Shown one piece after another: positions 1 through 64,000 of a stretch of 64,000 bases of DNA (its first letter is position 1; every line of letters starts with the position of its first letter). This DNA is from Wenjunlia vitaminophila DSM 41686 (GTDB lineage: Bacteria; Actinomycetota; Actinomycetes; Streptomycetales; Streptomycetaceae). The notes beneath the pieces are model-generated. The model did not search any database. It was not told where the DNA came from and worked only from the letters and a program-made list of their open reading frames with translations. The position numbers were made by a program, and so were the translations under genes. The stretch spans positions 1-64,000 of the forward strand of contig NZ_KB904650.1 of NCBI RefSeq assembly GCF_000380165.1, given 5' to 3'.

Positions 1-222
1 TCGTGACGCCTGGCACGCACGCTCGCTGCGTTGTCGGGATCGTCCACGTACGCCCAGTACGAGGACGACCCTCCGCCTTGCGATCGCACGCACCAGACGC
101 CGCGACCCCCGCCCCCCGGGCGGACGGCGCCACTTATCAGACAGGCCCTAGGACCGGTACCTCCCCGCGACCCGCCGGCTCCCTGCTCGCGCCCACCCGC
201 CCCCCGCCGGGAGGATGTCCCC
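1..222. other. Structured non-coding stretch upstream of the TIGR01777 gene
   Basis: No convincing gene is seen. The first 110 bases contain interrupted complementary arms: read on the minus strand, TCGTCC-t-CGTAC, a short loop, then GTACG-t-GGACGA, at about 40-71. Next to it is the palindrome TGCGATCGCA (80-89). The following bases hold the ribosome-binding site (GGGAGGA, about 209-215) of the downstream gene. The element resembles intergenic sequence I associate with actinomycete genomes, but that is recollection and not verified. Confidence 0.4.
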
Positions 223-1125
223 ATGCGCATCGCTGTCACCGGATCCACCGGTCTGATCGGTTCGGCCCTGCTGCACGACCTGAGGGCGGACGGCCACGAC
301 GTGCTCCGCCTCGTCCGGCGCCCGGCCAGGGCGGACGACGAGGTGAGTTGGGACCCGTCACGCCAGGTGGTGGACACCGACCGGCTCACCGGCACCGACG
401 CGGTGGTCCACCTGGCCGGCGCCGGGGTCGCCGAGCACCGCTGGACCGCCGCGTACAAGAAGACCCTGCGGGACAGCCGGGTCCTCGGCACCGCCGCTCT
501 CGCCGAGGCCGTCGCCGCCCTGGACCCGCCGCCCCGGGTCCTGGTCAGCGGCAGCGCCATCGGCTTCTACGGCGACACCGCGGACACCCCGGTGGACGAG
601 TCGGCGCCGCCCGGGGCCGGCTTCCTGGCCGACCTCTGCCAGGAGTGGGAGGCCGCGGCGGCCCCAGCCGAGCAGGCGGGCATCAGGACCGTGTTCGCCC
701 GCACCGGCCTGGTGGTGTCGTCCCGGGGCGGGGCGTGGGGACGGCTGTTCCCGCTCTTCCGGCTCGGCCTCGGCGGACGTCTCGGCAGCGGCCGCCAGTA
801 CTGGAGCTTCATCTCCCTCAAGGACGAGCTGGCGGCGCTGCGCCACCTCCTGGGCGCCGAGGGCGTCTCCGGCCCGGTCAACCTGACCGCCCCCCACCCG
901 GTCACCAACCGCGAGGTCACCGCCGCGATGGGCCGCGCCCTGCACCGCCCCACCCTGCTCACCGTGCCCCCGCCCGCACTGCGCCTGGCCCTGGGCGAGT
1001 TCGCCGACGACGTCCTGTCCAGCCAGCGGGTCCTGCCACGCCGGCTGCTGGACTCCGGCTTCACCTTCACCCACCCCCGGATCGACGACGCCATCCACGC
1101 CGCCCTCCCCACCCCCACGACCTGA
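223..1125 (+). CDS. TIGR01777 family NAD(P)-binding epimerase/oxidoreductase
   Basis: This 300-residue cytoplasmic protein has an atypical short-chain dehydrogenase (extended SDR) fold. The N-terminal TGSTGLIGSALL segment (residues about 6-17) is the Rossmann dinucleotide loop, and GSAIGFYG (about 109-116) and LVVSSRGGAWGRLFPLF follow the TIGR01777 pattern. The C-terminal part, ending DSGFTFTHP, matches the DUF1731 domain of this family. The start at ATG 223 is chosen because GGGAGGA lies 7-8 bases upstream and homologues begin MRIAVTGSTG. Family members (E. coli YfcH type) have no settled substrate. In Streptomyces a relative also lies just upstream of the lipoate genes, so the position looks conserved. 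Confidence 0.85.
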   Translation: MRIAVTGSTGLIGSALLHDLRADGHDVLRLVRRPARADDEVSWDPSRQVVDTDRLTGTDAVVHLAGAGVAEHRWTAAYKKTLRDSRVLGTAALAEAVAALDPPPRVLVSGSAIGFYGDTADTPVDESAPPGAGFLADLCQEWEAAAAPAEQAGIRTVFARTGLVVSSRGGAWGRLFPLFRLGLGGRLGSGRQYWSFISLKDELAALRHLLGAEGVSGPVNLTAPHPVTNREVTAAMGRALHRPTLLTVPPPALRLALGEFADDVLSSQRVLPRRLLDSGFTFTHPRIDDAIHAALPTPTT

Positions 1126-1503
1126 CCACCCCCGCCCACCCCGCAGCGTCGTGCACCCCCGCCCCGACGACGCGGGGGACGTGAGCGAGCCGCAGTGACA
1201 TCAGCGGCCGGCGGCGAGCGAACACCAGAAGGGCCGCAGTGTCATGCACCCGAACCCCGACGACGCGAAGACGTGAGCGAGCCAAAGGCCGCGCCCCTGC
1301 CGAAGAGACGAGGAGAAGGTCGCGAGGAACGAGCGACCGCACGACGAGGAACGCCGGCAGGGGCACCCCAAGGCGGCCGGCGGCGAGCGAACACAAAAAG
1401 AGACCCCCGGCGGCGAGCGAACACAAGAAGATTGTGCGGTGTTGAACGGGGCATGACTGTCGGTGGATGCGGGGAACACCCGACCTCGGGGAGGGCCAGA
1501 ACC
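1126..1503. repeat. Cluster of intergenic repeats with nested inverted repeats
   Basis: The stretch between the two flanking genes is built from repeated words. CCGGCGGCGAGCGAACAC occurs at 1208-1225, 1377-1394 and 1407-1424. GACGTGAGCGAGCC occurs at 1178-1191 and 1270-1283. GCCGCAGTG followed by a CAT occurs twice. Between the copies lies a nested inverted repeat: GCCCCTGCCG (1293-1302) pairs with CGGCAGGGGC (1355-1364) and encloses GGTCGC (1318-1323) pairing with GCGACC (1333-1338). Open frames across it are low-complexity Arg-rich translations and are not taken as genes. Confidence 0.75.
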
Positions 1504-2826
1504 GTGCTCAATCACGCTCGACATGCTGATGTAGTCGTCGTCGGCGCCGGGCTCGCCGGCCTCAGTGCAGCGCATCATGTGGTCGCCGCGGGGCTGACCG
1601 TCATCGTTCTCGAAGGGTCCGACCGCATCGGTGGGCGGATGGCCACCGACACGGTGGACGGTTTCCGGCTCGATCCGGGAAATCATCTGCTCAACACCTC
1701 GTTCCCCGAGTTGCACCGCACCCCTGGGCTGGCGGGGCTGCGGATGCGGCAGCTCTCGCCCGGTGTCCTGGTGCGCGGTGGGGGCCGTAACTACCGGGTC
1801 TTCGGGGACCAGCGCCGGGCGCGGGACAGCCTGTCGCTGTTGATCGGCGGGTCCAGGACACCGTTCAGCGCGACGCTGGAGCGGGCGCGGCTGGGGGCGA
1901 CGTTGGCCCGGCTCGCCGGCACGTCCACCGCGCGGCTGTTGGCGAGGCCGGAGACGACCACGGCGGAGGCGCTCGCGGCGCGGGGCTTCTCCCCGCGGAT
2001 GGTGGACGGTTTCCTGCGCCCGTTGCTCGCCGCGTTGCTCAGCGATCCGGCGCTGACCACCAGCAGCCGCTGCGCCGACCTGGTGCTGCGGGGGTTCGCC
2101 CGGGGTCGGCTGTGTGTGCCGGAGGGCGGGTCGGCGTCGGTGCCCGAGTTGCTGGCCAAGGCGTTGCCCCCGGGCAGTCTGCACCTGGGCAGGAACGTCA
2201 CTTCAGTGTCCACCAACGAGGTGGCCGTCGACGGGCACCCCGCCGTCAGGTGCCGTGCCGTGGTGGTGGCCACGGGTGCCAGGCGGGCGGCGGGGCTCCT
2301 GCCGGGCCTGCACGTGCCGGAGTTCCACCCGGTCACCACGCTGCACCACGCCGTCGCCGAGGCGCCCCTGCGGGAGCCGGCGCTGGTGCTGGCCGCCGAC
2401 CGCCGGGGGCCCGTGGCGTACTCGGTGGTGGCCAGCGAGGTCGATCCGGGGTGCGCCCTGGACGGCAGGGCGCTGGTGTCCAGCACGGTGCTCGGTCCCC
2501 TGCCCGGGGGCCGGGTCGCCGACGCGGAGCGGCTGGACCGGGAGGTGCGCGGCCACCTGGCCGACCTGTACGGCACCGACACCGACGGCTGGGAGCTGAT
2601 GGCGCTGCGGCACGAACGCGACGCGGTACCGGCGATGCGTGCCCCGCACCACGTGCGCCGTCCGGTGCGGCTGCTGTCCGGGCTCTACGTGTGCGGCGAC
2701 CACCGGGACATCAGCACCGCGCAGGGTGCGCTGTACTCGGGCCGCAGGGCGGCCCACCACCTGCTGCGCGACCTGGGCGTCCGGTTCCGGCCGGAGGACA
2801 CACAACGGAACCTGGCCGCTGCCTGA
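1504..2826 (+). CDS. FAD-dependent amine oxidase-like oxidoreductase
   Basis: A 440-residue flavoprotein. The N-terminal VVVVGAGLAGLSAAHH with the downstream Glu of VLEGSDRIGGRM is the FAD-binding Rossmann motif plus the GG motif of the amine oxidase/phytoene desaturase superfamily. Near the C-terminus YVCGDHRDISTAQGALYSGR is the second FAD contact, typical of this superfamily. GTG 1504 is preferred because GGGGAGG sits about 9 bases upstream; an in-frame ATG at 1453 is possible. The substrate is unknown: relatives oxidise amines, protoporphyrinogen or carotenoid precursors, and no pathway neighbour decides it. Confidence 0.8.
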   Translation: MLNHARHADVVVVGAGLAGLSAAHHVVAAGLTVIVLEGSDRIGGRMATDTVDGFRLDPGNHLLNTSFPELHRTPGLAGLRMRQLSPGVLVRGGGRNYRVFGDQRRARDSLSLLIGGSRTPFSATLERARLGATLARLAGTSTARLLARPETTTAEALAARGFSPRMVDGFLRPLLAALLSDPALTTSSRCADLVLRGFARGRLCVPEGGSASVPELLAKALPPGSLHLGRNVTSVSTNEVAVDGHPAVRCRAVVVATGARRAAGLLPGLHVPEFHPVTTLHHAVAEAPLREPALVLAADRRGPVAYSVVASEVDPGCALDGRALVSSTVLGPLPGGRVADAERLDREVRGHLADLYGTDTDGWELMALRHERDAVPAMRAPHHVRRPVRLLSGLYVCGDHRDISTAQGALYSGRRAAHHLLRDLGVRFRPEDTQRNLAAA

Positions 2827-2961
2827 GCCGGCGCCGTCCCCAGCGACACCCCCGCGACCACCGGCCACGCGGCGAACCGGCGCGGTACGGGGCTGGTCCG
2901 CCGTGCGGCGGTGGGCCAGCCCTCGTCCGTGTCCCGTGGCCCTCCCCCACGGGTGGGCCGG

Positions 2962-4434
2962 TCAGGCCCCGAGCTGGAGGGCCATGCCCGCCGCCGCGGC
3001 CCGTTCGTGGAAGGCCCGGACGGCCGGGACGTCCCGGTAGGGCAGGAGTTGCCGGCCGAACTCGTAGACGTACTCGGTCGCCCTGGTGGACCGCATCTCC
3101 ACCGCCTCCCTGAGCGCCTGGGTGCCGACCGCGCACGCCTGTTCCACGTCGCCGAGGCCCAGCCGGGAGGAGGCGAGCACGGTGCGGCAGAACACCCGGC
3201 TGCGGGCGTACGCCGCGGGCCGGAGCTGGAGCGAGCGCTCGGCGTGGCGCACCGCGGCCCGGTACTGCTCCAGGTCGCGGTGGCAGTGCCCGAACTCGTC
3301 GGCGAGCTGGGCCTCGTCGAAGAAGCGCGCCCAGCCGGGCACCTCGTCGCCGGGGCGGGCGGTCTCCAGGGCCCGTTCCGCCCGCATCAGCGCGGAGGCG
3401 CAGGCTCGGGCGTCCCCGAGCAGTCCGTGTCCGCGCGCCTCGGCGGCGCACAGCAGCGCCTGCACGGCGTGCGGCGCGGCGGACCCGACGCCCTGCTGGG
3501 CGACCCGGGCCAGTTGCACCGCCTCCCGCCCGTGTCCGAGGTAGACGGCCTGACGGCTCATGGTGACCAGGACGTACCCGCCGTACACCCGGTCGCCCGC
3601 GGCCTGGGCGAGCCGCAGGGCCTGGACGAAGTACCGCTGGGCCAGGCCGTGCGCGCCCATGTCGTAGGAGGTCCACCCGGCGAGCCTGGTCAGGTCGGCC
3701 ACGGCACCGAACAGGGCCCTGCCCACGGCCTCGCCGTAGCTGCCGCGGAGCATGCCGTCCACCTCGTTCTCCAGGTACCGGACGAGGGCCTGCCGGGCGT
3801 GTCCGCCTCCGTAGGCGTTGTCCAGGGTGCGGAACAGGTCCCCGATCGCACGCAGCGCCGCGATGTCCCCGGAGGTCACCCGGGTCCCCCGGACCCGGTC
3901 GGCAGGTCGTGGGCGCTGCGGCGCCCCGTCCTGGCCGCCGCCCTGCGCCGGGATGCGCCCCCGGTTGACCGGGCGCGGCTCCCGGGCCACCCGCTCGTCG
4001 GGCCGGCCGATCAGCCAGTCCCGGCTCGGCACCACCAGGCCGGCGGGGGTGAACGCGATCCGGCGCAGCTCCGCGTGCGTCCCGGTGTCCTTGCGCCACA
4101 GCCCGCTGACGATGTCTATGGCCTCTTCTGGGCTCGCGGCGTACTCCAGGCCGGCGTAGACCGGGGCGCAGGCGTCGAGCCCGAGGTCCTGGGCGGTCAG
4201 GCGGCGGCCGAGGCGCCGGGTGAACACCTCGGCGATCAGCGCCGGGGTGGTGCCGCGCGGCTGCTGACCGCGCAGCCAGCGGGTTACGGAGGTCTTGTCG
4301 TAGCGCAGATCGAGTCCGTGCTCGATGCCGAGCTGGTCCACTCGTCTGGCCAGTCCCGCGTTGGAGAACCCCGCCTCGGCGATGAGCGCGGCGAGTTGGT
4401 GGTTCGGGGAACGCTGGGCGGATCGGTCGGTCAT
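2962..4434 (-). CDS. XRE-like transcriptional regulator with TPR-like C-terminal region
   Basis: This 490-residue protein begins MTDRSAQRSP. Its N-terminal ~75 residues contain a helix-turn-helix of the XRE class (AGLARRVDQLG ... TSVTRWLRGQQP). The rest is Ala/Leu/Arg-rich helical sequence with repeats such as GLAQRYFVQALRLA and YLGHGREAVQLARVA, like the tetratricopeptide sensory half of many Streptomyces regulators. It is clearly paralogous to the protein at 20386-21714, sharing the order HTH, GLAQRYxVxAL, then GHGR. It is divergent from lipB. Signal and targets are unknown. Such proteins in Streptomyces often control development or peptide signalling, which is inference here. Confidence 0.75.
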   Translation of the reverse strand: MTDRSAQRSPNHQLAALIAEAGFSNAGLARRVDQLGIEHGLDLRYDKTSVTRWLRGQQPRGTTPALIAEVFTRRLGRRLTAQDLGLDACAPVYAGLEYAASPEEAIDIVSGLWRKDTGTHAELRRIAFTPAGLVVPSRDWLIGRPDERVAREPRPVNRGRIPAQGGGQDGAPQRPRPADRVRGTRVTSGDIAALRAIGDLFRTLDNAYGGGHARQALVRYLENEVDGMLRGSYGEAVGRALFGAVADLTRLAGWTSYDMGAHGLAQRYFVQALRLAQAAGDRVYGGYVLVTMSRQAVYLGHGREAVQLARVAQQGVGSAAPHAVQALLCAAEARGHGLLGDARACASALMRAERALETARPGDEVPGWARFFDEAQLADEFGHCHRDLEQYRAAVRHAERSLQLRPAAYARSRVFCRTVLASSRLGLGDVEQACAVGTQALREAVEMRSTRATEYVYEFGRQLLPYRDVPAVRAFHERAAAAGMALQLGA

Positions 4435-4942
4435 CGTGGTGCCGTCTCCTGTCTTTCGAGCACGGCTGTGTCCGAAGCTGTGGCGGAACGGTGCCGGAGC
4501 TGAAGGGGTGGATCGGGAAGAAAAGCCGTTCACTGCCTCACCGGGTGAGGTCGGCGTGAATGTAACGGCAGGCCGCGCCCGACTCACCACGTCTGCCCCA
4601 GATTCGCCGGAACGGGTGAACGCGCGCGAGGAACCAGGGCCCGCGCCCGTGACATCGGCGTTCTCGTCGCTGCCCGTCCGGCTCCCCCCGCCGTTCCCCG
4701 GTCGCCCACCCTGACCCGACGCCCCCTGCGGGGGGCGCGCGACGCCGGACGTACAGTTGCTGTGTGCCCCGGCGGGCGCGGTGGATCACGGCGGTCCCAG
4801 CGGGGTACGCGCGCAGCACCCGGTCCGGACGCGCACGGCACCTCCGGACCCCGGCGCGCGTAGCACGACCAGCAGTGACGGGTGGGGGTCGATCACCCCC
4901 TCGCTGCCGGCAGGGGCCGGCAGTCGGCGCCAAGGAGAAGCG
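4435..4942. other. Divergent promoter region of the XRE-type regulator and the lipB transcript
   Basis: No convincing gene here. A TANNNT -10 candidate, TACAGT (4752-4757), reads toward lipB and would give a leader of roughly 260 bases containing the small frame at 4943-5026. The region otherwise shows only GC-rich sequence without strong repeats. Confidence 0.35.
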
Positions 4943-5026
4943 ATGGGCGAGCGGACGAAGCGAGCCGGCAGCCAGGGCACGGGTCACGCGAGTGCCTCCG
5001 GACGGGGCGAGGTGCGGGCGGCATGA
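4943..5026 (+). CDS. Possible 27-residue leader peptide overlapping lipB
   Basis: A short frame starts at ATG 4943 after AAGGAGAAG (4932-4940), which is a better ribosome-binding site than the one before lipB. It encodes a basic, Gly/Ser-rich 27-residue peptide. Its stop overlaps the lipB start as ATGA at 5023-5026. That arrangement suggests translational coupling. No protein family is recognised, and it could be a chance frame. Confidence 0.4.
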
Positions 5027-5841
5027 GCGACCTCCGCTTCGTCCACCTCGGGTTCGGCCCGGAGGCCGTGGAGTACCAGTGGGCCTGGGACGAGCAGCGC
5101 CGGGTGCACGCCGCCCGGTTCGCCGACGAGATCCCGGACACCTGTCTCATGCTCGAGCACCAGCCCGTCTACACGGCGGGGCGGCGCACGGCGGACAACG
5201 AGCGCCCGGTGGACGGCACCCCGGTGGTGGACGTGGACCGCGGCGGCAAGATCACCTGGCACGGCCCGGGTCAGCTCGTCGGCTACCCGATCCTCAAACT
5301 GCCCCGGCCGGTGGACGTGGTCGCCCATGTCCGACGGCTGGAGGAGGCGTTGATCCGCGCCTGCGCGGAGCTGGGTCTGGAGACCAGCAGGGTGGAGGGG
5401 CGCAGCGGGGTGTGGGTGCTCGGCGACCCTGTGCCCGAGCGGCAGCGCCCGTCCCCGGACCGGGCCGAGCTCGGCGGGCTCGACCTCAGGCTCAGCCCGG
5501 GGGTCCCCGGTTCGACCCCGGACGACGAGGAGTTCGACCCGCGTCTGGCCGGCCCCGAGTACGCGCCCTCCAACGCCGGCCAGCGGGGCGAGGACCGCAA
5601 GCTCGCAGCGATCGGCATCCGCGTCGCCAAGGGGGTGACGATGCACGGCTTCGCGTTGAACTGCGCGTCGGACAACACCTGGTTCGACCGGATCGTGCCG
5701 TGCGGAATCCGGGACGCCGGGGTCACCTCGCTCTCCGCCGAGCTGGGCCGCCAGGTCACCGTCGCCGAGGTGCTGCCGGTCGTGGAGCGCCACCTCACCG
5801 AGGTGCTGTGCTCCGCGGTCCCGTTGCCCCGCGCGAGCTGA
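5023..5841 (+). CDS. lipB: Lipoyl(octanoyl) transferase LipB
   Basis: LipB moves octanoyl groups from acyl carrier protein to the lipoyl domains of 2-oxoacid dehydrogenases and the glycine cleavage H protein in the cytosol. Family signatures are visible: [13 protein letters not shown] (residues about 43-55), [17 protein letters not shown] (about 75-91), the catalytic Lys193 in RKLAAIG, and the acyl-accepting Cys227 in IVPCGI. The 272-residue length exceeds E. coli LipB because of an acidic insertion (about residues 130-190) of the kind also seen in Streptomyces. ATG 5023 lacks a strong ribosome-binding site and overlaps a short upstream frame, so translation may be coupled. lipA follows on the same strand. 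Confidence 0.96.
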
Positions 5842-6022
5842 GGCCCGCCACCGTGTCCGGGCCGGTGCCGCCGGCCCGACGTGCCGCCGGACCAGCCCCG
5901 TGGCTCCCGCCGGCTCCTGGGGAATGTCCCCGTCTTCGGCGGGGTTGATCGGCGCAGAACAGCGCAAAAACAAGGGCGTACCCTGGTGTTCGCCGAGGAA
6001 ACAAAGCCAAGGGAGCTAGAAC

Positions 6023-7015
6023 GTGTCCGCTGCCGCCCCGGACGGATCCGCCGCGCCCACCCCCGACGGCCGTCGTCTGCTGCGCCTGGAGGTCCGGAAC
6101 AGCCAGACCCCCATCGAGCGCAAGCCCGAGTGGATCAAGACCCGGGTCAGGATGGGGCCGGAGTACACCGCGCTCCAGGGCCTGGTCAAGCGGGAGGGTC
6201 TGCACACGGTCTGCCAGGAGGCGGGCTGTCCCAACATCTTCGAGTGCTGGGAGGACCGCGAGGCGACGTTCCTGATCGGCGGCGAGCAGTGCACCCGGCG
6301 GTGCGACTTCTGCCAGATCGACACCGGCAGGCCGGCTCCCCTGGACCGGGACGAGCCGCGCCGGGTCGCCGAGTCCGTGCGGACCATGGAGCTCAGGTAC
6401 GCCACGATCACCGGGGTGGCCAGGGACGACCTGCCGGACGGCGGCGCGTGGCTGTACGCCGAGACCGTCCGCCAGATCCACGCGCTCACCGCGGACCAGG
6501 ACGGCGGCCACACCGGGGTGGAGCTGCTGATCCCGGACTTCAACGCCGTTCCGGAGCAGCTCGCCGAGGTCTTCTCGTCCTCCCCGGAGGTGCTGGCGCA
6601 CAACGTCGAGACGGTGCCGCGGATCTTCAAGCGCATCCGTCCCGGGTTCCGCTACGAGCGCTCGCTGGACGTGATCACCCGCGCCCGGGAGGCCGGTCTG
6701 GTCACCAAGTCCAACCTCATCCTGGGGCTGGGCGAGACCCGCGAAGAGGTCAGCCAGGCCCTGCGGGACCTCCATGACGCGGGCTGCGAGCTGATCACCA
6801 TCACCCAGTACCTGCGGCCCAGCGTGCGGCACCACCCCGTGGAGCGGTGGGTCAGGCCGGAGGAGTTCGTGGAGCTCAACGAGGAGGCCGAGCAGATCGG
6901 CTACGCCGGGGTGATGTCCGGTCCGCTGGTCCGTTCCTCCTACCGGGCGGGCCGGCTGTACAAGCAGGCGGTCGAACGGCGGAACGCCGCCCTGCCCGCC
7001 CAGGCCGCCGGCTGA
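6023..7015 (+). CDS. lipA: Lipoyl synthase LipA
   Basis: LipA is a radical-SAM enzyme that inserts two sulfurs into protein-bound octanoyl chains, acting after LipB. Both iron-sulfur cluster motifs are present: the auxiliary-cluster [12 protein letters not shown] (about residues 64-75) and the radical-SAM [11 protein letters not shown] (about 92-102). [21 protein letters not shown] and [11 protein letters not shown] are further LipA signatures. GTG 6023 is chosen because AAGGGAGC lies about 8 bases upstream. A TACCCT -10 element at 5979-5984 suggests lipA also has its own promoter with a leader of about 30 bases. Length (330 residues) is usual for actinobacteria. Confidence 0.97.
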
Positions 7016-7103
7016 GCCCCGCCCTGCCCGCCCCCGTTCGCCCGTCCGGGGCACCGCGTGTCAAGGGCGGCCCGGATCGGGTTACGCATGGGAGCGAAGG
7101 AAT

Positions 7104-7143
7104 TTGACGTTCGTTTGACGAGCTGGTCACCGGCCGATAACAA
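7104..7143 (+). promoter_or_regulatory. Candidate sigma-70-type promoter
   Basis: TTGACG at 7115-7120 is followed after 17 bases by TAACAA at 7138-7143, reading toward the small gene at 7190. A second TTGACG lies at 7104-7109. This is the only consensus-like -35 hexamer in the intergenic stretch. Confidence 0.4.
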
Positions 7144-7189
7144 GAGGTGGTGACACTGGTTCTCCAGACACCACCCGGAGGAGGGCACG

Positions 7190-7441
7190 ATGCGAGTCGA
7201 CGCGGTACGTGGTGATCGGGGCCCGCGGGGCACCGGTACGGGCGTCACCTCGAGGTTGCCGGTGGCCGGGGCCCTGCGCGCGGTGGAGACCTACCTGCTG
7301 CGCGGCGGCGGCCAGCAGACCGCCCGGCGCAACGCCTGGAACGCCGTCCGTGAGGACCGGCGGCGCGCCCGGGACCGCTGGGAGGCCCAGGTGTTCCTCG
7401 ACTCCGCGGTCCGCCCCACCGCCGGGCCCGACCGCACCTGA
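7190..7441 (+). CDS. Small conserved-looking actinobacterial protein
   Basis: An 83-residue basic protein (begins MRVDAVRGDRG) with a strong ribosome-binding site, CGGAGGAGGG, seven bases before its ATG. The C-terminal half (TARRNAWNAVREDRRRARDRWEAQVFLDS) is predicted helical and charged. No family is recognised and there is no signal peptide or membrane span. It lies between lipA and the DUF4191 gene, where Streptomyces also carries a short gene, so it is likely real. Confidence 0.6.
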   Translation: MRVDAVRGDRGPRGTGTGVTSRLPVAGALRAVETYLLRGGGQQTARRNAWNAVREDRRRARDRWEAQVFLDSAVRPTAGPDRT

Positions 7442-7508
7442 TCGGCCTGCCTGCCGGGCGCCAGGGCTCCTTTCGTCACGGGCGAGCCAGGGCCTTATCC
7501 TGAGCGGC

Positions 7509-8198
7509 ATGGCGAGGAAGGAAACATCCGAGAGTGAGAACCCCGGGCGGCTGAAGCAGATCCGCCTGGCATACCAGATGACGAAGCGGGTCGACCCCAA
7601 GGTCGGGCTGATTGTCGCGGCCGTGGGAATCGTCACCTTCGGTGCGTTCCTCGCCATCGGCTTCCTCATCGACCACCCGATCTGGGCCGGCATCCTTGGC
7701 TTCCTGCTGGCCTTCCTGCTCATGGCCATCATCTTCGGGCGCCGGGCGGAGAAGGCCGCCTTCGGGCAGATGGAGGGTCAGCCGGGGGCGGCGGCCGCGG
7801 TGCTCAACAACATCCGCCGCGGCGGCTGGGTGGTCACCCCCGCGGTGGCCGCCAACCGGCACCAGGACGTGATCCACCGGGCGGTCGGCCGCCCCGGCAT
7901 CGTCCTGGTCGGCGAGGGCAACCCGAACCGGGTCAAGCACCTGCTGGCCGGTGAGAAGAAGAAGATGTCCCGGGTGGTCGCCGACGTCCCGGTCACCGAG
8001 ATCGTCGTCGGGGACGCGGAGGGCCAGGTCCCACTCCGCAAGCTCCAGACCGCGCTGCTCAAGCTGCCCCGGGTGATGACCAAGAACGAGGTGCGCACCG
8101 TCAACGACCGGCTCCGCGCGCTCGGCGACCTGATCAGCAACATGCCGATCCCCAAGGGGCCGATGCCGAAGAACATCCGGATGCCCAAGGGCCGCTGA
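7509..8198 (+). CDS. DUF4191 membrane protein
   Basis: A 229-residue protein with two membrane spans (VGLIVAAVGIVTFGAFLAIGF, then a Leu/Phe-rich span ending LLMAIIFG; residues about 31-80) and a soluble C-terminal domain including ADVPVTEIVVGDAEGQVPLRKL and the end motif KGPMPKNIRMPKGR, as in DUF4191 proteins. Function is unknown; the family is almost confined to actinobacteria and sits near lipA and glnA. The start lies seven bases downstream of TATCCT (7496-7501) with no ribosome-binding site, which fits a leaderless mRNA. Confidence 0.85.
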   Translation: MARKETSESENPGRLKQIRLAYQMTKRVDPKVGLIVAAVGIVTFGAFLAIGFLIDHPIWAGILGFLLAFLLMAIIFGRRAEKAAFGQMEGQPGAAAAVLNNIRRGGWVVTPAVAANRHQDVIHRAVGRPGIVLVGEGNPNRVKHLLAGEKKKMSRVVADVPVTEIVVGDAEGQVPLRKLQTALLKLPRVMTKNEVRTVNDRLRALGDLISNMPIPKGPMPKNIRMPKGR

Positions 8199-8234
8199 CC
8201 GGCCCGTCCCGACCGGCACCGTCCCGACCACCCC

Positions 8235-8274
8235 GCGGGTGGTGGCACCCGCAAGCCGCGGGGCCACCACCCGC
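8235..8274. terminator. Bidirectional terminator hairpin
   Basis: GCGGGTGGTGGC (8235-8246) and GCCACCACCCGC (8263-8274) form a perfect 12-bp stem between the convergent DUF4191 and RDD genes. Confidence 0.75.
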
Positions 8275-8318
8275 AGCCATGTGGACCCCCAGCCAGGTGG
8301 ACCCGCAGCCATGTGGCC
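8273..8318. repeat. Three imperfect 15-16-base direct repeats
   Basis: GCAGCCATGTGGACC, CCAGCCAGGTGGACC and GCAGCCATGTGGCCC follow each other directly after the terminator stem. They are non-coding and their role is unknown. Confidence 0.6.
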
Positions 8319-8351
8319 CATCACCCGACCCGTGGGCCGGAGGCCCGACGG

Positions 8352-8819
8352 TCAGATCCGCACCTGGACGACGCCTGCCGCCTTGTCGTGGGCGCCGCGG
8401 CTGTCCCGGTCCCAGATGACCGCGGGGATGACCAGGACCAGCAGCAGGCTGCGCAGCGCCGCCTGGAGCGGCCCGAGGGGGCCCTCCTTCACCCGGACCA
8501 GGCGCAGGCCGAGCAGGCGCTTGCCCGGCGTGGTGCCGACGGTGCCGAGGAACGCCGTGCTCATCGCCCAGAACACCACGCTGGCCCAGACGTTGGCGAC
8601 CTGCATGTCGTCCCGCGAGATCAGCCCGTAGGCGATCAGCGCGCACAGCCCCCAGTCCACGAAGAGCGCGGCCAGGCGCCGTCCCACGGGGGCCACCGAC
8701 CCCGGACCGGACTCCGGCAGCCCCAGCCGCTCGCCGCGGTAGCCGAAGTCCACACCCATGTCCTCGGCCGCGGCCCGGGGACCGGAGAGCCACGATCCCA
8801 TCGCTCGTCTGGTGTCCAT
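8352..8819 (-). CDS. RDD family membrane protein
   Basis: A 155-residue protein with RDD-domain features: an N-terminal PVGRRLAALFVDWGLCALIAYGLI span (containing the R...D core), VVFWAMSTAFLGTVGTTPGKRLLGLRLV, and a third span in LRSLLLVLVIPAVIW. The family has two to three membrane helices and a suspected transport or ion-handling role, unproven here. The start at 8819 follows TACCGT (8826-8831) by six bases without a good ribosome-binding site, so the mRNA may be leaderless. It is divergent from glnA and so shares the intergenic region with the GlnR box. Confidence 0.85.
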   Translation of the reverse strand: MDTRRAMGSWLSGPRAAAEDMGVDFGYRGERLGLPESGPGSVAPVGRRLAALFVDWGLCALIAYGLISRDDMQVANVWASVVFWAMSTAFLGTVGTTPGKRLLGLRLVRVKEGPLGPLQAALRSLLLVLVIPAVIWDRDSRGAHDKAAGVVQVRI

Positions 8820-8867
8820 ATCCCCACGGTAACGTGCACCCATAAGTGGGATACGCCACAGGGCTGG

Positions 8868-8905
8868 TTAACGTGGGTGAAACATCTGGGTCACGCTCGA
8901 GAAAT
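8868..8905 (+). promoter_or_regulatory. GlnR box upstream of glnA
   Basis: Four five-base half-sites with exact six-base spacers: TTAAC (8868-8872), GAAAC (8879-8883), GTCAC (8890-8894) and GAAAT (8901-8905). This matches the gTnAC-n6-GaAAc-n6-gTnAC-n6-GaAAc pattern described for the OmpR-type nitrogen regulator GlnR in Streptomyces and other actinobacteria. It lies about 115-150 bases upstream of the glnA start. Confidence 0.85.
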
Positions 8906-9020
8906 GGGGAATGCCTAGGGTCGGCATCGTGCCGGGCCGCGTTCCGTGACCTTCGTCGGAGAGCAGGGACGGCCCACAGGTCGTGATCGGACCCCGCGTG
9001 CCGGGGCGAGGAGGATGTGG

Positions 9021-10430
9021 ATGTTCCAGAATGCCGCCGAGGTGACGAAGTTCATCTCCGACGAGAACGTCAAGTTCGTGGATGTGCGGTTCTGCGACCT
9101 GCCTGGCATCATGCAGCACTTCACCATCCCGGCCCAGACCTTCGACCCCGCCGAGACCCTGATGTTCGACGGCTCGTCGATCCGCGGGTTCCAGGCCATC
9201 CACGAGTCCGACATGGGGCTCGTACCCGACCTGAGCACCGCGCGGGTGGACCCGTTCCGCACGGACAAGACCCTCAACATCAACTTCTTCATCCACGACC
9301 CGCTCACCGGCGAGCAGTACAGCCGTGACCCGCGGAACGTCGCGAAGAAGGCGGAGGCGTACCTCAGCGGCTCCGGGATCGCCGACACCGCGTTCTTCGG
9401 TCCCGAGGCCGAGTTCTACGTCTTCGACAGCGTCCGTTTCTCCACCAGCGCGAACGAGTCGTTCTACCACATCGACTCCGAGGCCGGCGCGTGGAACACC
9501 GGCGCGCGGGAGGACAACCGCGGCTACAAGGTCCGTTACAAGGGTGGCTACTTCCCGGCCCCGCCGGTCGACCACTTCGCCGACCTGCGCGCGGAGATGT
9601 CCCTGGAGCTCGAGCGGTCCGGGCTGAAGGTCGAGCGGCAGCACCACGAGGTGGGCACCGCCGGACAGGCCGAGATCAACTACCGGTTCAACACCCTGCT
9701 GGCCGCCGCCGACGACCTGATGCTCTTCAAGTACATCATCAAGAACGTCGCCTGGCGGAACGGGAAGACCGCGACCTTCATGCCGAAGCCGATCTTCGGT
9801 GACAACGGCTCCGGCATGCACGTCCACCAGTCGCTGTGGACCGACGGCACCCCGCTGTTCTACGACGAGCAGGGCTACGCCGGCCTGTCCGACACCGCTC
9901 GCTACTACATCGGCGGTCTGCTGCGGCACGCCCCCTCGCTGCTGGCCTTCACCAACCCGACGGTGAACAGCTACCACCGCCTGGTGCCGGGCTTCGAGGC
10001 CCCGGTGAACCTGGTCTACTCGCAGCGCAACCGCTCGGCGGCCATCCGCATCCCGATCACCGGCGCCAACCCCAAGGCCAAGCGCATCGAGTTCCGGGCC
10101 CCGGACCCGTCGTCCAACCCGTACCTCGCCTTCTCCGCGCTGCTGATGGCCGGCCTCGACGGCATCAAGAACAAGATCGAGCCCGCCGAGCCGGTGGACA
10201 AGGACCTCTACGAGCTCCCGCCCGAGGAGCACGCCAACGTCCCCCGCGTGCCGGCCTCCCTCCCGGCCGTCCTCGACGCCCTCGAGGCCGACCACGAGTA
10301 CCTGCTCGAGGGCGGGGTCTTCACCCAGGACCTCATTGAGACCTGGATCGAGTTCAAGCGGACCAACGAGGTGCTCCCCGTCCAGCTCCGCCCGCACCCG
10401 CACGAGTTCGAGATGTACTTCGACCTCTAG
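9021..10430 (+). CDS. glnA: Type I glutamine synthetase GlnA1
   Basis: Cytosolic dodecameric enzyme making glutamine from glutamate, ammonium and ATP, the main ammonium-assimilating step. Type I-beta signatures are visible: [10 protein letters not shown] (about residues 51-60), the metal-site [23 protein letters not shown], the NRSAAIRIP segment, and Tyr397 within [10 protein letters not shown], the residue adenylylated by GlnE in E. coli numbering. ATG 9021 is chosen over ATG 9015 because GAGGAGG (9008-9014) then has a proper spacer. The resulting 469 residues equals the length of Streptomyces GlnI. Expression is expected to be activated by GlnR under nitrogen limitation, given the box upstream. 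Confidence 0.98.
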
Positions 10431-10500
10431 GAGTTCGGGGTCCGACGGCCGGGGACGCGGGAGACCGTCCGTGACCGGCGGGACCCGACGAGAAGGTCAG

Positions 10501-10549
10501 GAACGGCGCTGTGGGCCGCCACCCGTGCGGGTGGCGGCCCACGCCGTTC
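10501..10549 (+). terminator. Strong terminator of glnA
   Basis: GTGGGCCGCCACCCG (10511-10525) pairs perfectly with CGGGTGGCGGCCCAC (10528-10542) around a 2-base loop. An outer stem GAACGGC/GCCGTTC (10501-10507 and 10543-10549) extends it. There is no T-run, as usual for actinobacterial intrinsic terminators. Confidence 0.85.
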
Positions 10550-10651
10550 GCCGACCCGGCGGTGCTCCCGTCGCCGCGGGCGCGTCGCCACCCCGGACGG
10601 CAGGTGGGCGGCACGGCGGGAGACCGGCGCACCGGCAGGGCGTCGCTCTGC

Positions 10652-10837
10652 CTACTTCTTCCGCTTCCTGCCGCTGCCGCTCGTCTTCTTGCCGGCGGCC
10701 TGCTTCCGCTTGGCCACGGCGTAGGACGACCACTCCCCCTGGTGCGCGCTACAGCGCGAGGTCCCCTTCATCGCCAGTCGCTGGCAGCGGCCACCTGCCT
10801 TGGTCCAAGCACCGCACTTCGACTGCGTGCCCGCCAT
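10652..10837 (-). CDS. Small Cys/His-containing basic protein
   Basis: A 61-residue protein starting MAGTQSKCGAW, with Cys8, Cys18, Cys29 and His32 spaced like a small zinc-binding site, followed by a Lys/Arg-rich tail (KRKQAAGKKT ... RKRKK) that could bind nucleic acid. AGGGAGG lies just upstream of the ATG. It resembles short actinobacterial proteins of the DUF5763 kind, though I am not certain of the family. It is convergent with glnA and separated from it by the strong terminator. Confidence 0.65.
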   Translation of the reverse strand: MAGTQSKCGAWTKAGGRCQRLAMKGTSRCSAHQGEWSSYAVAKRKQAAGKKTSGSGRKRKK

Positions 10838-11008
10838 GACGTTCCTCCCTCGTACCGTCTGGTGGTCGTGTGTGACAGCACCCCACGTTGCACGCACACG
10901 AGGGGTGGGCAGAAGGCGCGGAGGGTGGTGCTTGGAGCACCGGGGAGCGCACGGGTCACCGGGGCGGCCCCGGGCACCGGGCGCGGGCCCGGGGCCGGGG
11001 CCGCGGGC

Positions 11009-11995
11009 TCAGGAGGACTGGGCCTGGTTGTACAGGTTCTGCGCGTCGTTGCCGAAGTAGGGGCCGAACATCATGCCGGGCAGGAACGTGTAGCCGAAGC
11101 TGTTCACCGAGGACTGCAGGCCGGTGCCGGTGGCCTCGTCGAACCTCTCGAACCAGGGTCCGCCGCTGGAGCCGCCGGTCATGTCGCAGTCCAGGCCGTG
11201 GTCGGTGGAGAGCAGGAAGTCCTTGATGGAGTTGCCGCTGCAGTAGGTCAGCTTCTCACCGTCGTACGGGTCGGCCGCGGGGAAGCCGAAGGCGTACATG
11301 GCCTTGTTGTAACCGGAGTTGAACGCCAGTCCCTGGCCGCCGACGACGTCGGTGAGGCGCCTGCCGTCGAGCTGGTTGACCACGGCGGCGCCGACGTCGT
11401 AGTTGATGTCCTCGCTGGCCACCCACTGGGGCGTGCTCATGGTCTTGGCCGCGGTCCACCTGCCGTAGGGGGCCTGGCCGTCGTGGTAGTTGGGCACGAA
11501 GACCCAGTTGGTGTGCCAGCTCCCCTGGTACTTCACGCAGTGGCCCGCGGTGATCACGGTGCTGCCGTTGGTGCTGGTGACGGCGTTGCCGGAGCAGGAG
11601 GCCGTGCGGCCGTCGAAGGTGAAGAACACCCGGCCCGAGGTGGTGACGACCTTGCCGCCGCCGGTCCAGGGCCCGCCGCCCTGCGGGAACGCCTGGGTGC
11701 CGACGTCGCCGGAGGTGGCGGGGACGGTGTGCGGCGTGCCGCGGGTCACGTCGGTCGGGCTGACCCTCTCGGACACGTCGAGCAGGTCCAGCGGCGTGGC
11801 CTGCCGCATCCGCTCGGCCGTCCAGAACGAACTGACCTCCTCCTGCGCCGCCTGGGACTGCGCCGCTCCGTGGACGGTCGCGGTGTCGGCGGCGGGCGCC
11901 GGGCTCGCCCCGGCCGGCCCCGCCAGGGCCCCGGCGGCCACCAGGGCGCCTATCGCGGCCGCGGCCCGCAGGGTGGTGCGGGGGGTGTTGGTCAT
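11009..11995 (-). CDS. Secreted trypsin-like serine protease
   Basis: A 328-residue secreted protein with a Sec signal (RTTLRAAAAIGALVAAGALAGPAGA, about residues 6-30), a pro-region, then a chymotrypsin-fold domain. The catalytic triad can be read as His152 in ITAGHC, Asp in DINYDVGAAVV (about 195) and Ser in GGSSGGPW (about 280). GAAGGAG precedes the ATG by about seven bases. It resembles extracellular glutamyl-endopeptidase/V8-like proteases of actinomycetes, and is likely extracellular protein turnover. No inhibitor gene is adjacent. Confidence 0.88.
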   Translation of the reverse strand: MTNTPRTTLRAAAAIGALVAAGALAGPAGASPAPAADTATVHGAAQSQAAQEEVSSFWTAERMRQATPLDLLDVSERVSPTDVTRGTPHTVPATSGDVGTQAFPQGGGPWTGGGKVVTTSGRVFFTFDGRTASCSGNAVTSTNGSTVITAGHCVKYQGSWHTNWVFVPNYHDGQAPYGRWTAAKTMSTPQWVASEDINYDVGAAVVNQLDGRRLTDVVGGQGLAFNSGYNKAMYAFGFPAADPYDGEKLTYCSGNSIKDFLLSTDHGLDCDMTGGSSGGPWFERFDEATGTGLQSSVNSFGYTFLPGMMFGPYFGNDAQNLYNQAQSS

Positions 11996-12452
11996 GTGTA
12001 CTCCTTCGGTTGCCGCGCGGTGGGCACGCGGACTGGGGACGGGACCGGACGGCGGACTGGTCCGTCCGGCCGGATCACGGAGCGAGAGCCACATGCGATG
12101 GAACAGTAGCCTGGCGTGCGCATGACAATCTTCGGCAAGGGACCAGCTCGCCGGAGCGGATGCGGACGCGGGAACGCGGAGCACCAACACCGCCTGCCGC
12201 CGAGCGCACAACGCCCTACACGGAGTCGCCACTGCTCATCCGAAGCTTCCCCGTGCTCCTACCGGGTGCGGTGCCACGGCTTTCCACAGTGCTGATTGGT
12301 GCTGTTGTCTCCCAGTAGTGAGTTTGTGCCCTCCCCCACAACCCGTCAAGAGCCCGAGGGAACAGCCGGTTCCCCGTCGCGGGGGCACCCGGGGCGGGCG
12401 CGCTTCCGGCTCACGGCGGGGGCGCTGACCCACGGGTCGTGGGGCGAGGAGG
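11996..12452. other. Intergenic region without recognisable gene
   Basis: This 457-base stretch holds the protease promoter side and the end of the GNAT gene. A short CCCAC-gggtc-GTGGG hairpin (12429-12443) lies 10 bases after the GNAT stop and may act as a weak terminator. A less GC-rich patch (about 12285-12335) could contain the protease promoter, but no clear hexamers are seen. Confidence 0.4.
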
Positions 12453-12914
12453 TCACAGGGACCGGGTCATGAAGACGCTGTGCGGGTCCGGGCGGTAGTC
12501 GGCGAAGGGCTCGCAGTACTCGAAGCCGAACTTGCCGTACAGCGCGCGGGCCGGGGCGAAGAAGTCGGCCGATCCGGTTTCCAGACTGAGCCGTCCGAGG
12601 CCCGTCCGCCGCGCTTCGGCGATGATGTGCGCCAGCAGGGCCGAGGCGACGCCGCTCCGCCGGTGCCGCTCCGCGACGCGCATCGACTTCAGCTCCGCGT
12701 GCCCGGAACCCAGCAGCTTCAGCGCCCCGCAGCCGACCACCGCGTCGTCCTCGCCGTCGAGGACCGACCAGAACGTCACCTCGGGCCCGCGCAGGCCGTC
12801 GAGGTCCAGGGCGTGCACACTGTCCGGTGGCGAGATGACTCGCATGTTCGCCACGTGCTCCGAAAGGAACTCCGCGATCCGCGGACCGGACAGGTCATCG
12901 ACCGCGATCCTCAT
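12453..12914 (-). CDS. GNAT family N-acetyltransferase
   Basis: A 153-residue GCN5-related acetyltransferase. The acetyl-CoA binding signature is visible as LKSMRVAERHRRSGVASALL (R/Q-x-x-G-x-G/A type), followed by LSLETGSADFFAPARALYGKFGFEYCEPFADY, the C-terminal fold of YjgM/ElaA-like members. The start at 12914 follows GGGAGG by about eight bases. The acceptor substrate is unknown. Upstream it faces the AraC regulator across a 396-base divergent region. Confidence 0.85.
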   Translation of the reverse strand: MRIAVDDLSGPRIAEFLSEHVANMRVISPPDSVHALDLDGLRGPEVTFWSVLDGEDDAVVGCGALKLLGSGHAELKSMRVAERHRRSGVASALLAHIIAEARRTGLGRLSLETGSADFFAPARALYGKFGFEYCEPFADYRPDPHSVFMTRSL

Positions 12915-13310
12915 TCCCGCCACCTCCCGACACGTCTCACCGGACCCGGAAGGCAGCATGTCACGCGGGGTCCACGGTGGCGTTTCGGCCGTGGGTCCGG
13001 TTGGTGACATCCCGGTTACCCGGCCGCCGCGGTGCCGCGGTGGGTGTGGAGGCGATGGTTCCGCTGCCCGCGGGCCGGCCGGGACGGCGTCCGTGCACTC
13101 CCCCGTAGGTGCAGGGTCGCCGTCCGACCGGGGTTCGCCGCGGGCGTCGGCCGCCGCGGGAAGCGCGACGGGCAGCACCGCTTCGACAACGGGTCCAAAA
13201 GTGGTGCCACGACCCCCGACGGTGGGGAACGCTACTCACGGGGCCGCCGGCCAGCTACTCGCCCAGCGCGGTGCCCGGCCAGAAAACGCGGTCTCCTGTG
13301 AGGACGTCAC
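12915..13310. other. Divergent promoter region, GNAT and AraC regulator
   Basis: This 396-base region carries no supported gene. GC-rich, with no strong inverted repeat found. A less GC-rich patch around 13185-13205 is a possible promoter position for the AraC gene. Confidence 0.35.
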
Positions 13311-14297
13311 ATGTCGGAACAGCTCGCTGCACGGCGGGGATTGCGGACCCTCGTGGACAGCCACGACCTGGACGAGACGCGGGAGATCATCAGCGGCGCC
13401 TACAGTCCGTACGAGCTGAGCTGTCTGCGCCGGCCGCAGGACTTCTCCGCCTGGTACGCCGAGGGCGGGTTCCCCGGGATCACCGTCTCCGGGCTGGCGT
13501 ACGGCGCGGAGACGCTGGTCGCTCCGGAGCCGCTCACCTCGTACCTGCTGGTCTGCGAGGTCACCGCGGGCCGGGTCAGGGTGATGTCGCCCAACCGCGA
13601 GGAGCGCGACGTGGCAGCGGGCAGCCTGTACGTCCTGGACCCGCACCGTTCCTTCCGGGTGCACTGGCAGCCCGGCGCCCGGATGACCACCATCCGGATG
13701 TCCAGGGAACTGGTCGAGCGGGCCGCGGCCGACTCGCTCGGCCTCGACCAGCCGGTGCGGACCAGGTTCACCCTCCAACCGGCCGTCTCCGCGGCGGCCG
13801 CGCGGTCCTGGGCGCGGATCTCCGCGACGCTGCGGCAGGAGGTGCTGGAGGGCGGGGCGGCGACCAGCAGCCCGCTGGTGGCGGCGGCCCTGTCACAGAC
13901 CGCGGCGGCCACCCTGGTCGCCACCCACCAGATCACCACCGACGGGGTCGCGGTGCGACGCGACGGGGTGGTGGGGCACGCCGCGGTGCGCCGGGCCGCG
14001 GCCTACCTGGAGGACAACGCCCACCAGCCGGTCACCGTGCACGAGGTGGCCGCGGCGGCGCGGTTGAGCACCCGGGCGTTGCAGGAGGCGTTCCGCCGCC
14101 ACCTGGGCACCACTCCCCTGGGCTACCTGCGAGAGGTGCGGCTCGCGCGCGCCCACGACGAGCTCAAGGACGGCGGCGCTCCCGGGTTGACGGTGACCCA
14201 GGTCGCCTACCGATGGGGGTTCTCCAACCTGGGGCGGTTCTCGGCCCTGTACCGGGAGCGGTACGGCCAGCCCCCGTCGCACACCCTGCGGGGGTGA
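13311..14297 (+). CDS. AraC family transcriptional regulator
   Basis: A 328-residue regulator. The N-terminal ~190 residues form a sensory half of the AraC-binding-like (cupin) type, with GPGITVSGLAYG-like and SLYVLDPHRSFRVHW segments. The C-terminal ~100 residues carry the double helix-turn-helix: VHEVAAAARLSTRALQEAFRRH and the family signature VAYRWGFSNLGRFSALYRERYGQPPS. GAGGA lies upstream of ATG 13311. It is convergent with the sugar-acid kinase with only four bases between stops. Its effector and targets are unknown. Confidence 0.88.
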   Translation: MSEQLAARRGLRTLVDSHDLDETREIISGAYSPYELSCLRRPQDFSAWYAEGGFPGITVSGLAYGAETLVAPEPLTSYLLVCEVTAGRVRVMSPNREERDVAAGSLYVLDPHRSFRVHWQPGARMTTIRMSRELVERAAADSLGLDQPVRTRFTLQPAVSAAAARSWARISATLRQEVLEGGAATSSPLVAAALSQTAAATLVATHQITTDGVAVRRDGVVGHAAVRRAAAYLEDNAHQPVTVHEVAAAARLSTRALQEAFRRHLGTTPLGYLREVRLARAHDELKDGGAPGLTVTQVAYRWGFSNLGRFSALYRERYGQPPSHTLRG

Positions 14298-14301
14298 CGG
14301 G

Positions 14302-15288
14302 TCAGGGCTGCGGCGCGGTGGCCCACTCGTGGTCGGGCACGGCGAGCAGCCTGGCGAGGTCCTCGGGGGCGGGCAGGGGGCCGTGGTCCCCGGTGACGGC
14401 GAGCGCGCAGCGGGCGGTGAGGTGGCCGAGACGCAGGGCGCGGTCCGGGTCGTGGCCGCGGAGCAGCCCGGCGAGGAAGCCCGCGGCGAAGGCGTCGCCG
14501 GCGCCGACGGGTTCCACCACGGTGGCCCGCAGGGCGGGAACGACGTGGACACCGCCGTCCCCGTCGAAGGCGGTCGCCGTGCGGGCGCCGTCCTTGACGA
14601 CGAGGACGCGGGGGTGGGGAAGCAGCTCCCGCACGTCGGTGACGGTCAGCGCCCGCCCCCACAGGTCCTGGGCCTCGTCGAGACCGACCAGGGTGATGTC
14701 CGCGCGGTCGGCGAGGTCGCGGAGTTCCCCGGCGGCGGGGCGCCCGGTCCACAGCGCGGGTCGGTGGTTGACGTCGAAGCTGACGGTGCGCCGGGCGCGG
14801 AACTCCGGGTCGGTGAGCGCCCGGACGGTCAGGTCGCGGCAGGAGGCGGAGAGCGCCGGGGTGATCCCGGTGAGGTGGAGCAGGGTGGCGTCGCGGACGG
14901 AGGGGTGGTCGAGCAGGTCCGGTCCGAGGGCGGAGGCGGCGGAGCCCCGCCGGTAGTAGTGCACCCGGGTACCGTCCGGGCCGGGGTCCTTGACGAGCAG
15001 GCCGGTGGGGCGGTCGGGGTCGAGCCGGACGCCGGAGGTGTCCACGCCCGTCGCGCCCACCGCGGTCAGGACGCGGTGTCCGAACGGGTCGTCGCCGACG
15101 GCGGAGACCCAGCGGACGGGCACGCCGTGGTCCGCGAGGTACATCGCGACGTTGGACTCGGCGCCGGCGACGTCCAGTCGCAGGGCGTCGGCGTTCCGCA
15201 GGGGGCGGACGGGGTCGGGGGCGAGCGCCGCCATGGTCTCGCCGACGCAGACGACCGGGCCGGGGGCGGGGCGCCAGGGTGCGGTCAC
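14302..15288 (-). CDS. kdgK: PfkB family 2-keto-3-deoxy-sugar-acid kinase
   Basis: A 328-residue ribokinase-family enzyme expected to phosphorylate 2-keto-3-deoxygluconate or an epimer to the 6-phosphate. Signatures: AGAESNVAMYLADHG near the N-terminus, SFDVNHRPALW in the middle, and the C-terminal anion hole/catalytic PVGAGDAFAAGFLAG. The GTG start overlaps the aldolase stop as GTGA, so the two are probably translationally coupled. The neighbouring KDPG-type aldolase and FadR-type regulator support the sugar-acid substrate. The exact stereoisomer cannot be read from sequence. Confidence 0.87.
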   Translation of the reverse strand: MTAPWRPAPGPVVCVGETMAALAPDPVRPLRNADALRLDVAGAESNVAMYLADHGVPVRWVSAVGDDPFGHRVLTAVGATGVDTSGVRLDPDRPTGLLVKDPGPDGTRVHYYRRGSAASALGPDLLDHPSVRDATLLHLTGITPALSASCRDLTVRALTDPEFRARRTVSFDVNHRPALWTGRPAAGELRDLADRADITLVGLDEAQDLWGRALTVTDVRELLPHPRVLVVKDGARTATAFDGDGGVHVVPALRATVVEPVGAGDAFAAGFLAGLLRGHDPDRALRLGHLTARCALAVTGDHGPLPAPEDLARLLAVPDHEWATAPQP

Positions 15289-15926
15289 TGCCGTGCCTGC
15301 CCCGGCCGGGCGGTGACGGCGAGGAAGTCCCTGGCGCGTTGGCGGAGCGCCGCCAGGTCACCGCCGTCCGCGGCGTCGCCCACGAGGGGTGTGCCGACGC
15401 CGACGGCGGTGGCGCCCGCCGCCAGGTAGTCCCGGGCGGCCTGCGCGTCCACCCCGCCGACGGGGACGAACAGCGTGCGCGGGAACGGGCCCCGCAGCGC
15501 CCGCAGGTATGCGACGCCGCCGGCCTGCGCGGCCGGGAAGAGCTTCATCGCGGTGACGCCGAGGCGCCCCGCGGCGACGATCTCGGTGGGGGTCATCACC
15601 CCGCCGAGTACCGGCATGCCCAGGTCCAGGGCCGCGGTGACGCCCTCGCCGAGGGCCGGGGTGACCGCGAAGTCGGCGCCGGCCCGGTGGGCGGCGCGGG
15701 CGTCCTGGGCGGTGAGCACGGTGCCGGCGCCCAGGGGCCGTTGGGGGCCGAGGGCGGCCCTGGCCCGGGCGATGACGTCCAGGGCGTCGTGTCCGGTGAG
15801 GGAGACCTCGATCAGTTCGATGCCTTCCTCGGCCAGGGTCAGCACGGTCCGCAGTGCCGCGTCGGCGTCCGTGCCGCGCACGATGGCGACCAGTCGGTGG
15901 GCGGTCAGGGCTGCGGGCAGGTCCAC
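15285..15926 (-). CDS. eda: KDPG/KDPGal-type bifunctional aldolase
   Basis: A 213-residue class I aldolase of the Entner-Doudoroff type that would split 2-keto-3-deoxy-6-phospho-sugar acids into pyruvate and glyceraldehyde 3-phosphate. LVAIVRGTDAD, GIELIEVSLTGHDA (catalytic Glu), LGAGTVLTAQDARAA and VTAMKLFPAAQAGG (Schiff-base Lys) follow the family order. GTG 15926 follows GAGGGG. It is 98 bases downstream of the FadR-type regulator and overlaps the kinase, so the three genes look like one operon. No sugar-acid dehydratase is encoded nearby. Confidence 0.9.
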   Translation of the reverse strand: MDLPAALTAHRLVAIVRGTDADAALRTVLTLAEEGIELIEVSLTGHDALDVIARARAALGPQRPLGAGTVLTAQDARAAHRAGADFAVTPALGEGVTAALDLGMPVLGGVMTPTEIVAAGRLGVTAMKLFPAAQAGGVAYLRALRGPFPRTLFVPVGGVDAQAARDYLAAGATAVGVGTPLVGDAADGGDLAALRQRARDFLAVTARPGQARQ

Positions 15927-16024
15927 TGTGGTCCCCTCGGGCGGTGGTGGGCGTGGGCGGGCCGGCGGCTGTCGGTCCCGGCACGACGGCGGGGTCAGGA
16001 CGGCAGGGGTCACGACGGCGGGGG

Positions 16025-16768
16025 TCAGGACGGCGGGGCCCCGGGGCCGGCGGCGTCGGCGGGGCCGCTGATCCGGTACAGGTCGCGCACCGACTGCTCG
16101 AGCAGGGCGCGCATCGCCTGTTCCGCGGCCGGGGGGTCACCGGCGCACACGGCGTCGAACACGGCCTGGTGGCTGGGCACCGGGTCGTCGGTGTCCGGGG
16201 CGCTGTGCACGATCCGGTCCCGGTGGGCGAGGCCCGCCTCCAGCACCAGCTCCATGCGTTGCAGCAGTTCGTTGTGGGTGGCCGCGAGCAGGGCCCGGTG
16301 GAAGGTGAGGTCGGCTTCGACGGCGCGGACGGCGCTGCCCTGCCCCTGTTCCATGGCGCCGAGCGCGGTGCGCAGCACCTCGAGGTCGTCGTCGGTGCGG
16401 CGTTCGGCGGCGAGGCGGGCGGCGGCGGGTTCGATGATGGCGCGGACCTCGGCGAGGTTGCCCAGCAGCGCCTGGTCGGCGTCGGAGCCCGCACCGCCCT
16501 CGAACCGCCAGCGCAGGACGTCGGCGTCGAGGAGGTTCCAGTCGGCGCGGGCCCGGACGAACGTGCCGCGCTTCTGCCGGGCGTCCACCATGCCCTTGGC
16601 CGCGAGGACCTTCAGCGACTCCCGCAGCGCCGTCAGGCTCACGTCCAGTTCCCGCTGGAGGGCCACCAGGTCGAGGGTGGCGCCCTCGGGGAACTCGCCG
16701 CTGAGCACGCGACGGGCGAGGTTCTCCACGGTCTGGCCGTGGACGCCGCGGCGGGCGTAGCGCGTCAT
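16025..16768 (-). CDS. FadR/GntR family regulator of the sugar-acid operon
   Basis: A 247-residue FadR-subfamily regulator. The N-terminal winged helix contains LQRELDVSLTALRESLKVLAAKGMVDARQKRGTFVRA-like sequence. The C-terminal all-helical FCD domain has LAEVRAIIEPAAARLAAERR, DLTFHRALLAATHNELL and SHQAVFDAVCAGDPPAAEQAM, supplying the metal-binding Asp and His residues. Such proteins (KdgR, DgoR, UxuR types) respond to sugar acids or their keto-deoxy derivatives. Being first gene before aldolase and kinase suggests autogenous local control. Confidence 0.88.
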   Translation of the reverse strand: MTRYARRGVHGQTVENLARRVLSGEFPEGATLDLVALQRELDVSLTALRESLKVLAAKGMVDARQKRGTFVRARADWNLLDADVLRWRFEGGAGSDADQALLGNLAEVRAIIEPAAARLAAERRTDDDLEVLRTALGAMEQGQGSAVRAVEADLTFHRALLAATHNELLQRMELVLEAGLAHRDRIVHSAPDTDDPVPSHQAVFDAVCAGDPPAAEQAMRALLEQSVRDLYRISGPADAAGPGAPPS

Positions 16769-16992
16769 CTCGCGGTGCCTTTCTCACTGCTGGATGCGGA
16801 AGCGGGGCGACGGCGCCGACCGGCGGCACGCCGTGGTCGAGTTCCAGCCGTTGTTCCCGGGGGCGGTGACCAGCGGGCGGGCGGTGTCGCGTCCGTGGCG
16901 CGCGGGTGGGTGCCCGTGGGGACGGTACCGGGCGGGCGCCGTCCTCCGGGCACGGCGCGGCGCCTCCCCCACGACTCTGACTCAGCAGGACA

Positions 16993-17023
16993 CATAAGTC
17001 AATAATAATTGATAATTAAGGGA
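16993..17023. promoter_or_regulatory. AT-rich promoter/operator patch of the sugar-acid operon
   Basis: About 30 bases of very AT-rich sequence, exceptional in this window, lie about 225 bases upstream of the FadR-type gene. They include CAAT-n4-ATTG as a small dyad and TATTAT reading toward the operon as a possible -10. A regulator operator is plausible but unproven. Confidence 0.4.
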
Positions 17024-17036
17024 AACAACGACGACG

Positions 17037-17075
17037 CCGTCCGCCCGCACCGCGAAACGCGGCGAGGGCGGACGG
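17037..17075 (-). terminator. Terminator of the Gfo/Idh/MocA gene
   Basis: CCGTCCGCCC (17037-17046) and GGGCGGACGG (17066-17075) pair perfectly, with an inner CCGCG-aaa-CGCGG stem. The structure lies 17 bases beyond the stop codon of the minus-strand dehydrogenase gene. Confidence 0.75.
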
Positions 17076-17091
17076 CGGGGGGAGCGGGAGG

Positions 17092-18006
17092 TCAGAGGGT
17101 CCAGTTCTCCGCTTCCTCCTCCTCGACGCGGGCGGCGAGCCGGCGTTCCGCCTCGGCGAGCACCTGCACGACCCGCAGCCCGAACGACGCGTCGCACGGG
17201 TGCGGCCGGCCGGTCCCCGCGGCCTCGATGAGCGCGTCAGCGGCCCGGCGCAACGCGGCGACCGGGTCGCGGAGGCCCTCCGGCATCGTGGTGACGCCCG
17301 ACTCGCCGCGGAACTCGAACTCGATGGGCGACGAGGCGGCGGGCGGCGCGGTGAGGCTCAGCATCGAGGAGCTCAGGGCCCCGCCGGAGTGCCGGACGGT
17401 CAGGTGGGTGGTGTCGCGGGGCCCGCGGGCGGCGGTGACCTCCTCGGCGTCCCCGAGCACCGGCAGCAGCACCGACAGGGCGTGCGGGCCCAGGTCCCAC
17501 AGCGCGCCCTTCTCCCGCCGCCACGGCGAGTCGGCGAACTCGCTCTCCCCGGAGAACACCGAACTGACGTAGGTGGTGCGGGCCGTGAACCAGCCACCGG
17601 CCGCGGCCTGTTCCGTCACCCACGCCTCACACTCCTCGATGAAGCGCAGGGTGAAGAACACCACGGAGGCCACACCCGCGGCCTCGCACGCGTCAACCAC
17701 CCTCCGGGAATCCGGCACGCCGAGCGCGAGCGGTTTGTCCAGCAGCAGGTGGCACCCCGCGGCGGCGGCGCGCTCGGCCAGGTCGGCCTGTATCCGCGGG
17801 GGCAGGGCGACGGCGACCGCGTCCACCTCGTCCAACAGGCGGTCCAGGTCCTCGTAGGGGCGTACCCCGAACTCGGCGGCGAGCGCGCCCGCCGCTTCCG
17901 GGCGGCGCCCCCACACCCCGACGAACTCCAGGTCCTGGTGCTGGTGGAGGGCCGGAGCGTGGGCGATCCTCGCCCAGGGGCCGGTGCCGAGCAGTCCGAT
18001 GCGCAC
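17092..18006 (-). CDS. Gfo/Idh/MocA family NAD(P)-dependent oxidoreductase
   Basis: A 304-residue dehydrogenase. The N-terminal VRIGLLGTGPWARIAHAPAL is the GxGxxG nucleotide-binding loop. HLLLDKPLALGV contains the conserved Lys-Pro of the family, here preceded by Asp rather than the usual Glu. WDLGPHALSVLLPVLG holds the conserved Asp and His of the catalytic region. GTG 18006 follows GAGAGG. It could oxidise a sugar or inositol upstream of the neighbouring keto-deoxy-sugar-acid enzymes, but it has its own terminator and promoter, so the link is circumstantial. Confidence 0.85.
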   Translation of the reverse strand: MRIGLLGTGPWARIAHAPALHQHQDLEFVGVWGRRPEAAGALAAEFGVRPYEDLDRLLDEVDAVAVALPPRIQADLAERAAAAGCHLLLDKPLALGVPDSRRVVDACEAAGVASVVFFTLRFIEECEAWVTEQAAAGGWFTARTTYVSSVFSGESEFADSPWRREKGALWDLGPHALSVLLPVLGDAEEVTAARGPRDTTHLTVRHSGGALSSSMLSLTAPPAASSPIEFEFRGESGVTTMPEGLRDPVAALRRAADALIEAAGTGRPHPCDASFGLRVVQVLAEAERRLAARVEEEEAENWTL

Positions 18007-18258
18007 GCTGTCACCTCTCGTTGTACGGCTTGTCCCGGGGGGCATCGTTTGTCACACCGTCCCCCCACGTCAACGCGGTGCGCTCCGGTCACCACCGGGC
18101 GGTCCGAGGGACCGGCGACCCGGTGATCCACCAACACCCACGGACATGGCCGACTTCTGCGACATGCCCGCCTTCCGCACGGGACAGGCTACAGACGGGG
18201 CAGGGGCACCGGGTGACGGGGATCACCTGGGGCGCTGGCCCCAGGAGGAGGACCGGGT

Positions 18259-18675
18259 ATGTCCCATCACCTCGACATCCGGCTGAACCACCGGTCCGAC
18301 GGCACCGTGTACGCACGGCTGTCCGGGGAGCTGGACTACGGCAACGGCTCCGCGTTGGTGACCAAGCTCACCGACGCGGTGGGCGCGGGCCACCAACTGC
18401 TCCTGCTCGACCTGACCGGACTGTACTTCTGCGACTCCTACGGCCTGGCCTGCCTGCTGGGCCTGCGCTCCCTGGCGACCGGCCGGGGCGCCACCCTCCG
18501 CGTCGTCGGCGCCTCCCGCCAACCGCTGCGGGTACTGCGGACCACCGGCACCTACCAGCTCCTCGCCGGACCCGAACCGGCCCGGGACCACGGCTCCGGC
18601 CGGGCCGCGGACCAGGGTCCCCGCCGGGAGCCCCGCCCGCAGGACGAACCCGCCCCGGACACTCCGGCGGTCTGA
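18259..18675 (+). CDS. STAS domain anti-sigma factor antagonist
   Basis: A 138-residue protein whose first ~100 residues form a SpoIIAA-like STAS domain: VYARLSGELDYGN, LLLLDLTGLYFCDSYGLACLLGL with the phosphorylatable Ser equivalent in CDSYG, and GATLRVVGASRQPLRVLRTTG. The last ~35 residues are a charged disordered tail. AGGAGGAGG lies before ATG 18259. Such proteins bind an anti-sigma kinase and free a sigma factor when unphosphorylated. No kinase or sigma gene is adjacent, so the partner is elsewhere. Confidence 0.87.
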   Translation: MSHHLDIRLNHRSDGTVYARLSGELDYGNGSALVTKLTDAVGAGHQLLLLDLTGLYFCDSYGLACLLGLRSLATGRGATLRVVGASRQPLRVLRTTGTYQLLAGPEPARDHGSGRAADQGPRREPRPQDEPAPDTPAV

Positions 18676-18751
18676 GCGGCCACCGCGTGGTGGCAGCACA
18701 ACCTTTCGGTGCCCTGGGGAGTCAGCCAGGTCCCTACCATTCGGAGGTTCC

Positions 18752-20167
18752 GTGCGCCAGAGACCCATAGCGGCAGCCACTGTGACAGCCGCCTGCCTGC
18801 TCTCCCTCGTCACCGCCCAGAACGCGGCCCAGGCCGACCAGGCCGCCCCCAAGAACGCTTCCCTCAGCGACGACTTCAACGGTGACGGCTACGTGGACCT
18901 GGCCGTGGCCACCCCGAACGCCACCGTCGCCGGGCACGCCGACGCCGGTTCCGTCGTCGTCACCTACGGAACGGCCGCGGGCATCGACGCCACCAAACGC
19001 ACCACGCTGACCCAGAACACCGCCGGCTTCCCGGGCGCCGCGGAGGCCGGGGACCGCTTCGGCGCCAGCGTCACCAGCGCCGACCTGGACGGCGACGGCT
19101 ACGCCGACCTGATCGTGGGCTCCCCCGGCGAGGACCTCAACGTCCCCAGCGACCAGGGCTCCCTCGGCGTCGTCTGGGGTGGTCCGGACGGACTCACCGG
19201 AGGCACCGCCTTCCTCGAACCCGACCGCACCGTGGGCGCCGGCTTCGGCCGGGGCCTCGCCACCGGCGACTTCGACGGGGACGGCCACCAGGACATGGCC
19301 GTCCTCACCGCGACCCAGCTCTTCGTGTTCTCCGGGGTCACCCGGCAGGGCGCCACCTCCCTGAAGGAGGTCCCCGGGCCCGGCGGCGGGCCGGCCTTCC
19401 AGGGCGTCACCGTCAACGACGCGGCGGCCGGCGAGATCAACGGCTTCCCCCAGGAGGACCTGGTCGTCTTCGGCACCTCGGGCGCCACCCCGTACACCGG
19501 GTACTTCAAGGGCACCTCGAACGGGCTGGTCTTCCAACGGGACCTGGCGGCCGGGCCCGTCGGTGACATCGGCGGCGACGTCAACGACGACGGCTTCATC
19601 GACCTCGTCGTCGGCCAACCGGACGCCAACCAGGGCGCGGGGCAGGTCGAGGTCTGGCTCGGCGACACCAACGGCCCCTCCAACCAGGGCGTCGGGCTGG
19701 TGCACACCCAGGCCAGCCTGGGCATCGGCACCAACGAGCCGGGCGACCGGTTCGGGGCCTCCGTCTCCGTCGGCGACGTGAACCAGGACGGCCTCCCGGA
19801 CATCGCCGTGGGCGCCCCCGGTGAGGACGTCGGAACGACGGCCGACGCCGGCAGCGTGGTGCTGATCAGGAGCGCCGGGCCCAACCCGCCCACCGCCCAG
19901 TCGTTCCACCAGGGCACCACGGGCGTCCCCGGGACCGTCGAGGCCGGGGACAGGTTCGGGCAGGCGGTCCGCCTGTACGACGCCAACGGGGACGGCCGGC
20001 GCGACCTCGCCGTCACGGCCCCGTACGAGGACGCCGGGAACGGCGCCGTGTGGGTGCTCCCGGGCACCACCACCGGAGTCACCGCCACCGGGTCCCGGTC
20101 CTACGACCCGGTCGACTTCGGCCTCACCTTCACCGGCAACCGTTTCGGCTCCGTCCTCAACCACTGA
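18752..20167 (+). CDS. Secreted FG-GAP/VCBS repeat (integrin-alpha-like) protein
   Basis: A 471-residue exported protein with a Sec signal (about residues 1-29, ending AAQADQAAP). It has a chain of about seven FG-GAP repeats, each carrying a calcium-binding loop of the DxDxDG kind: DFNGDGYVDLAVATP, DLDGDGYADLIVGSPGEDL, DFDGDGHQDMAVL, DVNDDGFIDLVVGQP, DVNQDGLPDIAVGAPGED, DANGDGRRDLAVTAPYED. The predicted fold is a beta-propeller with GDRFGASV motifs. There is no enzyme domain or cell-wall anchor. GTG 18752 follows GGAGG by about five bases. Adhesion or matrix binding is typical for the fold but undetermined here. Confidence 0.87.
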   Translation: MRQRPIAAATVTAACLLSLVTAQNAAQADQAAPKNASLSDDFNGDGYVDLAVATPNATVAGHADAGSVVVTYGTAAGIDATKRTTLTQNTAGFPGAAEAGDRFGASVTSADLDGDGYADLIVGSPGEDLNVPSDQGSLGVVWGGPDGLTGGTAFLEPDRTVGAGFGRGLATGDFDGDGHQDMAVLTATQLFVFSGVTRQGATSLKEVPGPGGGPAFQGVTVNDAAAGEINGFPQEDLVVFGTSGATPYTGYFKGTSNGLVFQRDLAAGPVGDIGGDVNDDGFIDLVVGQPDANQGAGQVEVWLGDTNGPSNQGVGLVHTQASLGIGTNEPGDRFGASVSVGDVNQDGLPDIAVGAPGEDVGTTADAGSVVLIRSAGPNPPTAQSFHQGTTGVPGTVEAGDRFGQAVRLYDANGDGRRDLAVTAPYEDAGNGAVWVLPGTTTGVTATGSRSYDPVDFGLTFTGNRFGSVLNH

Positions 20168-20190
20168 GACCGGACACCATCCGTACGCCT

Positions 20191-20227
20191 CCGTGCCGCG
20201 AGCCCCCCGACCGGGCCCGCGGCACGG
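20191..20227 (+). terminator. Terminator of the FG-GAP gene
   Basis: CCGTGCCGCG (20191-20200) pairs perfectly with CGCGGCACGG (20218-20227), 23 bases after the stop codon. Confidence 0.75.
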
Positions 20228-20238
20228 TCACTCCTGAG

Positions 20239-20253
20239 CTGACGCTACGTCAG
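20239..20253. promoter_or_regulatory. Short inverted repeat upstream of the second XRE-type regulator
   Basis: CTGACG-cta-CGTCAG (20239-20253), a perfect six-base dyad between the FG-GAP terminator and the regulator start at 20386. It may be an operator; nothing identifies the binding protein. Confidence 0.35.
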
Positions 20254-20385
20254 TGATCAGCGCACACGCCGCCGTACCGCCACACGGGTGACACCGTTCG
20301 CGTTCCGGGGCCCGCGGGTGCCACCCGGCGTTACGGTGCCGGCGTCTTCGCGCGCACGCGATGGAACGAGGCACGGGACGGGCGG

Positions 20386-21714
20386 ATGGACATGCCGGCA
20401 CCCAACACGGCCCTGCGACTGCTGTACCTGGAGAGCGGCTGGACGATGCGCCAGTTCGCCCAGGAGGTCAACCGCGTCGGCACCGAGCGGGGCACTCCGC
20501 TGCGGTACCGGGAGCCCTCGGTCCACCAGTGGCTCGCCGGGCACCTGCCGAGGGAGTCGGCCCGCCCGGTGGTCCTGGAGGCCCTCTCCCGCCGGCTGCG
20601 CCGCCCGGTCACCCACGCCGAGGCCGGATTCCCCCGCTCCTCCGGGGCGGCGCACGCGGGTACCGTGGAAGGACTCATCGACCTCGGGAGCCAGGACATG
20701 GACCCGTCCCGTCGCACCGTGCTCGGCGCCAGCCTCTTCTCCGCGGCGCTCGCCGTCCCGGACTGGCCCGACCTGGTGGGCCGCGCGGAGGCCGTGCGGA
20801 CCGGTCGGGCGCAGCGGATCGGGGAGCCGGACGTGCGGGTGGTCTCGACGTTCAGCGAGCGCATCTCGGAGCTCGACGACGAGTTCGGCGGGCGGTACGC
20901 GCGCCCGATGGCCGCGGCGTTCCTGGTCAACACCGTCGCCCCGTACCTGCGCGCCGAGGCGGCGGAGCCGGTGCGCAAGCAGATGCTGTCCGCCGCGTCC
21001 TACCTGTGTTACCTCACCGGGTACATGGCGGTGGACGAGGGCAGCCACGGACTGGCCCAGCGGTACTACGTCAAGGCGCTCGAGCTGGCCGGGGCCGGGG
21101 AGGACCACCTGGCCTACTGCACCACCCTGCGGGTCATGAGCGTGCAGGCGGTGGACCTGGGGCACGGCCGGACGGCCAAGCGGCTGGCGGACGCCGCAAG
21201 TGCCGCCTGGCCGGAGGCGGAGCCGCGCCGGAGGGCCTCGCTGGCCGGGCAGCGGGCGCACGCCTGCGCCGCGGTGGGTGACCGCGGGGCCGCGTGGAAG
21301 CACCTGGGGGAAGCGGAGGCGGCGCTGGAGCGGGCCGACTCCCCGCCCAGGCTGTTCGCCTCCTACGACCAGGCGGCGCTCCAGTACCACCTCGGACAGG
21401 TCCACCACGCGCTCGGTGACCTGCCCCGGGCGGTGCGGGCGATGAAGGAGTCCGACCGGCTGTGCTGCTCCACGCACCGCCGCGGCAGGGTGAAGGAACG
21501 CAACACGCTCGCCGAGTACCAGCTCCAGTTCGGCCACCTGGAGGCGGCCTGCGCCACCTGGCACGCGTCGTTGGACGAGTACCCCCTGGTGCGCAGCGGG
21601 CGGGTGGACCGGCAGATGGCGACCATGGTCCGCCTGCTGCGGCCGCACCTGGGGAACGCCAGGGCCCGCGAACTCTACGAGCGCGCCCGGGGGCACCTGG
21701 CGCGTCCCGCCTGA
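20386..21714 (+). CDS. XRE-like regulator with TPR-like C-terminal region (paralogue of 2962-4434)
   Basis: A 442-residue protein. An N-terminal helix-turn-helix (MRQFAQEVNRVGTERG ... PSVHQWLAGHLP) is followed by a linker containing a Ser/Arg segment with LGASLFSAALAVPDWP, then helical repeats (ANTVAPYLR, GLAQRYYVKALELAGAG, LGHGRTAKRLADAA, HLGEAEAALERA, HLGQVHHALGDLPRAVRAMKES). The LGASLFSAALA stretch is hydrophobic but short and is also found in soluble Streptomyces homologues. ATG 20386 and a downstream ATG (20392) are both possible. Function unknown; the paired paralogue 16 kb away shares the architecture. Confidence 0.78.
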   Translation: MDMPAPNTALRLLYLESGWTMRQFAQEVNRVGTERGTPLRYREPSVHQWLAGHLPRESARPVVLEALSRRLRRPVTHAEAGFPRSSGAAHAGTVEGLIDLGSQDMDPSRRTVLGASLFSAALAVPDWPDLVGRAEAVRTGRAQRIGEPDVRVVSTFSERISELDDEFGGRYARPMAAAFLVNTVAPYLRAEAAEPVRKQMLSAASYLCYLTGYMAVDEGSHGLAQRYYVKALELAGAGEDHLAYCTTLRVMSVQAVDLGHGRTAKRLADAASAAWPEAEPRRRASLAGQRAHACAAVGDRGAAWKHLGEAEAALERADSPPRLFASYDQAALQYHLGQVHHALGDLPRAVRAMKESDRLCCSTHRRGRVKERNTLAEYQLQFGHLEAACATWHASLDEYPLVRSGRVDRQMATMVRLLRPHLGNARARELYERARGHLARPA

Positions 21715-21722
21715 CGGGCACG

Positions 21723-21761
21723 CCGTGCGGCGGGGCCGGGTCCAGCGGCCCCGCCGCACGG
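21723..21761. terminator. Bidirectional terminator between regulator and amylase genes
   Basis: CCGTGCGGCGGGGCC (21723-21737) and GGCCCCGCCGCACGG (21747-21761) form a perfect 15-bp stem with a nine-base loop between two convergent genes. Confidence 0.85.
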
Positions 21762-21785
21762 GATCGGGACGGGCGGGTCAGCGGT

Positions 21786-23504
21786 TCACGGGCGCCAGGT
21801 GTCGTTGAGGGTCACCAGGCCGCTCGGGGGCACGGTGGCCGAGCGGTTGGCTCCCGACTCCCAGGTCACCGAGGTGCCCTCCTTGCGGACGTACTTGTAC
21901 TGGAACGTGGTGCCCGCGGGGAGTGACACGTCGAGCCGCCACACCGGGTAGGTCGCCGAGGACATGGCCAGCGCGCGGTTCGGGTCCCAGGAGCCGAGCG
22001 AGGGGTGGTCGCCGACGACGAAGATGTTCTGGCCGAGGGTCGTGGTGGCGTTGACGTTGAACGAGGCCCCGGTGGTGGGGTCCGGGTTGCCGCTGCCGTC
22101 CCCCTTGGCGCCGACGTGCAGCGCCACGGCGTCGTTGGCCCCGACGGTCGCGGTGAACGTGCCGTCGCCGCCGACGGTGTAGGTGGTGCCGGTGCAGCCG
22201 CCGCCACTGGTCGGGTCGCCGTGCTGGACGTCGCAGTAGGTGCCGGCGGGCAGCGAGGTCTGGAAGGTACGGGTGATCGGGCCGCCCTCGTGGTTGATGG
22301 CGACGTACGCCTTGTCGCCGCGGCCGAAGGCGATGGCGTCGTTGCCGTTGGACCACCAGTTGGTCACGCCGGTGCCGGCGGAGACGTTGCGGAAGGCGAC
22401 CATGTTGGCGATCTGCCGCCACTTGTGCTGGCACTTCCAGCCGTCGCTGTAGCAGGCGTTGACGTTGCCGCCGTTGGGCGGCCCGGCGTCGCGGTCGCTG
22501 AACTCGTAGCCGCTGTACACGTTGGGCGACCCGTAGGGGTGGGCCAGCATGAACACGTTGGCCAGGGTGTAGGTGGCGCCGTCCTTGTAGCTGAGCGTCT
22601 CGCCGTTGCGCTCGGTGTCCCAGTTGTCCACGAAGGAGCGGGCCTTGCCGCTGGGCAGGTAGCCCCAGCCCTCGCCGTAGTTGCTCAGGTAGGAGAGCTG
22701 CTCGTTGAGGAAGACCCGCTTGAGGTCGCGGGCGTAGCGGAACTCGTCCACGTCCCCGTTGCCGGTGTACTCGTCGGGCTGCACGGCCTCGCCGGGGCCG
22801 TGGATGACCTCCTGGACCCAGTAGCCGCCGTTGGTCCTGGACTTGATCGCGGCGATGTCGCCGGCCGCCATGTGCTTGGCCGCGTCGATCCGGAAGCCGT
22901 CCACGCCGAGCGAGAGCAGGTCGTTGAGGTACCCGGCGATCTTGCCGCGGACGTAGTCGGAGCCGGTGTCCAGGTCGGGGAGGTTCACCAGTTCGCAGTT
23001 CTGGACGTTGTACCGGTCCTGGTAGTTGGTGATCGGGGAGCGGCAGGAGTGGAAGTCCTGGTTCTGGTAGTACCCCGGGTAGTCGTACTTGCTGTACGAC
23101 GAGCCGCCGGTGCCGGTGCCGCTCCCGTTGGCCATGTGGTTGATCACGGCGTCGGCGATGACCTTCACCCCGGCGCCGTGGCAGGTGTTGACCATGTTCT
23201 GGAACGCCGCCCGGTCACCGAGGCGCCCGGCTATCCGGTAGCTGACGGGCTGGTACGAGGTCCACCACTGCCCGCCCTGGATGTGCTCCTGCGGCGGGGA
23301 GACCTCGACGAACCCGTAGCCCTTGGGGCCGAGGGTCTGGGTGCACTCCTTGGCGACGGAGGAGAACGTCCACTGGAACAGGGTGGCGGTGACGTCCCTG
23401 GAGCCGGGTGGGGTGGCGTGGGCGGCCGGTTGGGGCAGCGCGACGACGCCGAGTGCGGCGCCGAGCAGCAGGGTGAACGTTCCCGCGAGAGGTCTGATGG
23501 TCAC
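21786..23504 (-). CDS. Secreted alpha-amylase, GH13 with C-terminal CBM20
   Basis: A 572-residue exported endo-amylase that would cut starch into maltooligosaccharides for the adjacent transporter. Order: Sec signal (about residues 1-30, ending AAHA), GH13 barrel, C-domain, Gly-rich linker, starch-binding CBM20 ([29 protein letters not shown] to the end). Catalytic residues: Asp in GFRIDAAKH, Glu in WVQEVIHG, Asp in FVDNWDTER. The last motif has Trp where many amylases have His (VDNHD). GTG 23504 follows AAGGAG. It is divergent from malE and probably co-regulated by MalR. Confidence 0.93.
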
Positions 23505-23540
23505 GGTGTCTCCTTGGCGGAGGTACGGGTGACGGATCAG

Positions 23541-23591
23541 CCTGCAAGGCGACGCGCCGCGCCTGTAAGGCCACTGGCAGATCTTGCGAAG
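23541..23591. promoter_or_regulatory. CTTGCAG-type operator sites on the amylase side
   Basis: CCTGCAAGGC (23541-23550), CCTGTAAGG (23562-23570) and CTTGCGAAG (23583-23591) are related words in the amylase promoter region. On the amylase sense strand the first reads CTTGCAG, which I associate with Streptomyces MalR target motifs (from memory). Confidence 0.5.
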
Positions 23592-23762
23592 ACTGTCGCC
23601 GACATGGCGACAATGTGGTCGCATGGAGACGCTAGGGCGACGTTCCTGGGCCGTCAATACTCCTCGCACGCGCAAGTTCCCCACCGACAGGAACCGTTGC
23701 CGCAACGGGATTCGGCGCATGTGGCCGGTTCTCCTCACGGTCCGTCAACGCGCCCGAGAATT

Positions 23763-23803
23763 CCTTGCAAGGTCTTTCACAAGGACGGCAAACGAGGTAC
23801 CTT
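23763..23803 (+). promoter_or_regulatory. malE promoter with palindromic operator
   Basis: The perfect palindrome CCTTGCAAGG (23763-23772) sits immediately upstream of a candidate promoter: TTTCAC (23775-23780), a 17-base spacer, then TACCTT (23798-23803). LacI-family regulators bind central-CG or GC palindromes of this sort; MalR encoded downstream is the obvious candidate. Confidence 0.55.
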
Positions 23804-23847
23804 CCTCGGCAGCCCGAGGTCGGGTCAGCCTCACCAAGGAGTTACCC

Positions 23848-25137
23848 ATGCGACGTGGCATATCGATCCTGGCAGCGGTGGCCGCCCTGAGCCTCGCGGC
23901 CACCGCCTGCGGCTCAGACGACGACGGCGACAAGGCGGCCGAGGCCAAGAACCCCGCGGACGTGTCCGGCACCATCACCTGGTGGGACACGTCGGATGCC
24001 ACCAACGAGGCGCCCGCCTACAAGGAGCTGATCAAACAGTTCGAGACGAAGTACCCGAAGATCAAGGTGAAGTACACCAACGTGCCCTTCGCCGACGCCG
24101 AGCAGAAGTTCAAGACCGCGGCGCAGAGCGGCAAGGGCGCGCCCGACGTGATGCGCGCCGACGTCGGCTGGACCCCCGGGTTCGCCGCCAACCAGTACCT
24201 GGCCCCGCTGGACGGCACCCCCGCGCTGAAGGACACCGGCGACTTCCTCACCGGTCCCCTCTCCGGCGCCACCTTCAACGACAAGACCTACGGCGTCCCG
24301 CAGGTCACCGACGCCCTCGGCCTGCTGTACAACAAGGACCTGTTCGCCAAGGCCGGCGTCACCTCCCCGCCGACCACCTGGGACGAGCTCAAGCAGACCG
24401 CCGAGAAGATCAAGAAGAAGACCGGCGCCGACGGCATCTACCTCAACCCGGACAGCTACTTCGCGCTGCCGTTCGTCTGGGGCGAGGGCGGCGGCATGCT
24501 GGACACCGAGGCCAAGAAGATCCTGGTCAACACGGAGGAGTCGGTGCGCGGCGTCGAGGTGGTCAAGGACCTGATCGACTCCGGGGTCGCGGTGAAGCCG
24601 GACTTCACCGACGGCTACAACAACATGCAGGCGTCGTTCAAGAACGGCGACGTCGCCATGGTGATCAACGGCCCGTGGTCGGTCGCCGACGACCTCAGCG
24701 GCAAGGCGTTCAAGGACAAGGCCAACCTCGGGATCGCCCCGGTCCCGGCCGGTTCCAAGGCCAGTGCCTCCCCGGTCGGCGGCCACAACCTGGTGGCCTA
24801 CGCCGGTTCCGGGAACCTCCAGGCGTCCTACCTGTTCATCGAGTTCATGACGTCGTCGTCGAGCCAGGAGTTCATCTCCGACAAGCTCGGCACCCTGCCG
24901 ACCCGGACCTCGGCCTACACCACCAAGGTCACCTCCGACCCGGTGAAGGCGGCGTTCCAGAAGGTGCTGGAGAAGGCCCAGCCCCGACCCACGGTGCCCG
25001 GGACCGGTGACCTGTTCACCGTGTGGACCCAGAACTACATCAAGATCCTCGGCGGTTCCTCCTCACCCAGCGAGGGGCTGGACGACACCGCGGACCAGTG
25101 GAAGCAGCAGGTGCTGAAGGACTACTCCACGAAGTAG
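23848..25137 (+). CDS. malE: Maltose/maltooligosaccharide ABC transporter binding lipoprotein MalE
   Basis: A 429-residue extracytoplasmic solute-binding protein of family 1. The signal ends with the lipobox LAATAC, giving lipidated Cys21 at the membrane surface. TITWWDTSDATNE, QVTDALGLLYNKDLFAKAGVTSPPTTWDEL and FKNGDVAMVINGPWSV are typical for the family. AAGGAG (23835-23840) precedes ATG 23848. It heads the malE-malF-malG-aglA-malR cluster. As in Streptomyces, no ATPase gene is present, so a shared MsiK-type ATPase elsewhere is expected. Confidence 0.94.
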   Translation: MRRGISILAAVAALSLAATACGSDDDGDKAAEAKNPADVSGTITWWDTSDATNEAPAYKELIKQFETKYPKIKVKYTNVPFADAEQKFKTAAQSGKGAPDVMRADVGWTPGFAANQYLAPLDGTPALKDTGDFLTGPLSGATFNDKTYGVPQVTDALGLLYNKDLFAKAGVTSPPTTWDELKQTAEKIKKKTGADGIYLNPDSYFALPFVWGEGGGMLDTEAKKILVNTEESVRGVEVVKDLIDSGVAVKPDFTDGYNNMQASFKNGDVAMVINGPWSVADDLSGKAFKDKANLGIAPVPAGSKASASPVGGHNLVAYAGSGNLQASYLFIEFMTSSSSQEFISDKLGTLPTRTSAYTTKVTSDPVKAAFQKVLEKAQPRPTVPGTGDLFTVWTQNYIKILGGSSSPSEGLDDTADQWKQQVLKDYSTK

Positions 25138-25149
25138 TCCCTCCCCGCT

Positions 25150-25208
25150 CCGGTCCGGCCGGCCGGGAGTCCGTCCGCGGGCTCCACGCGCCCGGCCGGC
25201 CGGGCCGG
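25150..25208 (+). other. Large intercistronic hairpin between malE and malF
   Basis: An 18-base arm at 25150-25167 (CCGG followed by TCCGGCCGGCCGGG) pairs at 17 of 18 positions with 25191-25208. It lies 13 bases after the malE stop. It may attenuate transcription into malF or protect the malE mRNA, giving more binding protein than permease. Confidence 0.65.
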
Positions 25209-25278
25209 TTCCCCCGTCACCACGGAGCGACGCGCCCACAGTCCGCAGACAGCCAGCACAGCGAGAGGCGGCCCCTCG

Positions 25279-26328
25279 ATGAAGACAGCCACCGCCCGTC
25301 CCCCCCGGGACGTCGCCGCCCCGACCGGGGCCGACCACCCACCGCCGCGGCGCACCGGCGCCTGGACCTGGCTCCGGCGGTCGTACCGCCGGTACTGGTA
25401 CGCCTGGGCGATGGTGCTGCCCGTGGTCGTCGTCCTCGGGGTGCTGGTGGGCTACCCGCTGGGCTGGGGCGTCTACCTGTCGTTCACCGACGCCAACGAG
25501 ATGAACGTCGCCAAGGACATCGGCGTCAACCACGTACCGGCCACCTACGACGTCATCGGCCTGGACAACTACTGGCACATCCTGTCCGGCGAGGAGGGCA
25601 ACTTCTACCCGCGGCTGTGGTGGACCGTGGTGTGGACCGTCTCCTGCGTCTTCTTCCACTACACCATCGGGCTCGGGCTCGCCCTGCTGCTCAACCGCAG
25701 GATGCGCTTCCGGGCGCTGTACCGGGTGCTGCTGATCCTGCCGTGGGCCGTCCCCGCGTTCGTCGCCGCGTTCTCCTGGCGACTGATGTTCAACAGCCAG
25801 TACGGGGTGTTCAACGCGATCCTGACCGACCTGGGCATGGACCCGGTGGACTGGCTCAACGGCCCCACCAGCCAGAAGGTAGCGGTGGTCATGGTCAACG
25901 TCTGGCTGGGCGTGCCCTTCATGATGGTGGCGCTGCTCGGCGGGTTGCAGTCCATCCCGAGTGAGCTGCACGAGGCCGCGGAGATGGACGGCGCGAGCGC
26001 CTGGCAGCGGTTCCGTCACGTCACCCTGCCCGGGCTGCGCCCGGTGAGCAGCACGGTGATCCTGCTCGGCACCATCTGGACGTTCAACATGTTCCCGATC
26101 ATCTTCCTGATGCTGGGTCAGGGGAACAGCGCGGACAGCGAGATCCTGGTGACCTACGCCTACCGGCTCGCGTTCGCCGGTGTCCGGGACTACGCCGGCG
26201 CCGCGACCTACGGCATCTGCATCCTGTCCATCCTGCTGGTCTTCTCGGTCTTCTACCGGAAGGCGATCAGCGACGAGTCCCCGGGGGGCCGCCCCAGGAC
26301 CACCAGGCGCCGGGAGGCCGTGCGATGA
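25279..26328 (+). CDS. malF: Maltose ABC transporter permease MalF
   Basis: A 349-residue inner-membrane permease with about six membrane helices; the first is WAMVLPVVVVLGVLVGYPLGWGVYLSF (about residues 45-71). The EAA loop that contacts the ATPase is visible as ELHEAAEMDGASAWQRFRHVTLPGLRP. A long periplasmic-side loop between helices 1 and 2 carries NEMNVAKDIGVNHVPATYDVIGLDNY. GAGAGG lies before ATG 25279. It overlaps malG by ATGA, indicating translational coupling and stoichiometric assembly. Confidence 0.94.
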   Translation: MKTATARPPRDVAAPTGADHPPPRRTGAWTWLRRSYRRYWYAWAMVLPVVVVLGVLVGYPLGWGVYLSFTDANEMNVAKDIGVNHVPATYDVIGLDNYWHILSGEEGNFYPRLWWTVVWTVSCVFFHYTIGLGLALLLNRRMRFRALYRVLLILPWAVPAFVAAFSWRLMFNSQYGVFNAILTDLGMDPVDWLNGPTSQKVAVVMVNVWLGVPFMMVALLGGLQSIPSELHEAAEMDGASAWQRFRHVTLPGLRPVSSTVILLGTIWTFNMFPIIFLMLGQGNSADSEILVTYAYRLAFAGVRDYAGAATYGICILSILLVFSVFYRKAISDESPGGRPRTTRRREAVR

Positions 26329-27227
26329 CCGCCACCGTGTCCACCCCCTCCGACCGGCGGAGCAGCGGCGCCGCCCCGGCCCCGGCACGGGTGCGCCGGC
26401 GCGGGCAGCGCAGCACCGCGGCGTCGGTCGCCCTGCACGCGACGCTGATCGGGGCCTGCCTGATCGCGGTCTTCCCGGTGCTGTTCATCTTCTTCATCTC
26501 GCTGAAGGACCGGAACGGCTGGCAGGACCCGACCGGGGTGTCCGGCGGCCTCGGCCTGGACAACTACCGGCACGTGCTGAGCGAGACGGAGTTCCCGCGC
26601 TGGTTCGCCAACTCGGTGATCGTCGCCTGCGGCACCATGGTGGTCGGCGTGTTCATCGCGGCCAGCGCCGGCTACGCCATCTCCCGCATGGCCTTCCCCG
26701 GGCGGCGTCCGCTCATGTGGACCTTCCTGGTCACCCAGATGTTCCCGGTCGCGGTGCTGATCGTGCCGCTCTACAACATCCTGGGCGACCTGGGGCAGCT
26801 CAACACGTACACCGGCCTCGTCATCAGCTACTGCTCGGTCTCGGTGCCGTTCTGCGCCTGGATGCTCAAGGGCTACTTCGACACCATCCCGGTGGACATC
26901 GACGAGGCCGGGCGGGTGGACGGGCTCACCCCGTTCGGCGTCTTCTACCGGCTGGTGCTGCCGCTGGCCCGGCCCGGTCTCGCGGTCACCGCCTTCTACA
27001 CCTTCCTCACCGCCTGGGGCGAGGTCGCCTTCGCCCGGGCGTTCATGAACAGCGAGGACATGGCGACGCTCTCCGCCGGCCTCGGCACGTTCGTCGGCCA
27101 GCACAAGCAGGAGTGGGGGCTGATGACCGCCGCCTCCATCATGATCACCGTTCCGGCCGGCCTGGTCTTCTTCTTCGCCCAGAAGCACCTGGTCTCCGGC
27201 CTGACCGCGGGTGGGACCAAGGGTTGA
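26325..27227 (+). CDS. malG: Maltose ABC transporter permease MalG
   Basis: A 300-residue permease with six predicted helices after an Arg-rich N-terminal tail. The EAA motif is DIDEAGRVDGLTPFGVFYRLVLPLARPGLAV. WFANSVIVACGTMVVGVFIAASAGYAISRM is the typical MalG helix pair, and LITGVLP-like ends are replaced by LVFFFAQKHLVSGLTAGGTKG, the usual permease C-terminus. It overlaps malF (ATGA at 26325-26328) and is followed 72 bases later by the alpha-glucosidase gene. Confidence 0.94.
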   Translation: MTATVSTPSDRRSSGAAPAPARVRRRGQRSTAASVALHATLIGACLIAVFPVLFIFFISLKDRNGWQDPTGVSGGLGLDNYRHVLSETEFPRWFANSVIVACGTMVVGVFIAASAGYAISRMAFPGRRPLMWTFLVTQMFPVAVLIVPLYNILGDLGQLNTYTGLVISYCSVSVPFCAWMLKGYFDTIPVDIDEAGRVDGLTPFGVFYRLVLPLARPGLAVTAFYTFLTAWGEVAFARAFMNSEDMATLSAGLGTFVGQHKQEWGLMTAASIMITVPAGLVFFFAQKHLVSGLTAGGTKG

Positions 27228-27298
27228 CCCCTCCCGCGTGCCCCCGGGTCGCCCTCCCGCGGCCCACCGCCCCCACGAACCCCAGCGAAGGAATCCCG

Positions 27299-28921
27299 AT
27301 GACCCAGGACCTCGCCCGTTCCGTCCGCGACGACCCCGCCGAGGACCCCGCCGAGGACCCCACCCGCTGGTGGCGCAGCGCCGTCATCTACCAGGTGTAC
27401 GTGCGGTCGTTCGCGGACTCCGACGGCGACGGCGTCGGCGACCTGCGCGGCGTCACCAGCCGACTCCCCTACCTGGCGGAGCTCGGCGTGGACGCGGTGT
27501 GGCTGACCCCGTTCTACGCCTCGCCGCAGGCCGACGGCGGGTACGACGTGGCGGACTACCGGGCGGTGGACCCGCTGTTCGGTGACCTGTCCGACGCCGA
27601 CGACCTGGTGCGGCAGGCCCACGCGCGGGGGCTGCGGGTGATCGTGGACGTGGTGCCCAACCACACCTCGGACCGGCACGCCTGGTTCGTGGAGGCGGTG
27701 GCGGCCGGCCCGGGCTCCCCGGCCCGGGAGCGCTACCACTTCCGTCCCGGCCGGGGAACGGGTGGCGAGCTGCCGCCCAACGACTGGGAGTCGGTGTTCG
27801 GCGGCCCGGCCTGGACCCGCCTCGACGACGGGGAGTGGTACCTGCACCTGTTCGACCCCCGGCAGCCGGACCTGAACTGGGAGAACCCGGAGGTGGCGGC
27901 GGAGTTCGAGTCGATCCTGCGGTTCTGGCTGGAGCTGGGGGTGGACGGCTTCCGGATCGACGTGGCGCACGGCATGGTCAAGGCGGCGGGGCTGCCGGAC
28001 ATCGGGCGCAGGGAGCAGGTCAAGCTGATCGGCGCGCAGACCCTGCCGTTCTTCGACCAGGACGGGGTGCACGAGATCCACCGTTCCTGGCGCCGGCTGC
28101 TGGACCGCTACCCGGGTGAGCGGATCGCGGTCGCCGAGGCGTGGGCGCCGAACCAGCAGCGGCTCGCCCGGTACGTCCGCCCCGACGAACTGCACCAGGC
28201 GTTCAACTTCCACTACCTGAACACCCCGTGGTCGGCGCCGGAACTGCGGGCGGTGATCGACGAGTCGGTGGCGGCGACCCGCGAGGTGGGCGCGCCCAGC
28301 ACCTGGGTGCTGTCCAACCACGACGTGCAGCGGCACGTCACCCGGTTCGGCGGGGGGAAGCGCGGGCTGCGGCGGGCACGGGCGGCGGCGCTGCTGATGT
28401 TGGCGCTGCCCGGCTCGGCGTACGTGTACCAGGGGGAGGAGCTGGGGCTGCCCGAGGTGCTCGACCTGCCGGACGAGGTGCGGCAGGACCCGTCGTTCTT
28501 CCGGGACAACGGGCAGGACGGGCTGCGGGACGGCTGTCGGGTGCCGCTGCCGTGGTCCGGCACCCAGCCACCGTTCGGTTTCGGTCCCGGCACCAGTTGG
28601 CTGCCGCAGCCGGCGGACTGGCGGGACCTGACGGCGGAGGCTCAGGGCGGCGACCCGCGGTCCACGCTGGAGCTGTACCGCTCGGCGCTGCGGCTGCGGC
28701 GGGAGCTGCCCGGCCTCGGTGACGGGGAGATGACCTGGCTGGACGCGCCGGAGGGGGTGCTGGCGTTCACCCGCCCGGGGTTCGTGCTGACCGCGAACAC
28801 CGGCGAGCGGGAGGTGGAACTGCCGGTGCCGGGGCGTCCGGTGCTCGGGACGGCGGCGGTGGAGTTCACCGGCGGGCGGGTACGGCTGCCCGGGGACTGC
28901 TGCGTGTGGTGGGTGGTCTGA
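27299..28921 (+). CDS. aglA: Intracellular alpha-glucosidase, GH13
   Basis: A 540-residue cytosolic oligo-alpha-glucosidase that would release glucose from imported maltooligosaccharides. No signal peptide is present. GH13 motifs in order: VIVDVVPNHTSD, GFRIDVAHG (nucleophile Asp), IAVAEAWAPN (acid/base Glu), VLSNHDVQRH (third Asp). The N-terminus WWRSAVIYQVYVRSFADSDGDGVGDLRGV is typical of the oligo-1,6-glucosidase/alpha-glucosidase subfamily. AAGGAAT precedes ATG 27299. Its place after malG matches the aglA position of actinomycete maltose operons. Confidence 0.93.
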   Translation: MTQDLARSVRDDPAEDPAEDPTRWWRSAVIYQVYVRSFADSDGDGVGDLRGVTSRLPYLAELGVDAVWLTPFYASPQADGGYDVADYRAVDPLFGDLSDADDLVRQAHARGLRVIVDVVPNHTSDRHAWFVEAVAAGPGSPARERYHFRPGRGTGGELPPNDWESVFGGPAWTRLDDGEWYLHLFDPRQPDLNWENPEVAAEFESILRFWLELGVDGFRIDVAHGMVKAAGLPDIGRREQVKLIGAQTLPFFDQDGVHEIHRSWRRLLDRYPGERIAVAEAWAPNQQRLARYVRPDELHQAFNFHYLNTPWSAPELRAVIDESVAATREVGAPSTWVLSNHDVQRHVTRFGGGKRGLRRARAAALLMLALPGSAYVYQGEELGLPEVLDLPDEVRQDPSFFRDNGQDGLRDGCRVPLPWSGTQPPFGFGPGTSWLPQPADWRDLTAEAQGGDPRSTLELYRSALRLRRELPGLGDGEMTWLDAPEGVLAFTRPGFVLTANTGEREVELPVPGRPVLGTAAVEFTGGRVRLPGDCCVWWVV

Positions 28922-29117
28922 GGTGCGCAGCGCACCGGCACGGAACCCGCCGGGTCCCGGCCCTGGTCCCGTGCCCCGGGTGCACGGACCGGTACCGCAC
29001 GGTGTGTCGGCGGCGCCGTTCTACCCTGTGGCGACCAGACCGTTTTTGCTGCCCTGCTCCGCAGGCGTCCGCTTCCTCCCCGCCCGCAGGCGGAGGCATC
29101 CACGCAAGGAGATTCCG

Positions 29118-30143
29118 ATGAACGCACGGCTCGCTGACATAGCGGCCCAGGCCGGGGTCAGCGAGGCCACGGTGTCCCGGGTGCTCAACGGCAAGCCGGG
29201 GGTCTCCTCCACCACCCGCCAGTCGGTGCTGACCGCACTGGACCTGCTGGGCTACGAACGGCCGGTGCGGCTGCGGCAGCGCAGTGCCGGGCTGGTGGGC
29301 CTGGTCACCCCGGAGCTGGAAAACCCGATCTTCCCCCTGTTCGCCCAGGTGATCGGTCAGGCGCTGACCCGCCAGGGGTACACCCCGGTGCTGTGCACGC
29401 AGTCCGCGGGCGGCTCCACCGAGGACGAGCTGACCGAGATGCTGGTGGACCGGGGGGTCGCGGGGATCATCTTCCTGTCCGGTCTGCACGCCGACACCAC
29501 CGCGGACACCGCGCGCTATGACCGGCTGATCGGACAGGGCGTGCCGTTCGTCCTGGTCAACGGGTTCAGCGAGCGGGTGGCGGCGCCGTTCGTCTCGCCG
29601 GACGACCGGGCGGCCGTCCGGCTGTCGGTGACCCACCTGGCCGCGCTGGGCCACCGGCGGATCGGTCTGGCCGTGGGGCCGAGGCGTTTCGTGCCGGTGT
29701 TGCGCAAGATCGAGGGTTTCCTCGACGCCGTGGACGACGTCCTGGGGATGCCCCGCGACGAGGCGGAGACGTTGATCCAGCATTCGCTGTTCACTCTTGA
29801 GGGTGGGCAGGCGGCGGCGTCGGCGTTGCTCGACGACGGGTGCACCGCGGTCGTGTGCGCCAGCGACCTGATGGCCCTGGGGGCGATCAGGGCGGCGCGG
29901 CAGCGGGGCCTGGCGGTGCCGCGGGACGTCTCGGTGGTGGGGTTCGACGACTCCCCGTTGATCGCCTTCACCGACCCTCCGCTCACCACCGTCCGGCAGC
30001 CCGTGACGGCCATGGGGCAGGCGGCCGTGCGGGTCCTGCTGGAAGAGGTGGCCGGGACCCCGGCCCCGCACGGCGAGTTCGTGTTCCTTCCCGAGTTGGT
30101 GGTCCGCGGCTCCACCGCGTCCGTGCGCGGCGAGGCACGGTAG
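29118..30143 (+). CDS. malR: LacI family maltose regulator MalR
   Basis: A 341-residue LacI-type repressor. The N-terminal helix-turn-helix and hinge read LADIAAQAGVSEATVSRVLNGKPGVSSTTR. The effector domain has LVGLVTPELENPIFPLFAQVIGQAL and the C-terminal VVGFDDSPLIAFTDPPLTTVRQPVTAMGQAAV. AAGGAGATT precedes ATG 29118. A TACCCT -10 candidate near 29022-29027 suggests its own promoter. In S. coelicolor malR lies beside malE; here it is at the far end, after aglA. It probably binds the CTTGCAAG-type sites between amylase and malE. Confidence 0.88.
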   Translation: MNARLADIAAQAGVSEATVSRVLNGKPGVSSTTRQSVLTALDLLGYERPVRLRQRSAGLVGLVTPELENPIFPLFAQVIGQALTRQGYTPVLCTQSAGGSTEDELTEMLVDRGVAGIIFLSGLHADTTADTARYDRLIGQGVPFVLVNGFSERVAAPFVSPDDRAAVRLSVTHLAALGHRRIGLAVGPRRFVPVLRKIEGFLDAVDDVLGMPRDEAETLIQHSLFTLEGGQAAASALLDDGCTAVVCASDLMALGAIRAARQRGLAVPRDVSVVGFDDSPLIAFTDPPLTTVRQPVTAMGQAAVRVLLEEVAGTPAPHGEFVFLPELVVRGSTASVRGEAR

Positions 30144-30266
30144 CAACGTTCCGGCCACTTCGCACGGTGGCCGAAACCCCATCGCTCGCAGGACGGAGAC
30201 GGGAGGCACGGGAACCACCCGAGGGATGATCGGCAGGTATGTCCGTCTCTGGCAGACTGGACCGCT

Positions 30267-31265
30267 ATGGGGGTACCTGCCGTGATTTCCCACAGCGGCC
30301 GGAAGGCCGCCGCCTCACTGAAGCGTACCGTCAGCCCGTCGCACCGAGCCGCCGGCCAACGCGGCGTGCGAAGGGCCTCCATGACGCCCCGCGGGGCCAT
30401 AACCGGCCTGCGACGGCGCGTCCGCTCCCCCAGCCGGCCCCGGCTCCGGCTGGAGATCGTGCTGATCCTGGTCTCGTACTGGCTCTACTCACTGGTGCGC
30501 AACGCCGTGCCCGAGCACCGCCGTGCCGCGATGCGACACGCGCGGGACGTCTGGGACCTGGAACAGACGTTGGGGCTCGCGGTCGAACGATCCGTCAATC
30601 ACACGGTGAACGACGTCACCTGGCTGGTCGTGGCCATGAACTACTACTACGCCACGCTGCACTTCGTGGTCACCATCTCCGTCCTGGTCTGGCTGTTCCG
30701 CGGCCACCCGGGCCGGTACGCCGCGGCGCGCATGGTGCTGCTGGTGACCACCGGCATCGCCCTGGTCGGCTACTACCTCTATCCGCTGGCCCCGCCGCGG
30801 TTAGCCGAGCACACCGACTTCGTGGACACGGTGCTGGCCCACCACACGTGGGGTTCGATGGCGTCGGGCGACCTGGCGAACGTGTCCAACCAGTACGCCG
30901 CCATGCCGTCGATGCACATCGGCTGGTCCACCTGGTGCGGGATCGCCCTGGTGGTGCTGGCGAGACGGCGCTGGGTGCGGGTGCTCGGCGCGGTCTACCC
31001 GGTCACCACCCTCGCGGTGATCGTCTCCACCGCCAACCACTTCTGGCTGGACGCGGTGGGCGGGGTGCTCTGCCTGTCCGTCGGGTCCGGGGTGGTCCGC
31101 CTGGTGTACGGCCGGTGGCCGCACGACCTGCCGCGGCGGGTGCCGCGGGAGCCGGTGGCCGGGGACGACCCGGGCGGTCCGGGGCCGCGCCCCAGGATTC
31201 CCGCGCCGACGGGTGAGCCCGACGCCCGGTCCTACGGTCCGGCGCCGTCCGGGGCCCAGTCGTAG
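30267..31265 (+). CDS. PAP2 superfamily membrane phosphatase
   Basis: A 332-residue integral membrane protein with about six helices. The lipid-phosphatase signatures are KX6RP-like weak, AAMPSMHIGWS (PSxH motif, about residue 212-222) and STANHFWLDAVGGV (last motif, SR/xxxHxxxD). It is of the PAP2_3 (AUR1/inositolphosphoryl transferase-like) branch. The substrate is unknown: isoprenyl or phospholipid phosphates are typical. The start is uncertain: ATG 30267 or ATG 30381. Its last 34 bases overlap the 3' end of glnE on the other strand. Confidence 0.82.
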   Translation: MGVPAVISHSGRKAAASLKRTVSPSHRAAGQRGVRRASMTPRGAITGLRRRVRSPSRPRLRLEIVLILVSYWLYSLVRNAVPEHRRAAMRHARDVWDLEQTLGLAVERSVNHTVNDVTWLVVAMNYYYATLHFVVTISVLVWLFRGHPGRYAAARMVLLVTTGIALVGYYLYPLAPPRLAEHTDFVDTVLAHHTWGSMASGDLANVSNQYAAMPSMHIGWSTWCGIALVVLARRRWVRVLGAVYPVTTLAVIVSTANHFWLDAVGGVLCLSVGSGVVRLVYGRWPHDLPRRVPREPVAGDDPGGPGPRPRIPAPTGEPDARSYGPAPSGAQS

Positions 31266-34255
31266 AAGAGGCGGTCCACCACGGCCCGGGCCCGCCGGGT
31301 GGTCCGCCGGTACTCGTCGAGGAGTTCGCCGAGGTGCCCCGGTTCGTAGTCGAGGTACCTGGCGACCCCGGCGAGCTCCCTGGCGTCCGCGGGGAAGGTG
31401 TCGCCGGGCCGGCCGCGCACCAGCATCACCGCGTTGCGGACCCGGGTGGCCAGCAGCCACGCCTCGTCAAGCACCGCCGCGTCCCGCTCGTCCACCAGCC
31501 CGGCGTCCCGGGCCGCGGCGAGCGCCTGCCGGGTGCCGGTGGTGCGCAGGGACGGGTGTTCCCTGGCGTGCTGGAGCTGCGTGAGCTGGACCGTCCACTC
31601 CACGTCGGACAGGCCGCCGCGGCCCAGCTTGGTGTGGGTGGTCGGATCTGCGCCGCGGGGCAGCCGCTCGTTCTCCATCCGGGCCTTGAGCCGGCGGATC
31701 TCCCGCACCTCGTCGTCGGACAGTCCTTCGGCGGGGTAACGCAGGGGGTCCACGAGGGCCACGAACCGGGCGCCGAGCTCCGGGTCCCCCGCGACGGGCG
31801 CGGCCCGCAGCAGCGCCTGCCGCTCCCAGGTCTTGGACCAGCGCCGGTAGTACGCGGCGTAGGAGGCCAGGGTGCGCACCAGCGCGCCCTGGCGGCCCTC
31901 CGGCCGCAGGTCGGCGTCGATCAGCAGCGGCGGGTCCGCGCTGGGCACCTGGAGCAGCCGGCGCATCTCGTTGGCCTGCCGCAGCGCCGCCCGGGTGGCC
32001 GCGTCGGGGTCCGCGCCGTCCACCGGCTCGTGGACGAACAGCACGTCGGCGTCGGACCCGTAGCTCAGTTCGCGTCCGCCGAACCGGCCCATGGCGATGA
32101 CCGCGAGGCGGGTCGGCAGCGTACCGCCGAACTCCTGCCGGACCGCGTTCCCCGCGGCCACCAGGGCGGTGGCGAGGGTCGCCGCGTTGATGTCCGTCAG
32201 CGCCCGGCCCACCGTCCCCGGGTCGTCCTCGAAGCGCCCGGTGACGTCGGCCGCCGCGGTGCGGAACAGCTCCCTGCGGCGCACCCCGCGGGCGAAGGCG
32301 ACCAGGCGTTCCGGGTCCTGGGTGCGGCCGGCGACCGCCCCGAGCTCCTGTTCGAGTGTTTCCCTCGACTGGGGGCGCAGTCCGTCCGGGGCGCCGAGCA
32401 GCGCCACCGCCTCGGGCGCGCGCAGCAGCAGGTCGGGGGCGAGCCGGCCGGAGGACAGCACCCGGGCCAGGTTCTCCGCTGCGGCTCCCTCGTCCCGCAG
32501 CAGCCGCAGGTACCAGGGGGTGCGCCCGAGCGCCTCGGAGACCCGGCGGAAGTTGAGCAGCCCCGCGTCCGGGTCCGCGGAGTCCGCGAACCAGCCGAGC
32601 AGCACCGGCAGCAGCGTCCGCTGGATCGCGGCGCTGCGGCTGACCCCCGACGCCAGGGCCTGGAGGTGGCGGAGGGCCGCCGCCGGGTCCTGGTAGCCCA
32701 ACGCCTCCAGGCGGGTCAGCGCCGCCCGCGGGCTCAGCCCGGTCTCCCCCGGGGCCAGCCTGGCCACCGCGTCGAGCAGCGGCCGGTAGAACAGCTTCTC
32801 GTGAAGCCGTCGCACCTCCACGGCGTACCTGCGCCACTCCCGTCGCAGCTCCTGGACGGGCTCGGTGCGCAGGCCCAGCGAGCGACCGAGCCGCCGCAGG
32901 TCGGCCTCGTCCTCGGGGACCAGGTGGGTGCGGCGCAGCCGGTGGAGCTGGATGCGGTGCTCCATCCGGCGCAGGAACCGGTACGCGGAGTCCAGCGCCG
33001 CGGCGTCCGCCCGGCCCACGTACCCGCCGTCGGACAGCTCCCGCAGCGCGGTCAGCGTGGTGGGGCTGCGCAGCGAGGCGTCGCCGCGGCCGTGCACCAA
33101 CTGGAGCATCTGCACCGCGAACTCGACGTCGCGCAGCCCGCCCGGGCCGAGCTTCAGCTCCCGTTCGACCTGGCCGGGCGGGATGTTCTGCACCACGCGG
33201 CGGCGCATCTGCCGCACGTCGGGCACGAAGTTCTCCCGCTCCGAGGCCTTCCACACCAGGGGGGCCACCGCGGCCATGAACGACTGGCCGAGCGCCTCGT
33301 CACCTGCCACCGGACGGGCCTTGAGGAGCGCCTGGAACTCCCAGGTCTTGGCCCAGCGCCGGTAGTAGGCGAGGTAGCTGGACAGGGTGCGCACCAGGGG
33401 GCCGTTCCTGCCCTCGGGGCGCAGGTTGGCGTCCACCGGCCAGATGGTGCCCTCGGGGGTGGTGTCGGAGCAGATCCGCATCATCGCCGAGGCCATCCGG
33501 GTGGCGGCCTGCATCGCCGCGGCCTCGCTCACGCCCTGGCGGGGCTCGGCCACGAAGACCACGTCCACGTCGGAGACGTAGTTCAGCTCCCGGCCGCCGC
33601 ACTTGCCCATGCCGATCACGGCGAGGGCGCAGGCGTGGGCGTCGTGCGGTTCGGTCTCCGCGGCGATGTCCAGGGCGACCCGCAGGGTGGCGGTGGCCAG
33701 GTCGGCGAGTTCGGCGGCGGTCTGGGTCACGGTGCTGGTGCCGCAGACGTCGCGCGCGGCGATCGCCAGCAGGCAGCCCCGGTAGGCGACGCGCAGCGCC
33801 CCGGGCCGTTCGGCGAGGGTGAGGGCCCGGTGCCACACCCGGTCACGGAGCATCCGTTCGAACTCGGTCTCCCCCGGGTGAATGTCGGCGACCTCGTAGG
33901 TCAGCAGGGTCCGCCAGTCCTCCGGGTGCCGGGCCAGGTGGTCGCCGAGCGCGGCGGACGCGCCGAGCACCCCCAGCAGCCGGTCGCGCAGCGGCTTGGC
34001 GGTGACCAGGGTGTCGAGCAGCGGCTGCCGGTCCGCCGGGGCCAGCGCCTCGACCAGGCGGACCAGGCCGGTCAGCGCCAGGTCCGGGTCGGCGGTGGCG
34101 CTGAGCGCGGCCAGCAGCACCGGGTCCGAGTGCACCGGGCCCAGCTCTGGTGTGTCCAGCAGGCGGGCCGCCGCCTGCGGGTCGGTGAACCCGTAGCGCA
34201 GCAGCCGCGAATGGGGGCTGCTCCTGCGGCCCTGGGGTGCGCGGTGGCCTTCCAC
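31232..34255 (-). CDS. glnE: Bifunctional glutamine synthetase adenylyltransferase/deadenylylase GlnE
   Basis: A 1007-residue two-headed nucleotidyltransferase that attaches AMP to, and removes it from, glutamine synthetase Tyr397. Each half carries the GG-x-D/E-x-D signature: GMGKCGGRELNYVSDVDVVFV in the N-terminal (deadenylylase) half and AMGRFGGRELSYGSDADVLFV in the C-terminal (adenylylase) half, each followed by an RPEGR segment. GTG 34255 follows GGGAGGG. It lies 61 bases downstream of glnA2 on the same strand. Its target Tyr is visible in the glnA1 product at 9021-10430. Confidence 0.95.
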   Translation of the reverse strand: MEGHRAPQGRRSSPHSRLLRYGFTDPQAAARLLDTPELGPVHSDPVLLAALSATADPDLALTGLVRLVEALAPADRQPLLDTLVTAKPLRDRLLGVLGASAALGDHLARHPEDWRTLLTYEVADIHPGETEFERMLRDRVWHRALTLAERPGALRVAYRGCLLAIAARDVCGTSTVTQTAAELADLATATLRVALDIAAETEPHDAHACALAVIGMGKCGGRELNYVSDVDVVFVAEPRQGVSEAAAMQAATRMASAMMRICSDTTPEGTIWPVDANLRPEGRNGPLVRTLSSYLAYYRRWAKTWEFQALLKARPVAGDEALGQSFMAAVAPLVWKASERENFVPDVRQMRRRVVQNIPPGQVERELKLGPGGLRDVEFAVQMLQLVHGRGDASLRSPTTLTALRELSDGGYVGRADAAALDSAYRFLRRMEHRIQLHRLRRTHLVPEDEADLRRLGRSLGLRTEPVQELRREWRRYAVEVRRLHEKLFYRPLLDAVARLAPGETGLSPRAALTRLEALGYQDPAAALRHLQALASGVSRSAAIQRTLLPVLLGWFADSADPDAGLLNFRRVSEALGRTPWYLRLLRDEGAAAENLARVLSSGRLAPDLLLRAPEAVALLGAPDGLRPQSRETLEQELGAVAGRTQDPERLVAFARGVRRRELFRTAAADVTGRFEDDPGTVGRALTDINAATLATALVAAGNAVRQEFGGTLPTRLAVIAMGRFGGRELSYGSDADVLFVHEPVDGADPDAATRAALRQANEMRRLLQVPSADPPLLIDADLRPEGRQGALVRTLASYAAYYRRWSKTWERQALLRAAPVAGDPELGARFVALVDPLRYPAEGLSDDEVREIRRLKARMENERLPRGADPTTHTKLGRGGLSDVEWTVQLTQLQHAREHPSLRTTGTRQALAAARDAGLVDERDAAVLDEAWLLATRVRNAVMLVRGRPGDTFPADARELAGVARYLDYEPGHLGELLDEYRRTTRRARAVVDRLFYDWAPDGAGP

Positions 34256-34316
34256 GTCCCTCCCGTTCGTTGGTTCCTCCCCCGAGTCAGCGGCCCCGTG
34301 GGCCCGTCGCCGGGCC

Positions 34317-35678
34317 TCAGAGCACGGGGAGGCTCTTGCGCAGTTCGAACGGGGTGACCTCGGAGCGGTACTCCTCCCACTCCTGCCGCTTGTTCCGCAG
34401 GAAGAAGTCAAACACGTGCTCGCCCAGGGTCTCGGCGACGAGTTCGCTGTGCTGCATCAGGTCGATGGCCTGGCCGAGGTTCTGCGGCAACGGCTCGATG
34501 CCCAGGGCGCGGCGCTCGGAGTCGCTGAGCGCCCACACGTCGTCGTCCGCGCCGGGCGGCAGCTCGTACCCCTCCTCGATGCCCTTCAGGCCGGCGGAGA
34601 GCAGCACCGCGTAGGCGAGGTAGGGGTTGCAACCGCTGTCCAGGGACCGCACCTCCACCCGGGTGGAGACGATCTTGCCGGGCTTGTACATGGGAACCCT
34701 GATCAGCGCCGAGCGGTTGTTGTGGCCCCAGCAGATGTACGAGGGGGCCTCGCCGCCGGCACCCGCGGGGCGCTGGGCCCCGCCCCAGATCCGCTTGTAG
34801 GAGTTGACCCACTGGTTGGTCACCGCCGAGATCTCGGCGGCGTGCCTGAGCAGCCCGGCGATGAAGGACCTGCCCACCTTGGAGAGCTGGTACTCGGCGC
34901 CGGACTCGTGGAAGGCGTTCCGGTCCCCCTCGAACAGCGACAGGTGGGTGTGCATGCCGGAACCGGGGAACTCGGAGAACGGCTTGGGCATGAAGGTGGC
35001 CTGCACCCCCTGCTCGAGCGCGACCTCCTTCATCACCAGCCGGAACGTCATGATGTTGTCCGCGGTGGACAGCGCGTCCGCGTACCGCAGGTCGATCTCC
35101 TGCTGGCCGGGGGCGCCCTCGTGGTGGCTGAACTCCACGGAGATGCCCATCGACTCCAGCATGGTGATCGCCTGACGGCGGAAGTCGTGGCCGACCCGCT
35201 GGGGGGTGTGGTCGAAGTACCCCGAGGAGTCCGCCGGCTCCGGGCGGCTGCCGTCCACCGGTTTGGACCTCAGCAGGAAGAACTCGATCTCCGGGTGGGT
35301 GTAGAAGGTGAACCCCAGGTCGGAGGTCTTGGCCAGGATGCGCTTGAGGACGTGGCGGGGATCCGCGTAGGACGGGGAGCCGTCCGGCATCAGGATGTCG
35401 CAGAACATCCGGGCGGTGCCGGGGGCCTCGGCGCGCCACGGGAGGATCTGGAAGGTGCCGGGGTCGGGCTTGGCGAGCATGTCGGACTCGTAGACCCGGG
35501 CGAACCCCTCGATGGCGGAGCCGTCGAAGCCGATCCCCTCGTCGAACGCCTGCTCGAGCTCGGCGGGAGCCACCGCGACCGACTTCAAGAAGCCCAGCAC
35601 GTCGGTGAACCACAGCCGCACGAACCGGATGTCGCGCTCCTCCAGGGTGCGGAGCACGAACTCCTGCTGCTTGTCCAT
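34317..35678 (-). CDS. glnA2: Glutamine synthetase-like enzyme GlnA2 (gamma-glutamylpolyamine synthetase type)
   Basis: A 453-residue type I-alpha GS-like protein. FDGSAIEGFARVYESDM, EIEFFLLRSK, EFSHHEGAPGQQEIDLRY, GSGMHTHLSLFEG and NNRSALIRVPMYKP follow the family. The segment equivalent to the adenylylation site reads GYELPPGADDDVW; it lacks the NLYELPPEE-type site, so GlnE probably does not modify it. In Streptomyces the gene next to glnE is GlnA2, reported to glutamylate polyamines; the same role is likely here but not provable from sequence. ATG 35678 is chosen by homology (MDKQQEFVL); the GTG/ATG alternatives upstream lack support. Confidence 0.9.
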   Translation of the reverse strand: MDKQQEFVLRTLEERDIRFVRLWFTDVLGFLKSVAVAPAELEQAFDEGIGFDGSAIEGFARVYESDMLAKPDPGTFQILPWRAEAPGTARMFCDILMPDGSPSYADPRHVLKRILAKTSDLGFTFYTHPEIEFFLLRSKPVDGSRPEPADSSGYFDHTPQRVGHDFRRQAITMLESMGISVEFSHHEGAPGQQEIDLRYADALSTADNIMTFRLVMKEVALEQGVQATFMPKPFSEFPGSGMHTHLSLFEGDRNAFHESGAEYQLSKVGRSFIAGLLRHAAEISAVTNQWVNSYKRIWGGAQRPAGAGGEAPSYICWGHNNRSALIRVPMYKPGKIVSTRVEVRSLDSGCNPYLAYAVLLSAGLKGIEEGYELPPGADDDVWALSDSERRALGIEPLPQNLGQAIDLMQHSELVAETLGEHVFDFFLRNKRQEWEEYRSEVTPFELRKSLPVL

Positions 35679-35869
35679 GGGCACAGTGTCACCTCTGATC
35701 TTTGCGTGCGTGTTACGCGGGTGGCCCCTCCAGCCCATCATGGACCACGATCCGTCGTCGCCGGCAACGGCAACGCCCCCACGGGTGCGCCACGAGCCCG
35801 GCGCCCCACCGGCGCACTTTTGTCGTCCCACTGACACGAACCCTCCCCGTCAGCGCACAACCCCTCGCT

Positions 35870-35882
35870 TACCCTGGTCCCG
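35870..35882 (+). promoter_or_regulatory. Leaderless promoter of nadE
   Basis: TACCCT (35870-35875) ends six bases before the GTG start of nadE. No ribosome-binding site is present, as expected of a leaderless actinobacterial transcript starting at the G of GTG. Confidence 0.6.
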
Positions 35883-37633
35883 TGCCCCAACTACGTCTCG
35901 CCCTGAACCAGATCGACAGCACCGTCGGCGACCTCGTGACCAACAGCGAGGCGATCCTGCGCTGGACCCGCCACGCCGCGGACGGCGGCGCCCATCTGGT
36001 GGCCTTCCCCGAGATGGCGCTGACCGGCTACCCGGTGGAGGACCTGGCGCTGCGCCCGTCCTTCGTCTCCGCGTCCCGCGCCGCACTGGAGGCCCTCGCC
36101 GCGCGGCTGCACGCGGAGGGCCTCGGCGAGATCCCCGTCGTGGTGGGCTACCTGGACCGCAGCGAGAAGGCCAAGCCCCGCTACGGCCAGCCGGCCGGCG
36201 CCCCGCTGAACGCCGCCGCGGTGCTGCACCAGGGCGGGGTGGTGCTGCGGTTCGCCAAGCACCACCTGCCCAACTACGGCGTCTTCGACGAGTACCGGTA
36301 CTTCACCCCCGGGGACACCCAGCCGGTGATCCGGGTGCACGGGGTGGACGTGGCCCTCGCCATCTGCGAGGACCTGTGGCAGGAGGGCGGCCGGGTGCCG
36401 GCCACCCGCGCGGTCAACGCCGGGCTGCTGATCTCCCTCAACGCCAGCCCGTACGAGCTGAACAAGCACGACACCCGCCTGGAGCTGGTCCGCAAGCGGG
36501 CCCAGGAGGCCGGGTGCACCCTGGCCTACGTGGCCATGATCGGCGGTCAGGACGAGCTGGTCTTCGACGGCGACTCGATCGTGGTGGACCCGGCGGGGGA
36601 GGTCCTGGCCCGCGCCCCGCAGTTCGAGGAGGGCTGCGTCCTGCTCGACCTGGACCTGCCCGCGGCGGGGCCCGCCCCGCGGGGCACCGCGGACGACGGC
36701 CTGGAGATCGAGCACGTGATCCTGTCCGCCGAGCCGCTGCCACGCTACGAGTCCCGCGTCCTCGGAGGCCAGGCGGACCGGCTCGGGGACGACGAGGAGG
36801 TGTACACCGCGCTGGTCATCGGGCTGCGGGCCTACATCGCCAAGAACGGCTTCCGCACGGTGCTGCTCGGCCTGTCCGGCGGCATCGACTCGGCGCTCAG
36901 CGCGGCCATCGCCTGCGACGCGCTCGGCTCGGAGCACGTGTACGGCGTGTCCATGCCGTCCACCTACTCCTCGGAACACTCGGTCAGCGACGCCGCCGAC
37001 CTGGCCCGCCGCACCGGCCTCAACTACCGCACCGTTCCCATAGCGCCGATGGTGGACGCCTACATGGCCTCCCTGCGCCTCACCGGACTCGCCGAGGAGA
37101 ACCTCCAGGCCCGGGTCCGGGGCACCACCCTGATGGGCATCTCCAACCAGGAGGGCCACCTGGTCCTGGCCACCGGCAACAAGTCCGAGCTGGCCTGCGG
37201 CTACTCCACCCTCTACGGCGACGCCGTCGGCGCCTTCGCGCCGATCAAGGACGTGCCCAAGACCTCGGTCTTCCGGCTGGCCCGGTGGCGCAACGAGGCC
37301 GCCGCACAGCGCGGCGAGACCCCGCCGATCCCGGAGAACTCCATCACCAAGCCGCCGAGCGCCGAGCTGCGGCCCGGCCAATTGGACACCGACTCGCTGC
37401 CGGAGTACGCACTCCTCGACCAGGTGCTCGACCTCTACGTGGAGCAGGACCTGGGCCGCGCCCAGATCATCGCCCGGGGCCTGGACCCAGCACTGGTGGA
37501 CCGCATCCTGCGTCTGGTGGACACCGCGGAGTACAAGCGCAGGCAGTACCCGCCGGGCACCAAGATCTCCCTCAAGGCCTTCGGCCGCGACCGCCGCCTC
37601 CCCATCACCAACCGCTGGCGCGAACACGCCTGA
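35882..37633 (+). CDS. nadE: Glutamine-dependent NAD+ synthetase
   Basis: A 583-residue two-domain enzyme catalysing the last step of NAD synthesis. The N-terminal nitrilase-type amidase domain (residues 1-~275) shows the Glu/Lys/Cys triad: Glu in AFPEMALTGY, Lys in FAKHHLPNYGVFDEYRYF, Cys in LAICEDLWQ. Ammonia passes to the C-terminal synthetase domain with the PP-loop LSGGIDSALSAA. GVSMPSTYSSEHS and ATGNKSELACGYSTLYGD are synthetase motifs. The GTG start fits a leaderless transcript. Its last 29 bases overlap the beta-lactamase gene on the opposite strand. Confidence 0.96.
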   Translation: MPQLRLALNQIDSTVGDLVTNSEAILRWTRHAADGGAHLVAFPEMALTGYPVEDLALRPSFVSASRAALEALAARLHAEGLGEIPVVVGYLDRSEKAKPRYGQPAGAPLNAAAVLHQGGVVLRFAKHHLPNYGVFDEYRYFTPGDTQPVIRVHGVDVALAICEDLWQEGGRVPATRAVNAGLLISLNASPYELNKHDTRLELVRKRAQEAGCTLAYVAMIGGQDELVFDGDSIVVDPAGEVLARAPQFEEGCVLLDLDLPAAGPAPRGTADDGLEIEHVILSAEPLPRYESRVLGGQADRLGDDEEVYTALVIGLRAYIAKNGFRTVLLGLSGGIDSALSAAIACDALGSEHVYGVSMPSTYSSEHSVSDAADLARRTGLNYRTVPIAPMVDAYMASLRLTGLAEENLQARVRGTTLMGISNQEGHLVLATGNKSELACGYSTLYGDAVGAFAPIKDVPKTSVFRLARWRNEAAAQRGETPPIPENSITKPPSAELRPGQLDTDSLPEYALLDQVLDLYVEQDLGRAQIIARGLDPALVDRILRLVDTAEYKRRQYPPGTKISLKAFGRDRRLPITNRWREHA

Positions 37634-38597
37634 CCCGCCCCCACCCGGACGGCCCAACGTCCAGGAAGGCCGCGGCACCTCGGGTCAGCGCGGTCGCCAC
37701 TACGGTGGCCGCCCTCGCGATCACGGGCTCGTCCGCCGCCGCGTCGGCGTCACGTGTGGCGGACAACATGGCCATCACGACCGGTCCGCCGCCGGGCGGC
37801 CAGGCGACCCCGACGTCGTGGGTGGTGCCGTAGCCGCCGGTGCCGGTCTTCTCCGCGACGGTCCAGCCCCGGGGCAGCCCCGCACGCAGGCGCCCGCCAC
37901 CGGTCGTGTTGCCCAGCAGCCAGCCGGCGAGCAGTTCCCGGTCGCCGGGGTCCAGGGCCTTCCCGACCACGAGCCGCGCGTAGGTCCTCCCGATGGCCTC
38001 GGGACTGGTGGTGTCGGTCACGCGTCCCGGCTCCGCCGAGTTCAGTTCCGGCTCCCACCGGTCGAGCCGCGTCACGTCGTCCCCGACGGAGCGGCAGAAC
38101 GCCGTGACGGCCGCCGGTCCGCCGAGCTGTTCCAGCAGGAGGTTGGCGGCGGCGTTGTCGCTGTGGGAGACCGCCGCACCGCACAGGCGCCCGACGCTCA
38201 TCCCCGCGGCGAGGTTCCCGGGAAGACCGGTGAGGGGCGCGTGGCCCGCCCTCTCGACGTCCCGGCTCGTGTAACGGACGACCCTCGGGAGGAACGTCCC
38301 GTCGCGGTCGAGGTCCCGCAGGACCGCCGCCACGGCCACCGTCTTGAACACCGAACACATCGGGAACAGCTCATCGCCGCGATGGGCGACCCGCCTCCCC
38401 GTCGTGGTGTTCCACCCGAACGCCCCGAGCCGGACCCCGTGCTCCCGCTCCAGGACACGCAACCTCCGCGCCGCCCCACCGCTCCCCCGGCCGGAGGCGA
38501 GGGCGGCCGGAACCCCGGACGCGGCGACCAGGCCGGCCCCGAGACCGCCGGCGAGCACGGCGCGCCGGGACGGACACCCGCTCGTGCCCGATCCCAT
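37605..38597 (-). CDS. Class A beta-lactamase with Tat-type signal
   Basis: A 330-residue exported serine hydrolase that should open beta-lactam rings. The signal begins GCPSRRAVLAGGLGAGLVAA, a twin-arginine pattern. All class A motifs are present: Ser-x-x-Lys in CSVFK, SDN in SHSDNAAAN, Glu in EPELN (omega loop), and KTG in EKTGTGGYG. The last ~25 residues extend past the usual end and run into the nadE 3' end. GAGGTGAGG precedes ATG 38597. It begins seven bases after the stop of the phosphatase gene, so the two are one operon. Confidence 0.92.
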   Translation of the reverse strand: MGSGTSGCPSRRAVLAGGLGAGLVAASGVPAALASGRGSGGAARRLRVLEREHGVRLGAFGWNTTTGRRVAHRGDELFPMCSVFKTVAVAAVLRDLDRDGTFLPRVVRYTSRDVERAGHAPLTGLPGNLAAGMSVGRLCGAAVSHSDNAAANLLLEQLGGPAAVTAFCRSVGDDVTRLDRWEPELNSAEPGRVTDTTSPEAIGRTYARLVVGKALDPGDRELLAGWLLGNTTGGGRLRAGLPRGWTVAEKTGTGGYGTTHDVGVAWPPGGGPVVMAMLSATRDADAAADEPVIARAATVVATALTRGAAAFLDVGPSGWGRVRRVRASGW

Positions 38598-38604
38598 GCG
38601 CGCC

Positions 38605-39642
38605 TCACCTCACGTACAGGTCGGCGGCGACCGGCCGGTGGTCGCTGCCGGAATCCGGGAGCACCCAGGAGTGCGCGGGGGTGATGCCGCGCACCAGGAT
38701 GTGGTCGATCCGGGCCATGGGGAACCCGGACGGCCAACTGAAGCCGAACCCGTCCCCGGCCGCGCCCTGGGCGGAGCGCAGGCCGGAGGTGATGGGGGAC
38801 AGGCTGCGGTCGTTGGCGGTGCCGTTGAGGTCGCCCATCACCACGACGCGGTCCAGCGGGTCGGTGTTGATCTGCCGCCCGAGCAGTTCGGTGGTGCGGT
38901 TGCGCTGGTCGGAGGTGAAGCCGCTGGACCCCACCCGCACCGACGCCAGGTGCGCGACGTAGAAGGCGACCGGTCCGTGCGGGGTCTCCACCTGGGCCCG
39001 CAGCGCCCGGGGCCAGCCGATGCCGATGTCCACGGTGCGCCCCTGGGCGATCGGGAAGCGGCTCCACAGTCCGACGGTGCCGCGCACCACGTGGTGGGGG
39101 TACTCCCGGTCCAGGACCCGCTGGTACACCGGCCGGGCCTGCTCGGTCAGCTCCTCCAGGGCGACGACGTCGGCCCGGGCCGCGACCACGTCCCGTGCGG
39201 TTGCCTCCGCGTCCGGGTTGCCCGCGTCCACGTTGTGGGTGAGGACCCGCAGGTTGTGCGGGCCGCCGCCCTTGCCCGGCATCACCAGGCCGCCGAACAG
39301 GTCGGCCCAGACCACCGCGGGCAGCAGCAGCGCGGCCAGCGCGGTGACGGAACGACGGACGAGGGCGCACACCAACAGGACGGGGACGGCCAGGCCCAGC
39401 CAGGGCAGGAAGGTCTCCAGCAGACTGCCCAGGTTGCCCACGGTGTTCGGCACCAGGCCGTGGCCGAGGAGCAGCGCGCCGAAGAGCAGCGCGAGGCCGG
39501 CCACGATCCAGCCGCGGCGCAGCGAGCGCAGCCAGGACTCCCGGGACGGGAACCGCAGCCGCCGGAGCCGCCAGGGCCCCCACGGCCCGGAGCGGTCGGT
39601 CGTCCCGCTCTCGGGCGTACTGGCCGTGGTGGTCTCCGCCAT
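38605..39642 (-). CDS. VanJ-like membrane endonuclease/exonuclease/phosphatase protein
   Basis: A 345-residue protein with three N-terminal membrane helices (about residues 40-115: WIVAGLALLFGALLLGHGLVP, LPWLGLAVPVLLVCALV, ALAALLLPAVVWADLFGG) and an EEP-fold domain outside the membrane. That domain has VLTHNVDAGNPD, VALEELTE, VVVMGDLNGTANDRSLS and SGSDHRPVAADLYVR. This architecture and size match S. coelicolor VanJ, a membrane phosphatase conferring teicoplanin resistance, but sequence identity could not be checked. GGAGACGG lies upstream of ATG 39642. The beta-lactamase gene follows directly. Confidence 0.82.
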   Translation of the reverse strand: MAETTTASTPESGTTDRSGPWGPWRLRRLRFPSRESWLRSLRRGWIVAGLALLFGALLLGHGLVPNTVGNLGSLLETFLPWLGLAVPVLLVCALVRRSVTALAALLLPAVVWADLFGGLVMPGKGGGPHNLRVLTHNVDAGNPDAEATARDVVAARADVVALEELTEQARPVYQRVLDREYPHHVVRGTVGLWSRFPIAQGRTVDIGIGWPRALRAQVETPHGPVAFYVAHLASVRVGSSGFTSDQRNRTTELLGRQINTDPLDRVVVMGDLNGTANDRSLSPITSGLRSAQGAAGDGFGFSWPSGFPMARIDHILVRGITPAHSWVLPDSGSDHRPVAADLYVR

Positions 39643-39951
39643 GAACCGTCCGTCTCCTGCCCCGCTCGGGCCTGCCCCGGCCCGACGGGGCCCGTGTGCC
39701 CGCATCGAACATTTCCCCGTACCCGTTCCGGACGCAGAAGTGACGACCGGAGGTTCCCGGATATGTCAGGAACCATCAAATCAGGACGGAACAGCATTGA
39801 CGGGTTGTGCCGCGCGCTCACCGCGACCCGGAGCCGATTCCGGGGGCGAGCCGGCGCCGGGTGCCGCGGGGTGACGGGGGCGGCCCCACACCGCCGGCCG
39901 GTGCGCACACCGGTGCCGCGGCGGGGGCCGCCGTTCCCCGCGGTTCGCCGG
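39643..39951. promoter_or_regulatory. Promoter region of the VanJ-like/beta-lactamase operon with dyads
   Basis: About 110 bases upstream of the first gene, GGTTCC (39752-39757) and GGAACC (39769-39774) form an inverted repeat with an 11-base AT-rich spacer. On the minus strand the same site contains GGGAACC, resembling an ECF-sigma -35. A second small dyad, CCGGTG-cgca-CACCGG (39898-39913), lies nearer the DUF6259-like gene's 3' end. Confidence 0.4.
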
Positions 39952-42873
39952 TCAGGAGACGAGTGTGACGAGCTGCACGCCGCTGTACGCCGGCACTCCG
40001 TCCCGGGTGACGACCGCACGGAGGGTCACCCAGCCCTTCCCGCCGCCGCGGTTCGGCGCGAGCCACACGCTTCCGTCGGCATCGGTCTCCAGGTGTGCCA
40101 GTGACTCGCCGTCGAGCTCCCAGGTGATCTCCGCGCCGGTAAGGTCGGTGTCCGTGCCGTCCCAGGCGGCGAGGGTGAGCGCGGAACGGGAGGTGCCGCC
40201 GGCGGGCAGCTCGGCCGGCGTGGCGGTGAGCCTCAGGTCGGGACGGATCACGTCGGACCGGTATCCGGCCAGGTCCGCCGGGCACCACGCGATCTCGGGC
40301 ACGAACCGGCCGTCCGCCCAGCGAGCGAGGTACCCCGGCTGGTGGTGGGCGTCGTCGATCAGCGCGTACGTCGGCACCCCCTTCACGCTGGCGACGAAGC
40401 CGTGCGGCGCGACGGTCACCGTGCCGAGGGCGCCGGGCAGCGGCAGCGCGCGCGGCTGGAGGTCGTGGCTGGCGACGATCTCCACGCCCCCGTCGAACGT
40501 CGTCCGCGACACCCTGAGGTCCGCGGTCAGGTACCGGAACGCCGTCATCGCCCGCCCGAAGTACCGGCTGGCGACCCGCCGTTGGACCAGCGAGAGGCCC
40601 TTGAGCAGCTCGAAGCCGCGCCCCGTCTGGAAGTCGCGTTCCGTGTGCTGGGCCTGGTAGTGCATGTTGAGGCCGAACGCCAGCGCCCAGCTCAGGTTCT
40701 CGGTGGTGTCGATGCCGCGGTCGAGGTTGTGCGGGTAGAACGCGACCTTGTCGTGCATCACCGCGGTGCCCAGCGGCCACTGCTGGACGACGACGCCGTT
40801 GCGGTTGGGGTTGTCGTAGGTGTCGGTGCGGTCGCGCTGCATCGTGTTGAGGTAGAAGCCGAGGCTCGACGTCAGGTCCTGGAAGATCCGGTCACCGCCG
40901 ACCCCCTCGGTGCCGATCGGGAGGATCGCCGCGGACTGCGCGGTCTGCTCCACCAGCTCCTCGCAGTACGCGTACGGCGGTGCCCCGAAGTCGGCGGAGT
41001 GGTCGTACTCCCGGCGCGCGATCTCGTCCTGGAACATCATGTCCAGGCCGTAGGTGTCGCGGAAGGTGCGGAGCTGGTCGAGGATCAGCGCCCGGGGCTT
41101 GGCCCGCCAGCCCCCGATGAGGTACCCGAGGTTGTTGGTGTGGGTCTTGGTGACCAGGTTGCCCCGCGCGTCGCGGATGCCGATCCGCTCCACGCCGCCG
41201 AGCGCCACCACCGCCTGGCTGTCCGGGTGCCACCAGGTGGGGTTGGTGTAGGCGCTGGCGTAGTTCCCCCGGGCGTGGATGGTGTCGATGAGCCGCTGGA
41301 ACTGCGCCGGCCCGCCGAGGTAGTCGAAGGTGAGGAAGTCCGGGTAGTGGTGGTCGTGCTGGCCGTCGGCGTAGTAGCTGGCGAGTTCGACGCTGTACGG
41401 CCCGCCGGGCACGGCGCGCAGGTAGTCGAACGCCACCGCCGGCTGGCCGGTCGCTGACGTGCCGCCGGTCGGCTGCCACAGGTCCACCTTGAGGTGCACC
41501 GACGTGGCCAGCCCGGTCCGCAACCGGGGATCGAGCTTGTCGGCGAGGGCGCGCCAGGTGTTCATCCCGTTGTCGGTCCGGTACCCCGCGAACAGGTCGA
41601 ACGCGCTCCCGCCCGCCGCCAGCCGGGTCGCCGGGAGCCCGCCGGACCGGTCGGGGCCGATCCAGACGTCCACCCGGTGCGTCAGGCCGGTCAGGGCCTC
41701 GTCGCGCGCCCGGGCGCCGACGAAGCCGAACTGCGTCGGGCGGTAGGGCTTCACGGTGGCGGGCTGCACCGAGTACACGCCGAGCGCCGAGTCGTCCTCC
41801 TCGAACAGGATCAGGTCGTGGGTCGCCGTCGGCATGCCGTAGTTGGCGTAGAAGCCGCCGGCGAGCAACGTCTTGGTGTGGGCGATCCCGCCCCACTTCG
41901 GCGCGATGCCCAGCATGGTGCCGGCCTCCGGGATGGTCCGGTACGCCACCTCCGGGTAGGTGATGCGGGAGATCGGCCGGGACCACAGGTTCCGCACGGT
42001 CTTCGGGTGCAGTTCGAGGCACCCCTCCCGGAGCCGGACCGCCATGTCGACGGTGAAGAACCCGGGGACGGCGTAGCTGACCTCGGCCTCGTCGGCCGCC
42101 ATCCGGGTGACGGTGACCGTGGCCTCGTCGCAGAAGACGCCGGTGCCGTTGTCGTAGTACACCGCCAGCGGCAGCACCCCGGGGGACTGCACCCGGCCGC
42201 GGCACGTCCAGTCGAGCAGCCGGCCCCGCCCGTCGATCAGGACCCGGTCCTCGCCCCGGGTCAGTTCCAGCGCGCCGGCCCGGCTCCAGGTGGCCACCGG
42301 GCCACCGTCACCGACGACCTCGATGGCGTCGACGTCGAGGACCAACGGCTCGGGTGACTGCTTGTCGTCGGGGAAGAACACGAGCACGAGTCGGCGCAGC
42401 GGGTACGTGACCCGACCGTCGCCCTTCCCGCTCCAGGTCATCCGGGACAGCCGCTGCGGCTCGAAGGTGACCCTGGTCCGCCCGTCGAAACCGGTGGGGT
42501 CGATCCGGCTGGCCAGGGTGCCCCACTCCTCGTTGTCCTGGTCGAAGAGCTTGAGCCAGAGGTTGCCCTTCTTCGGCGTGACGCCGGTGAGCCACACCGA
42601 CACCCGGGCGAGGTGCGGCTGGTACGGGCTGGGGAACGCCACCGAGAACTCGCTGTACTTGCCCGTCATGGTGACCCGGGCCTGTCCGGCGGTGCCGGTG
42701 GCGGCGAGTGTGGTGTTGTACACGCTGGTCGGCGGCAGGTCGTTGGGCACGCCGTCGATGACGAGGCGCACGGTCGGTCCGGTGTCCGCCGCGGCCGGCT
42801 GGGCGGCGAGGAGGGGCCCGGCCACGGCAACAGCGGAGGCAGTGGTTCCGGTGATGAAGGCACGGCGCTTCAT
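39952..42873 (-). CDS. Secreted DUF6259-like putative glycoside hydrolase
   Basis: A 973-residue exported protein starting MKRRAFITGTTASAVAVAGPLLAAQPAAA, a twin-arginine signal. An N-terminal beta-sandwich (about residues 30-185, with VSVWLTGVTPKKGNLWLKLFDQDNEEWG and LVLDVDAIEVVGD) is followed by a sugar-hydrolase-like super-domain and a barrel region. That region contains FDYLGGPAQFQRLIDTIHARGNYASAYTNPTWWHPDS, DMMFQDEIARREYDHSADFG and AILPIGTEGVGGDRIFQ, where Asp and Glu residues could be catalytic. The C-terminus is Ig-like. It resembles DUF6259 proteins; the substrate is unknown. A double LacI-type operator lies upstream. Confidence 0.75.
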   Translation of the reverse strand: MKRRAFITGTTASAVAVAGPLLAAQPAAADTGPTVRLVIDGVPNDLPPTSVYNTTLAATGTAGQARVTMTGKYSEFSVAFPSPYQPHLARVSVWLTGVTPKKGNLWLKLFDQDNEEWGTLASRIDPTGFDGRTRVTFEPQRLSRMTWSGKGDGRVTYPLRRLVLVFFPDDKQSPEPLVLDVDAIEVVGDGGPVATWSRAGALELTRGEDRVLIDGRGRLLDWTCRGRVQSPGVLPLAVYYDNGTGVFCDEATVTVTRMAADEAEVSYAVPGFFTVDMAVRLREGCLELHPKTVRNLWSRPISRITYPEVAYRTIPEAGTMLGIAPKWGGIAHTKTLLAGGFYANYGMPTATHDLILFEEDDSALGVYSVQPATVKPYRPTQFGFVGARARDEALTGLTHRVDVWIGPDRSGGLPATRLAAGGSAFDLFAGYRTDNGMNTWRALADKLDPRLRTGLATSVHLKVDLWQPTGGTSATGQPAVAFDYLRAVPGGPYSVELASYYADGQHDHHYPDFLTFDYLGGPAQFQRLIDTIHARGNYASAYTNPTWWHPDSQAVVALGGVERIGIRDARGNLVTKTHTNNLGYLIGGWRAKPRALILDQLRTFRDTYGLDMMFQDEIARREYDHSADFGAPPYAYCEELVEQTAQSAAILPIGTEGVGGDRIFQDLTSSLGFYLNTMQRDRTDTYDNPNRNGVVVQQWPLGTAVMHDKVAFYPHNLDRGIDTTENLSWALAFGLNMHYQAQHTERDFQTGRGFELLKGLSLVQRRVASRYFGRAMTAFRYLTADLRVSRTTFDGGVEIVASHDLQPRALPLPGALGTVTVAPHGFVASVKGVPTYALIDDAHHQPGYLARWADGRFVPEIAWCPADLAGYRSDVIRPDLRLTATPAELPAGGTSRSALTLAAWDGTDTDLTGAEITWELDGESLAHLETDADGSVWLAPNRGGGKGWVTLRAVVTRDGVPAYSGVQLVTLVS

Positions 42874-42902
42874 GAGCACGCTCCGGCATCGTCGAGGATA
42901 GA

Positions 42903-42924
42903 AAGCGCTTGCTTGCAAGCGCTT
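42903..42924. promoter_or_regulatory. Double LacI-type operator of the DUF6259-like gene
   Basis: AAGCGCTTGC (42903-42912), two T, then GCAAGCGCTT (42915-42924) form a perfect dyad. Each arm also contains the self-palindrome AAGCGCTT (42903-42910 and 42917-42924), so two overlapping LacI/cre-like sites lie 14 bases apart. They are about 30-52 bases upstream of the start codon. Confidence 0.7.
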
Positions 42925-43045
42925 GCACAGTAGGAGCCCAAGGCGAAACACGTCAACGCCTCTGTCCGAACTCCCTGTCGGCGGGCCGGCCAACAAAAGG
43001 GCGCGTGCCCGGCGACCGACGTCGCCGGGCACGCGCCCCGGTGGT

Positions 43046-45880
43046 TCAGCGGAAGGTGGCCGCCAGCGCGTCGAGCGCCTTCACCAACTCCGCACTCGCC
43101 CTGCCCTTTCGTGCCGCGTCGTCGAGCTGCACGATGACCGCGCGGTTCGACGCGGGCGACTCGGCGAGGCGCTGTGCCTGCGCGATGTGCTGCCGGACCT
43201 GTTTCGCGGCGGAGCTCGTGAGCTCCCCCACGGTCTCGGCACGGTCGACGTGCCAGGAGACGTTGGCGAACCCCACACCCACCGGCTCGAAGGCGATGGT
43301 GTAGGTCTGCCCCTCGGTCGTGTCGAACGAGATCTTGTCCGAGCCGTTGGCCTTCGCGGCCACGAGGTTGCCGTCCGCGTCCTTCACCACCGTCCGCGCG
43401 ATACCCGGGTACTCACCGACGAACGTGCCGCCGTTGCGAGCCGTAACCCGGAACTCCGTGGCTGCGCCGTCTGCCCACTCCATGCCCAGGACGAAGTTCC
43501 CGCGCGCGACGAGGCCGTCGACGTTCCCGTCCTTCCACGCACTGGGGAGTGCCGGGAGGAACTGGGTGTAGCCGAGCTGGCTCTGCACGAGCATCTCGGT
43601 CATGCCCGCGGTCAGCCCGAAGTTGCCATCGATCTGGAACGGCGGGTGGGAGTCCAGCAGGTTGTCCATCAGGCCGTTCCGGTTCCCGGCGAGCATCGCG
43701 CGCACCATGGAGTAGGTGTCCTCGGCACGGCCGGTCCTGGCGTACATGTTGATCTTCATGGCCTTGGACCAACCCGTGCCGTTGAGGCTGCGCTGCTCGA
43801 GCGACTTGATGGCGGCGTCCATCCACTCGGGCGTGTCCTTGCTGATCAGCGTGCCGGGGAAGAGCCCGACGAGCTGCGACGTGTGGCGGTGCACAGAGCC
43901 CTGGTTGGCGCTGCCACCGGCACCGAAGTTCCAGATGCCCACCTCGGGGAGATCGCCGGCCTGGGCCTTGCCGAGGCTGGTCTCCTCGAACCACTCCTTC
44001 ACCTGACCCTGCTCCCCGATCAGGATCGGGTCGAGCTGCGACTGCTTGTCCTGCCACACCGCGCGCAGGTCCGCGTCGACCCCGAGCTTCTCGGAGGCCT
44101 CGATCGCCATGCGGTAGAGCTCCCACACCAGGGACTGGTCGTACGTGGTTCCGACGGCTGTCGGGCCCTGCTCGGCCGAGACGCCCGGCGCCACGGTGAG
44201 TCGCTTCTGGTACGGGCTGTACCAGAGGTACTCGTCCCAGAACGCGGCCATCTCCTTGAGCATGGGGTACGCGGTGTCGCGCAGGAACGTCTCGTCGCCG
44301 GTGAAGAGGTAGTAGTCGTAGAGGTTCTGCATCACCCACGACGATCCGCCGATGTTCCAGCCGTACTCCTGCGAACCGATCGGCGCGGTGTGCCCGAACG
44401 GGTTCACCTGGGTGTTGATGAGGAATCCCTTGCCGGTCCCGAGCGGCGCGCTGGCGAAGTCCTCGGTCTTCACCGCCGCGGACCGCTCAGCCGTCAGTCG
44501 GCCCGGAACCACGAGCGACTTGACGAACTCGTTGAACGGCACCTGGGTCTCGGCGAGGTTGGTGATCATCGCCGGCCAGTAGTTCATCTGGACGTTGACG
44601 TTGAAGTGGTAGTCCGCTCCCCAGAAGGCGCCCGCACTGCCGATCATCCACAGACCGCAGAGGTTGGTGGGGAGGTCGCCGTCCCGCGAACCGGCGATGC
44701 TGAGGTAGCGACCGAACTGGTACGCCATCTGGTCGACCGCGAGATCGTGCGATCCCGTGCGGTAGTTCCTCATGAGCTGATCGGTGGGGATGTCGGGCAC
44801 GGTCGCGCCCACGTCGAACTTCACACGCGAGAAGAGCTCCTGGTAGTCGGCCAGGTGCCTGTCGCGCAGGGCGCCGTATCCGCTGGCGATGGCGGAGTCC
44901 ACGCGTTGCGTGATCTTGTCGTGCGGGTCCTCGCCCCGGTACGTCGGGTAGTCGTTCTTGTAGTTCGTGCCCGTCGAGTAGACGAGCGTGACGGTGTCGG
45001 CGGCGTTGACCGTCAGCGTGCGGCCGTCGCTGCTCGAGACGGTTCCGCCCTCGTTCTGCAGCTTGAGCTGCATCTCGGCCCGCATCTGGTTGTCGTTCAC
45101 CTGGCCGGCGAGGGTGATCCGCTTCTCGTTCGGATCCGCGGTGGCGGTGGTGGTCAGTCCGCTCGCCGCCGCCGTCGACGTCGTGAAGGTGAGCTTGCCT
45201 GGTTCGGAGGCGCTCAGGCGCACCACGGCGACCTGGTCCGGATAGCTCACGAAGTACTCACGCCGGTAGTGCACGCCGTCGTGGTCGAATTCCACCGTCG
45301 AGACGGCGGTGCTCATGTCCAGGTCGCGAACGTAGTTCGACGCAGTCGCGTCGGTGATGCCGGTGGCGCCGAAGTCCAGGTAGAGGTCACCGAAGTCCTG
45401 GTACATGCCCATTCCACCGGTGTTGCCGAACATCAGGCTGGTGAGCTGCTGGTTGGCGCCGCCGACGCCGGTGGGCGGGAGGCCGAAGACGTTGGTGGAC
45501 TTGTTGTCGAGAGCGAGGCGGTAGTCGTTCAGTTGCTGAGGCGTGATCGCTGTTGCCTTGTTGCCACCGAGGTAGGTACGCCCCTGAGCGGGTCCTCCTC
45601 TCCACAGCGTCTTCTCGTTGAAGTGGAGGCGGTCCCGACCGGGGTTACCGAACGCCATCAGGCCAGTGGTGCCGTTGCCCTGCACCAGCGCCTGGTTCTC
45701 CCAGTCGGACACCGGGTTGGTGTACCACATACGCAGGGGGTTTCCCTTTGGGTCCGCGACGTGCGCGGTGGTTTCCGTCTGGTCGAGGGGCGCCCCGAGA
45801 GCGCCGGGGGCCGCGATGGCGGACGCCAGCAAGGGCAGCACCACCAGCGCTCTGAGAGCGAGGACGAATCTACTTCGCAT
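43046..45880 (-). CDS. Secreted GH95 alpha-L-fucosidase/galactosidase
   Basis: A 944-residue exported protein with a Sec signal (about residues 5-32, ending GALGA). The GH95 order is visible: N-terminal beta domain LRMWYTNPVSDWENQALVQGNGTTGLMAFG and LHFNEKTLWRGG, then the (alpha/alpha)6 barrel with DLPTNLCGLWMIG, AFWGADYHFNVNVQMNYWPA, YDQSLVWELYRMAIEA and LNGTGWSKAMKINMYARTG, and C-terminal DGNFGLTAGMTEMLVQSQ. GH95 enzymes cut alpha-1,2-fucose or galactose from glycans. A helical tail of about 55 residues follows. ATG 45880 or 45886 may be the start. Base composition is visibly less GC-rich than the neighbours, suggesting transfer. Confidence 0.9.
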   Translation of the reverse strand: MRSRFVLALRALVVLPLLASAIAAPGALGAPLDQTETTAHVADPKGNPLRMWYTNPVSDWENQALVQGNGTTGLMAFGNPGRDRLHFNEKTLWRGGPAQGRTYLGGNKATAITPQQLNDYRLALDNKSTNVFGLPPTGVGGANQQLTSLMFGNTGGMGMYQDFGDLYLDFGATGITDATASNYVRDLDMSTAVSTVEFDHDGVHYRREYFVSYPDQVAVVRLSASEPGKLTFTTSTAAASGLTTTATADPNEKRITLAGQVNDNQMRAEMQLKLQNEGGTVSSSDGRTLTVNAADTVTLVYSTGTNYKNDYPTYRGEDPHDKITQRVDSAIASGYGALRDRHLADYQELFSRVKFDVGATVPDIPTDQLMRNYRTGSHDLAVDQMAYQFGRYLSIAGSRDGDLPTNLCGLWMIGSAGAFWGADYHFNVNVQMNYWPAMITNLAETQVPFNEFVKSLVVPGRLTAERSAAVKTEDFASAPLGTGKGFLINTQVNPFGHTAPIGSQEYGWNIGGSSWVMQNLYDYYLFTGDETFLRDTAYPMLKEMAAFWDEYLWYSPYQKRLTVAPGVSAEQGPTAVGTTYDQSLVWELYRMAIEASEKLGVDADLRAVWQDKQSQLDPILIGEQGQVKEWFEETSLGKAQAGDLPEVGIWNFGAGGSANQGSVHRHTSQLVGLFPGTLISKDTPEWMDAAIKSLEQRSLNGTGWSKAMKINMYARTGRAEDTYSMVRAMLAGNRNGLMDNLLDSHPPFQIDGNFGLTAGMTEMLVQSQLGYTQFLPALPSAWKDGNVDGLVARGNFVLGMEWADGAATEFRVTARNGGTFVGEYPGIARTVVKDADGNLVAAKANGSDKISFDTTEGQTYTIAFEPVGVGFANVSWHVDRAETVGELTSSAAKQVRQHIAQAQRLAESPASNRAVIVQLDDAARKGRASAELVKALDALAATFR

Positions 45881-45886
45881 GTTCAT

Positions 45887-46300
45887 GTTGGCTTCTATCG
45901 GAGTGGCGATCACGGGATGACCGACGTGCTCGGCCCCGGTGGGCCGGAGCGACGGCCCCGCCACCTCCGGGACCGCCCGACCCGTTCGAGCGGGCACTGG
46001 CAGCGCCTGGCACTGCCTTCCCCTCACGTGGTCTCGTCGTTGAGCGACGGGGATCTGGGGACATAGAGATCGGGTGAATTACGTGGCCGGCTGGCGACTT
46101 GGATCAGGAGTATGCACCTCCAGAGGAGGGCAGTCAACGAATCTGCGGCGGTGGGCCGACCAGAGATCCGATGTGTGTGGTTGTCGGCGAACCTGGAAAG
46201 CTCCCCGACGGCGGGCGGCGGGCGGCGGGCGGGGAGGGCGAGGCTCTCCGGTCCCGTGATCCCGACCAGCGCGTCCGGTGGTCCGCCACGCCGCCGGACG
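45887..46300. other. Intergenic region between GH95 and exporter genes
   Basis: No supported gene in 414 bases. It contains a direct repeat GGCACTG (45993-45999 and 46009-46015, 16-base period), and a short GC-rich tandem (GGCGGGC x3 at 46210-46230). The AT-richer part around 46060-46120 could hold the GH95 promoter. Confidence 0.4.
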
Positions 46301-47911
46301 TCAGAGATCAGGCTCGTCCCGCCCGGTCGCGGGAGGGCTTCCGGGGGTCGCGCGGTCGTCGTCCGCACACGGTCCGCGTCCCCTGCCGGGGAGGAACGCC
46401 AGCACCACCGCGGCACCGAGGAACGCCGCCAACCCCGCCCCGACCGCGGTGACGTGCATGGCGTGGACGAAGGCGTCCTTGGCCGGCTGCACCAGGGCCC
46501 GGCCGGCCGGGCCCAGGCGCTGGGCCACCGCCAGGGTCGCCGTCACCGACTCGCCTGCCGTGTCCCGTTGGGACCTTGGCACCACGCGGAGGTGGCCCTC
46601 GATGCCGTGCCGGTAGCTGGTGGAGAGCAGCGAGCCGAGGATGGCCACGCCCATGGCGCCGCCGACCTGCCGGAAGATGTTGTTGACCGCGGCACCGGAC
46701 CCGGCCTTGCTCCGCGGCAGGTTGGACATGATGCACACGGTCGCCGGGGGCATCACGTGGGCCATGGCCACGCCCTGGCAGAAGAACAGCAGGCACAGCA
46801 GCCAGGGGTCGCTCGCGGTGTCCAGTGACAGGAAGCCCAGGAAGGTGAGGCCGACCAGGAACAGGCCGCCTCCGCAGACGACACGCGTCCCGAGGCGGTC
46901 GACGACCAGGCGCGCCCGCGGGGAGAAGAACATCTGGGCGGCGGCGAGCGGGAGCAGCAGCAACCCGGCCTGCAACGGGCTGTGGCCGAGCACGCTCTGC
47001 AGGTAGAACACCATGAAGAAGGTGACTCCCATGAGCGCGAAGAAGGCCAGTCCGACGGCGCAGATCGCCGCGCTGAACCGTGGGTCGAGGAAGTAGCGCA
47101 TGTCCAGCGCCGGGTTCTCGACACGCAGTTCGTGCCGGACGAACAGGCCCAGCACCAGCAGTCCGCCGAGCATGGTGGCCCACACCAGGGGGGAGCCGAA
47201 GGAGGCGAGCTGGCCACCCTTGATGATGCCGTAGACCAGCAGGACCAGGCCGCCCATGGAGAGCAGCACCCCGAGCGGGTCGAGCCGTCCCGGATGGGGG
47301 TCGCGGGAGTCGGGGACGACCAGGACCATGGCGATCACGGCGGTGATCACGATGGGCACGTTGACCAGGAACACCGAGCCCCACCAGAAGTGCTCGAGCA
47401 GCAGCCCGCCGGTGATCGGCCCCACGGCGATGGCGAGGCCGACCGCTCCGGACCAGATCCCGAGGGCCTTGGGCTGCTCGGCCCGCTCGAAGACGTTCAT
47501 GATGATCGCCAGGGTGGCCGGCATGACGAAGGCGCCGCCGAGGCCCATCACCGTGCGGAAGCCGATGAGCTGGCCCGGGGAACCGGAGAAGGCGGACAGC
47601 AGCGAGCCGAGACCGAACACGACCATGCCGCACAGCAGGGTCCCCTTGCGGCCCACCCGGTCGCCGACCAGTCCCGCGGTGAACAGCAGGCCGGCGAAGA
47701 CCAGGGTGTAGGAGTTGATCGCCCATTCCAGCTCGCTCTGGCTGGCCCCGATGCCGGTGGGTGGCGGGGCGGCGATGGTCTTCAGGGCGACGTTCAGGAT
47801 GGAGTTGTCCAGGACCACCACGAACAAGCTGAACAGCAGGATGGTGAGGATCAGCCACCGGCGGTGGTGCACCGCGTCAGAAACCCGCTGAGACCTGTCC
47901 TTGTCAGGCAT
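46301..47911 (-). CDS. DHA2 family (EmrB/QacA-type) drug-proton antiporter
   Basis: A 536-residue 14-helix MFS exporter. Motif C and related DHA2 signatures are visible in [38 protein letters not shown] (motif A) and [56 protein letters not shown]. The N-terminal hydrophilic tail ([12 protein letters not shown]) and an Arg-rich disordered C-terminus flank the core. It has no regulator beside it. TAGCGT (47919-47924) lies seven bases upstream of ATG 47911 without a ribosome-binding site, suggesting a leaderless mRNA. The substrate is unknown. Confidence 0.88.
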
Positions 47912-48077
47912 ACCGCCCACGCTACCGACAGTGCGGCGCCCCGCGCCGGTCATCGCGCGGGCTCGGCCCCACCGGGCCGACCCGCCCGACCTTTCGCCTC
48001 AGGCGTCCGCGTGTCAGCATGGAGGTGATCCGGGGACGCCGTCAGGGCGCCTCGAGACGACGATGAGGAGCAAAGCC

Positions 48078-48944
48078 ATGACCCAGGTCAAGGCTGCCCA
48101 GACACCTTCCGACAGCACTCCCAGGCTGTACGGGGGGACGGGTACCCGACGTGTCACCGTGCGCGACATCGCAGCCGCCAAGCAGCGCGGCGAGAAGTGG
48201 CCCATGCTCACCGCCTACGACGCGCTCACCGCCTCGGCGTTCGACGATGCCGGCATCCCGGTGCTGCTGGTGGGCGACTCCGCCGGCAACTGCCACCTCG
48301 GCTACGACACCACGGTGCCGGTGACCGTGGAGGAGCTGCTGGTGCTCTCCTCAGCGGTGGTGCGCGGCACCCGGCGGGCGCTGGTCGTCAGCGACCTGCC
48401 GTTCGGCTCGTACCAGGAGGGGCCGGTCCAGGCGTTGCGCACCGCGACCCGCTTCATGAAGGAGGCCGGGTCGGGCGCGATCAAGCTGGAGGGCGGGGAG
48501 CGGACGCTGCCGCAGACCTCGGCGCTGGTCCAGGCCGGCATCCCGGTGATGGCCCATCTGGGCCTGACCCCCCAGTCCGTACACGCGTTCGGCGGCTATC
48601 CGGTGCAGGGACGCGGTGAGGAAGCCGCCCAGCGGCTGCTGAACGACGCCAAGGCGGCCGAGTCGGCGGGGGCCTTCGCCCTCGTCCTCGAACTGGTGCC
48701 GGCGGAGCTCGCCGCCCAGATCACCGAGCAGCTCCGCATCCCCACCATCGGCATCGGCGCGGGTCCCGACTGCGACGCCCAGGTGTTGGTGTGGACGGAC
48801 ATGGCCGGGATGACCGCCGGCCGCACCCCGCGCTTCGTCAAGCGCTACGCCGATATGCGGGGCGCCCTGACCGAAGCGGCCACGGCGTTCGCCCAGGACG
48901 TCGCCGGGGGGGCCTACCCCACCGAGGAGCACAGCTTCCACTGA
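48078..48944 (+). CDS. panB: 3-methyl-2-oxobutanoate hydroxymethyltransferase PanB
   Basis: A 288-residue cytosolic enzyme making ketopantoate from alpha-ketoisovalerate and methylene-tetrahydrofolate, first step of pantothenate/CoA synthesis. PMLTAYDALTASAFDDAGI, LLVGDSAGNCHLGYDTTVPVTVEE (metal-site Asp and substrate loop), GAIKLEGGE and MAHLGLTPQSVHAFGGYPVQGR are PanB signatures. ATG 48078 follows GAGGAG (48066-48071). An upstream in-frame ATG (48063) lies within that ribosome-binding region and is less likely. It also neighbours map in Streptomyces. Confidence 0.95.
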   Translation: MTQVKAAQTPSDSTPRLYGGTGTRRVTVRDIAAAKQRGEKWPMLTAYDALTASAFDDAGIPVLLVGDSAGNCHLGYDTTVPVTVEELLVLSSAVVRGTRRALVVSDLPFGSYQEGPVQALRTATRFMKEAGSGAIKLEGGERTLPQTSALVQAGIPVMAHLGLTPQSVHAFGGYPVQGRGEEAAQRLLNDAKAAESAGAFALVLELVPAELAAQITEQLRIPTIGIGAGPDCDAQVLVWTDMAGMTAGRTPRFVKRYADMRGALTEAATAFAQDVAGGAYPTEEHSFH

Positions 48945-49049
48945 CCGCGGCGCCCCGACGCCGGTGACCGGCGGTCCGACCGGCGGCCGGTGCCCCGCCT
49001 CCCGCGGGCACCGGCGCGCCGGTTCCGTACGCCCCCGAGGGGTCGCCCG

Positions 49050-49238
49050 TCAGCCGCGGCGGGCGGCCCGCTCCCCCTTGGCCTTGCGGTAGTAGTACAG
49101 GGCCATGTTGCTGCACAGCCCCGCGAGCAGGACCCAGACGATCCCGACCAGACTCCCCTGCGCGAACGACACCGCGGCCGCGGCCGCGGCGAGCAGGCAC
49201 ACCAGCAGGGCGAAGACGGCGATACCGGTACGGGGCAT
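49050..49238 (-). CDS. Small two-helix membrane protein
   Basis: A 62-residue protein, MPRTGIAVFALLVCLLAAAAAAV at the N-terminus and GSLVGIVWVLLAGLCSNMALYYYR as a second span, then the basic tail RKAKGERAARRG. No conserved domain is recognised, but two-span proteins of this kind lie near panB in actinomycetes. There is no good ribosome-binding site before the ATG, so confidence in the start is moderate. Confidence 0.6.
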   Translation of the reverse strand: MPRTGIAVFALLVCLLAAAAAAVSFAQGSLVGIVWVLLAGLCSNMALYYYRKAKGERAARRG

Positions 49239-49382
49239 GGGGGACGGCTCCAGCAGGTGAGACGGCGGTCCGCCGATCCCGGCGGGATCTCCTCGGCGGG
49301 TGGCACGGGTGGTGCGACACCTCCATTGTCCCCCGACCGGATTCCCCGTCTCCCGCCGGCCGGCGGTGCCGTGGCGACGGGG

Positions 49383-50078
49383 TCAGACGTCAGTCACCCG
49401 CAGCCCCGCGTGAGCCTTGTACCGGCGGTTGACCGAGATCAGGTTGGCGACCAACGCCTCCACCTGGTGGGCGTTGCGCAGCCGCCCCGCGTAGATGCCC
49501 CGCATCCCGGGAATCCGCGCCGCCAGCGCCCGCACCGTGTCGGTGGCCTCCCGGTCGTCCCCGAGCACCAGCACATCGGTGTCGATCTCGGCGATCGTCA
49601 GGTCCTGGAGCAGCACCGCGGACAGGTGGTGGAACGCCGCGGTCACCCTTGAGTCCGGCAGCAGGTCCCTGGCCTGCTCCGCCGCGCTGCCCTCCTCCGG
49701 CCTGAGCGCGTAGGCGCCCTTGTTGTCGAAGCCCAGCGGGTTGACGCAGTCCACGACGATCTTCCCGGCCAGCTCCTCCCGGAGCGCGGTGAGCAGGTCC
49801 CGGTGGCCCTCCCAGGGCACGGCGACGATCACGATGTCGGCCCGGCGGGCGCACTCGGCGTTGTCCGCCCCGGTCACCCCGGGGCCGATCTCCGCGGCGG
49901 CGGTCCGTGCCCGATCCGCGCTGCGGGAGCCGATCAGCACCTGCTGGCCGACCCCGGCCAGGCGCAGGGCCAGGCCCCGCCCTTGGTCTCCGGTGCCTCC
50001 GAGCACCCCGACCACCAGGTCGGACACGTCGGGGAGGTCGTGCGGACGGGGCGCGGGGGACGCTGTGTGTTCGGTCAT
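49383..50078 (-). CDS. npdG: NADPH-dependent F420 reductase
   Basis: A 231-residue F420:NADPH oxidoreductase passing hydride between NADPH and coenzyme F420. The Rossmann loop is VGVLGGTGDQGRGLALRLA, followed by VLIGSRSADRA (NADPH phosphate contact). VVDCVNPLGFDNKGAY and AAFHHLSAVLLQDL match the F420-binding half of the family. It is a single gene here; F420-dependent metabolism is widespread in actinobacteria. The preceding FadR-type gene is on the same strand, but 73 bases separate them. Confidence 0.9.
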   Translation of the reverse strand: MTEHTASPAPRPHDLPDVSDLVVGVLGGTGDQGRGLALRLAGVGQQVLIGSRSADRARTAAAEIGPGVTGADNAECARRADIVIVAVPWEGHRDLLTALREELAGKIVVDCVNPLGFDNKGAYALRPEEGSAAEQARDLLPDSRVTAAFHHLSAVLLQDLTIAEIDTDVLVLGDDREATDTVRALAARIPGMRGIYAGRLRNAHQVEALVANLISVNRRYKAHAGLRVTDV

Positions 50079-50151
50079 GGGGACGATCCTGCCAGTCGGA
50101 CCCGGTCTGGCGCCCCAGCGGGACGGCCCGCGGGACGGGGGCGGCCGGGGG

Positions 50152-50886
50152 TCACCCGGCCGCGGCGGTCCGGGTCAGCCTGGCCCGGATGTCGTCGAAG
50201 TGCCGGCGCACGGCGTCCTCCGCGCGGGACGCGTCCCCCGCCCGCACCGCCTTCAGGATCTCCTGGTGTTCCCGCCAGGTCTCCGACGGCCGGTGCGGCT
50301 GCGCCAGATCACCGCTGACCTGGTGCAGCGCGTCCCAGAAGGCGTCGAGCACCTCACTGAGCAGCGGGTTGTCCAGTGCCTGGTAGAGGGTGACGTGGAA
50401 CTCCCGGTCGGTCCGCGCGTGCCCCTCCGGGCTCTCCGCGTCCTGCCGCATGACCCCCACCAGGTGCCGGAGCCGGGTCAGGTCGTCCTCCGGGATCCGG
50501 CCGACCACCCGGCGCACCAGGCCGGCCTCCACCGCCTCCCGTAGCTCGAGCAGTTCGAGCAGGCTCTGCCGGCCCTGGCGCTGACCCAGCACGGTGCGGA
50601 AGGTGAGGGCCTCGACGAAGGGCTCCAGGGACATCGAGCCCACGAAGGTGCCGAAGCCGTGCCGGACCTCCACGATCCCCACCGCCTGGAGCGCCTTGAG
50701 CGCCTCGCGCACCGAGTTCCGGCTCACCCCCAGCCGTTGGACCAGCTCGACCTCGGTGGGCAGGGGGGCACCGGGCTCCAGGTTCTCGTCGATGATCAGC
50801 CGTTTGATCCGGCCCTGGATGCCCCCCGACGGCCCCGCGCCGTCCGCCGCCCTGTTCAACCTCGCCAGCTCCTTCGCACTTGACAC
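50152..50886 (-). CDS. FadR/GntR family regulator
   Basis: A 244-residue FadR-type repressor/activator: N-terminal winged helix (LPTEVELVQRLGVSRNSVREALKALQAVGIVEVRHGFGTFVG) and FCD effector domain (LLELLELREAVEAGLVRRVVG, DREFHVTLYQALDNPLLSEVLDAFW, HQEILKAVRAGDASRAEDAVRRHF). The GTG start at 50886 follows GAGGACC. It is divergent from a DapA-like aldolase gene and most likely controls it. The shared region contains an unusual tandem heptamer array. Confidence 0.87.
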   Translation of the reverse strand: MSSAKELARLNRAADGAGPSGGIQGRIKRLIIDENLEPGAPLPTEVELVQRLGVSRNSVREALKALQAVGIVEVRHGFGTFVGSMSLEPFVEALTFRTVLGQRQGRQSLLELLELREAVEAGLVRRVVGRIPEDDLTRLRHLVGVMRQDAESPEGHARTDREFHVTLYQALDNPLLSEVLDAFWDALHQVSGDLAQPHRPSETWREHQEILKAVRAGDASRAEDAVRRHFDDIRARLTRTAAAG

Positions 50887-50921
50887 GGTCCTCGCGGTGT
50901 CACATTCTCCCCCAGTCAGAG

Positions 50922-50984
50922 GTCCAACGTCCTACGTCCTATGTCCTACGTTCCCTGTCCCCTGTCCCGCGTCCGGTGTCCGGT
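50922..50984. repeat. Nine tandem heptamers (GTCCNNN-like)
   Basis: Consecutive seven-base units: GTCCAAC, GTCCTAC, GTCCTAT, GTCCTAC, GTTCCCT, GTCCCCT, GTCCCGC, GTCCGGT, GTCCGGT. The array lies between the divergent FadR-type regulator and the DapA-like gene. It is a non-coding, degenerate short tandem repeat. Confidence 0.8.
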
Positions 50985-51055
50985 CCTCCCTGAGCCGCCG
51001 CGTCGCTCACCGTCACCCCTCCTTCCCAGTCACGTCACCGAACCAGGAGCGCCCC

Positions 51056-51997
51056 TTGACCACCCAGACTCCGCTGCGCGGCGTGGTGCCGCCGCTGTGC
51101 ACCCCGCTGACCCCAACCGGGGAGGTGGACACCGACTCGCTGCGCCGCCTGGTGGAACGGCTGCTGGACCGCGGCGTTCACGCGGTGTTCCCCCTCGGCA
51201 GCACGGGAGAGGCGTCCCACCTGTCCCGCGCCAGCCGGCAGACGGTGCTGGAAACGGTCGCGCGAACCGTCGCCGGACGGGTCCCGGTACTCGCCGGGGT
51301 GATCGAGACGGGCACGGCGCGGGTCCTCGACGCGGCCCGTGCCGCCGTGGACGCCGGGGCGGACGCCCTGGTGGTTACCGCGCCGCTGTACGCCCCCACC
51401 CACCCGGTGGAGATCGCCGAACACTTCCGGAGGGTCCGTGCCGGCGCCGGCCTCCCGGTGTTCGCCTACGACAACCCGGCGACCGTGCACACCAAGCTGG
51501 ACCGCGCCACGGTGCTCGACCTCGCCGCCGACGGAACCCTCGCCGGCCTGAAGGACAGCAGCGGCGACGAGGGCTCGTTGCGGCGGCTGTTGGTCGCCCT
51601 GCGCCGACGCGGCCTCGACTCCTCGTTCAGCGTGCTCACCGGCTCGGAACTGGCCGTGGACGGGGCCCTGCTCGCCGGGGCGCACGGGGTGGTGCCCGGC
51701 CTCGGCAACGTCGATCCCGACGGTTACCTGCGGCTCTTCCGGGCGGCCCGCGAGGGCGTCTGGTCGGCCGCGGCCCAGGAGCAGGACCGGCTGGCCGCGC
51801 TGTTCGCGCTCACCGACGCGGGGGACCCCGCCGCCATGGGACGCGGCTCCTCGGCCCTCGGGGCGTTCAAGGCCGCGCTGCACCTGCTGGGCGTCATCGA
51901 CTGCCCGGCGACCGCCGCACCGCAGGTGCCGCTGGACGCGTCCGCGGTCGAGCGGGTGCGGACCGCGCTGGTCGAGGGCGGGCTGCTCGCCGGCTGA
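51056..51997 (+). CDS. DapA-like dihydrodipicolinate synthase/N-acetylneuraminate lyase family aldolase
   Basis: A 313-residue class I aldolase. LGSTGEASHLS is the GxTGE motif; Tyr in PVFAYDNPATVH and the Schiff-base Lys in LAGLKDSSGD are the catalytic residues. It could be 4-hydroxy-tetrahydrodipicolinate synthase, but the divergent FadR-type regulator and absence of lysine genes favour a catabolic sugar-acid/keto-acid aldolase or dehydratase. The start is TTG 51056, supported by CAGGAG six bases upstream, and no in-frame ATG fits. TTG starts are rare and may limit translation. Confidence 0.85.
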   Translation: MTTQTPLRGVVPPLCTPLTPTGEVDTDSLRRLVERLLDRGVHAVFPLGSTGEASHLSRASRQTVLETVARTVAGRVPVLAGVIETGTARVLDAARAAVDAGADALVVTAPLYAPTHPVEIAEHFRRVRAGAGLPVFAYDNPATVHTKLDRATVLDLAADGTLAGLKDSSGDEGSLRRLLVALRRRGLDSSFSVLTGSELAVDGALLAGAHGVVPGLGNVDPDGYLRLFRAAREGVWSAAAQEQDRLAALFALTDAGDPAAMGRGSSALGAFKAALHLLGVIDCPATAAPQVPLDASAVERVRTALVEGGLLAG

Positions 51998-52093
51998 CCC
52001 ACGGGCCCGCCCCCGCCGGGGTGGCCGGTCACCGCCGGGTCGGACGGAAAACCGGTTGCGCCACCGGGCCGCCAGGGCGCAGGCTCCGCGTCC

Positions 52094-53596
52094 ATGCCGT
52101 CCTCCGCGCCGCTCGACGACCACGCCGCAGAAGCCGGCCCCCCGGTGGGGGTGGGGGACCAGGGGACGACGGGGGCACCGTCGCGGACCCGCGGTCCTGA
52201 CGGTGCGGCCGGCGGGTCAGGGCCCGTGCCGCGGAGCACGGACGCCGACCCGCCCGCCGTGGAGTCACCCGCGCCCGGGGCGCCCGCCGTGGGGGAACCG
52301 GCCACGGCGCCCCCGCGGCGCCGGGCGCTGCTCCCGGACACCCGCCCCTGGCACTCCTCGCGCGACTTCCGGCTGCTGTGGTGGTCGGGGGCGGTCACCA
52401 TGCTGGGGAGCTTCCTGACCTTCGTGGCCCTGCCGGTCCAGATCAAGGAGCTGACCGGTTCCGCCTTCGCGGTCGGGGCGATCGGCGTGGTGGAGCTGGT
52501 TCCGCTGATCGTCTTCGGGCTCTACGGCGGCGCGCTCGCCGACGCCCTCGACCGGCGGACGCTGATCCTGTGGACGGAGGCCGCACTGGCGGTGCTGGCC
52601 GCGCTGCTGTTGCTCAACACACTGCTGCCTGACCCCATGCTGTGGCCGTTGTACGTGGTGGCCGCGCTGAGCAGCGCCCTGACCGGGATGCAGCGGCCCG
52701 CACTCAACGCCCTGCTGCCCAGGATCGTGCCGCACGACCAGCTCACCGCCGCGGCGGCGCTGAAGGGCCTGTGCTGGCAGCTCGGCGCCATCGCCGGCCC
52801 GGCGCTGGCCGGGCTGCTCATCGCCGTCGCCGGGCTGCGCCCCGCCTACGCCCTGGACCTGCTCTCCTTCGCTATCTCCCTGGTCCTGGTCGCGAAGCTG
52901 AGGCCGTCGCCGCCCGGGGAGCAGGCGGAGAAACCCTCGGTGCGGGCGATCGCCCAGGGGGCCCGCTACGCCTGGAGCCGGCCGGAGTTGCTGGGCACCT
53001 ACGTGGTGGACATCGCCGCCATGCTGTTCGCCTTCCCGTTGGCGGTGTTCCCCTTCCTCGCCGACGACCTGGGCGCCGACTGGGCGCTGGGGCTGATGTA
53101 CGCGGCGATCCCCGCGGGTTCCCTGCTGGTCAACGTGACCAGCGGCTGGACGTCCCGGGTGCACCGGCACGGCCGACTGGTGCTGTACGCCTCCGCCGGG
53201 TGGGGCCTGGCCATCGCCGGTGCGGGCTGGGCGGGGAACATCTGGCTGGTCCTGGGGTGTCTGCTGCTCGCCGGGGGCGCCGACGCGGTGAGCGGCCTGT
53301 TCCGCACCACCATCTGGAACCAGACCATCCCCGACGACCTGCGCGGCCGGCTCGCCGGGATCGAGATGCTCAGCTACGCGGGCGGCCCCCAACTGGGGCA
53401 GGTCAGGGTGGGCGGCATGGCGGCCCTGACCGGGCTGCGGCCCTCGGTGTGGCTCGGAGGGCTCGCCTGTGTCACCTGTGCGGGCGCGCTGTCCGCGGCG
53501 CTGCCCGCGCTGATGTCGTACGACGACAGGACCAACGAGCACGCGGTGCGGGAGCGCGCCCGGCGCGGGGCCGAGGGGGCCGGGTCCGCCCCCTGA
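52094..53596 (+). CDS. MFS exporter (enterobactin exporter EntS-like, MFS_3 type)
   Basis: A 500-residue, about 12-helix MFS protein. A long Pro/Ala/Gly-rich disordered N-terminus (about residues 1-85) precedes the core, which begins [67 protein letters not shown]; this contains the short cytoplasmic motif [29 protein letters not shown] is a typical second motif. The family includes siderophore and macrolide exporters. Cargo is unknown. A small conserved gene follows on the opposite strand. Confidence 0.85.
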
Positions 53597-53603
53597 CCGC
53601 CCC

Positions 53604-53855
53604 CTACCCGCCCGGCTGGTCGCCCGGGTGCTCACCGTCCCCCCGCCGGGCCGGGTCGGTGTCGTGCCAGCGCGGGTCGTTCTCCCACTCGAGGTTCCGC
53701 TCCACCGCGGTCTCCATGGCGTGCTCGGCCTCGTCCCTGCTGGCGTAGGGTCCGAAGCGGTTCTTCGCGGGGCAGTCCGGTCCCTCCTCCACCGTGTGGT
53801 GCCTCAGGCAGTAGAACCACTCCCCCGGCTTTCCCCTGGTCCGGCGCAGCTTCAT
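53604..53855 (-). CDS. Small conserved actinobacterial protein
   Basis: An 83-residue soluble protein. Its core [37 protein letters not shown] and [12 protein letters not shown] contain conserved Cys/His and aromatic residues, and the layout suggests a SPOR-like or zinc-ribbon-like module. The C-terminus is disordered ([17 protein letters not shown]). It lies divergent from map, where similar small genes also occur in Streptomyces. Function unknown. Confidence 0.7.
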
Positions 53856-53924
53856 GGTGGGCCGCCCATCTCCCGTCGTTGGTCCCCCGTCGGTGCCGGC
53901 GGCACCGCGGTTACACTCCGATGC

Positions 53925-54773
53925 ATGTCTGTTCTGGTTCCCGGCAAGCTTTCCCCCACACGTTCGGTGCCGGCGAGCATCCCGCGACCGGAGTACGTGG
54001 GGAAGGACGCCCCCACGCCGTACGACGGCCCAGAGGTGCAGCCCCAGGAGATCATCGAGCGGATGCGGATCGCCTCGCGGATCGCGGCCGGGGCGATGGA
54101 GGAGGCCGCGAAGCACATCGCGCCCGGTGTCACCACCGACGAGCTGGACCGGATCGCCCACGAGTACCTGTGCGACCACCAGGCATACCCCTCCGACCTC
54201 GGCTACCGGCGCTTCCCCAAGTCGATCTGCACCTCCGTCAACGAGGTCATCTGCCACGGCATTCCGGACTCCACGGTGCTGCGCGAAGGCGACATCGTGA
54301 ACCTGGACGTCACCGCCTTCATCCACGGCGTGCACGGTGACACCAACGCCACCTACCCGGTGGGCACCGTGGACGAGGAGTCGTCGTTGCTCATCGAGCG
54401 GACCCGGGAGTCGCTCAACCGAGCGATCAGGGCGGTCCGGCCCGGCCGGCAGATCAACGTCATCGGTCGCGTCATCGAGTCCTACGCCAAGCGGTTCGAC
54501 TACGGCGTGGTGCGCGGCTTCACCGGACACGGCATCAACACCTCGTTCCACTCCGGGCTGATCATCCCGCACTACGACGACCCCCGCGCCACCAAGGTGA
54601 TCCGCCCGGGGATGACCTTCACCATCGAGCCGATGCTGACGCTGGGCACCCACGAGTACGAGATCTGGGAGGACGGCTGGACGGTGGTCACCAAGGACCG
54701 CAGGCGCACCGCCCAGTTCGAGCACACCCTGGTGGTCACCGAGGCCGGGGCAGAGGTGCTGACCCTTCCCTGA
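53925..54773 (+). CDS. map: Methionine aminopeptidase, type I
   Basis: A 282-residue metalloenzyme removing N-terminal Met from new proteins. The five metal ligands can be read: Asp and Asp in [22 protein letters not shown], His in [11 protein letters not shown], Glu in TIEPMLTLG, Glu in [10 protein letters not shown]. The ~40-residue N-terminal extension ([28 protein letters not shown]) is the SH3-binding-like segment of actinobacterial MapA-type enzymes. ATG 53925 lies seven bases after TACACT (53912-53917) with no ribosome-binding site, indicating a leaderless mRNA. Confidence 0.96.
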
Positions 54774-54889
54774 CCGGCGTCGAGGGGGCGGGCGCGCTCC
54801 CCGGGGCGCCCCGCGCGAACACCGCGCAGTAGGGTGACCCCCCGGCTCCCGGCCGCGCAGCCACGCGGCCCAGAACAATGGCGAGGACG

Positions 54890-55882
54890 ATGGCGAGGGC
54901 TCGTTCGACGAGCGCGGGGCGGCTGTTGCGCCGCGCCGCCGTTTCGGTTGCCCCGGTGGTGCTGATGGCCTCCGGATGCGTGACGGTGCACGGCGAGGAC
55001 GCCATGGTGCCCGCGGTGGACAAGGCCGAGGCGGCGAAGGTCGTTCGGCACTTCGCCACCACGTCGAACCGGGTCAACCGGGACCTCGACGCGGAGCTCA
55101 ACGCGACCGTGGAGGCCGGGGTGCTCGCGGCCATCGACGAGGCCAGCCTGAAGGTCCGGCGGTCCAAGAAGCCAGAGGGCGACCCGGAGTTCGAGCCGTT
55201 GGAGCTCTCCGACACCACCTACCTGGTGCCCGAACTGCGCGGCGGGGACTGGCCCAAGTGGTTCATGGCGGACACCGCCAACAACCGGGGTGACGACCGC
55301 TGGCTCTTCGCCTTCGTCCGGGAGGGCAAGGACCAGCCCTGGCGGGCCACGTACCTCACGGCGTTCGAGAAGGACGAGATGCCGGAGTTCGAGCTGGACG
55401 AGGACGGTCTCGCCCAGGCGGTCCCGGTCAACGCCACCGGCCTCGCGGTGGCACCGGGCCGGCTCAGCGAGACCTACACCGACTACCTGGCCGCCGACCG
55501 GACACCGGACACCTTCGAGGACGGGCCGGCCACCTCCGAGCTGCGCGAGGCCCGGCAGAAGGAGAGGAAGACGGCGCGGTACGTGACCCAGTTCGTGGAC
55601 CAGCCGGTCACCGAGGAGCGGTTCGCCCCGCTGGCCCTGCGCACCGCGGACGGAGGTGCGCTGGTCATGTTCACCACGCGGCACAGTTGGAAGATCACCT
55701 ACGCCCAGGGCGTTCCGCTGCCCCCGACCGACGACTTCACCAAGGTCCTGATGTCCGGGACGCCGAAGCGGTCGGTGACCCGGACGGCGCTGGCCGAGCA
55801 GGCCGCGGTGGTGCCCAAGGGCTCGGGTCCGGTGACGGTCGTCAACCGCATCTCCGGCGTGATCTCCGCCCGCGGCGAGTGA
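54890..55882 (+). CDS. Lipoprotein of unknown function
   Basis: A 330-residue exported protein. The signal ends APVVLMASGCV, a lipobox with the lipidated Cys at about residue 30. The mature part is mixed alpha/beta with acidic loops; segments such as GDWPKWFMADTANNRGDDRWLFAFVREGKDQPWRATYLTAF and VTEERFAPLALRTADGGALVMFTTRHSWKI recur in actinobacterial lipoproteins without assigned function. ATG 54890 is preferred over ATG 54878 because GCGAGGAC precedes it. Surface-located on the outer face of the membrane. Confidence 0.8.
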   Translation: MARARSTSAGRLLRRAAVSVAPVVLMASGCVTVHGEDAMVPAVDKAEAAKVVRHFATTSNRVNRDLDAELNATVEAGVLAAIDEASLKVRRSKKPEGDPEFEPLELSDTTYLVPELRGGDWPKWFMADTANNRGDDRWLFAFVREGKDQPWRATYLTAFEKDEMPEFELDEDGLAQAVPVNATGLAVAPGRLSETYTDYLAADRTPDTFEDGPATSELREARQKERKTARYVTQFVDQPVTEERFAPLALRTADGGALVMFTTRHSWKITYAQGVPLPPTDDFTKVLMSGTPKRSVTRTALAEQAAVVPKGSGPVTVVNRISGVISARGE

Positions 55883-55913
55883 GCGACGGCCAACCCGGGC
55901 GTGCCCGGCCCGT

Positions 55914-56612
55914 TCACCTGCCGAGCAGCCGCTCGCTGGGGCTGTCGGCGGCGGCCACCGCGGCGCAGGCGTCGGCGAGCACCTCGAGCAGTGGCAGCGG
56001 GTCGGGCAACGGCTCCTGGGGGCCGCTGATCCAGGTCACCCTTCCCCCCGCCGGGTGCCGGGACGGCGGCAGCAGCACATAGCTGCCCCGGCAGTGCCAG
56101 CGCAGGCCCGGGTGGTCCTCCAGCGTCTCCGGATGGCAGTCCAGCTCGCAGGGCCACCACTCGTCCTCGTCGGCCGGGGTGCCGCGGGTGGCGGTGAAGA
56201 ACAGGCACCGGTCCGGGCCGCAGGCGGCGACCGGTCCCACGGGCAGTCCTCGCTCCTCCAGCATCCGCAGGGCGATCGCCCCGGCGCCCATCGGGACGTC
56301 CAGCACGTCGTGCGAACGGCCGGTGGCGGTGACGAAGTTGGCCTGCGGCTGGGCCCGCAGCCAGCGCCGCACCTGCTCCGGGTCGGTGGTGGCCTGGGTC
56401 TGCCAGGCGAAGGAGACGGGGTGCATGCCCGGTGAGGGGCAGCCGATCCGGTCGCAGGAGCAGCCGTACTCGAAGGGGTGGGCGGCGGGCGCCACCGGGA
56501 ACGCGGCGGCGACGGCGTCGAGCAGCAGTTGGTCGCGGTGTGCCGCGTCCTCGCCCCCGTCCGTCCGGCGGCGGCGTCGGAACCACTCTGACACCTTGCT
56601 CCTGCGCTCCAT
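55914..56612 (-). CDS. Stand-alone bifunctional DNA primase/polymerase (PrimPol) N-terminal-like protein
   Basis: A 232-residue protein related to the prim-pol N-terminal domain of actinomycete replication proteins. The domain begins LLLDAVAAAFPVAPAAHPFEYGCSCDRIGCPSPGMHPVSF (Cys-rich loop) and includes ATTDPEQVRRWLRAQPQANFVTATGRSHDVLDVPMGAGAIALRMLEERG and ELDCHPETLEDHPGLRWHCRGSYVLLPPSRHPAGGRVTW. The catalytic DxD of true PrimPols appears as VLDVPMG, so activity is uncertain. It has no helicase partner. Regulation unknown. Confidence 0.7.
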   Translation of the reverse strand: MERRSKVSEWFRRRRRTDGGEDAAHRDQLLLDAVAAAFPVAPAAHPFEYGCSCDRIGCPSPGMHPVSFAWQTQATTDPEQVRRWLRAQPQANFVTATGRSHDVLDVPMGAGAIALRMLEERGLPVGPVAACGPDRCLFFTATRGTPADEDEWWPCELDCHPETLEDHPGLRWHCRGSYVLLPPSRHPAGGRVTWISGPQEPLPDPLPLLEVLADACAAVAAADSPSERLLGR

Positions 56613-56824
56613 CGAGCCCCTTTCCTCAGCCGCTCCCCGTGGTCCACAGTACGGAGCCGGAACGGCGCACGAAGGGGAAACCACGGATGGCGTTCTGTTC
56701 ATCCTGCCGTGGGACGTGGCCCGCGCCGCACCCGGGGTCAACCCCGTCAGCGGCCCCTTTCCCCCGGCGGGCCGACGGGCCCCGCGGGTGGTTCCCTCCC
56801 CGGCGGGTGGTCCGGCCGGGGGCG

Positions 56825-57673
56825 TCACGGCTTGCGGCCGACCGCCCCGTACATCGAGATGACCTCGTCCTCGACGGTCACCGGGCCGTCCGGGTGCCAC
56901 CGGTGGAGCGGGACCACCCCGGGGTCGAGCAGGTCGAGGCCGTCGAAGAAGGCCTCCATCTCGGCCCGGTCCGCCGGGTGCAGGGAGACCTCGGCGGCGC
57001 TGTTGTACACCTGCGCCCCGCGCCGCACCGCCCGCGGGGCGAAGTCCGCGGTCATGTGGCTGACCGCCAGGTAGCTGCCCGCGGGCAGCGGTTCCAGCAG
57101 CCGGCGGACGATCTCCCGGGGCTCGGGGTCGGGAGGCAGGAAGTGCAGGATGGCGATCAGGGTCACCGCCACCGGCTCGTCCAGGTCGAGGGTGCCCTTG
57201 AGCATCGGGGAGTTGAGGATCTGCTCGGGTTCCTGGACGGGGGCCTCGAGGTACGCGGTCCTGCCCCGGGGGGCGGAGGCCAACAGCGCCCGGGCGTGGG
57301 CCAGCACGATGGGGTCGTTGTCCACGTACACCACCCGGGCTTCGGGGGCCACGGACTGCGCCACCTCGTGCAGGTTGGGGGAGGTGGGTATGCCGGTGCC
57401 GACGTCCAGGAACTGGCGCACCCCGCGGCCGGCGAGTTCGCGGACCACCCGGTGCATGAACGCGCGGTTCTCCCGCATCGCGGTGAGCGGCCCGGGCTCG
57501 ATGGCCATGAGCTTGCTGGCCACCTCGCGGTCGGCGGCGTAGTTGGTCTTGCCACCGAGCACGTAGTCGTACACCCGCGCGGTGTGCGCCACCTCGGTGC
57601 GTAGATCGAAGGGTTTGCGCCGGCCTCCGCAGGGCTTCATCCAGTCCGGTGTGTCCTCCGGCAGGTCCGGCAC
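56825..57673 (-). CDS. SAM-dependent methyltransferase, DUF574 family
   Basis: A 282-residue protein of the S-adenosyl methyltransferase DUF574 family, which is large in Streptomyces and relatives. ARVYDYVLGGKTNYAADREVA and RENRAFMHRVVRELAGRGVRQFLDVGTGIPT contain the signature N-terminal motif and SAM-binding loop; ARVVYVDNDPIVLAHARALL is the second SAM contact. The GTG start at 57673 follows GAGG. Substrates are unknown for almost all members. Confidence 0.88.
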   Translation of the reverse strand: MPDLPEDTPDWMKPCGGRRKPFDLRTEVAHTARVYDYVLGGKTNYAADREVASKLMAIEPGPLTAMRENRAFMHRVVRELAGRGVRQFLDVGTGIPTSPNLHEVAQSVAPEARVVYVDNDPIVLAHARALLASAPRGRTAYLEAPVQEPEQILNSPMLKGTLDLDEPVAVTLIAILHFLPPDPEPREIVRRLLEPLPAGSYLAVSHMTADFAPRAVRRGAQVYNSAAEVSLHPADRAEMEAFFDGLDLLDPGVVPLHRWHPDGPVTVEDEVISMYGAVGRKP

Positions 57674-57842
57674 GCCAGCCTCCGCTCGCCCGTTCGTCGG
57701 GACGGCCCCCTCGGACCGTGACCACGCATCCTATGTCCCCGGGGACACCACCCCCGGGACATCTGGACACATGAGCGAGCCGTACCGGCGGTTCGGCCAC
57801 GAACCCCCGGATTCCGGACCGGGTCGGGGCGGAGGCGTCCGA

Positions 57843-57874
57843 AGGGGACCGTCGGCCCGCGGGCCGACGGTCCC
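57843..57874 (-). terminator. Perfect 32-base palindromic terminator (distal)
   Basis: GGGGACCGTCGGCCCG (57843-57858) and CGGGCCGACGGTCCCC (57859-57874) are exact reverse complements with no spacer. It lies 49-80 bases downstream of the GH92 stop codon. Confidence 0.75.
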
Positions 57875-57882
57875 CCCGGAAC

Positions 57883-57918
57883 GCACCGGGTCCCGGGCGG
57901 ACAGGCCCGGGACCCGGT
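57883..57918 (-). terminator. Terminator of the GH92 gene (proximal)
   Basis: CACCGGGTCCCGGGC (57883-57897) and GCCCGGGACCCGGTG (57904-57918) form a perfect 15-bp stem with a six-base loop, starting five bases after the minus-strand stop codon. Confidence 0.8.
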
Positions 57919-57922
57919 GGCG

Positions 57923-60900
57923 CTACTCGAGCAGTTCCAGCTCGGCGAGGGACGCCGGTCCCCCGGTGAGCTCCAGCCGGAACGCGGAGTAGTCGCCGGC
58001 CTCGTCGATCCGGAAGGCGCGGGTCTGCCGGTCCCAGGTGAACGTCTGCCCGGAGCGGCTGTCCAGCGTCTGCCAGGTGGTGCCGTCAACCGACCCCTTG
58101 AGCACCCAACCCGTGGGCGCCGACGCGCGGTCGGACGAGGTGAGCGTGTAGTAGGTGGGCCGGGCCGTCTCGCCCAGGTCCACCCGCGCCGTGCTCAGGG
58201 TGGTGCCGGTCTTCGAGGCGTTGTCCACCAGCGCGGCGCCGTCGCCGTCCTGGTCCACCGTGACCGTGGTGTCCGCCGCGGTGGCGTCGGCCAGCGGAGT
58301 GGGGGGCTTGGTGCCCTGGGTCAGCGAGCTCGGCCCCCGGTTGCTGCCCCAGCTCGAGGGCTCGGGGCCCATGGTGAACTCGATGGTGCCGCCGTTGGCG
58401 ATCGCGCTGTGCGGCAGCGCGGTGGACGTCCAGTTGCTGCCGTTGACCCGCACGCCCTGCACGTACACGTTCTCCCGGCTGTTCTCCGGTGCCTTGACCA
58501 CCAGGTCACGGCCGTTCTCCAGGTGCACCGTCGCCTTGGTGAACAGCGGGGAGCCGATGGCGTACTCGGGCGATCCCATGACCAGCGGGTAGAAGCCGAG
58601 GGAGCTGAAGACGTACCAGGCGGACATCTCCCCGTTGTCCTCGTCGCCCGCGTAGCCCTGGCCGATCTCGCTGCCCAGGTAGAGCCGGGACACCGCCTCG
58701 CGCACCAGCTTCTGGGTCTTCCAGGGCTGGCCGGCCGCGTCGTACATGTAGGGGATGTGGTGCGAGGGCTGGTTGCTGTGGCCGTACATGCCCATCCGCA
58801 CGTCCCGGGCCTCGGTCATCTCGTGGATGACGCCGCCGTAGGACCCCTTGAACTCCGGGGACGCGGTCTCCGGGGTGGCGAAGAAGTCGTCCAGCTTCTC
58901 GGCCAGCTTCTTCCGTCCGCCGTACAGGGCGGCCATGCCCGCGGTGTCCTGGGGCACGGTGAACGCCATGTTCCAGCCGTTGGTCTCGGTGTAGTCGTAG
59001 CCCCACACCCGCGGGTCGTACGCGTCCGGGGACTTGCGCCAGTTGCCCGCCTTGTCCCGGCCCTGGAAGAAGCCCACGGAGTCGTCGAACATGTTGACGT
59101 AGTTCTGGGCGCGGTTGCGGAAGTAGGTGGCGTCCTCCTTGTACTGGTGCTTGTGGGTCTTCTGGTACAGCTTCTCCGCCATCTGGGCGATGCCGAAGTC
59201 GTTGAGGTAGCCCTCGAGCGCCCAGGACATGCCCTCGTGGGTGTCGGTGCTGGTGTAGCCGAGGAAGACCGAGGTGTCCATGCCCTTGCGGCCCACCCCG
59301 GAGTTGGGCGGGGCGACGGTCGCGTTCTTCACCGCGGCCTGGTAGGCGGCCTCGGCGTCGAAGTCCACGCCCTTGAGGTAGGCGTCGGCGAACGCGATGT
59401 CGGAGCTGGTGCCGGTCATCAGGTCGGCGTAGCCCGGGGAGGACCAGCGGGAGATCCAACCGCCGTCCTTGTACTGCTGGACGAAGCCGTCCACCATCTC
59501 CCCGGCCTTCTTGGGGCTGAGCAGGCTGTACGCCGGCCAGGTGGTGCGGTAGGTGTCCCAGAACCCGTTGTTGACGTAGACCTTGCCGTCAACGATCTTC
59601 GCCCCGGTCCTGGTGGGCGTGGTCTCGCCGGTCGCCGGGGAGAACGCGCTGGCGTACTGGTACCGCGGGGCGTCCTTGGTCCCGGTGTTCTCGAATCCCG
59701 AGTTGGGGTACAGGAACAGCCGGTACAGGTTGGAGTAGAGGGTCACGAGCTGGTCCCGGCTGGCGCCCTCCACCTCGATCACGTCGAGGGTGTCGTCCCA
59801 GGCCCGCTGGGCCCGCGCGGCCACCGAGTCCAGGGTGTCCGAGGCGGAGATCTCCTGCTCCAGGTTGGCCCTGGCCTGCTCGGTGCCGAGCAGCGAGGTG
59901 GCGATGCGCAGGTTGACGGTGCGGTCGGAGCCCGCGTCGAACCGGTAGTAGCCGGTGACGTTCTTGCCCCCGCCGCCGGGGAGCATCCCGCTGTCGGTCA
60001 CCGGGGCGTCGAACTCGCCGTACACGTACAGCCGGGTCGCCCCGGTGGACAGGCCACTCCTGACGTCGGAGTAGCCGGTGAAGGTGCCGGTGTCCGGGTC
60101 GAGGGTCAGTCCGCCCTTGTCGTTGACGTTGTCGAAGATGACCGAGGCGTCGTCGCCGGGGAAGGTGAACCGCATCAGCGCCGCGTGGTCGGTGGGCGCG
60201 ACGGCCGCCTTCAGGTCGTTCTCGAAAGTCACCGCGTAACGGTGCGGGCCCGCGGACTCGTTCTCGTGCCGGAACGGCAGGGCGCGGGCGCTCCGGGAGG
60301 CGTCCGGGGTGCCGGACGCGGCGGACGGCATCACCTGGAAGGTCTGCCGGTCACCCATCCACGGGCTGGGCTCGTGGCTCGCGGTGAACGCCTGGATGGT
60401 GGGGAGGTTGTCGTCGTTGTTGGACTTGGCGTACTCGTACAGCCAGGAGGTGGAACCCGCGTTGGTCATCGGGCTCCAGAAGTTGAAGCCGTGCGGGACC
60501 GCGGTGGCCGGGAAGTTGTTCCCCCGGGAGAAGCTCCCGCTGGAGTTGGTGCCGCGCACGGTGGAGACGTAGTCGGACAGGTGCTCGGCCGGCTTCTCCA
60601 CCGGGGCCGGGGCGATCGAGACGTCGTCCACCCAGCCGCGGACCTTCGCCGGTCCCTTGGGCGCGTCGTAGGCGACCAGGACCCGGTCGATGGTCTTGCC
60701 CGCGGCGACCGCGCCGATCAACGACTCCTTGTGGTTCCACTGGTTGACGTACAGCGTCTTGGACTCGCCCTGCCCGGTCGGGCTGAGCCGGGCGCCGTGC
60801 TGGTCAACGGCGTTGAGGTCGCTGAGGTACGTGCCATCGGTGAACGCCAGGTCGATCGAGGTGTAGGTGGCCGGGTACTTCAGGTCGGTCTCGCCCATGG

Positions 60901-61786
60901 CGGGGAAGATCCGGTACGACAGGCGGGTCCTCGGCGTCACCGCCACGTCGACGTCGAAGACCTTGTTGTAGGAGTAGGCGCGCCCCTCGGGCTTGTGGGT
61001 GCCCGAGTACTGCAGGGCGTGCTGGCCGGTGAAGCCCTTGTTGCTCTTGGCGGTGGGGGACCCGCCGGGGCCGCGGCCCACCTGGCTGCGCATCGGGGAG
61101 GGCGGCGGCGGGGTGGTGTCCCCGTTGGAGAACTGCACCTCGGCGAGCTGGGTGAGGCCGGCCCCCGCGTTGCGGGTGATCTCCAGGCGGTAGTGGCGGT
61201 AGGCGGTGGTGTTCTCGAAGGAGAACTCCCGGGTCTGGAACCGCTGCTCGAAGACCTCCCCGGTGCGGGTGTCCAGGGTGTTCCACGTCGTGCCGTCGTT
61301 GGAGCCCTGGAGCTTCCAGTCCTTGGGGTCGCGCTCGGCCGCGTCGTTGGCGGAGGTGAGGGCGTACCGCACGACCGCGATCGGCTCCTCGAGGTCGAAC
61401 TCCAGCCAGGCGGTGGGCTCGAACACCAGCCACTTGCTGCCGGGGTCGCCGTCAACGAGGTTCTCCTTGACCTCGTTGGACGCCGGGTACTCCCCGTTGG
61501 CCCGGACCTCGGTGACCCGGTCGGTGACGTTGCCCGGTATGCCCTCGCTCACCGCGCCGTCCATCCCCGAGGCCCTGGTGGCGCCGTCGGGGCCGGTCTC
61601 CACGGTGTTCCGCCAGGTGGGCTGGGGATCACTGGTCTCGAACGAGGAGGCGAACTCCTGCTGCGGGGTGTCCGCGGCGGCGGGCGCGGCCACCGCGACG
61701 CCCTGCGCCGTCACCACCATCGCGACGGCCGACACCAGCGCGGCCGAACGTCCGCGTCTGGGTCTGCGTCGTACTCTGCGCTCCAT
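57923..61786 (-). CDS. Secreted GH92 alpha-mannosidase with F5/8-type carbohydrate-binding domains
   Basis: A 1287-residue exported exo-alpha-mannosidase. Order: Arg-rich Sec signal (about residues 1-38, ending APAAADT), an F5/8C (CBM32-like) domain (about 90-215: YPASNEVKENLVDGDPGSKWLVF ... HYRLEITRNAGAGLTQLAEVQF), a Ser/Pro linker, a beta-sandwich, then the GH92 core. The core contains THEGMSWALEGYLNDFGIAQMA, NQPSHHIPYMYDAAG and GDEDNGEMSAWYVFSSLGFYPLVMGSPEYAIGSPLF (calcium and catalytic residues). A second F5/8C domain ends the protein. GAGAGGTGGG precedes ATG 61786. Expected role: trimming mannans or N-glycans. Confidence 0.93.
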   Translation of the reverse strand: MERRVRRRPRRGRSAALVSAVAMVVTAQGVAVAAPAAADTPQQEFASSFETSDPQPTWRNTVETGPDGATRASGMDGAVSEGIPGNVTDRVTEVRANGEYPASNEVKENLVDGDPGSKWLVFEPTAWLEFDLEEPIAVVRYALTSANDAAERDPKDWKLQGSNDGTTWNTLDTRTGEVFEQRFQTREFSFENTTAYRHYRLEITRNAGAGLTQLAEVQFSNGDTTPPPPSPMRSQVGRGPGGSPTAKSNKGFTGQHALQYSGTHKPEGRAYSYNKVFDVDVAVTPRTRLSYRIFPAMGETDLKYPATYTSIDLAFTDGTYLSDLNAVDQHGARLSPTGQGESKTLYVNQWNHKESLIGAVAAGKTIDRVLVAYDAPKGPAKVRGWVDDVSIAPAPVEKPAEHLSDYVSTVRGTNSSGSFSRGNNFPATAVPHGFNFWSPMTNAGSTSWLYEYAKSNNDDNLPTIQAFTASHEPSPWMGDRQTFQVMPSAASGTPDASRSARALPFRHENESAGPHRYAVTFENDLKAAVAPTDHAALMRFTFPGDDASVIFDNVNDKGGLTLDPDTGTFTGYSDVRSGLSTGATRLYVYGEFDAPVTDSGMLPGGGGKNVTGYYRFDAGSDRTVNLRIATSLLGTEQARANLEQEISASDTLDSVAARAQRAWDDTLDVIEVEGASRDQLVTLYSNLYRLFLYPNSGFENTGTKDAPRYQYASAFSPATGETTPTRTGAKIVDGKVYVNNGFWDTYRTTWPAYSLLSPKKAGEMVDGFVQQYKDGGWISRWSSPGYADLMTGTSSDIAFADAYLKGVDFDAEAAYQAAVKNATVAPPNSGVGRKGMDTSVFLGYTSTDTHEGMSWALEGYLNDFGIAQMAEKLYQKTHKHQYKEDATYFRNRAQNYVNMFDDSVGFFQGRDKAGNWRKSPDAYDPRVWGYDYTETNGWNMAFTVPQDTAGMAALYGGRKKLAEKLDDFFATPETASPEFKGSYGGVIHEMTEARDVRMGMYGHSNQPSHHIPYMYDAAGQPWKTQKLVREAVSRLYLGSEIGQGYAGDEDNGEMSAWYVFSSLGFYPLVMGSPEYAIGSPLFTKATVHLENGRDLVVKAPENSRENVYVQGVRVNGSNWTSTALPHSAIANGGTIEFTMGPEPSSWGSNRGPSSLTQGTKPPTPLADATAADTTVTVDQDGDGAALVDNASKTGTTLSTARVDLGETARPTYYTLTSSDRASAPTGWVLKGSVDGTTWQTLDSRSGQTFTWDRQTRAFRIDEAGDYSAFRLELTGGPASLAELELLE

Positions 61787-61834
61787 ACCCACCTCTCCAA
61801 TCGGGGTCAGGGAACCCGGTAGGCAACTGACTTG

Positions 61835-61846
61835 GACAACGTTGTC
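61835..61846. promoter_or_regulatory. LacI-type palindromic operator upstream of GH92
   Basis: GACAACGTTGTC is a perfect 12-base palindrome 49 bases upstream of the start codon; with flanks (TTG..CAA) 16 of 17 positions match. Its CG centre is typical of LacI-family operators. Confidence 0.65.
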
Positions 61847-62010
61847 AACGTGCGAGAACAACGTGGCCGCACTGACATGGGGATGTCAAGGGGTGAGGCG
61901 CGAGCGGTTCCGCGGGCCGTGTGAGACTGACGGGCGGTACCGCAGCCGGCGCCAGCCACGGACCGCACCCCCGGCGCATGCCCCGTGACGTGCGGTGATT
62001 TCGTGGTTTC

Positions 62011-62029
62011 CCTCTATGCGTTCTAGAGG
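62011..62029. promoter_or_regulatory. Inverted repeat upstream of the dimethylarginine hydrolase-like gene
   Basis: CCTCTA (62011-62016), a seven-base spacer, then TAGAGG (62024-62029). It lies about 73-91 bases upstream of the TTG start and may be an operator or a small hairpin. Confidence 0.35.
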
Positions 62030-62101
62030 TCGTGGCGCCACCATGCGGGCACCGGTGTCCCACCCGGACCACCATCACGTAGGACGTACAGGAGCCCTTC
62101 G

Positions 62102-62926
62102 TTGCACACACAGCATGCACCCGTCAGAACCGCCACACCCCGGCGGTACCTGATGTGCCGGCCGACCCACTTCACGGTCACCTACTCCATCAACCCCTGG
62201 ATGGACCCCCGCAAGCCGGTCGATCCCGACCTCGCCCTCGCCCAGTGGGAGGACCTGCGGGACCGCTACCTCTCCCTCGGCCACACCGTGCACCTGCTCG
62301 ACCCGGTGCCCGGCCTGCCGGACATGGTCTTCGCGGCCAACGGCGCCACGGTCATCGACGGCCGGGTGCTCGGCGCGCGCTTCGCCAACGCCCAGCGGCA
62401 GCGGGAGGCGCCGGCACACCTGGACTGGTACCGCGACCACGGCTACACCCAGGTCCACGAGCCCGAGCACGTCAACGAGGGTGAGGGCGACTTCGTGGTC
62501 ACCCGGTCCTGGCTGCTGTCCGGGCAGGGGTTCCGCAACAGCCCGCTGGCGTCCGCCGAGGCCCAGGAGTTCTTCGGGCGCCCCACGATCAGCCTGGAAC
62601 TGGTCAACCCCCGCTACTACCACCTCGACACCGCCCTGGCGGTCCTCGACGGCGACCTGGTGATGTACTACCCGGCCGCCTTCTCCCCCGGGAGCCAGGC
62701 GGTGCTGCGCAGCCTGTTCCCCGACGCCCTGATCGCCACCGAGGCCGACGCCGAGCTGTTCGCCCTCAACGCGGTGAGCGACGGACGTCACGTCCTGCTC
62801 CCCCAGGCCGCGACCGCGCTCGCCGACCGGCTGCGCGAGCTGGGCTTCGAGCCCATCGGCCTCGACCTGTCAGAGCTGTTGAAGGCGGGCGGCAGCGTGA
62901 AGTGCTGCACCGCCGAACTGCGCTGA
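62102..62926 (+). CDS. N(G),N(G)-dimethylarginine dimethylaminohydrolase-like amidinohydrolase
   Basis: A 274-residue member of the DDAH/arginine deiminase superfamily, hydrolysing methylated arginine to citrulline or acting on a related amidine. YLMCRPTHFTVTYSINPWMD, LDPVPGLPDMVFAANGATVIDG (substrate Asp), EGEGDFVV (Asp/Glu), YYHLDTALAVL (catalytic His) and the C-terminal GSVKCCTAELR (catalytic Cys) match. The start is TTG 62102, with CAGGAG nine bases upstream. No ornithine aminotransferase follows, although that pairing is common in actinobacteria. Confidence 0.88.
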   Translation: MHTQHAPVRTATPRRYLMCRPTHFTVTYSINPWMDPRKPVDPDLALAQWEDLRDRYLSLGHTVHLLDPVPGLPDMVFAANGATVIDGRVLGARFANAQRQREAPAHLDWYRDHGYTQVHEPEHVNEGEGDFVVTRSWLLSGQGFRNSPLASAEAQEFFGRPTISLELVNPRYYHLDTALAVLDGDLVMYYPAAFSPGSQAVLRSLFPDALIATEADAELFALNAVSDGRHVLLPQAATALADRLRELGFEPIGLDLSELLKAGGSVKCCTAELR

Positions 62927-62937
62927 CCGATGTTCCG

Positions 62938-62962
62938 GCTGGCCGGCACCCGACCGGCCAGC
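62938..62962. terminator. Bidirectional terminator
   Basis: GCTGGCCGG (62938-62946) and CCGGCCAGC (62954-62962) form a nine-bp stem with a seven-base loop between convergent genes. Confidence 0.7.
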
Positions 62963-62975
62963 ACGGCCCCGGCCG

Positions 62976-64000
62976 TCAGGGACTCAGGGTCTGCGCGAGC
63001 AGCGTCACGGTCACCAGGACGGTGGGGAAGCACACCAGGAACACCGCGAACGTGTAGCCCATGATGTCCCGGGCCTTCAGCCCGAGGATCGCCAGCGTGG
63101 GCAGCATCCAGAAGGGCTGTAGGAGGTTCGCGCTCGCCTCCCCCAGGTCGTAGACGACCACCATCCAGCCCTGGTGCACCCCGAGTTGGTTCGCCGCGTC
63201 GATGACGTAGGGGGCCTCGATCACCCACTTGCTCCCGCCGCTGGGCACGAACACCCCCAGGACGCAGGAGTAGACGGCGATCAGGGGCGGGAAGAAGAAC
63301 TCGTTGGACACGTCGGTGAGCCAGCCGGCGATGGTGGACGACAGGCCGGTGAAGGCGATCATGCCGAAGATCCCGCCGTACAGCGGGAACTGGATCAGCA
63401 CCCCCGAGGCCGCCACGGTCCCCTCGCGCACCGCTGCCACGAGCCGGGCCGGCCTCCAGTGCAGGATCAGCGCGAGCAGGATGAGGATCAGGTTGATCGT
63501 GTTGAGGTCCAGGGCGTTGAGCACGTTGCCGTCCGCCGTCGCGAAGTAGCGCACCAGGTAGCCGGTGCCCAGCAGGAAGATCGCGACCGCGAACACCGGG
63601 CTGTGCTCGAGCCAGTCACCCGGTCGCCGCCGGGTCGGCGTCTCGTCCTTGTCCACCTGCAACGGCTTGAGGGCTATGCCGAGGTCCTCGGCGGTCTTCG
63701 CGCGCTCGGGAGAAGGGGCGAGGAACCAGGCGAGCGTCACGGCCACCACGAACACCACGGCCGTGGCCACCAGGCCCTGCCACAGGAAGATCGTGTCGGT
63801 GAGCGGGATCAGACCCGTTCCCCGACCGGCCGCGATCACCTCCTGCACCGCCTCCGGGCTGGCCTCGGCGCTCGCGACCTGGAGCGCGGCCGACCCCGAC
63901 AGCCCCTGCGCCCACACGGTGCCCAGGCCGAGGAACGCCATGGCCCCGATGGCCCGGTAGTCCACGCCGCGCACCAGCCGGGAGGTCTCCTTGGCCAGGA
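62976..64000 (-). CDS. Short-chain fatty acid transporter AtoE family (5'-truncated by window end)
   Basis: At least 341 residues are visible; the N-terminal part lies beyond the window. It has many membrane spans: FLWQGLVATAVVFVVAVTLAWFL, HSPVFAVAIFLLGTGYLVRYF, TINLILILLALILHW, IQFPLYGGIFGMIAFTGLSS, FFFPPLIAVYSCVLGVFVPSGGSKWVIEAPYVIDAANQLGVHQGWMVVVYDLGEASANLLQPFWMLP. The FVPSGGSKWVIEAPYVIDAA stretch is characteristic of the AtoE/SCFA (TIGR00366) family of short-chain fatty acid carriers. Substrate (butyrate, acetoacetate) is inferred from the family only. Confidence 0.88.
   Translation of the reverse strand, partial: LAKETSRLVRGVDYRAIGAMAFLGLGTVWAQGLSGSAALQVASAEASPEAVQEVIAAGRGTGLIPLTDTIFLWQGLVATAVVFVVAVTLAWFLAPSPERAKTAEDLGIALKPLQVDKDETPTRRRPGDWLEHSPVFAVAIFLLGTGYLVRYFATADGNVLNALDLNTINLILILLALILHWRPARLVAAVREGTVAASGVLIQFPLYGGIFGMIAFTGLSSTIAGWLTDVSNEFFFPPLIAVYSCVLGVFVPSGGSKWVIEAPYVIDAANQLGVHQGWMVVVYDLGEASANLLQPFWMLPTLAILGLKARDIMGYTFAVFLVCFPTVLVTVTLLAQTLSP

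Follow-up and report, generated by a model that had tools for sequence, protein, structure and literature searches.

A putative exported glycoside hydrolase gene of Wenjunlia vitaminophila that appears to have passed between two LacI regulons

Results

The window analysed here is the stretch of 64,000 nucleotides at positions 1 to 64,000 of contig NZ_KB904650.1 from Wenjunlia vitaminophila DSM 41686 (GCF_000380165.1). On its minus strand, which carries all the protein features given below, an open reading frame with its ATG at 42873 and its stop at 39952 (39952..42873, stop codon included) encodes P0001, which the reading frame and Pfam indicate to be a secreted DUF6259-like putative glycoside hydrolase of 973 residues. 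A preliminary description, made from the letters alone, had reported a Tat-type protein of this length, and it is present as described. The protein begins with MKRRAFITG, which we take to be a twin-arginine motif, and a hydrophobic stretch follows on reading the sequence, as in a predicted Tat substrate; this Tat-type signal region occupies residues 1-29 (42787..42873).

The N-terminal part of P0001 was modelled with AlphaFold2 and compared by structural alignment. Residues 40-192 (42298..42756) are predicted to form a CBM-like beta-sandwich, with pLDDT of 34-83 per block of ten and VIA-align Z of 10.9 to CBM86 and about 10 to CBM27. A second predicted beta-sandwich, residues 198-310 (41944..42282; pLDDT mostly 44-77), resembles a domain of the GH101 endo-alpha-N-acetylgalactosaminidase EngBF, with Z of 9.2 (6qev), 8.7 (2zxq) and 8.6 (6qep) over 103-123 residues of a middling-confidence model, although the identity is just 15-18% and the likeness covers this second domain, not the barrel. 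In EngBF the barrel presumably follows the GH101-like beta domain, which is the order proposed for P0001. The putative catalytic (beta/alpha) barrel, at about residues 425-801 (40471..41601), was placed by its DUF6259 match with limits drawn by eye, and a C-terminal Ig-like (Big_1-like) domain is suggested at residues 880-936 (40066..40236) by a match under the Pfam cut-off (E 0.002 for the whole protein, 0.00012 for the isolated piece). Structure prediction of the central barrel, which the preliminary description had called for, gave no usable model: the whole-protein run (mean pLDDT 42.7) resolved the N-terminal third alone, and the barrel model failed both there and for residues 412-865 (mean pLDDT 36.9), probably because just five close sequences were used, L011 being left out of both runs. 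The fold search accordingly refers to about residues 36-310 and to the families in its list.

The DUF6259 (PF19773) likeness proposed earlier was found, at 17.1 bits (E 0.003) for the whole protein, 18.9 bits for the isolated barrel piece (E 0.00087, residues 500-619) and 19.9 bits in a genome search; since all these scores lie under the curated cut-off of 28.7 bits, P0001 is DUF6259-like and not a member. Its central region aligns at profile positions 77-203 (genome search) or 84-203 (isolated piece), Asp616 included, an alignment that takes in under half of the model's 300 positions. All six family members, P0001 among them, match DUF6259 at E≤1, the best at 2.8e-4. No Pfam match of P0001 reaches its own cut-off, and no GH31, GH66 or GH101 model was matched at E≤1 by the whole protein or at E≤10 by three pieces, in searches where HMMER's own filtering discards the majority of matches weaker than an E of about 0.1. 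Sequence and profile searches of the PDB returned chance-level rows only, and 103 pattern matches in viral contigs included no relative. PF19773 also matches L139, a true GH31 barrel, and the DUF6259 protein L138 weakly matches the GH66 dextranase 3vmn (E 0.016). Profile comparison gave no significant match to L138 (E 0.23) or to L139 (E 0.36), at an Neff of 1.2.

Two residues are candidates for catalysis, Asp616 as nucleophile (MMFQDE; 41026..41028) and Glu656 as putative acid/base (IGTEG; 40906..40908). Both belong to the 35 acidic residues at 415-800 that are invariant in six aligned members including P0001, which is weak evidence for catalysis because these members are 81-83% identical. 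By a gap-free count from the alignment ends, which gives an estimate, Asp616 falls on DUF6259 column 200, as does the Asp of WMADY in L139, and Asp690 of L138 on column 201. We take the WMADY Asp to be that of the GH31 nucleophile motif. Glu656 follows Asp616 by 40 residues, and the corresponding spacing in L138 is 46. The literature searched contained nothing usable on GH66 catalytic residues and no paper on DUF6259 or DUF993.

In front of the gene, the word AAGCGCTT occurs at exactly two places in the window. The start-proximal core, operator 2 (42903..42910), has the flanked form AGGATAGAAAGCGCTTGC on the plus strand, and operator 1 (42917..42924) lies inside a 12-base perfect palindrome, GCAAGCGCTTGC. 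Two overlapping palindromes had been described here; two copies do stand before the start, but the 8-base cores are separated by 6 bases (14 centre to centre), and overlap would arise only for 18-20 bp operators drawn around both. Shuffled versions of the window held 0.20 copies on average, and at least two in 3 of 100. Beyond the operators lie a proposed -10 element, TACTGT (42927..42932, minus strand), identified by eye from a promoter alignment in which five homologues have TACGGT, and a proposed -35 element, TTGACG (42951..42956, minus strand), within TTGACGTGTTTC, which corresponds to the operator seen in the homologues. A consensus promoter scanner found no promoter. Further upstream on the same strand is a GH95-family gene identified by Pfam (43046..45895), followed by a predicted intrinsic terminator-like hairpin of 19 pairs (42998..43039). 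A single operon of P0001 and the GH95 gene was rejected because of this hairpin and because the GH95 gene had no match in seven P0001-homologue loci (tblastn, E 1e-20); it is placed outside the proposed regulon. Arguments from genome-wide excess were also dropped, both for AAGCGCTT (37 places vs 41 for the reversed word) and for CAAGCGCTTG with one mismatch (122 vs 380).

The word AAGCGCTT also marks an operon elsewhere in this genome. On a different contig, C25, it lies at a Gfo/Idh/MocA-DUF993-isomerase operon, beside a gene for a LacI protein of 350 residues (L067:2836-3885). Of 30 DUF993 loci examined, 29 are from other genomes of the family to which the window belongs. The Gfo/Idh/MocA gene is present in 28 of the 30, and AAGCGCTT stands 53-204 bases before that gene in 27 of these, L110 being the exception. 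The remaining two, L098 and L100, have neither the word nor the Gfo gene and so represent a different DUF993 locus. A divergent LacI piece is visible in 3 of the 30 loci, this genome included, a count that says little about conservation because the fetched flanks mostly end short of it. A matrix was built from 36 sites of 26 foreign DUF993-operon loci (training scores 12.0-32.1); as these sites were picked for an exact core, only their flanks count as independent evidence. The start-proximal site scores 27.5, inside the span of the training scores, and the C25 site 29.4, whereas none of the genome's 34 remaining core places exceeds 18.4; operator 1, at 12.2, lies close to the lowest training score. 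It is thus by its flanks, not by the frequency of its core, that the start-proximal site stands out from chance. It is of the same sequence class as the DUF993-operon operators, although the gene behind it lies on another contig and is predicted to encode a secreted enzyme. The search for a cognate LacI and further targets, proposed earlier, led to one operator-like place among 35 outside the window, and the LacI-type carbohydrate control claimed at the outset gains support from this match. On this sequence evidence, the cognate LacI of the P0001 gene is probably the one beside the DUF993 operon.

A different arrangement was found in relatives. AAGCGCTT is absent from the upstream regions of all six P0001 homologues, each of which instead carries two or more sites that differ from TTRACGCGTYAA at no more than 2 positions, including in every case one pair 45 bases apart. 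In five homologue genomes, nine of ten exact TTRACGCGTYAA occurrences lie at the P0001 homologue (3) or in a LacI/GntR-hybrid gap (6); with one mismatch there is no enrichment (41 places vs 46 for the reversal). The gap belongs to a GH38 cluster whose six-gene core (GH38, deacetylase, Gfo, FAD enzyme, GntR hybrid and LacI) is present in all six homologue clusters and, at 64-81% identity, on contig C94 of this genome. The window itself holds no TTRACGCGTYAA-type site with up to 2 mismatches, and the best word upstream of P0001 has 3, so that the site expected of a target of the GH38-cluster LacI/GntR pair is seen in six of six homologues and not here. Literature searches found no paper combining LacI, Streptomyces and alpha-mannosidase, and broader ones gave single or unrelated papers.

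Discussion

Taken together, these results point to P0001 as a likely glycoside hydrolase, putatively exported and acting on a complex sugar, which probably resembles no well-characterised enzyme closely. On balance we favour an exported DUF6259-like glycoside hydrolase repressed by the C25 LacI and switched from control by the GH38-cluster LacI/GntR pair. The enzyme would be exported by Tat and belong to a wide GH31/GH66/GH101-like barrel group outside existing family models. It would begin with two beta domains, the first a CBM-like sandwich and the second GH101-like, followed by the (beta/alpha) barrel, a C-terminal sandwich and finally the Ig-like domain. It may cut an external polysaccharide by a retaining mechanism in which Asp616 acts as the nucleophile and Glu656 as the acid/base. 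The C25 LacI would repress the gene by binding both operators, which lie immediately past the -10 element, and would be released on binding a sugar of the DUF993-operon pathway. In relatives, the LacI/GntR-hybrid pair of the GH38 alpha-mannosidase/deacetylase/oxidoreductase cluster may run the gene through one site at the -35 region and another 45 bases upstream. In this genome the GH38-cluster-type sites would have decayed and C25-type sites taken over; the gene has apparently moved from one LacI regulon into that of a paralogue.

The enzyme reading could be right and the regulator be another LacI-family protein, such as one encoded in the window at 28923-30143, the match to the DUF993 operators then being a family resemblance. 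The genome has 25 LacI-domain matches, and PMC4052901 describes LacI operators as palindromes that are for the most part even and have CG at their centre, and gives the motif of AglR, of another group, as tcAAAGCGCTTTga. We regard this as unlikely, given that the flanks of the P0001 operator fit the DUF993 class and that outside the window the upper score range is reached at just one of 35 core places, the LacI-adjacent one on C25.

It is about as improbable that P0001 has no catalytic activity and instead binds carbohydrate or serves as a surface protein, its scaffold being that of a degenerate glycoside hydrolase. Such a protein would suit the lack of a family model at cut-off, the prediction of sandwich and Ig-like domains and the failure of the barrel models, but operators shared with catabolic operons argue against it, as does, weakly among such similar sequences, the invariance of Asp616 and Glu656. 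The preliminary description had left open a hydrolase or a lyase; the hydrolase is favoured by the CBM-like and GH101-like domains and by Asp616 near the GH31 motif column. A polysaccharide lyase would be compatible with secretion and LacI-type control, and an oligogalacturonate-lyase-like fragment (E 4.8e-7, just under cut-off) lies by a broken P0001-type copy in Streptosporangium, but with no lyase family matching P0001 in the Pfam searches and its second domain like one of GH101, we consider this very improbable. That the operators are functionless chance palindromes, as the genome-wide count of their core might suggest, is hardly credible, given that two neighbouring copies follow the proposed -10 element and that the flank score of the start-proximal one is matched at just one of the 35 places elsewhere, which adjoins a LacI gene.

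A more far-reaching version of the favoured reading is put forward tentatively. P0001 might found an undescribed glycoside hydrolase family acting on an acetylated mannose-containing polysaccharide, its promoter having been kept during a handover between paralogous LacI repressors (about 40% identical), both retained in this genome; the old -35 operator would have decayed and a new one been gained after the -10 element, possibly through tandem duplication of 14 bases. Our best lead to the substrate is in any case a glycan that contains mannose and is perhaps acetylated. If the favoured reading is right, a rare uncharacterised enzyme type is tied to two defined regulons, which leaves fewer substrates to test and names the repressor. 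It would also make operator turnover between LacI paralogues accessible to study in a genome where the two coexist, while relatives retain the other version of the promoter.

Two observations outside these genomes also speak for a link between this gene and the GH38 cluster. The broken copy in Streptosporangium adjoins a deacetylase 50% identical to that of the GH38 cluster, and among 72,556 plasmid records one has a P0001-type protein and one the cluster deacetylase, both in the same record.

Results

The gene for P0001, a Tat-type protein of 973 residues whose twin-arginine start was read from the sequence, runs on the reverse strand from an ATG at 42873 to a stop at 39952. Upstream of it lie the only two exact copies of AAGCGCTT in the whole 64 kb, with cores at 42903-42910 (start-proximal) and 42917-42924, 29 and 43 bases from the start codon; 0.20 copies would be expected by chance over this length, and at least two appeared in 3 of 100 shuffles. 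The preliminary description was right about two palindromes in front of this protein but not about their overlap, as 6 bases separate the cores. Because a terminator-like hairpin of 19 pairs (42998-43039) lies between this gene and the GH95 gene upstream of it (Pfam), the gene was treated as a transcription unit of its own.

The whole genome (G000) holds 37 AAGCGCTT places and 25 LacI-domain matches. All 35 places outside the window were inspected, with nearby genes taken from a simple gene caller, and one stood out: position 72690 of contig C25, with a LacI gene on one side and on the other a divergent operon encoding a Gfo/Idh/MocA oxidoreductase, a DUF993 protein and a xylose-isomerase-like protein (Pfam). 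A DUF993 search of 61 family genomes then matched 45, and the 30 loci returned, one per genome, were examined. AAGCGCTT was found upstream in 27 of the 30. Among the 30 loci, 28 had a Gfo gene sharing 71-100% identity with the C25 one (100% being G000's own locus), and in 27 of the 28 the core stands 53-204 bases before it, twice in several; the other Gfo-holding locus, L110, lacks the core. The remaining two, L098 (from the same genus as the window) and L100, have neither such a Gfo gene nor an upstream AAGCGCTT; since no such Gfo gene is present, they were regarded as a different locus, apparently a second DUF993 context. Part of a divergent LacI gene could be seen in 3 of the 30 loci, G000 included, most fetched flanks ending short of it.

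A symmetrical matrix of 24 bases was built from 36 sites of 26 foreign DUF993 loci (training scores 12.0 to 32.1). A genome search for the cognate LacI gene and further AAGCGCTT targets, proposed at the outset, led to the C25 site beside its LacI gene, which scored 29.4; the start-proximal and second window sites scored 27.5 and 12.2, and the best of the other 34 places in the genome 18.4. As the training sites were chosen by their core, the evidence of the matrix lies in the flanks. That 18.4 site, third-best of the genome by matrix score (L072:3001; C32:51909), is at a place where the simple gene caller put no gene.

The six homologues of this gene, four in Streptomyces contigs (L005-L008), one on a plasmid (L012) and one in genome G128 of the same family (L011), all lack AAGCGCTT upstream; two or more TTRACGCGTYAA-like sites (up to 2 mismatches) were found there in every one. 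TTGACG, the proposed -35 element, lies within the downstream site, and in all six another begins 45 bases upstream of that site. When five homologue genomes were searched for TTRACGCGTYAA with one mismatch allowed, 10 places matched exactly: 3 at this gene, 6 in a gap adjoining a LacI gene and the gene of a GntR-type regulator whose sugar domain is LacI-like, and the last one elsewhere. With one-mismatch places counted in, TTRACGCGTYAA occurs no more often than its reversal in these genomes (41 vs 46), so the argument rests on location.

The regulator gap belongs to a six-gene core found in all six (L133-L137 and plasmid stretch L151): GH38 alpha-mannosidase, polysaccharide deacetylase, Gfo/Idh/MocA protein, FAD oxidoreductase, GntR hybrid and LacI, with 79-100% identity to the L134 proteins (L133 for the FAD enzyme). 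Within the fetched stretch, genes for an enolase-superfamily protein, a 2-hydroxyacid dehydrogenase and a DUF6807 protein (Pfam) were also present in four clusters (L133-L135, L137); the plasmid cluster is followed by an acetyl xylan esterase and an ABC solute-binding protein. On that 1.6-Mb linear replicon (NZ_CP108509.1, Streptomyces sp. NBC_01237), gene and cluster are about 110 kb apart; of the other genomes, three have both on one contig, separated by about 120-380 kb, and two have them on different contigs.

G000 itself carries this core on contig C94 (LacI 75%, Gfo 75%, FAD 71%, deacetylase 65%, GntR hybrid 64%, and GH38 81% identity over its first 375 residues, up to the contig end), and its regulator gap there has three TTRACGCGTYAA-like sites, each with 1-2 mismatches. 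The window contains no TTRACGCGTYAA-like site with up to 2 mismatches. An alignment of this gene's promoter with those of five homologues matched up the -35 region and the bases leading up to the start codon. The counterpart of the homologues' TTRACGCGTYAA-like site reads TTGACGTGTTTC, with 3 mismatches, and the AAGCGCTT pair comes after the -10 element, where the alignment shows a 12-base insertion. The C25 LacI shares 39-40% identity with the cluster LacI. GH38 genes with 71-81% identity to that of G128 are cut at four G000 contig ends (C94, C25, C18, C19; L147-L150), perhaps an assembly break in similar paralogues, and the C94 end also bears, by eye, a transposase-associated-like fragment.

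P0001 is rare. A contig scan built on short patterns, which misses distant copies, gave five loci: four complete Streptomyces copies (80-82% identity, best segment) and one Streptosporangium fragment. A homologue occurs in 1 of 72,556 plasmid records, the same single record that holds the cluster deacetylase. In overlapping samples, one genome besides G000 (G128) was found among 293 of the order and 394 of the family, and no other among 396 of the phylum or, in a profile search, 296 of the class. The Streptosporangium amethystogenes NRRL B-2639 copy (L009:7921-9325) is broken, a Tat-like start being fused to the later half, with a frame change and loss of most of the N-terminal half and the Asp616 stretch. 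After it, on the opposite strand, come a deacetylase, 50% identical to that of the GH38 cluster, and a DHDPS-family gene.

In Pfam, P0001 matched DUF6259 and an Ig-like domain only, both below cut-off, and hit none of the glycoside hydrolase models under the thresholds applied; DUF6259 matched all six members of alignment A2, P0001 included, at E<=1. Two controls lend meaning to this weak match. L139 (535-2865), a true GH31 protein from a genome of the same phylum (barrel PF01055, E 5.5e-44), also exceeds the PF19773 cut-off (E 4.9e-8), so PF19773 overlaps the GH31 barrel family. L138, a DUF6259 protein, is weakly similar to GH66 dextranase (3vmn, E 0.016; GH66 model, E 0.074). By gap-free count from the alignment ends, Asp616 of P0001 and the WMADY Asp of L139 fall in PF19773 column 200, and Asp690 of L138 in 201. 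Glu656 of P0001, in IGTEG, lies 40 residues past Asp616, and Glu736 of L138, in TEEAP, 46 past Asp690.

The AlphaFold model of P0001 is usable for the N-terminal third only, and a separate model of residues 412-865 gave no usable structure. Residues 40-192 superpose on carbohydrate-binding modules (CBM86 Z 10.9, CBM28 10.1, CBM27 about 10), and residues 198-310 resemble one domain of the GH101 enzyme EngBF (Z 9.2, 8.7, 8.6; 15-18% identity). As unrelated sandwiches reach similar scores (e.g. a virus turret, Z 10.8), the prediction is fairly reliable for a sandwich fold but not for the exact family.

Discussion

PMC4052901 already describes LacI control of carbohydrate genes, palindromic LacI sites centred on CG, and the evolution of LacI motifs and regulons; no paper naming DUF6259 or DUF993 was found in the literature searched. 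The simplest reading of our results is that control of this gene passed from the regulators of the GH38 cluster to the C25 LacI, with the promoter retained. The reverse, C25-type control first and GH38-cluster control later, may instead be the case; we infer the direction towards the C25 LacI from six relatives against one. The 14-base spacing of the AAGCGCTT pair suggests, speculatively, a tandem duplication.

Under a move to the C25 LacI, this repressor would occupy one or both sites directly past the -10 element and block initiation, until freed by an inducer from the Gfo/Idh/MocA-DUF993-isomerase pathway; the Tat-exported enzyme would then cut a polysaccharide outside the cell. P0001 is DUF6259-like, below the threshold of that family. 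From the residue roles in GH31, GH66 and GH101, Asp616 would be the nucleophile and Glu656 the acid/base. Because an alpha-mannosidase and a deacetylase adjoin the relatives' regulators, with an esterase on the plasmid, an acetylated mannose-containing glycan is the best lead to the substrate, and no more than a lead.

Elsewhere in the window, a Beta-lactamase-family protein is encoded two genes downstream of the P0001 gene, at 37605-38597 on the reverse strand (Pfam Beta-lactamase2, E 2.2e-42). A separate sugar locus was seen by eye at 25279-30143, with sugar ABC permeases (25279, 26325), an alpha-amylase-family-like frame and a LacI gene of its own (28923-30143), whose LacI domain was matched.
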